Of a stretch of 42,309 nt of DNA, positions 1 through 42,309 are shown piece after piece (position 1 is the stretch's first letter; every line of letters starts with the position of its first letter). A program made the translations under genes and the position numbers. The notes under the pieces were generated by a model. The model ran no database searches and was not told where the DNA came from. It saw only the letters and a list, made by a program, of their open reading frames with translations. The stretch comes from Clostridia bacterium (GTDB lineage: Bacteria; Bacillota; Clostridia; Christensenellales; Borkfalkiaceae), in NCBI GenBank assembly GCA_017463425.1, contig JAFTPE010000020.1, forward strand, positions 1 through 42,309, given 5' to 3'.

Positions 1-83
1 AAAAGAAATACATATTAACGCAAACGATTCGGAGGCGAAGACATTACTCCGCAAGATAATCTTTAATTTCCCCATATATTATA

Positions 84-360
84 ATGGTGATAATGACGCT
101 CACCAAATTTTGTGGGAACAGGATGGTAGTGTGGAGACGCTTGTTTGCCTTGTGCGCAAGGCGTAAGAAAAATTTTAGCGACGAACCGCCGTGCTTGCAC
201 GGGCGAGGCGTACGCAAAAATTTTTATGTGTTGTGCAACAACAGAAACGAGCGTGTTTTGTGCTGAGAGTCCGCCGTCGGCGGGAGACGAACATACATTC
301 TGCCAAGCAGGATATATGTTCCCTCAGACCAAGCACGTGGAAACGCTCGTTTGTTTGACG
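84..360 (+). ncRNA. Candidate structured RNA of unknown class (no credible ORF in 1-407)
   Basis: The first 407 bases hold no protein gene I can support, but they are rich in nested inverted repeats. A TATAAT lies at 80-85 with only a poor -35. Helices: 147-152/157-162 (GCCTTG..CAAGGC); 168-180/213-225 (12 pairs, one mismatch) enclosing hairpin 189-193/198-202 with a CUUG loop; 245-253 with 344-352, extended by 260-264/332-336, enclosing 271-275/279-283 and a long hairpin 289-303/307-321 (14 of 15 pairs). Bases 245-255 could instead pair with the GACGCTTGTTT at 136-146, so two exclusive folds exist. I compared it by eye with tmRNA, RNase P, SRP, 6S, T-box and common riboswitch signatures and recognise none. 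It could be a leader of the gene at 408, an independent RNA, or a palindromic repeat. Confidence 0.35.
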
Positions 361-407
361 AGGAATATAGAAATTGAAAAAAGCAACGCTGTGAAAAAGG
401 AGAAAAA

Positions 408-2036
408 ATGAAAGTTTGTGTGATTCAACCTCGGTATTCGTTTGATGAAAACGACGTAGAAAAACGGTTTTACGAACTCATACGTTGGCTGGACGATTGC
501 GACGAGAGTATGGATTTGATCGTTTTGCCCGAATATAGCGACGCGCCTGCGGACGTGAAAGGGAAAGACGGATTTTACGGGGCTGTGGAAAAATATAACG
601 CAATCCTAATGCAAAAGGCGCAGGATACGGCGAAAAGATGTAGCGCGCTAGTATTCGTTAACGCAGGGTATCAAACCGAAAACGGGATTCGCAACACCAC
701 GCACGCGATTGACAGAAACGGAAAAATCGTGGGCAGATATTTCAAGGCGCACCCTGCGCCCAGCGAAGTGAAAACCGATTTACAGGGTGGCCACGAATTG
801 GACGTACAATACAGTTATGACCAATCTGCGCCGTACGTATTGGAAATCGAGGGGATTCGGTTTGGATTTTTGACCTGTTACGATTTTTATTTTTATGAAA
901 ACTTTGCAAAGATAGCGCGTGAAAACGTGGATATCCTTATCGGTTGCGCGTTGCAACGCACGGATACGCACGAGGCGTTGTCTATCATTAACAAATTCCT
1001 TTGTTATAATACGAACGCGTATTTGGTTCGCGCGTCGGTGTCGCTTGGCGACGAATCCAAACTGTGCGGTTGCAGTATGGTGGTTGCCCCCGACGGAAAA
1101 ACGTTGTTGAATATGGAAAGCAAAGCAGGGCTTGGGGTGTGCGAAATCGACCCTAAAAACAAATATTACAAACCCGCAGGACATCAGGGTAAATTGAAAT
1201 CGCATTACGAATACATAGAAGAAGGGCGCAGACCGTGGCTGTATCGCAACGGCGGGACGTCGGTTGCGCTGTTTGACGAAGTGATGAAATATCCACGACT
1301 TTGCGCGCACAGAGGGTTTAATACGGTTGCGCCCGAAAACAGTATGCCTGCGTTTGGGGCGGCGGTTGCCCTGGGCGCAGAAGAAATCGAATTTGATTTG
1401 TGGGCGACAAAAGACGGTGTTTTGGTGTCTTGCCACGACGCTACTTTAGAACGGGTAAGCGACGGGGTTGGGAAAATCTACGAACACACTTACGAAGAAT
1501 TGTTGAAATTAGATTTTGGCGTAAAATGCGGTGAAAAGTTCAAAGGATTGAAAATCCCGACGTTTGAGGAAATTTTGCAAAAATTTGCAGGGCGTGTGAT
1601 TATGAACATTCACGTCAAAATTTGGGATAAAAATTTTGAAAATCCTATGATAGAAGAAATCGTGGCTTTGATACGCAAATACGATTGCGAAAAGCATATC
1701 TATTTTATGACGACGAGCGACGAGATTATCAAAAAAGTGATGGCGTACGCGCCCGATTTAAAAATTTGCGTCGGTTGGAACGGCGATCAAAACCCGATGT
1801 CTATCGTCAATCGCGCGATTGATTTGGGTGCGTATAAAGTGCAGTTATTTAAACCGTATTTTAATCAAGAAAGCGTGGATAAAGCGCATGCGCACGGAAT
1901 TTTATGCAACGTATTTTACGCGGACGATCCCAACGAGGCGCGAAAATATTTTGAAATGGGGATAGACACGGTGTTGACGAACGATTATTTAACGGTGTAC
2001 AACGCCGTCAAGGACGAGTATTTTAAAAATAAATAA
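408..2036 (+). CDS. Carbon-nitrogen hydrolase (nitrilase superfamily) fused to glycerophosphodiester phosphodiesterase
   Basis: A 542-residue two-domain enzyme. Residues 1-290 are a nitrilase-superfamily amidohydrolase: the Glu-Lys-Cys triad is visible as E42 (LPEY), K113 (RYFKAH) and C157 (FLTCYDF). Residues 297-540 are a GDPD TIM barrel with H301-R302 (AHRGFN), the PEN motif at 309-311, E328/D330 (EIEFD) and H343, so both active sites look intact. GDPD enzymes release glycerol-3-phosphate from glycerophosphodiesters; the amide or nitrile substrate of the first domain is not predictable. There is no signal peptide or membrane segment, so it should be cytosolic. AAGGAG sits 6 nt before the ATG. 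The next gene is 69 bp downstream on the same strand. The fusion suggests the two hydrolases act on one substrate such as an N-acylated phosphodiester lipid; that is inference. Confidence 0.87.
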   Translation: MKVCVIQPRYSFDENDVEKRFYELIRWLDDCDESMDLIVLPEYSDAPADVKGKDGFYGAVEKYNAILMQKAQDTAKRCSALVFVNAGYQTENGIRNTTHAIDRNGKIVGRYFKAHPAPSEVKTDLQGGHELDVQYSYDQSAPYVLEIEGIRFGFLTCYDFYFYENFAKIARENVDILIGCALQRTDTHEALSIINKFLCYNTNAYLVRASVSLGDESKLCGCSMVVAPDGKTLLNMESKAGLGVCEIDPKNKYYKPAGHQGKLKSHYEYIEEGRRPWLYRNGGTSVALFDEVMKYPRLCAHRGFNTVAPENSMPAFGAAVALGAEEIEFDLWATKDGVLVSCHDATLERVSDGVGKIYEHTYEELLKLDFGVKCGEKFKGLKIPTFEEILQKFAGRVIMNIHVKIWDKNFENPMIEEIVALIRKYDCEKHIYFMTTSDEIIKKVMAYAPDLKICVGWNGDQNPMSIVNRAIDLGAYKVQLFKPYFNQESVDKAHAHGILCNVFYADDPNEARKYFEMGIDTVLTNDYLTVYNAVKDEYFKNK

Positions 2037-2105
2037 ACAAATCAACGTCGGGTTTTTATAAGAAACGGCGATTTTGGGAAAAATAACCGTGAATAAGGAG
2101 AAAAA

Positions 2106-2822
2106 ATGTACGGAAATTCGCTGCTTGATAAATTGGATAGAAAATTTGGCAGATATGCGCTGAGGAATCTTATGACGATTATCGTTGTGGGTACAGGGCT
2201 GGTTTGGCTGTTAGATTACGTCGTATTTATGCGGACGGGAACGAGCGTTGTTTGGTGGCTGATGTTTGACAAACAAGCGATTTTACAAGGGCAGGTGTGG
2301 CGACTGATTACGTTTATTTTCGTGCCAGAGGAAAGCGGTTTGTTGTTTTTGGCGTTGACCTTGTATTTTTATTGGTTGATAGGCAATTCTTTGGAAAACG
2401 AATGGGGTTCGCTTCGGTTTGATTTGTATTATCTCGTCGGGATATTAGGGGCGATAGGTTCGGGATTTTTAACGGGATACGCCACCAATTATTATCTGCA
2501 TATGTCCCTGTTTTTGGCGTTTGCGCTCATCAATCCCGATTATCAAATTCTGCTGTTTTATTTTTTGCCGATTAAAATGAAATTTTTGGCAATTATCGAT
2601 TTGATTGGCTTGGGCTTGATGTTTATTTTCAGCGGTTGGGTACAACGAATCGCCTTGTTGGTTGCGCTGCTGAATATTGCGATATTCTTTTGGAGAGAAA
2701 CGTATTATAAACTTCGCGCGTTGATTCGTCGTAAAAAATATCAACGGGACGGCGAGATTAAGGTGAAACCTTTCAAACCGAAAAAGAACAAAAAAGACGA
2801 TGACGATCCTTTCGAGTTGTAA
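2106..2822 (+). CDS. Rhomboid-like integral membrane protein, probably without protease activity
   Basis: A 238-residue polytopic membrane protein with about six hydrophobic segments between residues 20 and 195 and a highly charged cytosolic tail (lysines, then DDDD near the C-terminus). The stretch GQVWRLITF followed by a loop and YFYWLIGNSLENEWGS resembles the L1-loop and TM2 region of rhomboid/derlin proteins. The catalytic GxSx serine and the partner histidine of active rhomboids are not recognisable: the corresponding helix reads YYLHMSLFLAF. I read it as a rhomboid pseudoprotease or derlin-like protein, with unknown partner. Start at the ATG after AAGGAG (2097-2102). It lies between the nitrilase-GDPD fusion and an RluA-type synthase, all on the plus strand, which gives no clear functional clue. 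Confidence 0.7.
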   Translation: MYGNSLLDKLDRKFGRYALRNLMTIIVVGTGLVWLLDYVVFMRTGTSVVWWLMFDKQAILQGQVWRLITFIFVPEESGLLFLALTLYFYWLIGNSLENEWGSLRFDLYYLVGILGAIGSGFLTGYATNYYLHMSLFLAFALINPDYQILLFYFLPIKMKFLAIIDLIGLGLMFIFSGWVQRIALLVALLNIAIFFWRETYYKLRALIRRKKYQRDGEIKVKPFKPKKNKKDDDDPFEL

Positions 2823-2856
2823 TTATGGGATAGAGATTTAATCAAACGGAGAGCAT

Positions 2857-3924
2857 ATGAGGAAAACGAACGAAACGAAAAAACGGACGGGGCAGGTACG
2901 AGGAGAACGTGCATATTCTCAAAAACGTGACAGGCAGGTACGAGGTGAAAGAGAAGAACGCATAAACGGCGCGCCCGTATATACGGCAACGTATAAAGTG
3001 AACCGAAGCGACGAATTGTTAGAATTTTTATTGCGGAAATGCAATACGTCGAGAAACAACGTCAAATCGTTGTTGGTGCGAAAACAAGTGCTTGTCAACG
3101 GGAGCGTGGTAACGCAATACAATTTTACGCTGGCAAAAGACGACGAAGTGAAGATTGCAAAAAATCCTGTAAAAGACGCGCCGATTGCAAAGCCGAAAGC
3201 GGCGGCAAGCAAGCGTCCGCCTCGAATGGGCGCGGAAATGAAAATCGTATACGAGGACGAAGATTTTATTGCCGTGGACAAGCCCGTAGGGTTGTTGTCG
3301 GTAGAGAGCGATAAGGACGTGGAGTGCGCCTACGGATATGTTTTGAGGTATATGCAAGTAGCGGATAAAAGCGCGCGTCCGTTTATTTTGCACCGTATCG
3401 ACAAAGAAACCTCGGGCGTGTTGGTGTTTGCGAAAAACGTGAAGATACATTCTATGTTGAAAATGCATTGGAACGAGCAGATTTGTTTGCGGGAATATTA
3501 CGCCGTCGTGGAGGGCGTGTTGGAGAAAAAATCGGATACGATTACGTCGTATTTAAAAGAAAACGTCAACAATTTGACCTATTCGACGAAAGACCCGTCG
3601 GGACAAAAAGCGATTACGCATTACGAAGTGATTTCCGAAAGCGAACAATATTCGCTGTTAAAAGTGAAAATCGACACGGGAAGAAAAAATCAAATTCGCG
3701 TGCATATGAAAGATATAGGACATTCTATCGTGGGCGACGAAAAATACGGTTTTACGAAAAATCCGTTGGATAGATTGGGGTTACACGCCTCAAAATTGGA
3801 ATTCATTCACCCGATTAGCCATGAAATGATATCCATTCAAGCTACCGTACCTGCGTGCTTTCGCAGTTTGTTTCCCGTAAAACGCGGGCGGAAAACAACG
3901 ACGAATCATACGGAAGAAGAATAG
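2857..3924 (+). CDS. RluA-family 23S/tRNA pseudouridine synthase with S4 domain
   Basis: A 355-residue protein that isomerises uridine to pseudouridine in RNA. An N-terminal basic extension (residues 1-45) contains two copies of QVRGER, then an S4-like RNA-binding domain (about 50-108: FLLRKCNTSRNNVKSLL..VLVNG) and the catalytic domain with HRIDKETSGVLVFAK (the HRLDxxTSG motif carrying the catalytic Asp), and RKNQIRVHM near the end. The S4 plus catalytic layout matches RluD/RluA-type enzymes; which uridine is modified cannot be told. Start ATG 2857 follows GGAGAGCAT. The luxS gene follows after 15 bp, so they are probably co-transcribed. The N-terminal direct repeat is unusual and may be disordered RNA-contacting sequence. 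Confidence 0.88.
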   Translation: MRKTNETKKRTGQVRGERAYSQKRDRQVRGEREERINGAPVYTATYKVNRSDELLEFLLRKCNTSRNNVKSLLVRKQVLVNGSVVTQYNFTLAKDDEVKIAKNPVKDAPIAKPKAAASKRPPRMGAEMKIVYEDEDFIAVDKPVGLLSVESDKDVECAYGYVLRYMQVADKSARPFILHRIDKETSGVLVFAKNVKIHSMLKMHWNEQICLREYYAVVEGVLEKKSDTITSYLKENVNNLTYSTKDPSGQKAITHYEVISESEQYSLLKVKIDTGRKNQIRVHMKDIGHSIVGDEKYGFTKNPLDRLGLHASKLEFIHPISHEMISIQATVPACFRSLFPVKRGRKTTTNHTEEE

Positions 3925-3939
3925 AACGAGGTTGAAATT

Positions 3940-4401
3940 ATGAAAAAGATAGCAAGTTTTACAGTGAATCACGACACGCTGAAAAAGGGAATGTATATTT
4001 CCCGTATCGACGGGGACGTGGTAACGTACGATATCCGTATGAAACTTCCCAACGGCGGAGATTATTTGCCGACGAGCGCGGCGCATACCATCGAGCATTT
4101 ATTTGCGACGTTTGCGAGAAATAGCGCGGAGGGGGATAAAATCGTATACGTTGGGCCTATGGGTTGCAGAACGGGGTTCTACCTTCTGACGCGCGACACG
4201 CTGTCGTATAAAAATGCAATTGAGTTGGTAAAAGAGAGTATGGCGTTCGTGCGGGATTTTTCAGGGGAGATTCCCGGAAATAAGAAAGAGGAATGTGGAA
4301 ATTATCTCGATCACGATTTATCGGGCGCGCAAAAAGTGGCGGCGGATATGTGCCAAGTGCTGCGAGATTGGACTGAAGAAAAATTAAAATATGAGGAATA
4401 A
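3940..4401 (+). CDS. luxS: S-ribosylhomocysteine lyase LuxS
   Basis: A 153-residue LuxS, the family's usual length. It cleaves S-ribosylhomocysteine to homocysteine and DPD, the precursor of autoinducer-2, as part of the activated methyl cycle. The metal site is present: HTIEH at residues 49-53 (HxxEH) and the C-terminal Cys in CGNYLDHDL. The second catalytic Cys is in MGCRTGFY (C76). It sits 15 bp after the RluA gene and a few bases before the nitroreductase start. The metF/metH genes that remethylate its homocysteine product lie at the far end of this window; the nucleosidase (Pfs) that would feed it is not here. Confidence 0.97.
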   Translation: MKKIASFTVNHDTLKKGMYISRIDGDVVTYDIRMKLPNGGDYLPTSAAHTIEHLFATFARNSAEGDKIVYVGPMGCRTGFYLLTRDTLSYKNAIELVKESMAFVRDFSGEIPGNKKEECGNYLDHDLSGAQKVAADMCQVLRDWTEEKLKYEE

Positions 4402-4405
4402 AACG

Positions 4406-4933
4406 ATGAATGAAATGAACGAAACGTTAAAAACCATTCTTTCGCGCAAGAGCGTGAAAAAATTTAAGGGAGAACAAGTTGGGAAAGACCTGATTGACCA
4501 AATCGTGCAGGCAGGGCTTGCCGCGCCGTCGGGATTGAACAAACAATCTCCGATTATTTTGGTGGTAACAGACAAGCAGGTACGCGACGAACTGTCGCAA
4601 TTAAATGCAGGGAAAGACCCGTTTGGACGGACAGACCCCTTTTACGGCGCGCCTTGCGTTTTGGTTGTATTGGCAGATAAGAGCGTGCCTACCTACGTTT
4701 ATGATGGGTCGCTTGTAATGGAAAATATGTTATTGGCGGCGCATGCTTTGGGTTTGGGCGCGTGTTGGATTCATAGGGCGAAAGAAACGTTTGAATCGGA
4801 AACGGGCAAGGCGATATTGAAAAAATTGGGCGTGGAAGGCGACTATGAGGGAATTGGAAACTGTATCGTAGGCTACGCAGATATGACGCCCCAAGAAAAA
4901 CCTCGAAAGGAACACAGAGTTTATTATATTTAA
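4406..4933 (+). CDS. Nitroreductase-family FMN protein
   Basis: A 175-residue single-domain nitroreductase-family flavoprotein. FMN-contacting motifs are visible: SRKSVKKFKGE near the N-terminus (RSxRxF-like), GLAAPSGLNKQSP, and the C-terminal MLLAAHALGLGACWIH. Such proteins use NAD(P)H to reduce nitro compounds, quinones or flavins; the real substrate is unknown. I place the start at 4406 because GAGGA (4392-4396) lies 9 nt before it; an in-frame ATG at 4391 overlaps luxS and has no good ribosome site. It is the last gene of the luxS cluster before a 300-bp intergenic region. Confidence 0.88.
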   Translation: MNEMNETLKTILSRKSVKKFKGEQVGKDLIDQIVQAGLAAPSGLNKQSPIILVVTDKQVRDELSQLNAGKDPFGRTDPFYGAPCVLVVLADKSVPTYVYDGSLVMENMLLAAHALGLGACWIHRAKETFESETGKAILKKLGVEGDYEGIGNCIVGYADMTPQEKPRKEHRVYYI

Positions 4934-4984
4934 AAGTTAAGAGTGAAATGAAAGCGCGCAAATTTTGTCGTAAAAAGGGCGTTG

Positions 4985-5125
4985 CATTTGCAAACATATG
5001 CCCGTCAACACATACCTGCCCCCGTCGTTTGACGAAAAAAGGGGGAAAACATATCTTTTTGACAAATGAGGGTATAGGCATATGCGGGTAGAGCGTATAT
5101 GCGGTTTCCCCCATTTGAGAAATGG
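4985..5125. repeat. Palindrome-rich intergenic region (4934-5240 has no gene)
   Basis: The gap between the nitroreductase and the BFD-like gene contains no credible ORF. It holds several inverted repeats: CCCCC plus CGTCGTTTGACG plus GGGGG around 5019-5045, GGGGGAAAACATAT (5041-5054) opposing ATATGCGGTTTCCCCC (5097-5112), and CCATTTGAGAAATGG (5111-5125). CATATGC occurs at about 4996 and at 5079. The first hairpin could end the luxS-nitroreductase transcript, but the T run is missing. It may be a dispersed palindromic repeat; only a genome-wide search can tell. Confidence 0.4.
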
Positions 5126-5166
5126 AGAAAAAACGTTAAAAAGGGAAAAAAGTTTGTTACAGAATA

Positions 5167-5195
5167 TTGACACAATCAAGAAAAAGTGATATAAT
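5167..5195 (+). promoter_or_regulatory. Sigma-A promoter of the BFD-like gene
   Basis: TTGACA (5167-5172), a 17-bp spacer and TATAAT (5190-5195): both hexamers match the consensus. The predicted start lies about 40 bases before the AGGAG of the gene at 5241. Confidence 0.85.
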
Positions 5196-5240
5196 ATCCA
5201 CAAAAGAAAAGGGCGGTTTACCGCAAAAGGAGAGGAAGTT

Positions 5241-5432
5241 ATGGAAAACAAAATTATTTGTAATTGTATGAAAGTATCTGTTTCGGATATTGAAAAAGCG
5301 TTGCACGAGGGAGAAAAATTTTCGGACGTAGAAAAGGCGTTTGAAGAAGTGCAGATGGTTACGCATTGTTCGACGGGTTGCGGCGGTTGCCACAGCAAAG
5401 TGTTGGACGTAATATCCGAATTGATGAATTAA
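5241..5432 (+). CDS. Small BFD-like [2Fe-2S]-binding protein
   Basis: A 63-residue protein with the four-cysteine pattern of bacterioferritin-associated ferredoxin (BFD)-like domains: CNC near residues 8-10 and CSTGCGGC at about 43-50, which would hold a [2Fe-2S] cluster. The domain is often a module of nitrite reductases and oxidoreductases; stand-alone copies serve as small electron carriers or help release iron from bacterioferritin. Which role applies here cannot be told. Its promoter is strong and it ends in its own hairpin, so it may be well expressed and partly separate from the downstream gene. Start ATG follows AGGAGAGGAAGTT. Confidence 0.8.
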   Translation: MENKIICNCMKVSVSDIEKALHEGEKFSDVEKAFEEVQMVTHCSTGCGGCHSKVLDVISELMN

Positions 5433-5442
5433 AAAAAACAAG

Positions 5443-5475
5443 GACAGCCGAAGCCTCTTGCTTTGGCTGTCTTTA
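5443..5475 (+). terminator. Hairpin after the BFD-like gene
   Basis: GACAGCC-GAAGC (5443-5454) pairs with GCTTTGGCTGTC (5460-5471), loop CTCTT, followed by a short TTTAT. The T tract is weak, so read-through into the gene at 5504 is likely. Confidence 0.6.
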
Positions 5476-5503
5476 TAAGAGAAAAGGTGAGAGAGGGCGC
5501 AAT

Positions 5504-6307
5504 ATGCAGGTAGGCGTATCGACGGCGTCGCTGTTTTTAAGAAAGAGCAACGAAGAGGCGTTGGAATTATTCAATCGCTTGGGCGTAAAAACCGCCGAAG
5601 TATTTTTAACGACGTTTTCCGAATACGGACAACCGTTTGCGGATTTTTTGGCAAAGAAAAAAGGGAACGTTTTTATCAATTCGGTGCATATATTAAATAC
5701 GCAGTTTGAACCGCAATTATTCGCCGCGCACTCGTTGGTAAAATCAGACGCGTATGCGTGGCTGGAAAAGGTGCTGACCAGCGCAAACGCTTTGGGTGCG
5801 CCGTATTATACCTTTCACGGCACGGCGAGGGTAAAAAGCGCCAGCCGCAGCGGTGAAAACGACAATTTTCCAGCAATGATAAAAGGGTTTGACGAATTGA
5901 CGAACGTTTGCGAAAACCGAGGCGTTACGCTTTGTTTGGAAAACGTGGAATGGGCGACGTATAACCGCCCGGGCGTATTTTCAAAACTATCTCAGCAAAT
6001 CCCAAATCTTCGAGGGGTTTTGGATATCAAGCAGGCGCGGATATCGGGATATCCCTATCAAGAATATCTTACTGAAATGGGGGAACGCCTTGCATACGCG
6101 CACGTGTCCGATTTGGACGAGAACGGAAAAATGTGTTTGCCCGGTTACGGCGCGTTCGATTTTGACGAACTCATTCGTCGCTTGCAAGACGTCGGATTTC
6201 AAGGTGATTTGTTTATCGAGGCGTATAACGGAGATTATAAAGAGGAAACCGAATTGAAAATTGCGTGTGATTATCTCAACGAACTCATTTATAAACACCG
6301 TTCTTAA
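5504..6307 (+). CDS. Sugar phosphate isomerase/epimerase (xylose isomerase-like TIM barrel)
   Basis: A 267-residue member of the AP-endonuclease-2/xylose-isomerase-like TIM-barrel superfamily. Typical metal-ligand strands are visible: YTFHGT (about residues 104-109), LCLENVEWAT (Glu at about 145), VLDIKQA (Asp) with H in YAHVSDLD, and LFIEAYNGDY (C-terminal Glu). These proteins isomerise or epimerise sugars, or act as endonuclease IV; the sequence lacks clear endonuclease IV specificity motifs, so the substrate is unknown. I choose ATG 5504 after GAGAGGG because the fold begins at MQVGVSTAS; a longer frame back to 5366 would overlap the preceding gene. Confidence 0.78.
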   Translation: MQVGVSTASLFLRKSNEEALELFNRLGVKTAEVFLTTFSEYGQPFADFLAKKKGNVFINSVHILNTQFEPQLFAAHSLVKSDAYAWLEKVLTSANALGAPYYTFHGTARVKSASRSGENDNFPAMIKGFDELTNVCENRGVTLCLENVEWATYNRPGVFSKLSQQIPNLRGVLDIKQARISGYPYQEYLTEMGERLAYAHVSDLDENGKMCLPGYGAFDFDELIRRLQDVGFQGDLFIEAYNGDYKEETELKIACDYLNELIYKHRS

Positions 6308-6368
6308 AACACCGAAATTTCTTTTTTTCTTATATCATAAATTTTTTTGGAAAATTTTGCTCAAACTG

Positions 6369-6423
6369 TTGACAATGTCAAATTCTTATGTTATAATAAG
6401 TTTATAAATAGGATTTAATCCTA
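6369..6423 (+). promoter_or_regulatory. Promoter of the superoxide reductase gene with two palindromes
   Basis: TTGACA (6369-6374), 17-bp spacer, TATAAT (6392-6397). The -35 is part of the perfect palindrome TTGACA-A-TGTCAA (6369-6381). A second palindrome, TAGGATT-T-AATCCTA (6409-6423), lies in the early leader. Either could be a regulator site. They do not match the PerR or Fur consensus as I know them. Confidence 0.75.
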
Positions 6424-6447
6424 ATAAATAATTAAGGAGATAAAATT

Positions 6448-6804
6448 ATGGCTTTAAGAGTATATCAATGTGAAAAGTGTAACAAGACGGTTATAAGCAA
6501 GGAAGAATTGAAATTAGAGGGCTGGAAAGAACTGATTGCAGGCAGTACGGACGCGGCGCAAGAAAAGCACGTACCTGTGGTAACGAAAAAATGCAAACAA
6601 GTAAAGGTGGACGTAGGCAGCGTAGCGCATCCTATGACGGCGGAACATTTGATTGAATGGGTGGCGATTGAAACCAAACAAGGTTATCAAATCAAATATC
6701 TTTCCGCGGACGTTGCGCCCGTTTGCGCGTTTTCGCTTGCTGACGGCGACGAATTGGTTGCCGTATATGCGTATTGCAATCTGCACGGCTTGTGGAAAAA
6801 TTAA
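6448..6804 (+). CDS. Superoxide reductase (desulfoferrodoxin family) with a lost rubredoxin-like site
   Basis: A 118-residue superoxide reductase, which reduces superoxide to hydrogen peroxide without making oxygen. The catalytic iron ligands are present: H41 in EKHVPV, H61 in AHPM, H67 in AEHLIEW, and C110/H113 in CNLHG; the conserved Glu-Lys precedes H41. The N-terminus keeps one CxxC pair (C8, C11) of the desulforedoxin centre but lacks the second Cys pair, so the accessory iron centre is probably gone (a one-iron, class-III-like enzyme). AAGGAG precedes the ATG. The flavin reductase-rubredoxin gene 45 bp downstream is a plausible electron donor. Confidence 0.93.
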   Translation: MALRVYQCEKCNKTVISKEELKLEGWKELIAGSTDAAQEKHVPVVTKKCKQVKVDVGSVAHPMTAEHLIEWVAIETKQGYQIKYLSADVAPVCAFSLADGDELVAVYAYCNLHGLWKN

Positions 6805-6849
6805 GAAATAATATCACAATAATATAATTCAAATAAATGAGGCAAGATA

Positions 6850-7473
6850 ATGATTGAAAAAGAGGCAATGTTTAAACTGACCTACGGATTGTACGTGTTG
6901 ACGGCGAAAGACGGGGAAAAACAAAACGGTTGTATCGTGAACACCGTATCTATGTTGACGGATTCGCCAAAGCGGATTACCGTGTTCGTGAATAAAGCGA
7001 ACTACACGGAAGAATTGTTGCGGAAAACCCGCGTATTTAACGTGTCCGTATTGACGGAAAGCGCGCCGTTCGAGGTTTTTAAACAGTTCGGTTTTTGTTC
7101 GGGACGGGACGTAGATAAATTTGCGGGGAAAGAATATCCCACGACGGAAAACGGGCTGTATTATTTGTCCGATAACGTAAACGCCGTGATGTCGGCAAAG
7201 GTGGTGGACGCGTACGATTACGGCACGCATACCCTGTTCGTTGCCGAGGTAACCGAGGCGAAAACATTGTCGCAAGAACCCAGCGTAACCTACGAATATT
7301 ATCAAAAAAATATCAAACCCAAGCCCCAAGCCGTGAAAACGGACGAGGTTGGCGCGAAAAAGCGTTGGGTTTGCAAAATTTGCGGTTACGTATACGAGGG
7401 CGACGAATTGCCTGCGGATTACGTTTGTCCCATTTGCAAGCACCCTGCCGAAGATTTTGAATTGATGCAATAA
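6850..7473 (+). CDS. Flavin reductase-rubredoxin fusion (high-molecular-weight rubredoxin type)
   Basis: A 207-residue fusion. Residues 1-155 are a flavin reductase-like FMN-binding domain (LTYGLYVLTA, the conserved NGCIVNTVSM region, and NKANYTEELL). Residues 168-207 are a rubredoxin with two CxxC knuckles (VCKICGYVYEGD and YVCPICKHPAEDF). Proteins with this layout (Hrb of acetogens and clostridia) pass NAD(P)H electrons to flavodiiron proteins; rubredoxins also feed superoxide reductase. Position directly after the superoxide reductase gene supports a joint role in detoxifying oxygen species. The gene ends in a clear hairpin. No flavodiiron protein is present in the window. Confidence 0.9.
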   Translation: MIEKEAMFKLTYGLYVLTAKDGEKQNGCIVNTVSMLTDSPKRITVFVNKANYTEELLRKTRVFNVSVLTESAPFEVFKQFGFCSGRDVDKFAGKEYPTTENGLYYLSDNVNAVMSAKVVDAYDYGTHTLFVAEVTEAKTLSQEPSVTYEYYQKNIKPKPQAVKTDEVGAKKRWVCKICGYVYEGDELPADYVCPICKHPAEDFELMQ

Positions 7474-7490
7474 AATACAAAAATACGTTG

Positions 7491-7523
7491 CGGTTGGCGT
7501 TTTCGCCAGCCGTAATTTTTTAT
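7491..7523 (+). terminator. Terminator of the superoxide reductase-rubredoxin operon
   Basis: CGGTTGGCG (7491-7499), loop TTTT, CGCCAGCCG (7504-7512), then TAATTTTTTAT. Nine base pairs with one G-U. Confidence 0.85.
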
Positions 7524-7555
7524 CGTAAAAATTTAAAAATTATTTTATAAAATAC

Positions 7556-7594
7556 TTGACAAATACTTTTTTGTATGATATCATTTTGATATCA
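7556..7594 (+). promoter_or_regulatory. Promoter of the ABC exporter with tandem TGATATCA operator
   Basis: TTGACA (7556-7561), 17-bp spacer, TATCAT (7579-7584). The -10 is covered by two perfect TGATATCA palindromes at 7576-7583 and 7587-7594, 11 bp apart centre to centre (one helical turn). This is the geometry of a repressor site blocking polymerase. No regulator gene is adjacent, so the regulator is encoded elsewhere. Confidence 0.7.
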
Positions 7595-7619
7595 GTAAAA
7601 TATACGCGGGAGGATTGGC

Positions 7620-8522
7620 GTGGAAAATATTATTGAAATTAAGGGATTGTATAAGAGTTTTAAAAAAGTAAAAGCGGTGCAAGACCTCAGTTTTCGAGTG
7701 AAAAAAGGAGATTTGTTTGCATTTTTGGGCGTAAACGGCGCAGGGAAAAGCACGACGATTTCGATTATGTGCGGACAGTTGGAAAAAGACAGCGGCAGCG
7801 TTGTAATCGGAGGCGCGGATTTGGATAAAAACGAGTCGGCAATCAAACGGGATTTAGGCGTCGTGTTCCAAAATTCGGTGCTAGATAAAGCGTTGACGGT
7901 AAAAGACAATTTGGAATGTCGCGCGGCGTTGTACGGAATTGTGGGCGAAGCGTTTGAAAACCGCGTAAAAGAACTCGCGAAAACGTTGGATTTTGCCGAT
8001 TTATTAAACCGAACGGTGGGCAAATTGTCGGGAGGGCAACGCAGACGTGTGGACATTGCGCGCGCGCTGTTGCACCGCCCGAAAATTTTGGTTTTGGACG
8101 AACCGACGACGGGGCTTGACCCACAAACGAGAAAACTCCTTTGGGGCGTCGTTTCGGATTTAAGAAAGAGCGAGGATATGACGGTGTTTTTGACCACGCA
8201 TTATATGGAGGAGGCGGCAGAGGCGGATTACGTCGTGATTTTGGACGGCGGAAAGATAGCCGCGGAAGGTACGCCGATTGCGTTGAAAAACGCGTATTCG
8301 GGGGATTATATCACGTTGTACGGCGCGACGGAAGAACAGGTGAAAATTCTTCAAAAACCTTACGAAAATATAACGGGCGGCGTTCGGATTGCCGTATCGG
8401 ATACGTCTGAGGCAACGGCGTTGATTTTGAAATATCCGCAGTTGTTTACCGATTACGAAATCGTCAAAGGGCGTATGGACGACGTGTTTTTAACGGTAAC
8501 GGGCAAGACGATTGTGGAATAA
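7620..8522 (+). CDS. ABC transporter ATP-binding protein (ABC-2 exporter type)
   Basis: A 300-residue ATPase that would drive the permease encoded next to it. Walker A (GVNGAGKST), signature (LSGGQRRRVDIARAL), Walker B (ILVLDEPTTGLDP) and the H-loop (TTHYMEEA) are all intact. The C-terminal 80 residues resemble the extension found in drug or antibiotic exporters of the DrrA/CcmA/NodI-like class. Translation starts at GTG 7620, eight bases after GGGAGG. Fourteen bases separate it from the permease, so the two form an operon behind the operator-like promoter at 7556. The substrate is unknown; drug or lipid export is the family expectation. Confidence 0.93.
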   Translation: MENIIEIKGLYKSFKKVKAVQDLSFRVKKGDLFAFLGVNGAGKSTTISIMCGQLEKDSGSVVIGGADLDKNESAIKRDLGVVFQNSVLDKALTVKDNLECRAALYGIVGEAFENRVKELAKTLDFADLLNRTVGKLSGGQRRRVDIARALLHRPKILVLDEPTTGLDPQTRKLLWGVVSDLRKSEDMTVFLTTHYMEEAAEADYVVILDGGKIAAEGTPIALKNAYSGDYITLYGATEEQVKILQKPYENITGGVRIAVSDTSEATALILKYPQLFTDYEIVKGRMDDVFLTVTGKTIVE

Positions 8523-8536
8523 AAGGAGAAAGCAGT

Positions 8537-9436
8537 ATGAAAGAATTATCCGCGCTTATCAAGCGCAATACGAAATTATTTTTTAAAGACAAGGGTATGT
8601 TTTTCACTTCCCTGATAACGCCCTTGATTTTATTGGTGCTGTATGCGACGTTTTTAGGCAAAGTGTATCGCGATTCGTTCGCAATGAGCGTTCCAACGGG
8701 GGTAGTGATACCGCCCGAAGTGTTGGACGGGTGCGTGGGCGGACAGTTGTTTGCGTCCTTGCTTGCCGTGTCGTGCATCACCGTGTCCTTTTGTTCCAAT
8801 TTTCTAATGGTGCAAGACAAAGTAACGGGCTCGCGTGGGGATTTGTTGATGTCGCCCGTGAAAAAATCGACAATGGCGGTTGGATATTATATTTCTACCG
8901 TGCTTGCTACGTTGATAGTATGTTTCGTCGCCGGCGGAGTTTGTCTTGTGTATATCGCCTTTACAGGCTGGTATTTCAGCTTTTTAGACGTGTTGCTTAT
9001 CCTTGGCGATATTTTGCTTTTGGTGCTGTTTGGTACGGCGTTGTCGTCCATTATCAATTATTTCTTGTCCTCACAAGGTCAAATTTCCGCGGTCGGATCG
9101 ATTGTCAGCGCGGGATACGGTTTTATTTGCGGAGCGTATATGCCCATTTCGCAATTTGGCGACGGATTGCAAAAGGTGTTGTCGTTTTTGCCTGGTACGT
9201 ACGGTACTTCGCTGTTGAAAAATCACGCAATGCAGGGCGTATTTCAAGAAATGGAAACGCTGAATATCCCTACCGAGGCAATAGAGGGTATGAGAAAGGC
9301 AATTGATTGCAGTTTTCAATTTTTCGGCAACGACGTGTCCGTGGGGGCTATGTACGCCGTGTTGATCGGCTGGGTGGTATTGCTGTTTGGCGCGTACGTG
9401 CTGATTCATAAATTGTTGGGAAATAAGAAAAAATAA
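8537..9436 (+). CDS. ABC-2 type transporter permease
   Basis: A 299-residue membrane protein with six predicted helices: one after the N-terminal cytosolic segment (about 24-44), then five between residues 75 and 290. The layout is that of ABC-2 permeases paired with DrrA-like ATPases: an extracytoplasmic loop after TM1, an amphipathic stretch (KSTMAVGYYISTVLATL) and a late motif (YGFICGAYMPISQFG) matching the typical GxxxP loop before the last helices. AAGGAG precedes the ATG. It forms an exporter with the upstream ATPase; no accessory immunity or peptide gene is nearby to point to a substrate. Confidence 0.9.
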   Translation: MKELSALIKRNTKLFFKDKGMFFTSLITPLILLVLYATFLGKVYRDSFAMSVPTGVVIPPEVLDGCVGGQLFASLLAVSCITVSFCSNFLMVQDKVTGSRGDLLMSPVKKSTMAVGYYISTVLATLIVCFVAGGVCLVYIAFTGWYFSFLDVLLILGDILLLVLFGTALSSIINYFLSSQGQISAVGSIVSAGYGFICGAYMPISQFGDGLQKVLSFLPGTYGTSLLKNHAMQGVFQEMETLNIPTEAIEGMRKAIDCSFQFFGNDVSVGAMYAVLIGWVVLLFGAYVLIHKLLGNKKK

Positions 9437-9559
9437 TCAATGGTCGGCGTTTTCGATAAAGGCTGACGGGATTTGTCAACGTTCGACAAATAAAATAAAA
9501 CTCACGCGGAAAAATCAGGAAAATTCTGCAAAAAGGTTGTAAAAACCGCCAAAAAAGAC

Positions 9560-9588
9560 TTGACAGAGCAGGGCGAACTTGCTATAAT
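9560..9588 (+). promoter_or_regulatory. Sigma-A promoter of rpsU
   Basis: TTGACA (9560-9565), 17-bp spacer, TATAAT (9583-9588). Perfect hexamers, as expected for a ribosomal protein gene. Confidence 0.9.
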
Positions 9589-9634
9589 TACGGGGTAAAG
9601 AGTAAACGCATAGGCAAAGGAGGGTTGAGAAGGA

Positions 9635-9811
9635 ATGTCTACGGTTAGAGTTGGAGAAAACGAAAACGTTGAAAGCGCGTTGCGTCGTTTTAAGAGAAAA
9701 TGCTCCCGCGATGGTATTATCGGCGACTTGAGAAAGAAGGAATTCTATGAAAAGCCTTCCGTAAGAAGAAAGAAGAAGTCCGAAGCGGCTAGAAAGAGAA
9801 GCAGAAACTAA
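9635..9811 (+). CDS. rpsU: 30S ribosomal protein S21
   Basis: A 58-residue protein, the usual S21 length, too short for many ORF lists. It begins [19 protein letters not shown] and carries [14 protein letters not shown], both characteristic of S21, with a Lys/Arg-rich C-terminus. S21 is in the 30S subunit near the anti-Shine-Dalgarno region. Start ATG 9635 after GGAGGGTTGAGAAGGA. It has its own consensus promoter and terminator and so is a monocistronic gene; in many Firmicutes it sits beside yqeY or dnaG, which are absent here. Confidence 0.96.
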
Positions 9812-9814
9812 CAC

Positions 9815-9842
9815 AAAAGAGCTCACGATAGTGGGCTCTTTT
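9815..9842 (+). terminator. rpsU terminator
   Basis: AAAAGAGCTCAC (9815-9826), loop GATA, GTGGGCTCTTTT (9831-9842): 12 pairs with one mismatch-type wobble and a terminal T run. Confidence 0.85.
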
Positions 9843-9875
9843 CATTTGCAAAAATTGTCGAAAGAGGTGAAAAAT

Positions 9876-10295
9876 ATGTCGAAGGAAAAACGCACGATAG
9901 AAGAACGTACTTTGCGCGCGGAGGCGCGACGGGCAAAATCTCGGATTAAGAGCGGTTTTTGGTTGGAATGTAAAGAGGACATCACGGCGAAATTGGAACA
10001 GGCGCGGGCGCAGGGGATTAACGAAAGTAAGGCAGGGCAATATTTCAAAACGCAGGTTTCGGCAAAGATTGCAGGAGAGAAAGAGGACGAATTTTATCTG
10101 CGCGTCAAAGAAATGCTGACCACCGAGGGAGAGGTGAGCGACGCGATTGGACGGCTTACGGATAAAGAATATTATAATACGCTGTCGTACGAAGAAAAAC
10201 AACGGTATAACTTGACGTTAAGCGAAAAATATTTGCGCGCGTTGGAACGGTTTAGAAAGGAATGTGAATTTGACGTGTTCAATACAAACGCATAG
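9876..10295 (+). CDS. Hypothetical helical charged protein
   Basis: A 139-residue soluble protein I do not recognise. It is rich in Glu, Lys and Arg, predicted almost wholly helical, with heptad-like stretches (RTLRAEARRAKSRIK; LEQARAQGINESKA; YLRALERFRKEC), and has a central LTDKEYYNTLSYEEKQRYNLTLSEKY segment broken by short loops. There are no Cys clusters, signal or membrane segments. Start ATG 9876 follows GAGGTGA; upstream in-frame codons overlap the rpsU terminator. It ends before a strong hairpin. Low hydrophobicity and position next to dispersed repeats suggest an accessory or lineage-specific gene. Confidence 0.7.
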   Translation: MSKEKRTIEERTLRAEARRAKSRIKSGFWLECKEDITAKLEQARAQGINESKAGQYFKTQVSAKIAGEKEDEFYLRVKEMLTTEGEVSDAIGRLTDKEYYNTLSYEEKQRYNLTLSEKYLRALERFRKECEFDVFNTNA

Positions 10296-10320
10296 GGAAG
10301 AAATTTTGATGAAAAGATAA

Positions 10321-10367
10321 AAACGAGCCTACCATGTACGCGTTCACGGTAGGCTCGTTTGTGTTTT
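10321..10367 (+). terminator. Terminator after the hypothetical gene
   Basis: AAACGAGCCTACC (10321-10333) pairs perfectly with GGTAGGCTCGTTT (10348-10360); 14-nt loop; followed by GTGTTTTT. Confidence 0.85.
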
Positions 10368-10371
10368 TATA

Positions 10372-10498
10372 GATACGCTCGACTTCGGCTTACGCCTACG
10401 CTCGGTATGACAATTTTACGTAGGGAACAGTCTTGACTGTTCCGAGCCTCAGGCGATTTGCTTTTTTGCGCTGTCATTCTGAGCGTAGCGTGAGAATC
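10372..10498. repeat. Dispersed intergenic repeat cluster (GATACGCTC module, GGAACAGTC hairpin, TGTCATTCTGAG repeat)
   Basis: Three repeat pieces in a gene-free gap: GATACGCTC..GGTATGACA (10372-10412), the 20-nt inverted repeat GGAACAGTCTTGACTGTTCC (10424-10443), and TGTCATTCTGAGCG..GAATC (10472-10498). The first two recur, in the same order and spacing class, at 33461-33654. The third belongs to a sequence type (TGTCATTCTGAGCG...) common as REP-like repeats in many gut bacteria. No ORF is present in 10296-10592. Confidence 0.75.
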
Positions 10499-10592
10499 TC
10501 GTAAAAAAGCCGATAACAAAGATTATTCTTTTTTGTTTTCGTAATTCTTTTAAACGCATATATTTTTTTCTTGACATAAGTATAACAATGTA

Positions 10593-10805
10593 TTAAAAAT
10601 TTTTTCTTCCGATTAAAATGTCAATAGATATGTCAAAAAAATCGGCAATTTTCCAAAGGGAAATAAGGTCGGGTTCAAACTTCCCCGATTCCCAATAAGA
10701 AATTTTCCGTTGTGTAACCTGTAAAATATCAGCTAATTTTTCTTGCGTAAGGTCGTTTTCCCGCCGAAGTGTACGCAATCGTTCGGCAAAATCCAATTCT
10801 ATCAT
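10593..10805 (-). CDS. XRE-family helix-turn-helix regulator
   Basis: A 70-residue single-domain Cro/CI-type regulator: RLRTLRRENDLTQEKLADILQ carries the first helices and VTQRKISYWESGKFEPDLISL the recognition helix and following turn, ending in FDISIDILIGRKNF as is usual for this family. It should bind as a dimer. The gene diverges from the unknown gene at 10935; three equally spaced palindromes between them (10842-10916) are the obvious target, giving autorepression and control of the neighbour. Start ATG at 10805 with GGTGG upstream on the minus strand. Base composition is more AT-rich than the housekeeping neighbours, which fits acquired DNA. Confidence 0.92.
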   Translation of the reverse strand: MIELDFAERLRTLRRENDLTQEKLADILQVTQRKISYWESGKFEPDLISLWKIADFFDISIDILIGRKNF

Positions 10806-10837
10806 ATCTTTCCACCAAGAGTATTATTTTTTATTTC

Positions 10838-10916
10838 ATTATAGACAAAAAACGTCTAAAATGCTTGACTTAGACAGAAAATATCTATATAATATTTATC
10901 AGACATTTTATATCTA
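10838..10916. promoter_or_regulatory. Divergent promoter region with three phased 17-bp operators
   Basis: Plus promoter: TTGACT (10865-10870), 17-bp spacer, TATAAT (10888-10893). Minus -10: TATAAT read on the minus strand at 10843-10838. Three operators of the form TAGAC-N7-(G/A)TCTA lie at 10842-10858, 10871-10887 and 10900-10916, each 17 bp and exactly 29 bp apart. The middle one is exactly the spacer of the plus promoter; the first overlaps the minus promoter. Confidence 0.85.
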
Positions 10917-10934
10917 AATAAAAAGGAGATAACA

Positions 10935-11324
10935 ATGAAAGACAAAGAACAACAAAACGTTGGAGAACCAGAAAGGGGAATCAGCGAACTATTTTTTGCT
11001 GTACCGCAACTGAAAAAATCATTTTTGAATATGGAAAATAGGATAAAATATTTTCGTAAACAGCCAAAAAGGGATACGACAAAAGAAGATTTAGAAAGAA
11101 AAATGGAACTTTTATTGCAGACGGCAAAAACGCTGAATGGACGAGATATTCGTATTATTTATTATATTAGAAATATCGACAGTTTGGGAGAAAGAAAAAT
11201 GTTGGAAATGTTAGAAAAGTTGTATCAGGCAGAAGAAAAATTTAAAGCGGAATGGAATGGAGAGAATGAGTGGAAAGACCCGTTGCAAGTAGGCGCGGTA
11301 GAATGGTTGCCGATAGAGCTTTAA
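10935..11324 (+). CDS. Hypothetical protein controlled by the XRE operator
   Basis: A 129-residue soluble protein I do not recognise. It is charged and mostly helical (NMENRIKYFRKQPKR; LERKMELLLQTAKTL; MLEMLEKLYQAEEKF) with a short C-terminal WKDPLQVGAVEWLP stretch. There is no signal or membrane segment. AAGGAG is 8 nt before the ATG, and the promoter spacer is one of three operators for the divergent XRE repressor, so expression should be tightly held until that repressor is removed. Such pairs occur in prophage remnants, toxin-antitoxin-like modules and stress switches; nothing here decides between them. Confidence 0.8.
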   Translation: MKDKEQQNVGEPERGISELFFAVPQLKKSFLNMENRIKYFRKQPKRDTTKEDLERKMELLLQTAKTLNGRDIRIIYYIRNIDSLGERKMLEMLEKLYQAEEKFKAEWNGENEWKDPLQVGAVEWLPIEL

Positions 11325-11358
11325 ATGTGTGCAATAATAATTCAACGAACAAATCCAC

Positions 11359-11387
11359 TTGCCAAAAATATGGAAATATGCTATAAT
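11359..11387 (+). promoter_or_regulatory. Promoter of pcrA, giving an almost leaderless mRNA
   Basis: TTGCCA (11359-11364), 17-bp spacer, TATAAT (11382-11387). The nearest in-frame ATG (11397) starts 9 nt after the -10, so transcription would begin at or 2-3 nt before the start codon. No Shine-Dalgarno sequence is possible. Confidence 0.75.
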
Positions 11388-11396
11388 ATTTTCGTT

Positions 11397-13835
11397 ATGG
11401 TTAGAATGAACGAATTATTGGAACAATTAAACGAAGAACAGATTAAACCCGTGTTGCAAACCGAGGGCGCGGTGCTTGTCCTTGCTGGCGCAGGGAGCGG
11501 CAAAACGCGCGTACTTACTTCGCGAATAGCGTATTTGATAGAGGAAAAGGGCGTGCCGTCGGAGGCGATTTTGGCGATTACGTTTACGAATAAAGCCGCC
11601 AACGAGATGAAAGAACGGCTCTCGAAAATTGTGGACGTTTCCCGTTCGTGGGTTTGTACGATTCACAGTATGTGCGTACGCATTTTGCGTATGTACGCAG
11701 AGGAAATCGGAATTGGGCAAAATTTTTCTATATACAGCGAAACCGAACGCAACAATATCATTAAAAAATCTTTTCAAGAATGTGATTTTGACGACGAAAA
11801 ATTGCTGAAAACCGTGAAATATCACATTGCCAACGCGAAAATGTTAGGGTTTGACCCCGATCGCTATGCAGAAGAATATGCAGGCGAATACGAGATTGAC
11901 GAAATTGTAAAAGTGTACACTCGGTATCAAAAGCATTTGCGCGAAAACAACGCGTTGGATTTTGACGATTTATTAAACGAAACTCGGTTATTATTGAAAA
12001 ATAATGCCGCCGCGCGGGAATATCTTGGCGGACGCTTTCGGTATATCCTCGTGGACGAGTTTCAGGACACCAACGCGGTGCAATACGAAATTGTGAAATA
12101 TCTTGCCTCTATCCACGGCAATTTGTTTGCGGTAGGGGACGACGACCAATCCATTTACGGTTGGCGCGGCGCGAAAATAGAAAATATTTTGCATTTTGAA
12201 AAGGATTTTTTGAACGCGCACGTGTTTAAATTGGAACGTAACTACCGTTCTACCAAAAATATTTTAAAACTTGCCAACGCCGTGATTAAACACAACGGGC
12301 GGAGAAAAGACAAAACGCTGTGGACGGAAAACGACGACGGCGCGCCTGCGAAAGTGCATGAATCGGACGAGGAAAGCGGCGAGGCAAGATATATCGCCCA
12401 CACCATTGCGGGCTTGATGCAACAGGGATATAAATTTTCCGATTTTGCGATTTTGATGCGTTTGAACGCGCTGACGCGCTCGTTTGAACAAGAATTTACA
12501 GGGGACGGGATTCCGTACAAGGTGTTCGGGGGCTTTAAGTTCTTTGAACGGAAAGAAATCAAAGATTTGTTGGCGTATTTGCGGATTGTCAACAACCCGT
12601 TCGACAGCGAGGCGGCGGTGCGGATTATCAACTTTCCAAAGCGTGGTATCGGCGCAAAGACGGTGGAAACATTGCAAAATTACGCGTACGAACAGGAATT
12701 GTCCGTATACGACGCGCTGATTGATTTGGACGAAATCGGGTTTACGGGCGCGACGAGGCAGAAATTGGTGGATTTCCGCGATATGATTAAAACGTGGATT
12801 ATCGACAGCCAGGATATGCCCGTCAACGATTTGGTGAAAAAGATTGTTTCGGACACCCGCATGCGCGAGGCGTACGCCGACGAATCGGATGAAAGCATTA
12901 ACAAGCGCGCAAATATTGAAGAATTTATCAATTCCGTAGAAGAATATTGCCGTTTGAACGTCGGCGCGACTTTGACGGATTATCTCAACCAAGTAACGCT
13001 TTCGTCGGACACGGACGATATGGACGACGGAAACTACGTTACGCTTGCCACCGTACATTCGGTGAAGGGATTGGAATTCAAGTGTGTGTTCGTTTGCGGT
13101 TTGGAAGAAAATATTTTACCCGTGTCGCGCGCGGTAGAAAATGACGACGATATGGAAGAAGAACGCCGTCTTATGTACGTGGCGATTACGCGCGCCAAAG
13201 AACGGTTGTACCTTACGCGGAGCAAAAGCCGTTATCTTTATGGCAAGCGTGAACCGACGGCGCGTTCGAGGTTTTTAAAAGAACTCTCCTCGCACTTGGA
13301 GTTGCCGCGCGAAACTCGCTCAATGCCCTTTGGCTACGACGGGTACGACGACCCTGAAAGTTATGGAAATTCGTCGTATGGTGGGGGCAGGTATGCGTCG
13401 AGTGGTAATTTTGGCGGCAATTATGGCAATACTTACGGCGGTGGATACGGCTCGGCTTACGGTAGTCGAAACGACTCAGCAAGGAGCAATTCGGGGGTAA
13501 CCCGTTCGGCTTGGAACGGCGGTTCGTCGTATGGGAATTACGGCAATTCTTCGTATGGCGGAACTACGTACGGGGCGAAATCGAGCGGACAACAAAAAAG
13601 CAGCGGTTTTACCTACGGCGGAATTTCTCGCGCGCCTGCAAAACCGCAAGCGACGGGCGCAGGAAAGGACTTGTCCGCTTATAAAATCGGCGTGTCCGTA
13701 AAACATCCCAAATTTGGCGTAGGTACGATTGTAGGCGCGCACGGAACGGGTAGCAATATGATTGTGGACATTGCATTTGAGGGCGTGGGGATAAAACAGC
13801 TTTCGGCGACGCTCGCTCCGCTTACCATATTGTAA
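11397..13835 (+). CDS. pcrA: ATP-dependent DNA helicase PcrA/UvrD with Tyr/Gly-rich linker
   Basis: An 812-residue superfamily-1 3'-5' helicase for repair and for removing proteins from DNA. Walker A is GAGSGKT (residues 31-37); TFTNKAANEM, VDEFQDTN, GDDDQSIYGWRGA, RNYRST, TVHSVKGLEF and VAITRAKERL are the usual motifs. Residues about 644-745 form an unusual low-complexity segment with some 14 Tyr and 27 Gly in (G/S)Y(G/S) repeats, like a prion-like domain. A small C-terminal domain (YKIGVSVKHPKFGVGTIVG) matches the Tudor-like domain that contacts RNA polymerase in PcrA. I choose ATG 11397 (11406 is also possible) because the promoter ends just before it. The longer frame from 11325 would cover the promoter. 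Confidence 0.95.
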   Translation: MVRMNELLEQLNEEQIKPVLQTEGAVLVLAGAGSGKTRVLTSRIAYLIEEKGVPSEAILAITFTNKAANEMKERLSKIVDVSRSWVCTIHSMCVRILRMYAEEIGIGQNFSIYSETERNNIIKKSFQECDFDDEKLLKTVKYHIANAKMLGFDPDRYAEEYAGEYEIDEIVKVYTRYQKHLRENNALDFDDLLNETRLLLKNNAAAREYLGGRFRYILVDEFQDTNAVQYEIVKYLASIHGNLFAVGDDDQSIYGWRGAKIENILHFEKDFLNAHVFKLERNYRSTKNILKLANAVIKHNGRRKDKTLWTENDDGAPAKVHESDEESGEARYIAHTIAGLMQQGYKFSDFAILMRLNALTRSFEQEFTGDGIPYKVFGGFKFFERKEIKDLLAYLRIVNNPFDSEAAVRIINFPKRGIGAKTVETLQNYAYEQELSVYDALIDLDEIGFTGATRQKLVDFRDMIKTWIIDSQDMPVNDLVKKIVSDTRMREAYADESDESINKRANIEEFINSVEEYCRLNVGATLTDYLNQVTLSSDTDDMDDGNYVTLATVHSVKGLEFKCVFVCGLEENILPVSRAVENDDDMEEERRLMYVAITRAKERLYLTRSKSRYLYGKREPTARSRFLKELSSHLELPRETRSMPFGYDGYDDPESYGNSSYGGGRYASSGNFGGNYGNTYGGGYGSAYGSRNDSARSNSGVTRSAWNGGSSYGNYGNSSYGGTTYGAKSSGQQKSSGFTYGGISRAPAKPQATGAGKDLSAYKIGVSVKHPKFGVGTIVGAHGTGSNMIVDIAFEGVGIKQLSATLAPLTIL

Positions 13836-13923
13836 AAATTGTAAAAAAGAGCGAAACGCATAAAACGCCGCGACTTATCCGAAAAAGGCGCATTTTTAAT
13901 ATAATTATTTAGGGGAACAGACA

Positions 13924-15867
13924 ATGAACAGACAACGGGAACTTGTGGATATTCTCAACAAATGGGCGTACGAATATTACGTTTTGGACGCGCCTACGGT
14001 GTCGGATAAGGAATACGACGCTTTGTATGACGAATTGCGGACTTTGGAAGAACAAAGCGGCGAAATCTATCCCGACAGTCCTACCCGTCGGGTGGGGGGA
14101 GAACCGATTAAAGGGTTTGAAAAACACACGCATATCGCGCGATTGTTCAGTCTTGACAAGTCGGTGTCTACCGAGCAGTTACAGGCGTTTTTGACGCGCG
14201 TTCAAAAACTCGTAGGGAAAGACCCGTTGTATACGGTGGAATACAAATTTGACGGATTGACGGTGTGTTTGACGTATAAAGAAGGGCAATTTGTTCGCGC
14301 AACGACCCGTGGCAACGGCGTAGTGGGTGAGGACGTAACCGCGCAGGTGTTGACGATTAAGTCTTTTCCTTTGAAAATTGCTTACAAGGGCGTTTTAGAA
14401 GTGCGTGGCGAGGCGGTCATTCGGTTGTCGGTGTTAGACGAATACAACAAAACGGCAACCGAGCCTTTGAAAAACGCGCGCAACGCGGCGGCGGGGGCGA
14501 TACGAAATCTTGACCCGAAAATTACGGAAAAACGCCGTCCTGATATTTATTTTTACGACGTGAATTATACGTCGGAGGGCGAGCCGCTTTCACAGACCCA
14601 AGCGCACGATTTTCTCATTAAAGAGGGATTTAAGGTGTTTCCGTATTTTAAAATTTGCAAAAACGGCGACGACGTAATCGCCGCGATTGCAGAGATTGAA
14701 ACGCAGCGTAAAACGTTGGACGTTTTGACCGACGGCGCGGTGATTAAAGTGGACGACGCGTCTTTGCGTGAAGAAATGGGCTTTACCGATAAATTCCCCC
14801 GCTGGGCAATGGCGTACAAATTTGAGGCGGAAGAGGTTACCACCTTACTCAAAGACGTGGTGTGGCAAGTGGGCAGAACGGGGAAATTAACCCCTTTGGC
14901 ATTGTTAGACCCCGTGGAATTGGGCGGAGCGACGGTTTCTCGCGCCACCTTGAATAATTACGGCGACATTATGCGAAAGGACGTAAAAATCGGTTCGCGC
15001 GTGCTTGTTCGTCGTTCGAACGAAGTCATTCCCGAAATTTTATGCGCAACGGAACATTCGGGGGATAGTCAAGAAGTGGAAAAACCGAGTGTTTGTCCTG
15101 CCTGCGGTTCTGCGTTGAAAGAAATCGGGGCGCATCTGTTTTGTCCCAATCGGTTGTGTGTGCCGAGAATCGTGGCAAAGCTCGATCATTACGCAGGGAA
15201 AAACGCAATGAATATCGACGGTTTTTCGGAGAGTACTGCGCAGCAGTTGGTGGATAGGAAAAACGTCGTTGGGTTTTCCGATTTGTACCGTTTGACGGAA
15301 AACGATTTGGCGGATTTAGAGGGATTTAAGAATAAAAAAATCCAAAATTTGTTGACTGCAATCGAAAAGAGCAAGACCCCTACCATGGACGCGTTCATTT
15401 ACGCAATCGGTGTGGAGGGGGTAGGCAGGGTCGCGGCGAAAGATTTGGCGACGCGGTTTAAAAATATACAAAATTTACAATCGGCAACCTACGACGATTT
15501 GATAGGGTTAGAAAATATCGGGGAAATTACGGCGAACGCAATTTTGGATTATTTCAAAGACGAAAACAATCTTGCCGAATTGTCCGCATTGGAAGAGGCA
15601 GGCGTTGCGCCTGTTTGGAACGAGGAAAAGAAAGAGGGTGTCTTTTCGGGCGAATCGGTGGTGTTGACGGGTACGCTTTCGGGATTCAAACGTAGCGAGG
15701 CGCAAAAATTGATAGAGGAACGCGGCGGCGTTTGCCAATCGTCGGTAACGACGAAAACCACCTTGGTATTGGCGGGCGAGGACGCTGGCAGTAAATTGGA
15801 AAAAGCAAAAAAATTGGGGATAAAGATAATCGACGAAACCACGTTTAAAGAAATGCTTGAAGAATAA
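13924..15867 (+). CDS. ligA: NAD-dependent DNA ligase LigA
   Basis: A 647-residue bacterial DNA ligase that seals nicks using NAD+. Order of domains: Ia (1-65), adenylation with K108 in YKFDGL, OB fold, four-Cys zinc finger (CPACG..FCPNRLC), helix-hairpin-helix repeats (GVGRVAAKDLA, IGEITANAILDYF) and a C-terminal BRCT domain (FSGESVVLTGTLSGFKRSEA...). Length is typical (about 670). It follows pcrA by 88 bp, a common Firmicutes order (pcrA-ligA). AGGGGAACAGACA precedes the ATG; a TATAAT at 13900-13905 may give an extra promoter. Confidence 0.97.
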   Translation: MNRQRELVDILNKWAYEYYVLDAPTVSDKEYDALYDELRTLEEQSGEIYPDSPTRRVGGEPIKGFEKHTHIARLFSLDKSVSTEQLQAFLTRVQKLVGKDPLYTVEYKFDGLTVCLTYKEGQFVRATTRGNGVVGEDVTAQVLTIKSFPLKIAYKGVLEVRGEAVIRLSVLDEYNKTATEPLKNARNAAAGAIRNLDPKITEKRRPDIYFYDVNYTSEGEPLSQTQAHDFLIKEGFKVFPYFKICKNGDDVIAAIAEIETQRKTLDVLTDGAVIKVDDASLREEMGFTDKFPRWAMAYKFEAEEVTTLLKDVVWQVGRTGKLTPLALLDPVELGGATVSRATLNNYGDIMRKDVKIGSRVLVRRSNEVIPEILCATEHSGDSQEVEKPSVCPACGSALKEIGAHLFCPNRLCVPRIVAKLDHYAGKNAMNIDGFSESTAQQLVDRKNVVGFSDLYRLTENDLADLEGFKNKKIQNLLTAIEKSKTPTMDAFIYAIGVEGVGRVAAKDLATRFKNIQNLQSATYDDLIGLENIGEITANAILDYFKDENNLAELSALEEAGVAPVWNEEKKEGVFSGESVVLTGTLSGFKRSEAQKLIEERGGVCQSSVTTKTTLVLAGEDAGSKLEKAKKLGIKIIDETTFKEMLEE

Positions 15868-15923
15868 AAAAATAAAAAAGATTGAGAGGAGAGGCTTTTG
15901 TTTTGTAAAAAAGCAAGTTTCTA

Positions 15924-15945
15924 CTCTTTTTTTATAAAAAAAGAG
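15924..15945. terminator. Perfect 22-bp AT palindrome after ligA, terminator-like
   Basis: CTCTTTTTTTATAAAAAAAGAG is a perfect palindrome with T7 and A7 tracts; a weaker GC-containing hairpin precedes it (about 15883-15930). Together they likely end the ligA transcript in front of the yicC promoter. Confidence 0.55.
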
Positions 15946-15965
15946 AATTACGTGGGCAATACTAC

Positions 15966-15994
15966 TTGAAATTTTTTTAAAAGTTTGCTATAAT
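15966..15994 (+). promoter_or_regulatory. Promoter of the yicC-gmk-rpoZ operon
   Basis: TTGAAA (15966-15971), 17-bp spacer, TATAAT (15989-15994). Confidence 0.8.
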
Positions 15995-16045
15995 AATATG
16001 ACCCGAAAAATCGGGTTACGAAAAACGCAGACGAGGAATACACCA

Positions 16046-16921
16046 ATGCTGAGTATGACGGGGTATGGAAAAGGGGAATATTGCGAGGGCGGTTTAGAGC
16101 TGACTTGCGAAATCAAAACGGTGAACAATCGTTATTTGGACGTGTCTATCAAAGCACCGCGCATCTTTGCGGCGTACGAGGACGTCATTCGGAACACCGT
16201 GCGGAAAAAATTGACGCGCGGTCATGCGGACGTGTTCGTATCCTTGAAAGACAAACGTGAACGCCCGACGGCTTTGACGGTGGATTTGGCGTTGGCTGCG
16301 TCGTACGTGGCGGCGGCGAAAACGTTGAAAGAAACTTTTCCCGAACTCTCGGACGATTTAACGCTTTCGTCCGTTTTGCGCTATCCTGAGGTGTTGAAAC
16401 AAGACGACTCGCAGACTTTGGACGAAGAACTGACAATCGCGTTGCAAACCGCGCTGGAAAAAGCTCTGGATACGTTGAACGAAATGCGGTTGATTGAGGG
16501 CGAAAAGTTGAAGATAGATATGCTGTCGCGAATGGATACGATTCAAACGTTGGTGGCAGAGGTGTCTACTCGCGCGCCGCAACTTGCGGAGGAATATCGC
16601 GAAAAATTGAAAAACCGCGTGCAGGAATATTTGGAAAACGTGCCTATGGACGAGGGCAGATTATTATCCGAAGTGGCGGTGTTTGCAGACAGGACGAATA
16701 TCGACGAGGAATTGACGAGGTTAAAGAGCCATATCGAACAATTCCGCAGTATTTGCGAAGAGGGGGTCGTGGGCAGAAAATTGGATTTCCTCGTACAAGA
16801 ATTTAACCGCGAGGCGAACACGACCTGTTCCAAGAGCAACGACGTGGCGATTACGAGGACGGGGCTTGCGCTGAAAAACGAGATAGAAAAAATCCGCGAA
16901 CAGGTACAAAATATCGAATAA
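16046..16921 (+). CDS. yicC: YicC/YloC-family endoribonuclease
   Basis: A 291-residue YicC-family protein. The hallmark N-terminus MLSMTGYGKG (compare MIRSMTGFG) sets the start at 16046; AGGA precedes it by 10 nt. Family features include EIKTVNNRYLDV, the central charged helices, and the C-terminal (DUF1732) LDFLVQEFNREANT-SKSND..LKNEIEKIREQVQNIE. E. coli YicC is reported to be an endoribonuclease acting on small RNA; the Firmicutes homologue is YloC. It is the first gene of the operon leading to gmk and rpoZ, the order found in Bacillus and clostridia. Confidence 0.95.
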   Translation: MLSMTGYGKGEYCEGGLELTCEIKTVNNRYLDVSIKAPRIFAAYEDVIRNTVRKKLTRGHADVFVSLKDKRERPTALTVDLALAASYVAAAKTLKETFPELSDDLTLSSVLRYPEVLKQDDSQTLDEELTIALQTALEKALDTLNEMRLIEGEKLKIDMLSRMDTIQTLVAEVSTRAPQLAEEYREKLKNRVQEYLENVPMDEGRLLSEVAVFADRTNIDEELTRLKSHIEQFRSICEEGVVGRKLDFLVQEFNREANTTCSKSNDVAITRTGLALKNEIEKIREQVQNIE

Positions 16922-16944
16922 GCAGGCAATAAGGAGAAATGGAA

Positions 16945-17505
16945 ATGGAACACGTATTGCTGGTGGTGTCAGGTCCGTCGGGTGTTGGGAAAGGTACGAT
17001 AGTGAAAACTTTGGTCAAACGGCGTGAGGACGTCGTGGAATCGGTGTCTTGCACGACGCGCGCGCCACGCGAGGGAGAAAAGCACGGCAGAGAATATTTT
17101 TTCTTGACGAAAGAAGAATTTGAAAAACGGATTGAAGAAAACGATTTTTTGGAATACGACGAACATTTCGGGAATTTTTACGGTACGCCGAAATCGTTTG
17201 TGAAAGAAACGTTGAAAACCAAATCGGTGATTTTGGAAATTGACGTGGTGGGCGGTTTGAACGCCAAAAAGGAAATTCCGCAGACGGTGCTCGTAATGAT
17301 TGCGCCGCCGTCGATAGAAGAACTCAAACGCCGCTTGATAGGCAGAGGCACGGAATCGAAAGAGGAAATCGAAAACAGACTCGCTCGATTGGAATACGAG
17401 CTGTCGCAAAAAGACAAATACGATTACGTAATCGTCAACGACGATTTGGAAACCGCGATACGCGATTTAGAATCGATTATAGACGGAAAACAATCGTTAA
17501 AATAA
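16945..17505 (+). CDS. gmk: Guanylate kinase
   Basis: A 186-residue guanylate kinase that phosphorylates GMP to GDP. The P-loop is GPSGVGKGT; GMP-contacting SCTTRAPREGEKHGREYFF and EYDEHFGNFYGTP follow, and IDVVGGLNAKK matches the family's D(V/I)xGxxxxK strand. I prefer ATG 16945 over 16939 because GGAG (16933-16936) is 8 nt away instead of 2. It lies between yicC and rpoZ in the same operon. Confidence 0.96.
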   Translation: MEHVLLVVSGPSGVGKGTIVKTLVKRREDVVESVSCTTRAPREGEKHGREYFFLTKEEFEKRIEENDFLEYDEHFGNFYGTPKSFVKETLKTKSVILEIDVVGGLNAKKEIPQTVLVMIAPPSIEELKRRLIGRGTESKEEIENRLARLEYELSQKDKYDYVIVNDDLETAIRDLESIIDGKQSLK

Positions 17506-17534
17506 AAAAATATAACCAAAAGGAGATATAAAAT

Positions 17535-17756
17535 ATGATTAACGAACCTTCGGTAGACGCAATGATTAGAAAATTGGGAACGGAAGAAGAACCCATCAGC
17601 CGTTATGCGCTTTGCACGATTGCAGCGAAACGCGCTCGTCAGATTATTGAAACGGAAAAGAACCTCGGTGTGCACGATTCGACGGGCAAGGACAAAGAAT
17701 TGTTGACCGCTTGCAAGGACATTGCGGACGGCAAAGTCGTCATTGCAAAAGACTGA
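17535..17756 (+). CDS. rpoZ: RNA polymerase omega subunit
   Basis: A 73-residue omega subunit that aids assembly of RNA polymerase. ISRYALCTIAAKRARQI is the conserved RY.L...A.RARQ core, here with Cys in place of the common Val/Leu. Length is near the usual 65-80. AAGGAG precedes the ATG by 9 nt. A terminator follows directly, so rpoZ probably ends the yicC transcript. In many Firmicutes coaBC follows rpoZ; it is missing here and priA comes next. Confidence 0.95.
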   Translation: MINEPSVDAMIRKLGTEEEPISRYALCTIAAKRARQIIETEKNLGVHDSTGKDKELLTACKDIADGKVVIAKD

Positions 17757-17765
17757 TAAAAAATC

Positions 17766-17788
17766 GCCTCGTCCAAACGGGGCTTTTT
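17766..17788 (+). terminator. rpoZ terminator
   Basis: GCCTCGT (17766-17772), loop CCAA, ACGGGGC (17777-17783), T5. Confidence 0.85.
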
Positions 17789-17850
17789 AATTTTTGGCTC
17801 TGTCATAAACGTTTTGTATTTAAAAACGGGGAACGCGTAAAGGAGTTTTT

Positions 17851-20025
17851 ATGATTGCAGAAGTTATCGTAGATATCGCTTCGGGTGAAACGGACAGAAT
17901 ATACGATTATCTCTGCGACGACGATACCGTCGTTGGCAGTCGCGTTCGCGCGCCGTTCGGCGGAAAAATCGTGCCAGGATTTGTGATGCGGGTGAAAGAA
18001 ACTTCGGATTATCCCCAAGAAAAACTAAAAAAAATATTGCCCTGCCCTGACGAATTGCCGGCGTTAAACGCCGAATGTTTGGCGTTGGCGGAAAAATTAA
18101 CGGCGCGGTATCGCGTGCCGAAAGCCCTGACTTTGCGGTTGTTTTTGCCTGCGGAAATGCGTACGGGAAAGGTACGGGAATTGACGCGCAATTACGCTGT
18201 GTTGAATTTGTCCGTTTCGGAAATGAAACTTTCCAAAACGGCGAAAAACCAACTTGGCGCGGCGCAATATTTGGAAGAACACGGCAAAACCGATTGCGCG
18301 TATTTGAATACGGCGTTTCCAGGCGGCGTTTCGGCTTTGGAAAAAAAGGGCTACGTTACGGTTACGAAAGAACAGATTTTACGCAATCCCTATAAAACGA
18401 TTGAGGAGGAAAACGTTTCGCGAACGCTGACCCCCGATCAGGAACGCGCGGTAAAAACCATTTGCGAGGATTCGCGCACGGTACAACTTCTGCACGGCGT
18501 AACGGGCAGCGGTAAAACGGAAATTTATCTTACCTTAATCGCCCAATGCTTGAAAGAGGGCAAGAGTTCGATTTTTCTCGTACCAGAAATTTCGCTCACG
18601 CCGCAAATGTTGTCGCAACTTCGTTCTCGGTTTGGTAAAAACGCGGCGATTTTACACAGCGGTTTGTCGGCAGGGGAACGATTTGACGAGTGGTGGCGAT
18701 TGAGAACGGGCGAGGCGAAAATCGCTATTGGGGCGAGGAGCGCGGTGTTTGCCCCTATGGAAAATATCGGCGTTATCATTATCGACGAGGAGCACGATTC
18801 CAGTTATTGCAGCGAAACTGCGCCCAGATACAACACGTTCGACGTGGCGTTGCTTCGCGCAAAGCGGAACGGTTGTAAATTGGTTTTAGGCAGCGCGACG
18901 CCTTCTGTGGAAACGTACAAACGCGCGCAGGACAACGAATTTTGTCTTATCGAGCTGAAAAACCGTATCAACAAACGCCCGTTGCCCGAAATCGTAATTG
19001 CGGATATGCGGAGAGAAGTGCGGCGCGGAAACAACGGCGCGTTTTCGGGCGCGTTGAAAGAGGAAATAGAAAAATGTCTTGCCGACGGCAACCAAGCCAT
19101 TTTATTTTTGAATCGGCGCGGATATTCGCAGACGGTCATTTGTAAAGAATGTGGCTACGTTGCCAAATGCGAGGCTTGCGACGTATCGTTGACCTATCAC
19201 CGCGACGAAAAATGTTTAAAATGCCATTATTGCGGTATGAAATACAATACGCTGTCCGCTTGCCCCGATTGCGGGGGAATAAAACTCGCTTACGCAGGCA
19301 CGGGAACGCAACGTATCGTTGCGGATTTGCAAGCGTTGTATCCTAATGCGCGCATTTTGCGTATGGACAACGACACGACAAGCGGAAAAGAGGGGCATTA
19401 TAAAATTTTAAAGGCGTTTTCCCAGCACAAAGCGGATATCCTCGTCGGTACGCAAATGATTGCAAAAGGACACGATTTCCCTGCCGTTACGCTGGTCGGG
19501 ATTTTGGACGCGGATATGAGTTTGCATTTTTCCGATTATCGCAGCGGAGAAAGAACGTTTCAGTTATTGACGCAGGTGGCAGGCAGAAGCGGACGCGCGG
19601 AAGAACAAGGCAAGGTGGTTTTGCAAACGTTCGACCCCGAAAACGACGTGTTGCGGTATGCGGTGGCGTACGATTATAAAGGATTTTACGAAAATGAAAT
19701 TTCGCTGCGCGCGGCAATGGCTTTTCCGCCCTTTTCCAAAATCGTGCGTGTGCTGATTACGGGCGAAGACGATAAAAAGACGTTAGAGGGATTGAGAAAC
19801 GTATACGTTGGCTTGGAAGAATTGTATACGAAAGAAATGGATAAATTTTTATTTTTTAATAAAATGCGCGCACCGATAAAACGGATACAAAACAAATTCC
19901 GTTATCAGGTGTTAATGCGTTTGGCAGATACGTCCATATTGCCGCAAATCTACGATATTTGCGCGGAATGTAGAACGAGGGACGTGCTGGTGAGCGTGGA
20001 AGAAAATCCCGCGAATATGAGTTAA
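17851..20025 (+). CDS. priA: Primosomal protein PriA (replication-restart helicase)
   Basis: A 724-residue superfamily-2 helicase that reloads the replisome at stalled forks. The N-terminal 3'-DNA-binding domain is followed by Walker A GVTGSGKTE, DEEHDSSY, GSATPS, the zinc-binding insertion (CKECGYVAKCEACD..CLKCHYCG..CPDCGG, eight Cys), GTQMIAKGHDFP and QVAGRSGRAEEQGKVVLQT. Length is typical. AAGGAG precedes the ATG. It begins the run priA-def-fmt-rsmB-rlmN, with short gaps or overlaps, all on the plus strand. Confidence 0.97.
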   Translation: MIAEVIVDIASGETDRIYDYLCDDDTVVGSRVRAPFGGKIVPGFVMRVKETSDYPQEKLKKILPCPDELPALNAECLALAEKLTARYRVPKALTLRLFLPAEMRTGKVRELTRNYAVLNLSVSEMKLSKTAKNQLGAAQYLEEHGKTDCAYLNTAFPGGVSALEKKGYVTVTKEQILRNPYKTIEEENVSRTLTPDQERAVKTICEDSRTVQLLHGVTGSGKTEIYLTLIAQCLKEGKSSIFLVPEISLTPQMLSQLRSRFGKNAAILHSGLSAGERFDEWWRLRTGEAKIAIGARSAVFAPMENIGVIIIDEEHDSSYCSETAPRYNTFDVALLRAKRNGCKLVLGSATPSVETYKRAQDNEFCLIELKNRINKRPLPEIVIADMRREVRRGNNGAFSGALKEEIEKCLADGNQAILFLNRRGYSQTVICKECGYVAKCEACDVSLTYHRDEKCLKCHYCGMKYNTLSACPDCGGIKLAYAGTGTQRIVADLQALYPNARILRMDNDTTSGKEGHYKILKAFSQHKADILVGTQMIAKGHDFPAVTLVGILDADMSLHFSDYRSGERTFQLLTQVAGRSGRAEEQGKVVLQTFDPENDVLRYAVAYDYKGFYENEISLRAAMAFPPFSKIVRVLITGEDDKKTLEGLRNVYVGLEELYTKEMDKFLFFNKMRAPIKRIQNKFRYQVLMRLADTSILPQIYDICAECRTRDVLVSVEENPANMS

Positions 20026-20048
20026 AAAAGAACAGGAGATAAGAAAAA

Positions 20049-20501
20049 ATGGCGATTCGGAACGTAGTACAGGTTGGGGACGAGGTGTTAAGACAAAAAT
20101 GCGCCGCGGTGGAAAATTTCGACGAAAAATTGTGGGAATTGCTCGACGATATGAAAGACACGGTTAAAATGGAGGAGGGCGCAGGCCTTGCCGCGCCGCA
20201 AGTGGGCGTGCTTCGGCGCGTCGTCGTCGTGGACGTAGAGGAGGGGTATTTCGAGTTCATCAACCCCGTAATCGTTTCGCAAAAAGGCGAACAATCGGGC
20301 TGGGAGGGCTGTTTATCCGTTCGCGGAAAAAGCGGTATCGTATCGCGGCCTATGAAAGTAAAACTCAATTATTACGACAGAAACGGGCAAAAATTCCAGT
20401 TGCAAGCCAAAGGATTTTTCGCGCGCGCGATTTGCCACGAACTTGACCATTTGGACGGGGTGTTGTATATTGACAAGGCAACGCATATAGAGAAGAATTG
20501 A
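20049..20501 (+). CDS. def: Peptide deformylase
   Basis: A 150-residue deformylase, which removes the formyl group from nascent N-formyl-methionine. The three family motifs are intact: GLAAPQVG, EGCLSV (metal Cys) and HELDHLDG (metal His pair and catalytic Glu). AGGAG precedes ATG 20049. It sits between priA and fmt; fmt makes the formyl-Met-tRNA whose product this enzyme processes, a near-universal pairing. Confidence 0.97.
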   Translation: MAIRNVVQVGDEVLRQKCAAVENFDEKLWELLDDMKDTVKMEEGAGLAAPQVGVLRRVVVVDVEEGYFEFINPVIVSQKGEQSGWEGCLSVRGKSGIVSRPMKVKLNYYDRNGQKFQLQAKGFFARAICHELDHLDGVLYIDKATHIEKN

Positions 20502-20535
20502 CGGTAGGTCGCATTTTTCTAAAAAGGAGAGAGGT

Positions 20536-21486
20536 ATGAAAATCGTATTTGCCGGCACGCCCGAATTTGCGGTTGCGCCGTTACGGAACATAATCGAACA
20601 CGGTTACGAGGTGGTGGGGGTTATCACGCAAGAGGATAAACCGCAGGGCAGAAAAGCTATTTTGACAGCGCCGCCTGTCAAAGTGTTGGCAAACGAATAC
20701 GGTTTGCCCGTGTTTCAATTTGCAAAAATCCGAAACGAAGTGGAAAGTATTCGCGCTTTAAAAGCCGATTTACTTATCACTTGCGCGTACGGGCAAATTT
20801 TAACGCAAGACGTGTTGGATTGTTTCCCGATGGGGGTTTGGAATATTCACGCGGGATTGTTGCCGCAATATCGCGGCGCGTCGCCGATACAGAGCTGTAT
20901 TTTAAACGGCGAGGAAGAAACGGGCGTGTCCGTTATGAAAACGGAACTTGGGTTAGATTGCGGCGACGTGTTGTGCGTAGAACGTACCGCCATTGCCGAC
21001 GACGAAACGTACGGACAGCTGGAACAGCGGCTTTCTCATATCGGCGCAGAATTGATTTTACAGGCCTTGATTTTATTGGAATCGGGCGAATATACGTTGA
21101 CGCCGCAAGGAGAGGCGGGCGTGAACGTCGTTAGAAAGCTCAACAAAGAAAACGCGAAAATCGATTTTCATAAACCCGTAAAAGAAATCGTCAATCTTGT
21201 TCGGGCAATGAATCCTGCGCCCGTGGCGTACACCGAATTGGACGGAAATAAAATCAACGTTTATCTCGCAGAAAGAGCCGAACTTTCGGAGAAAGAAACC
21301 CTTGTGTTTGACAAGGCGCAGATAGGAGAAGTGTTGTCTGATAAGCCCAAAAGAGGTTTGCTCGTCAAATGCCTTGATGGGGCGGTGCGCCTTAAAGAAG
21401 TGCAAGCGGCAGGCGGAAAGAGAATGAGCGGCGGCGATTTTCTTAACGGTAGAAAAGCGCAAAAAGGGCAGGTGTTTATATGCTGA
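20536..21486 (+). CDS. fmt: Methionyl-tRNA formyltransferase
   Basis: A 316-residue enzyme transferring a formyl group from 10-formyl-THF to initiator Met-tRNA. The N-terminal formyltransferase domain has FAGTPEFAV, NIHAGLLPQYRGASPIQ (catalytic Asn/His region) and ELGLDCGDV (Asp); the C-terminal OB-type domain begins near residue 205. AAGGAGAGAGGT precedes the ATG. It overlaps rsmB by 7 bp, consistent with translational coupling. Confidence 0.97.
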   Translation: MKIVFAGTPEFAVAPLRNIIEHGYEVVGVITQEDKPQGRKAILTAPPVKVLANEYGLPVFQFAKIRNEVESIRALKADLLITCAYGQILTQDVLDCFPMGVWNIHAGLLPQYRGASPIQSCILNGEEETGVSVMKTELGLDCGDVLCVERTAIADDETYGQLEQRLSHIGAELILQALILLESGEYTLTPQGEAGVNVVRKLNKENAKIDFHKPVKEIVNLVRAMNPAPVAYTELDGNKINVYLAERAELSEKETLVFDKAQIGEVLSDKPKRGLLVKCLDGAVRLKEVQAAGGKRMSGGDFLNGRKAQKGQVFIC

Positions 21487-22715
21487 GCAATCCCGTTTAC
21501 GATCCCTTTCAAATATTGACGAAAGTGTATTCGGACGGCGCGCACGTAAAACAGGCGATTGCCGATACGTATATTGAAGAACAATATCGCGCGCGCACGG
21601 TGAAAATCGTCTACGGGGTGTTGGAAAACGACGGGTATTTTGATTTTTGTATTCGCCATTACGCGCCGAAAGCCCCCAAATTGGCGGTGCGGATTTTGTT
21701 GAAAATTTCGCTGTATATGCTGATTTTTATGGATAAAAAGAGGTATATGGTAACCGATTGCGCCGTAACGTTGTGCAAGAAATTGGGCAAAAGCGGCGTC
21801 AGCGGATTCGTCAATGCGTTTTTGCGAAGATTTGAAAAAGCTACGGTAGACGCGGAGATTCCGAACAATGACAGCGGCGTAGCGGTGAAAGCGTCTTATC
21901 CCTTGTATGCCTATCAATGGCTGAAAAAAGAATACGGAGCGCGCGCGGAGGCGATTGCAAACGCAAAATCGTCAGGCGTGTCCGTACGGTTTGAACAAGA
22001 GGCGAAAACGTATACGGGAAAACTGCATATAAAAACTCCGTTTGAAAACAATTATATCTTTGAAAATTTCGTCCGCGACGAGGGATTTGACGAGGGGAAA
22101 TACACCTTTCAATCGGTGGGGAGCATTGCCATTTGTGACGTGGTAGAACCGTGTGAAAAGTTGTTGGATTGTTGCGCCGCGCCGGGTGGGAAATCGGTGC
22201 TGTTAGCCCAAAAATGTAACGAAGTAACGGCGTTTGAATTGCACGCGCATCGGGTGGAACTGATTCGGCAATACAAACGGCGTATGGGCGTGAAAAATAT
22301 CCAAGAATTTGAAAAGGACAGTTCGGTGTTCGACCCCGAATACGCCGAAACGTTTGACGCGGTGCTTTGCGACGCGCCCTGTTCGGGTTACGGCACAATC
22401 AGCGAAAATCCCGATATCAAACTGTTCCGCAAACAAGAAGATTTTATCGCGTTGCATAAAACGCAAACGGAGATTTTGAACACCGTTTCAAAATACGTTA
22501 AAAAGGGCGGCGCATTGTATTATTCGACCTGTTCGCTGTTTGAAAGCGAAAACGATAAAACGGTGGAAAAATTTTTAAAAACGCATCAAGAATACGAGTT
22601 GGAAAAAATTGACAGTCCGCTTTCGCACGTAAAAAAGAAATACGGATTGCAATTTTTGCCCGATACGGCGTACGGCGCAGGGTTTTACGTTGCGAAATTA
22701 AGGAAAAAGTTATGA
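21480..22715 (+). CDS. rsmB: 16S rRNA (cytosine-967-C5)-methyltransferase RsmB
   Basis: A 411-residue NusB-domain/Rossmann methyltransferase; slightly shorter than the usual 430-450. Residues 1-130 form the NusB-like RNA-binding domain. The SAM site is CCAAPGGKSVLLAQK, and the two catalytic cysteines are in DAPCSGYG and YSTCSLFESEN. The 16S rRNA position is taken from the family. It overlaps fmt at the start and rlmN (ATGA) at the end, so all three are one transcript. Confidence 0.95.
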   Translation: MLSNPVYDPFQILTKVYSDGAHVKQAIADTYIEEQYRARTVKIVYGVLENDGYFDFCIRHYAPKAPKLAVRILLKISLYMLIFMDKKRYMVTDCAVTLCKKLGKSGVSGFVNAFLRRFEKATVDAEIPNNDSGVAVKASYPLYAYQWLKKEYGARAEAIANAKSSGVSVRFEQEAKTYTGKLHIKTPFENNYIFENFVRDEGFDEGKYTFQSVGSIAICDVVEPCEKLLDCCAAPGGKSVLLAQKCNEVTAFELHAHRVELIRQYKRRMGVKNIQEFEKDSSVFDPEYAETFDAVLCDAPCSGYGTISENPDIKLFRKQEDFIALHKTQTEILNTVSKYVKKGGALYYSTCSLFESENDKTVEKFLKTHQEYELEKIDSPLSHVKKKYGLQFLPDTAYGAGFYVAKLRKKL

Positions 22716-23773
22716 AAAAAATTATTCAGGACCTGTCGTATAACGAATTGCAAGAATTGACCCTTGCGCTCGGCGAAAAAAAGTTTCGCGCCAAACAACT
22801 GTACGAGGGATTGACGCAAGGCAAAACGATAAGCAATATCACTTCGCTGTCCAAGGCGTTTAAGGAAAAACTTTTGGAAACGTACGAGGACGAAACCGTG
22901 CGGATAAAGGAAACCTACGTATCTGCGGACGGAACGGAAAAATATTTGTTTGAATACGCGGACGGAAACCTCGTCGAGGGCGTATTGATGAAATATAAAT
23001 ACGGCTATACCCAATGTGTTTCCACACAAGTTGGGTGCAGAATGGGCTGTAAATTTTGCGCCTCTACGTTAAACGGGTTGGTGCGCAACCTCACGGCAGG
23101 GGAAATCCTTTCTCAAATCCTAACCGTAAACGCGTTGCATAAAAACGACGTTTTAGGGCAAGGAAAAGAGGCGCGCGCCGTTACCAACGTCGTGCTTATG
23201 GGCAGCGGCGAACCGCTCGATAATTACGACGAAACGTTAAAATTTTTACGCAACGTAACCGCCGAGGGCGGCGTGTGTATCAGCGCGAGAAATATATCTT
23301 TATCCACGTGCGGACTCGTTCCGAAAATGTACGCTTTGGCAGACGAGGGAATTCCACTCAACCTCACCGTGTCGTTGCACGCAACCGACGATATATCGCG
23401 TGCGCGGACAATGCCTGTGGCAAAGGCGTATAAAATAGCCGATATTTTAAAGGCTTGCGAGTATTATTTTAAGAAAACGGGCAGACGGTACTATTTTGAA
23501 TATACCTTAATTGAGGGGGAAAATTGCGACGAAGAACACGCGAAAGCGTTGATTGAACTTTTAAAAGGCAAGCCTTGCCACGTCAATTTGATTCGTTTGA
23601 ACGAAGTGAAAGAACGGGATTTGAAAGCGCTTGGCGACAAGCAAGCCTATCGGTTTTTGGGCTTGTTGGAAAAAGGCGGACTTTCGGCGACGCTCCGTCG
23701 GCAAATCGGGGTGGATATCGGTGGCGCGTGCGGACAGCTTCGCGCGAATTATATAGAAAAAAACAATTTGTAA
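22712..23773 (+). CDS. rlmN: Dual-specificity RNA methyltransferase RlmN (radical SAM)
   Basis: A 353-residue radical SAM enzyme that methylates C2 of adenine in 23S rRNA and some tRNAs. The cluster motif is CRMGCKFC (CxxxCxxC); MGSGEPLDNYD is the conserved GEPL region, and the two methyl-carrier cysteines fit the Cys in CGLVPKM and the C-terminal ..GACGQLRA. It starts in an ATGA overlap with rsmB and ends 15 bp before the membrane protein gene. Confidence 0.96.
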   Translation: MKKIIQDLSYNELQELTLALGEKKFRAKQLYEGLTQGKTISNITSLSKAFKEKLLETYEDETVRIKETYVSADGTEKYLFEYADGNLVEGVLMKYKYGYTQCVSTQVGCRMGCKFCASTLNGLVRNLTAGEILSQILTVNALHKNDVLGQGKEARAVTNVVLMGSGEPLDNYDETLKFLRNVTAEGGVCISARNISLSTCGLVPKMYALADEGIPLNLTVSLHATDDISRARTMPVAKAYKIADILKACEYYFKKTGRRYYFEYTLIEGENCDEEHAKALIELLKGKPCHVNLIRLNEVKERDLKALGDKQAYRFLGLLEKGGLSATLRRQIGVDIGGACGQLRANYIEKNNL

Positions 23774-23788
23774 AAAGGAGAGAGGAAT

Positions 23789-24364
23789 ATGGAAAACGAA
23801 GTGTTGGCGTTGATTGTCAGCTTTTTGGCAATGACAATGGTCGTTATTTCTTATTTCGTCAAAATCAAGAAATACTATTTATTGTTTCAATCTTTGTGTA
23901 TCGTCTTTTTGATTTTGTCCTATTTGTTCACGGCGGAATTTTTTGCAATGATAGGGCTGTCTATCGGGCTGGTGCGTTCCTTGGTCTTTTATTATTATGA
24001 AAAGAAAGGGATAGAAGCCCCCATTTATCTGTCGTTTTTGATTTCTTTTGCAACGATTGTTTCGTATTTTATCGTCAATCTCGGCATTTTGAAAACGGCA
24101 AAACCTGTGGATATCTTGTGTATCATACCTTTGGTAATGTACGCGTTTATTTTCCGTATACGCAACCTTAAAATCGTAAGGTTTACAATGCTCGTGCCGA
24201 CGGCGATTTCCATTTTGTACAACACCCTCGCCAATGCAACCGTGTTCGTTGTGCTGTCCTACACCTTTGAATTGACGGCAAACGTCGTGTCGATATGCAA
24301 ATATCATATTTTCAATAAAGAAGAAAAAACTCAATTAAAGGAGAATACATATGAAAACGATTAA
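23789..24364 (+). CDS. YgjV-like integral membrane protein
   Basis: A 191-residue membrane protein with about seven hydrophobic segments and a short charged tail. The size, the repeated S-F-x-x-x-I-S-Y and IPLVMYAFIFRIRNLKIVR region and overall hydrophobic profile resemble the YgjV inner-membrane family; the match is by eye and the function of that family is not established. It occupies the place where Firmicutes usually carry prpC, prkC and rsgA between rlmN and rpe. AAGGAGAGAGG precedes the ATG and the stop lies 14 bp inside rpe. Confidence 0.65.
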   Translation: MENEVLALIVSFLAMTMVVISYFVKIKKYYLLFQSLCIVFLILSYLFTAEFFAMIGLSIGLVRSLVFYYYEKKGIEAPIYLSFLISFATIVSYFIVNLGILKTAKPVDILCIIPLVMYAFIFRIRNLKIVRFTMLVPTAISILYNTLANATVFVVLSYTFELTANVVSICKYHIFNKEEKTQLKENTYEND

Positions 24365-25004
24365 AATTGCTCCGTCGATTCTGTCGGCAAACTTTTCAAA
24401 AATGGGTGAAGAAGTCATTTCCCTTCAAGAATGCGGCGCGGACGTCGTGCATTGCGACGTTATGGACGGCGTGTTTGTCAACAACATCACGTTCGGGATT
24501 AAAATGGTGGAAGATTTGCGAAAAATCACCACGTTGCCGTTGGATTGCCATTTGATGATCGTTCACCCTGAAAAATACGTCGAACGCTTTGCAAAAGCGG
24601 GCGCGGATATCATCACTGTACACTACGAGGCTTGTCAGGACAATTTGAAAGAAGTGTTACAGCTTATCAAATCCACGGGCGTAAAATGCGGCGCGGTTAT
24701 CAATCCCGATACCCCCGTGGAAAAAATCAAGGACGTTATTCCTATGTGCGATATGGTGTTGGTTATGAGCGTGTTCCCCGGTTTCGGCGGACAGAAATTC
24801 ATTCCATCGGCGCTAGATAAATTGCGCCAAATTCGCGCGATTATCGACGAGTTGGATAAGGATATCGATTTGGAAATCGACGGCGGCGTAACGGCGGAAA
24901 ACGTAGCGGAAATCAAAGCCGCAGGTGCGAACGTAATCGTTGCTGGCAGTACGGTGTTCAAAGCGGAAGATAGAGCGAATATTATCGCCACGTTAAAGGC
25001 GTAA
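24351..25004 (+). CDS. rpe: Ribulose-phosphate 3-epimerase
   Basis: A 217-residue TIM-barrel epimerase interconverting ribulose-5-phosphate and xylulose-5-phosphate in the pentose phosphate pathway. KIAPSILSANF is the canonical start; VVHCDVMDGVFVNN and LDCHLMIVHPE supply metal ligands (His, Asp), MSVFPGFGGQKFIP and LEIDGGV complete the active site. AAGGAG precedes ATG 24351, which overlaps the YgjV-like gene by 14 bp. It closes the operon that starts near priA. Confidence 0.97.
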   Translation: MKTIKIAPSILSANFSKMGEEVISLQECGADVVHCDVMDGVFVNNITFGIKMVEDLRKITTLPLDCHLMIVHPEKYVERFAKAGADIITVHYEACQDNLKEVLQLIKSTGVKCGAVINPDTPVEKIKDVIPMCDMVLVMSVFPGFGGQKFIPSALDKLRQIRAIIDELDKDIDLEIDGGVTAENVAEIKAAGANVIVAGSTVFKAEDRANIIATLKA

Positions 25005-25031
25005 GTGTTTTTATAAAGTGAGGAATCAGCT

Positions 25032-26453
25032 ATGGCGGCAGTAAATAAAAAAATAGATTTTACCAACGGGAAAATCTTTTCCCGTATCCTGTTTTTTATA
25101 TTGCCTATCGTTGCAACCAATCTGTTGCAAATGTTTTACAATGCGGCGGATATGATGGTCGTCAGTCTGTCGTCTGAAGAAAACGCCGTGGGCGCAATCG
25201 GCACGACGAGTTCGTTTATCCACCTGATTATCAACTTTTTTATCGGGTTTTCGGTAGGCGCAAACGTCGTCGTTGCAAGAGAGATTGGGGCGCAGGACAA
25301 AGAACGTTCGCAGGCGGCGGTGCATACGTCGTTGATTATGGCGTTGCTGTTTGGCGCGCTGGGTATGGCGATTGGTATAACGGTTTCTCGGCCTATCTTG
25401 CAGTTGATGGGGAATCACGGCAGTTTGCTTGATTTGGCGGTTACGTATACGTATATTTACTTCGCAGGTATACCGTTTTTGGCAATGACCAATTATTTAA
25501 TCGCAATTTTCCGCGCCAAAGGGGATTCTAAAACGCCTCTTTACGTTTTAATGAGTACGGGGATTTTGAACGTATTGCTCAATCTGTTTTTCGTGCTTGT
25601 CGTAGGTTTGTCCGTTGAGGGCGTTGCCTTAGCTACCACAATCGCAAACGCGGTGTCGGCGGTGGTGTTGCTTGTTAAATTGAGGAAAGATAAGGATTAT
25701 ACCACCTTTTCGTTTAAGAAATTAAAAATAGATAAAAAAGCGTTTAAATCTATCGTTTTGATTGGTTTGCCTGCAGGGATACAGAGCGCGTTGTTTTCGT
25801 TGTCCAATATGCTTATTCAATCGTCCGTAGTGAAAGTGAACAATATGGTTTCGCCGGGGACGGAATATCAACCAATCGTGAACGGAAACGCTGCGGCGGC
25901 GAATCTTGAAGGGTTTGCGTATACCGCTATGAACGCCGTATATCAAGGCGCGATTACCTTTACCAGCCAAAATATGGGCGCGAAAAAACCGCATAGAGTG
26001 AGAAAAATTATGTATTCGTGTTTGCTGATTACCACGATTGTCGGGGTTGTGATGTCGGGTGTTATTTTGATTGCGTACGAACCGTTAATTGCCCTTTACG
26101 GGATAAAACATGGGGCGGAAGGGAGTTTGGAGGCGTTGGCTATGTCGGCGGCGAAAACGCGCGCAACGTATATTTGCGCACCCTATTTTTTGTGCGGAAT
26201 GATGGAGGTAGGCACAGGCGTTTTGAGAGGACTTGGAAAATCGTTGACGTCTATGGTGATTTCGCTAATTGGCGCGTGTTTGCTTAGAATGGTGTGGATA
26301 TGGACGGTGTTTCCTATGTATCCGACGTTGGAAACGGTGTTTTTGTCCTATCCCGTAACGTGGACGATCACGGCGGTTTGCGCGTTTATCATGATTCACG
26401 TGTTGTTGAAAAAAATTATCAAACAACACCAAATACAGGAAATACAACCATAA
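25032..26453 (+). CDS. MATE-family multidrug/cation antiporter
   Basis: A 473-residue protein with twelve predicted membrane helices in two homologous halves. LPIVATNLLQMFYNAADMMVVSL at the N-terminus is the typical MATE TM1 with the QxxYNxxDxxxV pattern, and GLPAGIQSALFSLSNMLIQSSV is its counterpart in the second half; FTSQNMGAKKPHR matches the conserved Q(N/x)xGA loop. MATE exporters use Na+ or H+ to expel drugs or metabolites; the substrate is unknown. It follows rpe by 27 bp and ends before a strong terminator, so it may share the operon. Confidence 0.93.
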   Translation: MAAVNKKIDFTNGKIFSRILFFILPIVATNLLQMFYNAADMMVVSLSSEENAVGAIGTTSSFIHLIINFFIGFSVGANVVVAREIGAQDKERSQAAVHTSLIMALLFGALGMAIGITVSRPILQLMGNHGSLLDLAVTYTYIYFAGIPFLAMTNYLIAIFRAKGDSKTPLYVLMSTGILNVLLNLFFVLVVGLSVEGVALATTIANAVSAVVLLVKLRKDKDYTTFSFKKLKIDKKAFKSIVLIGLPAGIQSALFSLSNMLIQSSVVKVNNMVSPGTEYQPIVNGNAAAANLEGFAYTAMNAVYQGAITFTSQNMGAKKPHRVRKIMYSCLLITTIVGVVMSGVILIAYEPLIALYGIKHGAEGSLEALAMSAAKTRATYICAPYFLCGMMEVGTGVLRGLGKSLTSMVISLIGACLLRMVWIWTVFPMYPTLETVFLSYPVTWTITAVCAFIMIHVLLKKIIKQHQIQEIQP

Positions 26454-26498
26454 ACCCAACGAATGGGGTAATCCGCATATGCGGTGGAGCGAATCAAT

Positions 26499-26569
26499 AA
26501 AAAACCGAGCCGATAGGGGAATGCCTGTCGGCTCGCGTTTTTGTATATCGGAACAGTCTTGACTGTTCC
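26499..26569. terminator. Bidirectional terminator plus GGAACAGTC hairpin, first copy of a direct repeat
   Basis: CGAGCCGATAGG (26506-26517) pairs with CCTGTCGGCTCG (26524-26535), then CGTTTTTG. The inverted repeat GGAACAGTCTTGACTGTTCC follows at 26550-26569. Bases 26499-26554 recur without change at 27260-27315. The unit closes the MATE transcript and marks the left edge of cassette A. Confidence 0.85.
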
Positions 26570-26590
26570 GCAATTTTTCTATAAAAACCA

Positions 26591-26619
26591 TTGACAAGGA
26601 TAGAAAAAAGTGGTAAAAT
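26591..26619 (+). promoter_or_regulatory. Promoter of cassette A
   Basis: TTGACA (26591-26596), 17-bp spacer, TAAAAT (26614-26619). Predicted start at about 26626, the first base of the long closing helix of the RNA. The preceding 21 nt and hairpin match those before the cassette B promoter. Confidence 0.85.
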
Positions 26620-26624
26620 AAAAA

Positions 26625-26740
26625 TGCGACATAAATTTAATATTTTTAACAAGTCGAAATATACTTCTTTGGTAGAAGTGTATCTTTTCGCGTAATAAAA
26701 ATTTTCGATTTGTAAAGATATTTTTTAAATTTGTGTCGCA
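26625..26740 (+). ncRNA. Cassette A structured leader RNA with UUGGUAG hairpin
   Basis: TGCGACATAAATTTAA (26625-26640) pairs with TTAAATTTGTGTCGCA (26725-26740): 16 pairs, one G-U. Inside, 26651-26660 pairs with 26701-26711, and ATATACTTCT (26659-26668) pairs with AGAAGTGTAT (26674-26683) to present UUGGU(AG). The sequence TATCTTTTCGC follows the hairpin. The same features recur in the minus-strand RNA at 33405-33243. It is followed by a terminator, with GGCAT (26754-26758) able to compete for the GTGCC of that terminator. The layout is riboswitch-like, or that of an RNA antitoxin or regulatory RNA; I do not recognise a described class. Confidence 0.6.
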
Positions 26741-26767
26741 GCAAAGCGAGAGGGGCATTTTTACAGG

Positions 26768-26797
26768 TGCCGTTTCGCAAGAGGCGGCATTTTTTTT
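26768..26797 (+). terminator. Attenuator-like terminator before the cassette A gene
   Basis: TGCCGTTTC (26768-26776), GCAA tetraloop, GAGGCGGCA (26781-26789), then T8. It lies between the promoter and the gene at 26823, so the gene depends on read-through. Confidence 0.85.
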
Positions 26798-26822
26798 ATG
26801 CGAAAAACGAAAGAGGTATGAT

Positions 26823-27260
26823 ATGTGGAACAGAAAAAGAAAAATGGCGAATGAACGCCGAAAAAAATTGCTGACTTGGATAGAAGAAATATTGGAACTG
26901 AGCCGAAAATGGCGCGAATGGGAAATACAGGAAGAATGCGCGCGTCAAATGATTGAGTGCAAAGGCTGGTCGAAAGAGATGAAAGCGAGTTGGGTGAAAG
27001 CGAGGGAGAGATTGGGGATAAAAGACCGAAGGGAAGAAATAAAAAAGGAGAAAGCGGAATATTACGTGGAATTAAAAATCAAGGTCAGAGAAAAGGAAGA
27101 AAAAAACGACGAGATGTATGCGCGGTTACCAAAATCGATAAAACGTACGGTGAAAGACAAAGAGGGGTTTATGCAAGGAATCATGCGGAAGAAAACGTTG
27201 AACCGATTGAAAATCACGTATTTGAAAAACAAAGCAATTTTATTGTTTCAAGAAGAATGA
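26823..27260 (+). CDS. Hypothetical basic helical protein (cassette A cargo)
   Basis: A 145-residue, strongly basic protein I do not recognise. It is rich in Lys, Arg, Glu and Trp, predicted helical throughout, with long charged helices (RREEIKKEKAEYYVELKIKVREKEEK) and a basic C-terminal half (LPKSIKRTVKDK; RKKTLNRLKITYLKNK) suited to nucleic-acid contact. No membrane or signal segment, no obvious catalytic motif. Start ATG 26823 after AGAGGT; an earlier in-frame codon at 26733 would lie inside the RNA and terminator. The stop codon touches the second copy of the flanking direct repeat. Its expression is gated by the upstream terminator. Confidence 0.75.
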   Translation: MWNRKRKMANERRKKLLTWIEEILELSRKWREWEIQEECARQMIECKGWSKEMKASWVKARERLGIKDRREEIKKEKAEYYVELKIKVREKEEKNDEMYARLPKSIKRTVKDKEGFMQGIMRKKTLNRLKITYLKNKAILLFQEE

Positions 27261-27330
27261 AAAAACCGAGCCGATAGGGGAATGCCTGTCGGCTCGCGTT
27301 TTTGTATATCGGAACGGTCAAGACCGTTCC
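27260..27330. terminator. Second copy of the terminator-hairpin direct repeat
   Basis: Bases 27260-27315 are identical to 26499-26554. The hairpin at 27311-27330 reads GGAACGGTCAAGACCGTTCC, so relative to the first copy one pair changed on both arms (A-T to G-C) and the centre is inverted. It terminates the cassette A gene. Confidence 0.85.
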
Positions 27331-27361
27331 ATACGGTGGGTGTTATCCGCCAAACTTGTAA

Positions 27362-27381
27362 GGAAAAGTCTTTACTTTTCC
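27362..27381. repeat. Divergent copy of the GGAACAGTC hairpin
   Basis: GGAAAAGTCTTTACTTTTCC differs from GGAACAGTCTTGACTGTTCC by paired changes that keep the stem. Confidence 0.6.
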
Positions 27382-27390
27382 CACAAACGC

Positions 27391-27420
27391 AAAAAAGCTG
27401 ATGGATACCATCAGCTTTTT
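27391..27420 (-). terminator. rpmB terminator (bidirectional)
   Basis: AAAAAGCTGATGG (27392-27404) and CCATCAGCTTTTT (27408-27420) form a long perfect stem with A/T tracts on both sides. It serves rpmB on the minus strand and shields against the cassette A transcript. Confidence 0.85.
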
Positions 27421-27443
27421 AAGCGTACTTATAAAACGGGCGA

Positions 27444-27635
27444 TTATTCAGCGTCCGCTTTTTTAAGGGTTCTGATACATCTTGCGCAAACGTATCCGTT
27501 CATTTCCTTTCCGTCTTCTACGTAAGAAATTTTTTGAACATTCGCCTTAAAGGTTCTTCTCGTCTTACGGTTAGAGTGGCTGACGTTGTTTCCCGTCGTT
27601 TGACCTTTACCGCAAACATTACATACTCTGGACAT
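27444..27635 (-). CDS. rpmB: 50S ribosomal protein L28
   Basis: A 63-residue L28. The N-terminus has the zinc-binding CxxC of the Cys-containing form ([10 protein letters not shown]) and the second pair at [28 protein letters not shown] is the L28 signature. L28 is needed for late 50S assembly. Start ATG 27635 with GGAGGT upstream on the minus strand. As in many Firmicutes it diverges from an Asp23-family gene and FakA. Confidence 0.96.
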
Positions 27636-27766
27636 ATTGATACCTCCGTTTTTTGGGATTATTTTTACCGTAGTAAAACCATAAAAATGGCGCTGAAATT
27701 TTATCCCAAATGCGTTTTGGGAAAAACAAGCATAAATAATATATCATTTCTCGAAAGAAAAAGCAA
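27636..27766 (-). promoter_or_regulatory. rpmB promoter and structured leader
   Basis: On the minus strand: TTGCTT (27766-27761), 17-bp spacer, TATATT (27743-27738). The leader of about 95 nt contains two hairpins: CCCAAA/TTTGGG (27705-27721) and TTTTAC/GTAAAA (27666-27681). The leader could take part in ribosomal-protein feedback control, but no known motif is recognised. Confidence 0.6.
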
Positions 27767-27825
27767 TCAAAAACGGGTCAAAAAAAGCAAAAAATAAAAA
27801 AATTTAGAAAATTTTGAAAAAGTGC

Positions 27826-27854
27826 TTGCCAAAAACGCGGAAATAGTGTACAAT
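27826..27854 (+). promoter_or_regulatory. Promoter of the Asp23-family gene
   Basis: TTGCCA (27826-27831), 17-bp spacer, TACAAT (27849-27854), about 15 bases before the GGAG of the gene. Confidence 0.75.
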
Positions 27855-27876
27855 AGGAAAGTAGTTGGAGAAAATT

Positions 27877-28227
27877 ATGTCAGTTAATACGAATAACGCA
27901 TACGGCAAAATTTCCATATCCGATTTGGCGATTGCCAAAGTTGCGTCGAATACCGCGCTCGAATCCTACGGGATAGTAGAGATGGTTTCGCGCCGTTTTA
28001 CCGACAGTCTTTCTTTGCTCTTTAGAAAAGAGAGCGGAGGGAAAGGGATTAAAGTTACTACGTCGGGAAACAGAATTTACGTGGACGTATACGTCATTAT
28101 TAAATACGGCGTATCTATTGGCGCGGTTGCCGAATCTTTGAAAGAGGCAATCAAGTACAAAGTAGAAGGGTTTACGGGTATGATCGTAGACACCGTCAAC
28201 GTCAACGTTATCGGAGTTAAATTGTAA
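27877..28227 (+). CDS. Asp23/Gls24-family envelope stress protein
   Basis: A 116-residue Asp23-family (DUF322) protein: YGKISISDLAIAKVASNTALESYGIVEM is the usual start, and RIYVDVYVIIKYGVSIGAVAESLKEAIKYKVE and VDTVNVNVIGVKL complete the domain. Relatives (YloU) sit next to the DAK-domain kinase FakA, as here. Staphylococcal Asp23 is a membrane-anchored envelope-stress protein; the exact role of the short clostridial form is unclear. I choose ATG 27877, with GGAG 7 nt upstream, instead of the in-frame TTG at 27865. A terminator follows it. Confidence 0.93.
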   Translation: MSVNTNNAYGKISISDLAIAKVASNTALESYGIVEMVSRRFTDSLSLLFRKESGGKGIKVTTSGNRIYVDVYVIIKYGVSIGAVAESLKEAIKYKVEGFTGMIVDTVNVNVIGVKL

Positions 28228-28233
28228 AATTTC

Positions 28234-28266
28234 AGCGCAGCGAGTGAATTCGATTTGCGCTTTTTT
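28234..28266 (+). terminator. Terminator after the Asp23-family gene
   Basis: AGCGCA (28234-28239) with TGCGCT (28256-28261) and T5; the loop contains GAATTC. Partial read-through to fakA is possible. Confidence 0.65.
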
Positions 28267-28373
28267 GCGTACGCGCTCTTGCGGATACGTTTCGTCTTAT
28301 ATAATGTATATTATAATGAAAGACAATCCAAGGGCAAACAGTTAAATCTTAGAAAATAAGGAGCATTCTTATA

Positions 28374-30020
28374 ATGCATAAAACGATAAACAGCAACGAG
28401 TTTCGTAAAATGATACTCGTTGGCGCGAAACAGCTCGAACTCAATCGGGCGAAAGTGGATGCGTTGAACGTGTTCCCCGTTCCCGACGGAGATACGGGTA
28501 CGAATATGTCGCTTACGATGCAATCCTGCATAAAAGAAATGACGGCGTGTCAATCCAACGCTTTTTCCGAGGTGTGCAACAGCATTTCCAAGGGCGCGTT
28601 AAAAGGAGCGAGAGGCAATTCGGGCGTTATCCTGTCCCAGATTTTAAAAGGGATTTGTTCGGTTGTTGGAAAACAGGAAAAAGAAGTGGATACCAAGACG
28701 TTTGCAAAGGCGTTAGAGGCAGGCACGAAAGTTGCTTACAGCGCGGTATCCGTGCCGAAAGAAGGTACGATTCTCACCGTTATTCGTATGATGAGCGAAC
28801 ACGCGGTGAAAGTTGCGGCGAAGAAAAAGACGTTTGAAGAATTTTTCAAGGACGTTATCGAAGAAGGGGATAGAGCGCTAGCGTTGACCCCGACGTTGTT
28901 ACCCGTATTGAAAAAAGCGGGCGTTGTCGATTCAGGCGGCGTGGGGCTGATGACGATTATCAAAGGCTTTGCGGCAGAATTGACGGGCGAAGAAATCGCC
29001 GAGAGCGTAACAGAGGCGGACGTTTCGCAAGGAAGCGAATCGGAATTTGGCGACAATTCGTCGATTATTGCAATGGAATTGAGCGAAATTCAATACGCGT
29101 ACTGTACCGAATTTTTCATTATCAATATGAAAAAGAGTACGACGCTTTCCGCGATTGATAGATTGAGAGAAAAATTGATGGCGATTGGCGACAGCGTCAT
29201 TTGTATCGGGGATTTGGAATTGGTAAAGGTACACGTGCATACCAACCAACCTGGCAAAGCGTTGACGTACGCTTTGGAATTGGGCGAATTGGAAAGACCC
29301 AAAATCGAAAATATGTTGGAACAAAACCGTCAACTTCGTGCTCAGTTAGAGGCGGAGAAGAAAGAGATGGGTATGCTTGCGATTTGTACGGGCGCAGGGC
29401 TTTCCGAGATTTTCAAGGATTTGTCGGTGGATCACATTATTGAGGGTGGACAGACAATGAACCCTTCCGCAAGTGATATCGCAGACGCGGCAAAGAGAAT
29501 CAACGCGGAACACATTTTCGTATTCCCCAACAATAAAAATATTATTTTGGCGGCGGAACAGGCGAAAAATCTTGTGGAAAACAAGACGATTCACGTAATT
29601 CCGACGAAGAACGTACCGCAAGGGTTTGCGGCGGCGTTGGAATTCAATCCCGAAATGAGCGCGGTGGAAAACAAAACGAATATGATTCACGCCCTTGACA
29701 ACGTGAAAGTGGGGCAAGTAACGTATGCGGTGCGTAACACTTCTTTAAACGGATTCTCGATTAAAGAGGGGGATATCATAGGTTTGGACGATAAAAAGAT
29801 TTTGGCGAAATCGCAATCGTTGGAAGAAACTATGATGAAACTGATTGCGCGTATGAAAGAGGACTTCCACCAAGTGATTACGTTGTATTACGGCGAGGAC
29901 GTGAAAGAGGAAGAAGCGGAAGCGTTGTGCGCGGCGATTGCGGAAAAATATCCCGATTGCGACGTGGATTTCCACAACGGCGGTCAGTCGGTGTACTATT
30001 ATATTATGTCTTTGGAATAA
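28374..30020 (+). CDS. fakA: Fatty acid kinase catalytic subunit FakA (DAK2/DhaL-type kinase)
   Basis: A 548-residue protein: N-terminal DhaL-like ATP-binding domain with NVFPVPDGDTGTNMS (metal-binding Asp residues) and GARGNSGVILSQIL, a middle domain, and a C-terminal EDD/DegV-like domain (VFPNNKNIILAAEQA; NVFPQGFAA-like region). Family members (YloV/FakA) phosphorylate fatty acids held by DegV-type FakB proteins, feeding acyl-phosphate to phospholipid synthesis. A DegV protein is encoded at 36200. AAGGAG lies 12 nt upstream of the ATG. Its neighbour Asp23 and the downstream recG follow the common Firmicutes order, interrupted here by the DUF559 element. Confidence 0.94.
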   Translation: MHKTINSNEFRKMILVGAKQLELNRAKVDALNVFPVPDGDTGTNMSLTMQSCIKEMTACQSNAFSEVCNSISKGALKGARGNSGVILSQILKGICSVVGKQEKEVDTKTFAKALEAGTKVAYSAVSVPKEGTILTVIRMMSEHAVKVAAKKKTFEEFFKDVIEEGDRALALTPTLLPVLKKAGVVDSGGVGLMTIIKGFAAELTGEEIAESVTEADVSQGSESEFGDNSSIIAMELSEIQYAYCTEFFIINMKKSTTLSAIDRLREKLMAIGDSVICIGDLELVKVHVHTNQPGKALTYALELGELERPKIENMLEQNRQLRAQLEAEKKEMGMLAICTGAGLSEIFKDLSVDHIIEGGQTMNPSASDIADAAKRINAEHIFVFPNNKNIILAAEQAKNLVENKTIHVIPTKNVPQGFAAALEFNPEMSAVENKTNMIHALDNVKVGQVTYAVRNTSLNGFSIKEGDIIGLDDKKILAKSQSLEETMMKLIARMKEDFHQVITLYYGEDVKEEEAEALCAAIAEKYPDCDVDFHNGGQSVYYYIMSLE

Positions 30021-30066
30021 TCGTATTTTTATCCAAAAAAATTTGTATAATTATACAAAAAAACGA

Positions 30067-30100
30067 AAGCGGGACGGGCGGCGGCGCACATTCCGCTTTT
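30067..30100 (+). terminator. fakA terminator
   Basis: AAGCGG (30067-30072) and CCGCTT (30093-30098) with a 20-nt GC-rich loop and T6. Confidence 0.6.
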
Positions 30101-30118
30101 TTGTATTTTTTCAATCTT

Positions 30119-30575
30119 GGCTTCTCCTTGAGGAGAAGCTGGCGAGCAAAGCGAGTCTGATGAGGTGTATAAAATGAACAAAACCAATAATTCAAAATTG
30201 ACCTCTAATGCCCAATATCTCAGAAAAAATATGACAGAAGAGGAACGAAAATTATGGTACACTTTTTTAAAAAAGTTGCCTTTAACGGTGCATAGACAAA
30301 AGGTAATAAAAAGGTATATCGTAGATTTTTATATAGCGGAAGCCAAACTTGTGATTGAATTAGACGGTTTGCAACATTATGAGAGTGAAAAACAAATAAA
30401 GGATAAAGAAAGAGATTTATATTTAATGAATGAGGGATATACTATACTTCGTTATACTAACTTAGATATAAAAAGGAAATATAAAGATGTTTGCGAAGAT
30501 ATTTGGAAACATATTGAAGAAAATGTTTCCACCTCATCCGTCATTTTATGACACCTTCTCCTCAAGGAGAAGGCA
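30119..30575. mobile_element. DUF559 gene enclosed by inverted repeats (putative non-autonomous element)
   Basis: Left end: hairpin CTTCTCCTTGAGGAGAAG (30121-30138), variable middle, GATGAGGTG (30159-30167). Right end in inverse order: CACCTCATC (30530-30538), variable middle, CCTTCTCCTCAAGGAGAAGG (30554-30573). The ends are about 45 bp and enclose a single AT-rich gene whose ribosome site and stop lie in the repeats. No transposase is present. The unit sits between fakA and recG, genes that are normally adjacent. Confidence 0.7.
30174..30551 (+). CDS. DUF559 endonuclease-like protein (PD-(D/E)XK/Vsr-like)
   Basis: A 125-residue DUF559 protein. The nuclease-like core is visible: MTEEERKLWYTFLKK helix, RQKVIKRYIVDFYI (Asp), KLVIELDG (Glu-x-Asp, metal site), QHYES, ERDLYLMNEGYTILRYTN. 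The fold is related to very-short-patch-repair and restriction endonucleases; no activity is firmly assigned to stand-alone DUF559 proteins that I know of. It is clearly more AT-rich than neighbouring genes. The SD-like GAGGTG before ATG 30174 is the inner end of the left inverted repeat, and the last residues (STSSVIL) are encoded by the right repeat, so the gene and its repeats are one unit. Confidence 0.88.
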   Translation: MNKTNNSKLTSNAQYLRKNMTEEERKLWYTFLKKLPLTVHRQKVIKRYIVDFYIAEAKLVIELDGLQHYESEKQIKDKERDLYLMNEGYTILRYTNLDIKRKYKDVCEDIWKHIEENVSTSSVIL

Positions 30576-30638
30576 AGGAATCGACGCAATTTTTATAAGT
30601 TTATAAATATGTAAAAGTATCTGTAAATAGGTGATTGT

Positions 30639-32645
30639 ATGAAATTGTCGGCGTTGAAATCTATCGGCGAAAAGAGAGAAAAAGATTTTCAAAAATTAGG
30701 CGTTTACGACGTGGAAGACCTCGTGCGGTTTTATCCGCGCGCGTATCTTGATTTAACCGAGCGCGCGTCGCTGCGGAACGCATACCACAACGATATGGCG
30801 CTCGTTGCCTGCGAAGTTACACGTCTTGCGCCCGTCAATTACGGCAGTCGGCATAAAATGGTGCGCGCATTTTGTTCGCAAGACGGATTTCCGTTTACCG
30901 TCGTTTGGTTTAATCAACCGTACGTCGCGCAAAAATTGAAACCTGGCGAATACCTGTTTTACGGCAGAGTGCAAAACAAATTTGGGCAAGTGTCTATGGT
31001 CAATCCCACTTTTGAACCGCTGGATAAAAATTATCGATTGAAAGGCATTGTGCCTGTATATCCGTTAAAGGGCAACCTTTCGCAAAAAGTGGTGCGCGCG
31101 GCGGTGAAAGAGGCGTTGCAAAAAGTGGACTTATCTGGCGCGATACCTTGGCAAATTACGAAAAAATACGATTTGCCGTCTTTGGAGAGGGCTTATTACG
31201 ATATTCACAATCCACCCGATAAAAACGCCAAAGACCTTGCAAGCGAGCGCGTGGCGTTAGAGGAATATTTCGTTTTGATTTCCGCATTTAAAATTATCAA
31301 GGGCGGCAAAGAGGACGCGCGTGTGCATAATTATACGGTTTCGGCAAGTGAAGTGAAAACGTTTTCCACTCGATTTGGTTTTGAATTTACCGACGGACAA
31401 AAACGCGCGGTGAATGATATTTACGAAAATCTGTACGCACCGACCCGAATGAACCGTTTGGTGCAAGGGGACGTGGGCAGCGGTAAAACCGCCGTCGCGC
31501 TGTGCGGTATTTTTATGGCGGTAAAGAGTGGATTTACAGCGGCGTATCTTTCTCCTACCGAAGTGCTTGCCGCGCAAAATTACGCCGTTTTAAAACGATA
31601 TTTTCCCGAATACAGAGTGGGATATTTGGCAGGGGGAATGACGGCGAAAGAAAAACGCGAGATGAAAGAACGTCTTAAAAGCGGAGAAATTGATATTCTT
31701 TGCGGTACGCATGCGATTTTCCAAGCGGACGTGGAGATTCCGAGGCTTTCGTTTATCGTTTGCGACGAACAACACCGATTCGGTGTGGCGCAACGCAACG
31801 CTTTGGCGGAAAAGGGCGAGGGCGCGGATATGTTGGTTATGAGCGCGACGCCGATTCCGCGTACGTTATCTTTGATTTTTTACGGGGATTTGGACGTTAC
31901 GTCGATTACGGACAAGCCCAAGGCAAGACAGGAAATTTCCACCAGCATCATTCCCGATTCCAAATACGAGGATATGTTGGAATACGTAAAAAGGGAAACG
32001 TCGGCGGGCAAGCAAGCGTATTTCGTTTGCGCGAAAATCGAGGACGACGAGGAGGGTTCGATTATCAGCGTTACCGAATTGTACGAGGAATTGAAAGGCA
32101 GGTTGCCTACGGTGCGGTTTGCTTTGTTGCACGGAAAAATGAAAGAAAAAGAAAAAGCGGAAGTGATGACGGCGTTTAAAAATCACGAATACGATTGTCT
32201 TGTATCCACGACGGTAATCGAGGTGGGCGTGGACGTGCCGAATGCAACCATTATGATTATTTACAACGCCGAACGATTTGGTTTGTCGCAATTACACCAA
32301 CTGCGTGGGCGTGTCGGGCGAGGCAAAGAAAAGAGTTATTGTTTCCTGTTAATGGGGGCGGACAGCGATACGGCAAGAGAGCGTTTGACGACGTTGAAAA
32401 ACAATACCGACGGGTTTAAGATTGCGGAAAAGGATTTGGAAATGCGCGGCAGCGGCGATTTCTTCGGGACGCGGCAATCGGGTAAAATGCTGTCGGATAT
32501 TAAAAATTTGCGGTATCCAACCAGCGTGATATTTGCGGCGAAAAAATTATCCGACGAGGCTTTTGAGGGACGATTCGACAATGAAAAATTGCGCGAGGCG
32601 GCGCTGAAAAAATACGAGAGCCTTAAAGACGTCGTATTGAATTGA
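30639..32645 (+). CDS. recG: ATP-dependent DNA helicase RecG
   Basis: A 668-residue branch-migration helicase that remodels stalled forks and Holliday junctions. The N-terminal wedge domain (RFYPRAYLDLTERASL; VVWFNQPYVAQKLKPGEYLFYGRV) precedes Walker A GDVGSGKTAVA, DEQHRFGVAQR, SATPIPRTLS, STTVIEVGVDVPNATIM and QLHQLRGRVGRG; the C-terminal part carries the TRG-like GDFFGTRQSG region. Length is typical (about 680). AGGTG precedes the ATG. It ends at a bidirectional terminator. Confidence 0.97.
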   Translation: MKLSALKSIGEKREKDFQKLGVYDVEDLVRFYPRAYLDLTERASLRNAYHNDMALVACEVTRLAPVNYGSRHKMVRAFCSQDGFPFTVVWFNQPYVAQKLKPGEYLFYGRVQNKFGQVSMVNPTFEPLDKNYRLKGIVPVYPLKGNLSQKVVRAAVKEALQKVDLSGAIPWQITKKYDLPSLERAYYDIHNPPDKNAKDLASERVALEEYFVLISAFKIIKGGKEDARVHNYTVSASEVKTFSTRFGFEFTDGQKRAVNDIYENLYAPTRMNRLVQGDVGSGKTAVALCGIFMAVKSGFTAAYLSPTEVLAAQNYAVLKRYFPEYRVGYLAGGMTAKEKREMKERLKSGEIDILCGTHAIFQADVEIPRLSFIVCDEQHRFGVAQRNALAEKGEGADMLVMSATPIPRTLSLIFYGDLDVTSITDKPKARQEISTSIIPDSKYEDMLEYVKRETSAGKQAYFVCAKIEDDEEGSIISVTELYEELKGRLPTVRFALLHGKMKEKEKAEVMTAFKNHEYDCLVSTTVIEVGVDVPNATIMIIYNAERFGLSQLHQLRGRVGRGKEKSYCFLLMGADSDTARERLTTLKNNTDGFKIAEKDLEMRGSGDFFGTRQSGKMLSDIKNLRYPTSVIFAAKKLSDEAFEGRFDNEKLREAALKKYESLKDVVLN

Positions 32646-32668
32646 CCGTTCCGCACAGTGATTTTACC

Positions 32669-32703
32669 AACAAAAAACACCCGCTGAGGGTGCTTTTTTG
32701 TTA
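32669..32703. terminator. Bidirectional terminator between recG and the minus-strand cassette B gene
   Basis: AACAAAAAACACCC (32669-32682), loop GCTGA, GGGTGCTTTTTTGTT (32688-32702). A and T tracts on both sides suit convergent transcripts. Confidence 0.9.
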
Positions 32704-32719
32704 TGTAGAAAAGGTTTGC

Positions 32720-33079
32720 TTAAATGCGTATCTCTCTTTTCACCTCGGGGTTGGCTTTCCAACACCGATACAATTCGTCCACAAGCGGTTTGTATTGTTC
32801 TACAGATTCGCTTCTGGTTTCATTGAAAGTATCCGCAAGTGTGTCAATCAAATCGTTTAGCTGTCCGTCAGATATTCCAGTGAGTTTTAATTCTTTTTTC
32901 ACGTACGCCGCAAGCGTACTGCGGTGATATTCAAACATTTTTTTATAAATCTCGTCATCCACTAACAATTCGCTGTGTAAACGCAGATAGCGATGTACCC
33001 AAGTAAACATATCTTTTCTAACTTGGGCATTCAAACGAGGGGGCGCTTTTTTTGTTTTTCTTTTTTCTTTTGTTTTCAT
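32720..33079 (-). CDS. Hypothetical basic protein (cassette B cargo)
   Basis: A 119-residue protein I do not recognise. It opens with a Lys/Arg-rich stretch (MKTKEKRKTKKAPPRLN), continues with amphipathic helices (VRKDMFTWVHRYLRLHSELL; IYKKMFEYHRSTLAAYVKKELK) and ends with LVDELYRCWKANPEVKREI. No membrane, signal or known catalytic motif. It shows no clear homology by eye to the cassette A protein, though both are small, basic and helical. AGGTAGGAAAGT on the minus strand precedes the ATG. No promoter is evident directly upstream; two terminators and a structured RNA separate it from the promoter at 33439-33411. Confidence 0.7.
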   Translation of the reverse strand: MKTKEKRKTKKAPPRLNAQVRKDMFTWVHRYLRLHSELLVDDEIYKKMFEYHRSTLAAYVKKELKLTGISDGQLNDLIDTLADTFNETRSESVEQYKPLVDELYRCWKANPEVKREIRI

Positions 33080-33115
33080 ACTTTCCTACCTTTGCAAATT
33101 GATAATTTTTTAAAA

Positions 33116-33160
33116 TAAAAGAACCGTTTCAAACAAACGTATTTGTTTTTTAACGGCTCT
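33116..33160 (-). terminator. Second terminator-like hairpin before the cassette B gene
   Basis: On the plus strand AAAAGAACCGTT (33118-33129) and AACGGCTCTTTT (33153-33164 region) form a 12-bp stem with one wobble; on the minus strand a T-rich stretch follows. Confidence 0.6.
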
Positions 33161-33180
33161 TTTGTTTTTCATTTAAAAAT

Positions 33181-33212
33181 AAAAAATGCCGCATATCTTA
33201 CGATACACGGCA
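33181..33212 (-). terminator. Attenuator-like terminator of the cassette B RNA
   Basis: Read on the minus strand: TGCCG (33212-33208), inner TATC-GTAA-GATA (GNRA-type loop), CGGCA (33191-33187), then T6. The TATCGTAA part can instead pair with an upstream TTACGATA (33238-33231), an 8-bp competing helix. The 5-bp base of the stem equals that of the cassette A terminator. Confidence 0.75.
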
Positions 33213-33242
33213 AATGCAGAATATACCTAATATCGTAAAATT

Positions 33243-33405
33243 TGCTACAATTTCTTTTTTACTCTATAATATATTACAACCACGGATTAAAAAAGCGATA
33301 AGAGATATAATCCTACCAAGATTATATCCGCGGATAAAAAATATATAATAGAGTAGAAAAAAATAGTTGCTTTTTTACGTAAAAAAGCTAAAAGAAATTG
33401 TAGCA
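33243..33405 (-). ncRNA. Cassette B structured leader RNA with UUGGUAG hairpin
   Basis: Transcribed on the minus strand from about 33406. Closing helix: TGCTACAATTTCTTTT with AAAAGAAATTGTAGCA (plus coordinates 33243-33258 and 33390-33405), 16 perfect pairs. Inside: the 20-nt palindrome GCTTTTTTACGTAAAAAAGC (33369-33388), a second helix 33260-33275/33340-33355 (15 of 16 pairs), CCGCGG/CCGTGG, and hairpin GATATAATC-UUGGUAG-GATTATATC (33328-33304) followed by UCUUAUCGC. Hairpin loop, the downstream UAUCU..UCGC, closing helix and promoter context are shared with the RNA at 26625-26740. Confidence 0.6.
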
Positions 33406-33410
33406 TCTTT

Positions 33411-33439
33411 ATTATAAGCAATTTTTTATAAAAAGTCAA
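33411..33439 (-). promoter_or_regulatory. Promoter of cassette B
   Basis: Minus strand: TTGACT (33439-33434), 17-bp spacer, TATAAT (33416-33411). The predicted start coincides with the first base of the closing helix at 33405. The 21-nt linker to the hairpin at 33461-33480 is nearly the same as in cassette A. Confidence 0.85.
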
Positions 33440-33460
33440 CGGTTTTTGTGGAAAAATTGC

Positions 33461-33654
33461 GGAACAGTCAAGACTGTTCCCTATAAAGAGTGGCAGTCCT
33501 GTCATACCGAGCGAAATGAACGTAGTGAATGCAGTCGAGCGTATCCCATAAATAAAACGCATATATTTATTTTGAGATACACTCCACGCGGTTGCTACGC
33601 CACCTTGGTCGGTATGACAATCCGATTAATCGTAGGGAAAGCCAAGACCATTCC
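33461..33654. repeat. Compound inverted intergenic repeat (two head-to-head modules)
   Basis: Left hairpin GGAACAGTCAAGACTGTTCC (33461-33480), then TGTCATACC..GAGCGTATC (33500-33545), then, inverted, GATACACTC..GGTATGACA (33576-33619) and a decayed hairpin (33635-33654). Each half equals the unit at 10372-10443 in opposite orientation. No ORF of interest lies inside. Confidence 0.75.
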
Positions 33655-33705
33655 GACATAAAAAAATGTGCCGATAAAAAATTTAAAAAAATTTTCTTCG
33701 AGATG

Positions 33706-33734
33706 TTGACGAATGAAGAAAAATGTAGTATAAT
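33706..33734 (+). promoter_or_regulatory. Promoter of the hisIE-like gene
   Basis: TTGACG (33706-33711), 17-bp spacer, TATAAT (33729-33734). Confidence 0.85.
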
Positions 33735-33765
33735 AGAAATAGAAGAAATTCAGCGGAGGTGCGTT

Positions 33766-34404
33766 ATGGCTGATAAGAAAAATGAAATTGAATGGAAACA
33801 ATTCAAATTCGATAAGGACGGTTTGATTCCCGTTGTCGTACAGGATTACGAAAGCGGCGAAGTTTTGATGCTCGTTTATATGAATAAAGACGCTGTAACG
33901 CAAACGTTTGAAACGGGATACGCGCATTATTACAGCCGTTCAAAAAAGGCGGTCAGCAAATTCGGCGCGGCGCTTGGCAACACGCAAAAAGTGATGGCGG
34001 CGTTTTTGGATCACGACAACGACACGTTACTTTTAAAAGTGCAACAAAACGGTAAGTCTGACCCTCAGCAGATTAACCACACGTGTTTTCCTCAGCAAAT
34101 CGTAGGGCAATACAACGATATCGGCGGGGAAATGTTGGGTAAATTGCAACGCATTATCACCGACGTGAAAAAGAATCCCGAAGACGGCGCGTACACCAGC
34201 TTTTTGTTCGTGCGGGGAGTGGACCGTATCGGAAAAAAAGTTGGCGAAGAGGCTGTGGAACTCGTCATTGCGGCGAAGAACGACGAAAAAGCGGGCGTTA
34301 TCAACGAGGCGGCGGATTTGCTGTATCATACTATGGTACTGCTCAACGCCAAGGATATAAAATTGTCCGAGGTATGCGCGGAACTTTGTAAACGTAACAG
34401 ATAA
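33766..34404 (+). CDS. hisIE: HisIE-like protein: altered phosphoribosyl-AMP cyclohydrolase domain plus phosphoribosyl-ATP pyrophosphohydrolase
   Basis: A 212-residue bifunctional histidine-biosynthesis type protein. The N-terminal HisI domain retains GLIPVVVQDYESGEVLMLVYMN and YYSRSKK, but the metal sites look changed: the usual DCDxDxLL reads DHDNDTLL, the ACHTG motif reads SDPQQ, and the WRKGxxSGxxQ stretch reads SKFGAALGNTQ; only the last Cys (HTCF) remains. The C-terminal HisE (MazG-like) domain keeps VGEEAVELVIAAK and EAADLLYHTMVLL. No other his gene is near and it has its own promoter and terminator. GGAGGT before ATG 33766 sets the start. It may be a functional variant or a pyrophosphohydrolase repurposed for another nucleotide. 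Confidence 0.85.
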   Translation: MADKKNEIEWKQFKFDKDGLIPVVVQDYESGEVLMLVYMNKDAVTQTFETGYAHYYSRSKKAVSKFGAALGNTQKVMAAFLDHDNDTLLLKVQQNGKSDPQQINHTCFPQQIVGQYNDIGGEMLGKLQRIITDVKKNPEDGAYTSFLFVRGVDRIGKKVGEEAVELVIAAKNDEKAGVINEAADLLYHTMVLLNAKDIKLSEVCAELCKRNR

Positions 34405-34414
34405 AAAAGGTATA

Positions 34415-34453
34415 AAAAACGGTTCGGCAGATAATAAGCCGAACCGTTTTTTT
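34415..34453. terminator. Terminator between hisIE and the Dabb gene
   Basis: AAAAACGGTTCGGC (34415-34428) pairs with GCCGAACCGTTTTT (34438-34451), T-rich 3' side; works for both convergent genes. Confidence 0.9.
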
Positions 34454-34466
34454 ATTGGCGTACGTT

Positions 34467-34763
34467 TCAAATTTCGTAATCATAAGAAAGCCGTGAAGAT
34501 ACGGAGGGGCGAACCAAACCGTCGGCAATCGCTACGTGTAAGGGGTGTTTTTGATAGGTTTGCAACGCAGATAAAGAGGAGAAAGTTGAATCCATCATCA
34601 AGTCGCCCGACGAACAATCAAAACCGTTTGTCAAAATATGCATTTCTTGCAATCCCTCGATTTTCCCTACCAAATCTTCAAGCGCGTTTTTTATTTCTTG
34701 TTTTCTTGCCTCTTTATCCTTAATTTCGTCTTTCAATTTCCAGACAATCATATGTTTTACCAT
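34467..34763 (-). CDS. Dabb (stress-responsive A/B barrel) domain protein
   Basis: A 98-residue single Dabb domain: the start MVKHMIVWKLKDE, the central DCSSGDLMMDSTFSSLSALQTYQKHPLHVAIADGLV (the typical D-x-x-F/L...Y..HP.H) and a terminal strand. These ferredoxin-like dimeric proteins are poorly understood; some take part in stress responses or polyketide cyclisation. Start ATG 34763 with GGAG upstream on the minus strand. Its promoter carries a tandem 22-bp repeat, so regulation by a DNA-binding protein is likely. Confidence 0.9.
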   Translation of the reverse strand: MVKHMIVWKLKDEIKDKEARKQEIKNALEDLVGKIEGLQEMHILTNGFDCSSGDLMMDSTFSSLSALQTYQKHPLHVAIADGLVRPSVSSRLSYDYEI

Positions 34764-34794
34764 TCTTTTTGCTCCTTTTTCTATATGTGATTAC

Positions 34795-34861
34795 AGTATA
34801 TCACCTTTTGAAAAAATTGTCAATGTTTCGTATGACAAATGTCAATAAAGGGTATGACAAA
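34795..34861 (-). promoter_or_regulatory. Promoter of the Dabb gene with tandem 22-bp operator repeat
   Basis: Minus strand: TTGACA (34823-34818), 17-bp spacer, TATACT (34800-34795). Two direct copies of TGTCAAT-N5-GTATGACAAA start at 34818 and 34840, exactly 22 bp apart; each copy has inverted TGTCA/TGACA arms. The first overlaps the -35. Confidence 0.7.
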
Positions 34862-34960
34862 CAAAAATTCTACTGTAGGTAGAGGGAAAATTCTACGCTC
34901 AGTAGAGCGTTTTTTAGTGCCAAGTAGAGGGATTTTGCCTTGAAAGGCTTGTTTTTTTTG
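34862..34960 (+). other. Gene-free region with repeated GTAGAG motifs and two terminator-like hairpins
   Basis: TAGAGGGA occurs twice and TAGAG a third time between 34878 and 34932. CGCTC-AGTA-GAGCG (about 34897-34912) is followed by T6, and GCCT-TGAA-AGGC (34937-34948) by TTGT8. A weak plus-strand promoter-like pair (TTGAAA at 34808, TATGAC at 34831) precedes. A short RNA is possible but unproven. Nothing else is seen up to the minD promoter. Confidence 0.35.
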
Positions 34961-35043
34961 GAAAATTAAGTTAAAATAATATATAGAACGAAACGAAAGG
35001 AAACGTTTTGATTTCGTTGAATATTCTTAAAAATTCTAAAAAA

Positions 35044-35072
35044 TCGACAAAATAATTTTTTGTGGATATGAT
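35044..35072 (+). promoter_or_regulatory. Promoter of minD
   Basis: TCGACA (35044-35049), 17-bp spacer, TATGAT (35067-35072). Confidence 0.65.
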
Positions 35073-35127
35073 ATGATTTTCCTTGCTGAAAAAACGCGGC
35101 GAAATAATGAACGGAGGCGTGGAACAA

Positions 35128-35898
35128 ATGGCAAGAAAAATCGTCGTAACGTCGGGCAAAGGCGGTGTGGGGAAAACCACCGTTGCAGTCAACCTTTCCG
35201 CGCAGTTGGCAAGGCGTGGGCAGAGGGTGATTTTGTGCGACGCGGATTTTGGATTGAACAACGTAGACGTAGCGGCTGGCGTGGAACATCTTATCACGTA
35301 CGATATCGTAGACGTAATTGAGGGGCGTTGTCGGGCGAAACAGGCATTGGTGCGACACCCGACGTATGGAAATTTGTATCTGCTCACCAGCAGTCATTCT
35401 GCCCCCGAACGGTACGTTTCTCCGCAGGCGGTGAAAGTGGTGTTGGACGCGCTTGCGCCACAGTTTGATTTTATTTTTATTGATTGCCCTGCGGGTATAG
35501 ACGACGGATTTCACCGCGCGGTGGCGACGGCGGACGAGGCGATTGTCGTAACGACGCCGCACATTTCCGCTCTAAGGGACGCGGACAAAGTGATTACCGT
35601 GTTAAAGAGTTATCAACTCAACGACTTAACGGCGGTGGTGAATATGGCGCGAGGGGATTTGTTGTTGTCAAGGGATAGTCTTTCGCCAACGGAAATTTCC
35701 GAGCTTTTGAAAATTCCTTTGCTGGGTGTATTGCCCGAAGATTACGGGATTTATCAAGGTGAAATTACCCAGCCACATTCGGCGTTTCGGATTTTAGCGA
35801 ACAATCTTTTAACGGGCAAGAGGAAACTCTACGACGTAACGAGAAAATATTCGGGCGTGTTTGGCAATATACGTCGGGTATTGAAACGGAATTTATAA
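35128..35898 (+). CDS. minD: Septum site-determining ATPase MinD
   Basis: A 256-residue ParA/MinD-type ATPase. The deviant Walker A is KGGVGKTT near the N-terminus; CDADFGLNNVDV (switch I region) and FIFIDCPAGIDDGF (Walker B) follow, and the C-terminal SGVFGNIRRVLKRNL is a suitable membrane-targeting amphipathic helix. MinD binds the membrane as an ATP dimer and positions the division site. I choose ATG 35128 because the fold begins at MARKIVVTSGKGG; GGAGG lies 11 nt before it. The next gene encodes a MinE-like protein; no minC is in the window. Confidence 0.94.
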   Translation: MARKIVVTSGKGGVGKTTVAVNLSAQLARRGQRVILCDADFGLNNVDVAAGVEHLITYDIVDVIEGRCRAKQALVRHPTYGNLYLLTSSHSAPERYVSPQAVKVVLDALAPQFDFIFIDCPAGIDDGFHRAVATADEAIVVTTPHISALRDADKVITVLKSYQLNDLTAVVNMARGDLLLSRDSLSPTEISELLKIPLLGVLPEDYGIYQGEITQPHSAFRILANNLLTGKRKLYDVTRKYSGVFGNIRRVLKRNL

Positions 35899-35927
35899 AT
35901 GTAATAAAAAGGATACGGTGAACGTTT

Positions 35928-36161
35928 TTGAAACGAGTTGCAGACGATTATGAAAGAATCAACAACGTTTTACAAGCGGATAAATCGGTGATGAGCGACG
36001 CGTGCAAAGCGCTGGTATTGCAAGATTTTGCCGAAAAGTTTAACGAATATTTCGATTTGATTGGATTGCCAAGGTTAGAACTTTCCTGTCGAAACGGAAT
36101 TTATAAAATCGACGTTTCGTTTGAGGCGGAACGCATTAAAAAATTCAACGTATTAAAATGA
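35928..36161 (+). CDS. minE: Divergent MinE-like protein
   Basis: A 77-residue protein starting at TTG 35928, with AAGGA about 14 nt upstream. The size, place directly after minD, and pattern VADDYERINNVLQADKS..ALVLQDFAEKFNEYFDL..GLPRLELS..IYKIDVSF resemble the MinE MinD-binding helix/strand and dimer domain (compare AKxRLxxVLxxDR..LxxDIxxVIxKY). The N-terminal membrane-targeting sequence of classical MinE is very short or absent. If real, it would stimulate MinD ATPase. Identification rests mainly on context and weak similarity. Confidence 0.7.
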   Translation: MKRVADDYERINNVLQADKSVMSDACKALVLQDFAEKFNEYFDLIGLPRLELSCRNGIYKIDVSFEAERIKKFNVLK

Positions 36162-36199
36162 AAAAGAAACGAAAAAACACAATGCAAAGGAGAAAATGT

Positions 36200-37075
36200 A
36201 TGGCACAAAGAGCGTTTGATATTATTACCGATTCTAGTTGTGATTTGACCAAAGAATATTTGGAAGAAATCGGTGTTGACGTTGTAAAGTTGGGCTTTAC
36301 AATGAATAACGTAAATTACGAAGGGGAAAGCGGCGAGTCAATCGACCCCAAAGATTTTTACGCGCAATTAAAAGAGGGCGCAATGCCTACCACCTACCAA
36401 GTTACGGCAGAAACGGCGAAAACGCATATCGAGCCGTGTTTGGAAAATGGGCGGGACGTATTGATTATTGCCTTTTCGGGCGCATTGTCGGGTACGGCAG
36501 GCAGCTTTGCCGTTGCCGCGCGGGATTTGGCGAAAAAATATCCGAAAAGAAAAATTCGCGTAATTGATTCGCTGTGCGCGTCAATGGGAGAAGGGTTGTT
36601 GGTGTATTACGCCGTGAAGAAAGCGGACGAAGGCGCGACGATAGAAGAAACGGCGAAATACGTGGAGGATTTGAAATTGCATATTTGTCATCATTTCACC
36701 GTGAACGATTTGTTCCATTTAAAACGCGGCGGCAGAGTTTCTAGCGCGACGGCGGTGATTGGTTCGATTTTAAAAATCAAACCCGTTATGCACGTGGACG
36801 ACGAGGGAAGATTGGTGGCAATCGGCAAGGCAATGGGTAGAAAAAAATCGTTGCATACGCTGGTGGATAATTTGTTGGAAACAAAAGATATGGATGAAAA
36901 CGACCCGATTTTTATCAGCCACGGCGATTGTATAGAGGATGTAGAATACGTCAAGGCGTTGTTGAAAGAAAAAATGCCGAATACGCAGATTTTCGTCAAT
37001 TACGTAGGCGCGGTAATCGGTTCACATTCGGGTTGCGGTACGGTTGCTATTTTCAACAAAGGTACGCATAGATAA
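36200..37075 (+). CDS. DegV-family fatty-acid-binding protein (FakB type)
   Basis: A 291-residue DegV/EDD protein: FDIITDSSCDLTKEYLEEIG is the standard start, TYQVTAETAKTHIEP and IIAFSGALSGTAGSF form the lipid-head pocket (T..S, SGxLSGT), and RGGRVSSATAVIGSILKIKPVMHVDDEG the conserved second half. DegV proteins bind fatty acids; as FakB they present them to the FakA kinase, which is encoded at 28374. ATG 36200 follows AAAGGAGAAAATGT; earlier in-frame ATGs near 36158 lack a ribosome site and overlap MinE. A bidirectional terminator follows. Confidence 0.94.
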   Translation: MAQRAFDIITDSSCDLTKEYLEEIGVDVVKLGFTMNNVNYEGESGESIDPKDFYAQLKEGAMPTTYQVTAETAKTHIEPCLENGRDVLIIAFSGALSGTAGSFAVAARDLAKKYPKRKIRVIDSLCASMGEGLLVYYAVKKADEGATIEETAKYVEDLKLHICHHFTVNDLFHLKRGGRVSSATAVIGSILKIKPVMHVDDEGRLVAIGKAMGRKKSLHTLVDNLLETKDMDENDPIFISHGDCIEDVEYVKALLKEKMPNTQIFVNYVGAVIGSHSGCGTVAIFNKGTHR

Positions 37076-37096
37076 ATAAAAAATGTAAAAAAATTT

Positions 37097-37125
37097 CGAG
37101 CCGACAGGGAAAAACTGTCGGCTCG
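37097..37125. terminator. Bidirectional terminator between degV and trmO
   Basis: CGAGCCGACAG (37097-37107) pairs with CTGTCGGCTCG (37115-37125), A and T tracts outside. The stem sequence resembles those at 26506 and 27267. Confidence 0.9.
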
Positions 37126-37134
37126 ATTGTGTTT

Positions 37135-37824
37135 TTAGATATGTTTCACGTCCGTTACGGTCAGTACGCCCTTTTCAACGGTGAATTTGATTTCGTAAGC
37201 GTCAAACCGCATACCGTATACGCGCGACGGATCGTCTTGATAGGAGGGGCGCGGGTCGTCCGCAAGACACTCTATCAATCCCGTTTGTTTGTCCTTGGGA
37301 ATCCAATCAAGCAGTTTGTCTGAAAAAACGACGGTCAATCTATCGTTGATATGTTCGTCAGCGTAACCGCCCGTAGCGTCGGGTTTGCAATCTGCGTGAG
37401 GCAGGTACGGTTTGATATCCAATATCGGCGTACCGTCCAAAAGGTCTGCGCCTGAAACAATCAGCACGTTGCCGTCCGTTTCGCGTTTTTCCACGCGGAC
37501 GAGCCGTACGCACGACAGCCCGATAGGGTTGGGACGAAAGGGAGAACGGCTGGCGAACACTCCTACGCGTTTGTTGCCGCCAAGCCGAGGCGGACGAACG
37601 GTAGGCGAAAAGGTATCGCGGTGCGATAAGGAAAAATCGAACAACAGCCAAAGATGAGAAAACCCTTCGATTTCTCGCAAACAATCGTCGTTGCGATATT
37701 CAGGGCAAAAGACGATTTCCGCCGTCAAAGAGGGCGCTCTGCCGCTCTGACGCGGAATACCGAATTTTTCTTTGAAATCGCTGCGTATATAAGCAATGGG
37801 GCGCAAAATAAGTTCGTCTTTCAT
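37135..37824 (-). CDS. trmO: TsaA/TrmO-family tRNA (m6t6A37) methyltransferase
   Basis: A 229-residue TrmO/TsaA protein: RPIAYIRSDFKEKFGIPRQSG is the family start; EGFSHLWLLFDF, PRLGGNKRVGVFASRSPFRPNPIGLSCVRL and LDGTPILDIKPYLPHAD are the signature segments of the SAM-binding beta-barrel. Members N-methylate t6A37 of tRNA. The C-terminal extension (about 70 residues) is common in long-form members. Start at ATG 37824: no Shine-Dalgarno, and the -10 ends 9 nt before it, so the mRNA is nearly leaderless. Confidence 0.93.
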   Translation of the reverse strand: MKDELILRPIAYIRSDFKEKFGIPRQSGRAPSLTAEIVFCPEYRNDDCLREIEGFSHLWLLFDFSLSHRDTFSPTVRPPRLGGNKRVGVFASRSPFRPNPIGLSCVRLVRVEKRETDGNVLIVSGADLLDGTPILDIKPYLPHADCKPDATGGYADEHINDRLTVVFSDKLLDWIPKDKQTGLIECLADDPRPSYQDDPSRVYGMRFDAYEIKFTVEKGVLTVTDVKHI

Positions 37825-37833
37825 AATACAGTT

Positions 37834-37862
37834 ATTATAAAGCAAACGAAACCGTTTGTCAA
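37834..37862 (-). promoter_or_regulatory. Promoter of trmO, giving an almost leaderless mRNA
   Basis: Minus strand: TTGACA (37862-37857), 17-bp spacer, TATAAT (37839-37834). The ATG begins 9 nt after the -10, the same geometry as pcrA. Confidence 0.85.
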
Positions 37863-37871
37863 GCTGAAAAA

Positions 37872-37934
37872 ACGTAAAAAAATTACGTCAACGTATGCAA
37901 AAGAATTGAAATTATTTACGGATTGTATTATAAT
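37872..37934 (+). promoter_or_regulatory. Promoter of the met operon with upstream palindrome
   Basis: TTGAAA (37906-37911), 17-bp spacer, TATAAT (37929-37934). ACGTAA-N5-TTACGT (37872-37888) lies upstream. No SAM riboswitch or T-box is seen between the promoter and metF. Confidence 0.75.
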
Positions 37935-37989
37935 AAGGAAGAACAAATGATAAAAAGCAGTTTGTGGCGTTTGAAACGAGGTGCTATCA

Positions 37990-38874
37990 ATGAAACTTAC
38001 GGAAATTTTTAAACAGAATACGTATTCGCTGTCGTTCGAGGTGTTTCCACCGAAAACGGACGACGTATACGACAGCGTGAAAACGGCAACGGAAGAAATT
38101 GCCACCCTTTCTCCTGCATTTATGAGCGTTACTTACGGCGCAGGAGGAGGAACGAGCAAGTATACGTTGGATATTGCCAAAAACATTCGGGAACGCCACG
38201 GCGTGCCGTCATTGGCGCATCTTACCTGCGTATCGTCTACGCGCGAAACGGTGTTGCAACGCATTGCCGATTTTAAAGAGGCAGGCATTGAAAACGTAAT
38301 GGCGCTCCGTGGGGATATTCCTGCGGAAAAGGCAAACGAGGATCGCGCGCAATGGGATTATCGCCACGCGGTGGAATTGATTCGGGAAATCAAAAACAGC
38401 GGCGCGAATTTTTGTATTGGCGCGGCGTGTTATCCCGAAGTGCATCCTGAAAGCGAATCGCAAAAACAGGATATTTATTATCTGAAAGAAAAAGTAGAAG
38501 CCGGCGCGGAATTTTTGACTACGCAAATGTTTTTTGATAACAATCTTTTATATAATTTCCTGTATAAAATCCGTGAAGCAGGCATCACCGCGCCTATCGT
38601 GGCAGGGATTATGCCTATCACCAACGCAAAGCAAGTGGAACGCGCGATTAAATTGTCGGGTTCGTTTATGCCACAACGCTTTAAAAGCCTCGTTGATAAA
38701 TTCGGACACGACCCTGCGGCAATGAAACAGGCAGGTATCGCCTACGCCACCGACCAAATTATCGATTTGTTCGCAAACGGCGTAACCAACGTACACGTAT
38801 ATTCTATGAATAAACCCGAAGTAGCGGCAACCATTCAACGCAATCTTTCGGATATTTTAGGAAAAAATGCTTGA
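37990..38874 (+). CDS. metF: 5,10-methylenetetrahydrofolate reductase
   Basis: A 294-residue flavoprotein that makes 5-methyl-THF for methionine synthase. LSFEVFPPKTDD (catalytic Glu region), SVTYGAGGG, HLTCVSSTRE, ALRGDIP and FLTTQMFFDN are the usual motifs of the TIM barrel. GAGGTG is 6 nt before ATG 37990, which I prefer to the in-frame GTG 37981. It overlaps the next gene by 8 bp. The operon metF - activation domain - metH links the folate pool to methionine. Confidence 0.96.
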   Translation: MKLTEIFKQNTYSLSFEVFPPKTDDVYDSVKTATEEIATLSPAFMSVTYGAGGGTSKYTLDIAKNIRERHGVPSLAHLTCVSSTRETVLQRIADFKEAGIENVMALRGDIPAEKANEDRAQWDYRHAVELIREIKNSGANFCIGAACYPEVHPESESQKQDIYYLKEKVEAGAEFLTTQMFFDNNLLYNFLYKIREAGITAPIVAGIMPITNAKQVERAIKLSGSFMPQRFKSLVDKFGHDPAAMKQAGIAYATDQIIDLFANGVTNVHVYSMNKPEVAATIQRNLSDILGKNA

Positions 38875-39514
38875 TAAAATTTTCGTGAAAAATTACGACG
38901 CGCCGCCCATAGACAGACGGGAAATTTTACGCTATGCAGGTTGTAAAGACGACGCGGACGAACGATTAAACGCTTTGATAGACGAATGTTTACACGAGAG
39001 CGAACCCTTTTTATCCTATCGCGTTTGTTATTATATGTTTGACGTGAAACAAATTTTGGACGGCGTAACCAGCCAAACGGTGCAACGGGGCTTGGTCGGG
39101 TGCGAAAAGGCTGTTGTGTTTGCGGCGACGGTTGGGCTGGGCTTGGATAGGCTGATTGCGCGATACGGCGCGACGAATACGGCAAAAGCGTTGGTGTTAC
39201 AAGCAATCGGCGCAGAACGTGTTGAGGCGCTTTGCGATACGTTTTGCCAAGGGTTAGAACGGGCGTACGGCGAAACGGGGCTATATGCGCGGCGGCGGTT
39301 TAGTCCTGGTTATGGGGATTTTGCATTAGAAAATCAAAAGAAAATTTTTTCCGCGCTTGATTGTCCGAAAAATATCGGGCTGACGTTGACGGAGAGCGGA
39401 TTGATGAGTCCGACGAAATCGGTTACGGCGATCGTAGGGTTGCAATCGGGAAAACGTCAAGAAAAAACGGGTTGCGAGGCGTGCGGTAAAACCGATTGTT
39501 TTGCGCGGAAATAG
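38867..39514 (+). CDS. Stand-alone methionine synthase reactivation domain
   Basis: A 215-residue protein matching the C-terminal activation (SAM-binding) domain of MetH, encoded separately as in many clostridia. Features: YMFDVKQI near residue 60, VGLGLDRLI, ERVEALCDTFC, the RxxxGY-like RRRFSPGYGDF, and SPTKSVTAIVG, ending in a Cys-rich tail (CEACGKTDCFARK). It would return oxidised cob(II)alamin of MetH to the active methyl form using SAM and a flavodoxin-like donor. It overlaps metF and lies 15 bp before metH. Confidence 0.92.
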   Translation: MLDKIFVKNYDAPPIDRREILRYAGCKDDADERLNALIDECLHESEPFLSYRVCYYMFDVKQILDGVTSQTVQRGLVGCEKAVVFAATVGLGLDRLIARYGATNTAKALVLQAIGAERVEALCDTFCQGLERAYGETGLYARRRFSPGYGDFALENQKKIFSALDCPKNIGLTLTESGLMSPTKSVTAIVGLQSGKRQEKTGCEACGKTDCFARK

Positions 39515-39529
39515 ACAGGTAAGAAAACA

Positions 39530-41959
39530 ATGGATTTTAGACAATATTTACAACAAAATATCGTGTATTTCGACGGAGGTACGGGTACGCTTTTGCAACA
39601 AGCAGGTTTGGCGTTGGGAGAATTGCCCGAACGTTGGAACGTAACGCATGCGGACGTGGTGCAGAACATACACCGCGATTATTTTAACGCAGGCAGTAAC
39701 GTGGTCGTAACCAACACGTTTGGCGCAAATACGCTGAAATTTTCCAAAACGGAATTGGCAGAAATCGTCCGCGCGGCGATTGAAAACGTCAAAATTGCGG
39801 CGAATACCTCAAACGGAATACAGGAAAAATTCGTGGCGTTGGATATCGGGCCGACGGGAAAATTGTTAAAACCGTATGGGGATTTCGATTTTGAGGAGGC
39901 GGTGGAAACGTTCGCAGAAACCATTCGTCTTGGCGAAAAATACGGCGCGGATTTGATTTTGATTGAAACCATGAGCGATTCGTACGAAACCAAAGCGGCG
40001 CTTTTGGCGGCGAAAGAAAATTCTACTTTGCCTATTATCGTATCTTGCGCGTACGGCGCAGACGGAAAGCTGATGACGGGGGCTACGCCCTCGGCAATGG
40101 CGGCGTTGATAGAGGGTATGGGCGCGGACGCAATCGGGGTAAATTGTTCGCTCGGCCCGAAACAGTTGAAAAGTGTCGTGGAAGAATTGTTGGAGGTTTG
40201 TTCCGTTCCCGTACTGGTAAAACCCAACGCAGGCTTACCGCAAACGGACGGGGAATCGACCTATTACGATATAGACGACAGCGAATTTGCCGAGTATATG
40301 GCGGAGTTTGCAGTAAAAGGCGCAAGGCTTTTGGGCGGTTGTTGCGGAACTACGCCTGCATATATCGCAAAAACGGTGGCGGCGACGAAACATATGACGG
40401 CTATGCCGATTGCGGATAAAAATATTTCGTGGGTGTCCTCATATACGCGCGCGGTACGGTTTGACAAACCCGTGCTGATAGGCGAACGGATCAATCCTAC
40501 GGGCAAAAAACGTTTTAAACAGGCGTTGATAGAGGGCGACGAGGCGTATGTACTTGGCGAGGGAATTGCGCAACAGGAAAAGGGCGCGCACGTGTTGGAC
40601 GTCAACGTAGGTCTGCCCGAAATTGACGAAAAAACGGCTTTGCCCTTGTATATAGAGAAATTGCAAGCGGTGATCGATTTGCCGTTGCAAATTGACACTT
40701 CGGATATCGTGGCTATGGAAAAGGCAATGCGCCGATACAACGGCAAACCGCTCGTCAATTCCGTGAACGGAAAACAAGAGAGTATGGACGCGGTGTTTCC
40801 GTTGGTTAAAAAATACGGCGGTATGGTCGTGGGGCTGACCTTGGACGAAAGGGGCATCCCCGACACGGCGACAGGGCGAGTGGAAATAGCGAAAAAGATT
40901 ATAAAAGAGGCTGAAAAATACGGCATTGCGAAAAAGGATATCTTAATCGACCCGTTGGCGTTGACCATCAGCGCGGACAAAAACGCGGCGGCGGTTACGT
41001 TGACTGCATTGAGAGAAATCAAAGAAAAATTGGGCGCGCATACGTCGCTTGGCGTTTCCAACGTATCCTTCGGTTTGCCTGAACGGGCGGTGATAAATTC
41101 GGCGTTTTTTGCTCTGGCGTTGGAAAACGGTTTGTCAGCGGCAATCGTCAACCCCAATTCGGCAGAGATGTTAAAAACCTATTATGCCTTTTCGGCGTTA
41201 AAGGGTCTGGACGAAAATTGTGGCGAATATATCCGTTTCGTAACGGAAATTTTGCCTACTTTCCAACCTGCCCCTACGACAAGCGGAATTGCGGCAACTG
41301 CCACGATAGGCGACGGGGATTTGTCCCCGCTAAAACGCGCGATCGTGAAAGGTTTGGAACGGGAGGCGGAAACGGCGTGCGAGGCGGCGTTGAAAACGAG
41401 TTCTCCCCTTACCATCGTCAACGACGAAATTGTACCTGCCCTCGATATCATAGGCAAAGCGTACGAGGAAAAACGCGCGTATTTGCCTGGATTGCTCATG
41501 AGCGCGGAGGCGGCGAAACGAGCTTTTGAAAAAATAAAGCAGCGTCTTGTTCAAACGGGCGAGGGCGGCGCGAAAAAATGTAAAATCGTCTTGGCAACGG
41601 TGAAAGGCGATATTCACGATATCGGAAAAAATATCGTCAAAACATTGCTGGAAAATTATGGATTCGACGTAGTGGACCTTGGTCGGGACGTGCCAAGCGA
41701 TACTATCGTACAGGTAGCGGGGGAGATTGCCGCGCCCATAGTAGGGCTGTCGGCACTCATGACGACCACCGTGCCGTCTATGGAAGAAACCATACGTAAA
41801 TTGCACGAAAAATTGCCAAACGTCAAAGTTCTCGTCGGCGGCGCGGTGCTGACGGAAGAATACGCGCAAAAAATCGGCGCGGACGGGTATGCCAAAGATG
41901 GATTACAAGCAGTACGCTTTGCCGAACGAATATACAACGATTTATGCAAATATTCATAA
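39530..41959 (+). CDS. metH: Cobalamin-dependent methionine synthase lacking the activation domain
   Basis: An 809-residue MetH with three modules: homocysteine-binding barrel (1-about 295; zinc ligands C206, C271, C272), pterin-binding domain (about 315-575; IGERINPTGKKRF, HVLDVNVG, SVNGKQE) and cobalamin-binding module (from about 600; GDIHDIGKN with H696 as lower ligand, and GGAVLTEEYA). The usual fourth domain is missing and is supplied by the preceding gene. It transfers methyl from 5-methyl-THF to homocysteine, the product of LuxS. The start ATG follows AGGTAAGAAAACA. An argG promoter begins directly downstream. Confidence 0.96.
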   Translation: MDFRQYLQQNIVYFDGGTGTLLQQAGLALGELPERWNVTHADVVQNIHRDYFNAGSNVVVTNTFGANTLKFSKTELAEIVRAAIENVKIAANTSNGIQEKFVALDIGPTGKLLKPYGDFDFEEAVETFAETIRLGEKYGADLILIETMSDSYETKAALLAAKENSTLPIIVSCAYGADGKLMTGATPSAMAALIEGMGADAIGVNCSLGPKQLKSVVEELLEVCSVPVLVKPNAGLPQTDGESTYYDIDDSEFAEYMAEFAVKGARLLGGCCGTTPAYIAKTVAATKHMTAMPIADKNISWVSSYTRAVRFDKPVLIGERINPTGKKRFKQALIEGDEAYVLGEGIAQQEKGAHVLDVNVGLPEIDEKTALPLYIEKLQAVIDLPLQIDTSDIVAMEKAMRRYNGKPLVNSVNGKQESMDAVFPLVKKYGGMVVGLTLDERGIPDTATGRVEIAKKIIKEAEKYGIAKKDILIDPLALTISADKNAAAVTLTALREIKEKLGAHTSLGVSNVSFGLPERAVINSAFFALALENGLSAAIVNPNSAEMLKTYYAFSALKGLDENCGEYIRFVTEILPTFQPAPTTSGIAATATIGDGDLSPLKRAIVKGLEREAETACEAALKTSSPLTIVNDEIVPALDIIGKAYEEKRAYLPGLLMSAEAAKRAFEKIKQRLVQTGEGGAKKCKIVLATVKGDIHDIGKNIVKTLLENYGFDVVDLGRDVPSDTIVQVAGEIAAPIVGLSALMTTTVPSMEETIRKLHEKLPNVKVLVGGAVLTEEYAQKIGADGYAKDGLQAVRFAERIYNDLCKYS

Positions 41960-42068
41960 AATATACAATTATTTATACAATTATGCATAATATAAGAAAA
42001 ATATTCAAAAGATAATGTATTTTATTGCATAAAATGATTTGACAAAGCAAATGTAGTGGTTGTATAAT
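41950..42068 (+). promoter_or_regulatory. argG promoter with AT-rich ARG-box-like palindromes
   Basis: TTGACA (42039-42044), 18-bp spacer, TATAAT (42063-42068). Upstream, TATTCATAAAATATACAAT (41951-41969), ATTATGCATAAT (41980-41991) and TTTATTGCATAAAATG (42021-42036) resemble ArgR/AhrC boxes. The promoter is clear; ArgR control is inferred. Confidence 0.7.
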
Positions 42069-42121
42069 ATAGGCATAAAAGAAAGACGGATAAAATCACT
42101 TGTAAAGGAGAACATAGAAAA

Positions 42122-42309
42122 ATGGAAAAGAAAGACATTAAAAAAGTAGTGCTTGCCTATTCGGGCGGTTTGGACACTTCGATTATCATTCCTTGGTTAA
42201 AGGAAAATTATAACAACTGCGAAGTAATCGCAGTCAGCGGAAACGTCGGACAGGCGGACGAGCTGGACGGTTTGGAAGAAAAGGCTCTTAAAACGGGCGC
42301 GTCCAAGTT
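42122..42309 (+). CDS. argG: Argininosuccinate synthase, N-terminal part (cut by window end)
   Basis: The first 62 codons of argininosuccinate synthase, which joins citrulline and aspartate in arginine synthesis. [20 protein letters not shown] contains the ATP-pyrophosphatase P-loop [33 protein letters not shown] follows as in the family, with V-S-G-N-V-G in place of the more common V-x-A-D-V/I-G. AAGGAG precedes the ATG. The gene runs off the window, so argH cannot be seen. Confidence 0.95.

Follow-up and report, generated by a model that had tools for sequence, protein, structure and literature searches.

The window (the whole stretch of DNA analyzed, 42,309 nt) comes from Clostridia bacterium (Borkfalkiaceae; assembly GCA_017463425.1, contig JAFTPE010000020.1, positions 1-42,309, forward strand). 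It holds two cassettes, A and B, and each of them has a promoter, a structured RNA running from the predicted transcription start, and a gene behind an intrinsic terminator (Table 1), which agrees with the two-copy unit described in an earlier note on this DNA. As also stated there, the cassettes align without gaps from an upstream hairpin to the start of the RNA, the sequence giving 55 nt between the two in both. A 46-nt inverted repeat (I1, 26550-26595 and 33435-33480) is 93% complementary. The hairpin itself, GGAACAGTCTTGACTGTTCC, had been counted as part of the unit. We found it at 16 places in the genome (at most one mismatch), with only three of these just upstream of an RNA copy; it is therefore a dispersed palindrome and not a component of the cassette, whereas promoter, RNA, terminator, and gene remain.

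Table 1. Features of the two cassettes and of the dispersed palindrome in the window.
Feature	Position	Strand	Remarks
Dispersed palindrome GGAACAGTCTTGACTGTTCC	26550..26569; also 10424-10443, 27311-27330, 33461-33480	.	Strand unassigned; genome-wide count
Promoter A	26591..26619	+	TTGACA 26591-26596, 17 nt, TAAAAT 26614-26619; read from sequence
Leader RNA A, with terminator T run	26625..26797	+	Covariance model R1 match 26625-26795; fold z -6.8
P1 closing helix of RNA A	26626..26739	+	26626-26640 with 26725-26739
P2 helix of RNA A	26643..26718	+	26643-26658 (one base unpaired) with 26704-26718
P3 hairpin of RNA A (A:B pairing)	26659..26683	+	26659-26668 with 26674-26683
Segment B of RNA A	26672..26691	+	Loop end, P3 3' strand, then UUUUCGC; partner A or C
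Segment C of RNA A (GCGAGAGGGGCAUUUUUAC)	26746..26764	+	Antiterminator 5' strand and loop; partner B or D
Segment D of RNA A	26767-26778	+	Partner C as alternative to E
Terminator D:E of RNA A	26767..26790	+	26767-26776 with 26781-26790
Cassette A gene, 145 aa	26823..27260	+	One of a related gene family behind such RNAs in this genome
Promoter B	33411..33439	-	TTGACT 33439-33434, 17 nt, TATAAT 33416-33411; read from sequence
Leader RNA B, long "type 2" form, with terminator	33181..33405	-	Fold z -10.0
P1 of RNA B	33244..33404	-	33404-33390 with 33258-33244
P3 (A:B) of RNA B	33303..33329	-	33329-33320 with 33312-33303
B:C of RNA B	33216..33316	-	33316-33296 with 33235-33216; -18.6 kcal/mol, 0/2000 shuffles equal
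Antiterminator C:D of RNA B	within 33187..33238	-	33238-33224 with 33212-33198; -15.5 kcal/mol
Terminator D:E of RNA B	within 33187..33238	-	33212-33202 with 33197-33187; -17.2 kcal/mol
Second terminator-like hairpin with T run, cassette B	33112..33160	-	Between RNA and gene; read from sequence
Cassette B gene, 119 aa	32720..33079	-	ORF

Both RNAs fold better than every one of 200 shuffled sequences (0/200 as good in each case). They share a closing helix with 15 uninterrupted bp, a hairpin with UUGGUAG followed by UAUCU..UCGC, and a terminator that has a UGCCG/CGGCA base, is capped by GCAA or GUAA, and runs into a series of T. In cassette A, the UUGGUAG stretch lies within and next to the P3 loop. 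The terminator is where it was said to be, but the same part of the RNA also contains an antiterminator strand that had been missed. By eye, second hairpins comparable to the one of cassette B follow other type-2 copies. The downstream proteins are basic, as claimed (K+R/D+E of 42/26 in A and 25/19 in B), and a search for homology between them detected none (hhalign probability of 0.1%, with a thin profile).

The earlier note had made its case depend on further copies in related genomes, covarying helices, and the lack of a known Rfam family. A covariance model (R1) identified ten copies in the genome itself, cassettes A and B included, and matches in 48 of the 57 genomes of the genus (E 0.1; two of the 48, G001 and G072, have only matches that look by eye like chance), 71 of 396 in the order (E 0.001), and 46 of 391 in the class (E 1e-4). 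These correspond to 22 of 142 genera in the order sample and 30 of 223 in the class sample. Among 398 genomes of the phylum (E 1e-4), the model found its own genome only, and queries with type-1 RNAs gave no matches in phages, plasmids, and viral contigs. Neither this result nor the palindrome, which is not specific to the RNA, shows the family to be the mobile regulatory RNA that the earlier note also suggested. The match to RNA A is strong (165 bits, E 3e-35), RNA A itself being among the training sequences; that to RNA B is weak (33355-33181, 23.3 bits, E 0.0025 in a small search), and RNA B does not appear among the rows of the genus-wide search. Our set of 171 instances joins 140 rows of the genus search, 30 chosen rows of the order search, and cassette B.

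None of the 4227 families of Rfam 15 matched the RNA at gathering score in the window or in 40 other loci (20 diverse and 20 class-level ones), and neither did the T-box model in these sequences. When the window region and the class-level member L200 were scanned with an E-value threshold, the RNA was touched only by sub-gathering matches. A copy of Gut-1 RNA (RF01706) lies 228 nt upstream of L200; it is separate in sequence and structure and is not the same RNA. Cassettes A and B thus belong to a large family of RNA leaders of gut Clostridia that appears to be undescribed.

To assess the pairings, we compared own with swapped partner segments (10,000 permutations) in 51 non-redundant RNAs less than 75% identical, using an alignment of 100 of the 177 loci; the truncated RNA L074 was left out of the P2/P3, B:C, energy, and motif analyses. 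The three helices of the main domain covary (z of -21.7 for P1, -26.4 for P2, and -12.5 for P3; 0/10,000 each). Downstream, there is a series of mutually exclusive pairings, A:B (which is P3), B:C, C:D (antiterminator), and D:E (terminator), and the last three also covary (z of -10.4, -13.9, and -14.3; 0/10,000 each). In the expression platform, C:D and D:E share segment D. P1, P3, and D:E were located by a model that already contained them, whereas the support for B:C and C:D is not circular because neither was in the model that found and aligned the RNAs. The permutations ignore phylogeny, an effect that controls calibrate and do not remove: segments with no expected pairing gave z of -1.0, +1.6, -1.9 (336/10,000), and +2.2, and one further control, the first P2 bases against a P1-side segment, gave -3.9.

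The test was repeated on 26 RNAs of the class search that do not overlap with the first set; two of them (L218 and L224) come from the window's own family. This second set gave z of -14.2 for P1, -8.3 for C:D, and -10.3 for D:E. In it, segment C tested against the entire region enclosed by P1 had a z of -7.6, and its best duplexes lay at B. In the 34 rows of alignment A4, changes on both sides were found in 29 of 34 pairs (240 cells against a shuffled mean of 72, 0/500); three antisense rows were kept for this count and dropped from the swap test of the second set. The central bases of UUGGUAG covary with segment C (L3 U/C against A/G): the counts are 67/14 and 2/10 (Fisher p 1e-5) among the 97 RNAs whose loop could be read, which are partly related and include 4 unclassified ones. 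The longer B:C pairing accounts for this. For a simple loop-loop kissing of UUGGUAG, the duplex test gave an uninformative z of -1.7, with energies inflated by failed duplexes. A pseudoknot between ACAAC and GUUGU, the bases after P3 and before the P1 3' strand, proposed by eye in type 1, was not supported (z of -0.5 in the narrow test and -2.7 in the broad one, against -3.9 for a control).

These pairings suggest an explicit scheme of switching. Transcription would start at the first bases of the long closing helix P1, which holds P2 and P3. Segment B could pair with A, forming P3, or with C, which follows directly on P1; segment C with B or with D; and segment D with C or with E. The combination of A:B with C:D would give read-through and expression, and that of B:C with D:E termination. 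B:C crosses P1/P2 and would form as a pseudoknot while these two helices stand. In RNA A, the B:C pairing has -21.4 kcal/mol (0/2000 shuffles equally good), C:D -15.4, and D:E -15.8 kcal/mol. In all 51 RNAs, the summed energy of the OFF pairings is lower than that of the ON pairings. By this rough estimate, which takes the pairings alone and no pseudoknot cost, termination is presumably the default state. When folded without the 3' arm of the terminator, the RNAs of both cassettes adopt C:D, and when folded in full they adopt D:E. A signal, most likely a small molecule and otherwise a protein, would stabilize the P1-P3 domain and turn the gene on.

The position of the RNA fits this scheme. A loose promoter pattern is found just upstream in 121 of the 145 usable copies, against 3.45 expected from shuffles. 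An ORF preceded by a Shine-Dalgarno sequence starts within 400 nt in 142 of the 171 instances (median distance of 27 nt); some of the other 29 are cut by contig ends or are chance matches. Hence, judging from sequence, the RNA is probably the 5' leader of the next gene and acts in cis as a transcription attenuator. With its wide occurrence, its covariation, and a gene directly after the terminator, the family bears out the earlier suggestion of a riboswitch-like leader in which a conserved RNA precedes different cargo, and none of the refuting conditions set in the earlier note applied. One could argue that the RNA, placed as it is between a promoter and a strong terminator, is a free-standing small RNA that ends at the terminator and next to which genes lie by chance or by hitch-hiking; one copy (L017) has, by eye, a convergent gene and no sense gene. 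We find this very improbable, since in 105 of 171 instances no more than 40 nt separate the terminator from the start codon and the covariation of C:D would serve no purpose in a simple terminated RNA.

What may the attenuator sense? A narrower form of this reading, to which we give close to an even chance, is a new class of metabolite- or signal-binding riboswitch working as a genetic ON switch. The leader has the conserved structured domain and the platform with mutually exclusive folds that are expected of riboswitches, and a conserved motif adjoins its helices (AUA after the P1 5' strand, in 43/51 and 25/26 RNAs of the two sets). Like signal-sensing riboswitches, it occurs in several copies per genome, of which at least 13 pairs stand in tandem by their coordinates, before varied genes with a common theme, although these genes are not metabolic. 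It shares with transcriptional riboswitches the 5' leader, the structured domain, the exclusive antiterminator and terminator, the ribosome-binding site and start codon just downstream, and the tandem copies. It differs from them in matching no Rfam class in the sources scanned, in often preceding genes of surface proteins, and in having an extra competing pairing, B:C, which links P3 and its domain with the antiterminator. In the cobalamin riboswitch, the L5-L13 loop-loop contact links the sensing domain to the expression platform; here, the contact is not purely loop to loop but reaches on into the 3' strand of P3, so that P3 would be displaced. Attenuators of the trp type have a chain of segments with alternative pairings, as here, but our chain has five segments and its leader begins in the closing helix. 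By eye, no leader peptide or short ORF covers the switching segments in cassettes A and B.

The c-di-GMP riboswitches of Clostridia are likewise found more than once in a genome, in part as tandem copies, and lie before genes encoding surface proteins. The present RNA resembles them in these respects and differs in having no Rfam match. As a general ligand, c-di-GMP is unlikely and was rejected: GGDEF matches were found in 13 of 30 RNA-bearing genomes (12 of the 28 near-complete ones), leaving 17 without any. Rather than a ligand, an RNA-binding antiterminator protein might grip P3 and its loop. Proteins are well established as regulators of terminators that have competing hairpins, and conservation of the RNA is among the highest in the P3 loop and its flank; the known sites of antiterminator proteins are shorter than this RNA, and we regard their involvement as rather unlikely.

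For a Pfam analysis of the downstream genes, we started from 117 proteins of at least 60 aa whose gene lies within 110 nt, excluding chance-like low scorers (L145, L147, L148, and L149). Removing equal starts left 115, and omitting the near-copies L075 and L166 left 113. BspA-type leucine-rich repeats (LRR) occur in 44 of these 113, against 2 of 100 neighbors (taken from 162 mechanically chosen ORFs), and a simple pattern marks 61 of the 117 proteins, about half, as apparently exported. The downstream proteins of 27 class-level loci were read by eye only. The earlier expression "variable small basic gene" thus fits this genome and not the family. It had also been proposed that a terminated, structured RNA ahead of a small gene forms a type III toxin-antitoxin-like unit. 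We rejected this idea and give it next to no probability: RNAs A and B contain no tandem repeats (array search, score 30), their proteins have no Pfam match above the cut-off and none to a toxin family, and much of the cargo consists of LRR proteins.

The genes behind the RNA shape the encounter of uncultured gut bacteria with their surroundings, and the regulon would point to a signal. We tentatively propose, as a possibility well short of even, a class-wide riboswitch-like system of gut Clostridia in which one common signal, perhaps from the gut or host, sets which surface LRR, collagen-like, and SLOG/TIR proteins are made, through a three-step cascade of strand exchange. If true, an RNA would control the cell surface globally, and both its ligand and its platform would be new, a strand of the sensor hairpin itself capturing the antiterminator in the latter.

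In this genome, the cassette A gene belongs to a group of eight related genes behind such RNAs, the eighth (L097) matching over 37 aa only (E 4e-4). Homologues of the cassette B gene occur at seven further places in six genomes of the genus, four of them downstream of an R1 match, and in three of these four a SLOG-type gene precedes the homologue.

The features that the earlier note had described for cassettes A and B are present in the sequence, and both RNAs are far better folded than their shuffled versions. P2 and the hairpin P3, formed by segments A and B, lie inside the closing helix P1, which starts with the first bases transcribed. Strand C, 3' of P1, is able to pair with D, the 5' arm of the terminator D:E. 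To assess these helices, we compared the energies of duplexes formed within one RNA with those of duplexes whose strands came from different RNAs, using 51 RNAs less than 75% identical. This gave permutation z-scores of -21.7 for P1, -13.9 for C:D, and -14.3 for D:E, with two controls at -1.0 and +1.6. The values for P2 and P3 were -26.4 and -12.5, with one control in that test at -3.9. In a class-level alignment, 29 of 34 pairs had two-sided changes and 92.9% of the cells were paired, against 69.7% in shuffles; this alignment was fitted to a structure, one containing neither C:D nor B:C, which biases pair counts towards it.

Segment B, which comprises the end of the P3 loop, the P3 3' strand, and the bases behind it, is also complementary to C. 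In cassette A, 19 of 20 B bases are complementary to C (-21.4 kcal/mol). The swap test for B:C gave z = -10.4 in the order set (0 of 10,000 permutations). In a second set of 26 RNAs, none shared with the first (two from the window's own family and the rest more distant), C tested against the whole region enclosed by P1 gave z = -7.6 (0 of 10,000), and the best duplexes fell at B. Controls gave -1.9 for A:C (336 of 10,000) and +2.2 for the later joining region with C. Since the sequences of B and C diverge widely among clades and yet remain complementary, the pairing appears to be under selection. Segment B can thus be claimed by A or C, segment C by B or D, and segment D by C or E.

These rivalries would allow two states: read-through, with A:B and C:D, and termination, with B:C and D:E. 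A Shine-Dalgarno (SD) sequence and a start codon lie closely behind the T run. An SD-preceded ORF was found within 400 nt in 142 of 171 instances (median distance 27 nt), and within 40 nt in 105. Of 145 usable copies, 121 have a promoter pattern ahead of the RNA, against 3.45 expected from shuffles. Because the 105 close instances leave no space for a second promoter, their genes must be transcribed through the terminator. Simple energy sums, which exclude the cost of the pseudoknot, favour the stopped state in all 51 RNAs. Hence, we infer a leader that would be off by default and turned on by something stabilising P3 and the P1-P2 domain. We give a small molecule a slightly less than even chance of being this signal; a protein is a rather unlikely candidate, and the alternative is a cause of neither kind. 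Cyclic di-GMP is disfavoured as a general signal, GGDEF being absent from 17 of 30 RNA-bearing genomes.

A search for the pattern UUGGUAG..UAUCU..UCGC matched 16 of 61 genomes, including four copies in the window's own genome, GCA_017463425.1; the match at locus L019 looks like chance. Named records with this type-1 motif are MAGs titled Clostridia or Clostridiales bacterium, and for 14 of the 21 stretches the named source is the gut of roe deer, sheep, or goat. The covariance model R1, built from 15 motif-found RNAs, matched 48 of 57 genomes of the genus (E 0.1), 71 of 396 in the order sample (E 0.001; 22 of 142 genera, 14 families), and 46 of 391 in the class sample (E 1e-4; 30 of 223 genera). 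In the phylum sample, which also served as false-positive control and included 14 listed class genomes without matches, the own genome alone matched among 398 (E 1e-4). Fewer candidates per genome were scored in the order, class, and phylum searches than in the genus search; a few low-scoring matches are chance, and the model's E-values are rough. As R1 derives from type-1 RNAs, it under-detects other forms, such as the long type-2 RNA of cassette B, which scores weakly, and in that respect the counts are lower bounds. In these long type-2 copies, visual inspection shows an additional hairpin and T run ahead of the gene. At least 13 pairs of copies are in tandem, judged by coordinates, which could make the response sharper.

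Rfam 15 had no match on the RNA in 41 sources (the window, 20 diverse loci, and 20 class-level loci). In further scans of the window region and of L200 at an E-value threshold, the RNA was touched by sub-gathering matches only. L200 has a Gut-1 RNA (RF01706) at 1196-1272, 228 nt upstream of a class-level family member. The listings and abstracts of the literature searched contain no description of the family, nor do the passages of PMC8040213 and PMC11109978 matched by term searches. In its supplements, PMC8040213 reports candidate RNAs from human microbiomes that number in the thousands, and an unnamed entry for this motif is possible among them.

Among 113 directly downstream proteins, we found LRR_5 (BspA-type) in 44, LRR_8 in 28, Flg_new in 10, YspA SLOG in 7, collagen repeats in 6, zinc ribbons in 6, and TIR in 2, these families overlapping. 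As a control, only 2 of 100 other ORFs of the same loci matched LRR_5. A simple pattern detected a lipobox-like start in 61 of 117 downstream proteins. Small proteins with an RGAP motif follow the type-2 copies L115, L116, L117, and L137; the one behind L117 matches PF07498 (Rho N-terminal) weakly, at E 0.08, which is under the cut-off.

The data set consists of MAGs, many of them incomplete. The own genome (48 contigs, 1,339,774 bases, 82% complete), with both cassettes on one 42-kb contig, has nine RNA copies from the genus-level R1 search plus cassette B. Eight of these ten precede members of a single gene family, among them the cassette A gene (BLAST; weakest E 4e-4); the others are L079, before a lipoprotein-like gene, and cassette B. 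The cassette B protein has homologues at seven sites, spread over six other genomes of the genus. Four of these sites are downstream of an R1 match, and three of the four have a SLOG-type gene between the RNA and the homologue. At loci L233 and L235, the two genes likely form an operon.

Positions of the cassettes, repeats, and neighbouring genes (window coordinates unless a locus is named)
Feature	Position	Strand
Cassette A	26550-27260	plus
Cassette B	33480-32720	minus
71-nt direct repeat flanking cassette A, 94% identical	26499-26569 and 27260-27330	
Palindrome GGAACRGTC(AA/TT)GACYGTTCC	10424-10443, 26550-26569, 27311-27330, 33461-33480	
128-aa ORF between 26-nt inverted repeats, 92% complementary	30116-30577	
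Cassette B family gene beside CCFIGHR SLOG-type gene	L233:840-1800	
Cassette B family gene beside CCFIGHR SLOG-type gene	L235:98-968	minus

The repeat flanking cassette A holds, on each side, the terminator of the upstream transporter-like gene and the palindrome, as though an insertion or duplication had placed the cassette at its site. With at most one mismatch allowed, the own genome contains the palindrome at 16 places, some of which are ends of RNA-gene cassettes; the palindrome resembles dispersed repeats of the REP type. The 128-aa ORF, which may encode a DUF559/Vsr-type endonuclease, and its inverted repeats are like a small mobile element. L007 and L008, contigs of different genomes, both stop directly after the P1 3' strand (TGTAGCAAC), which suggests that the sequence beyond it is repeated in their source communities.
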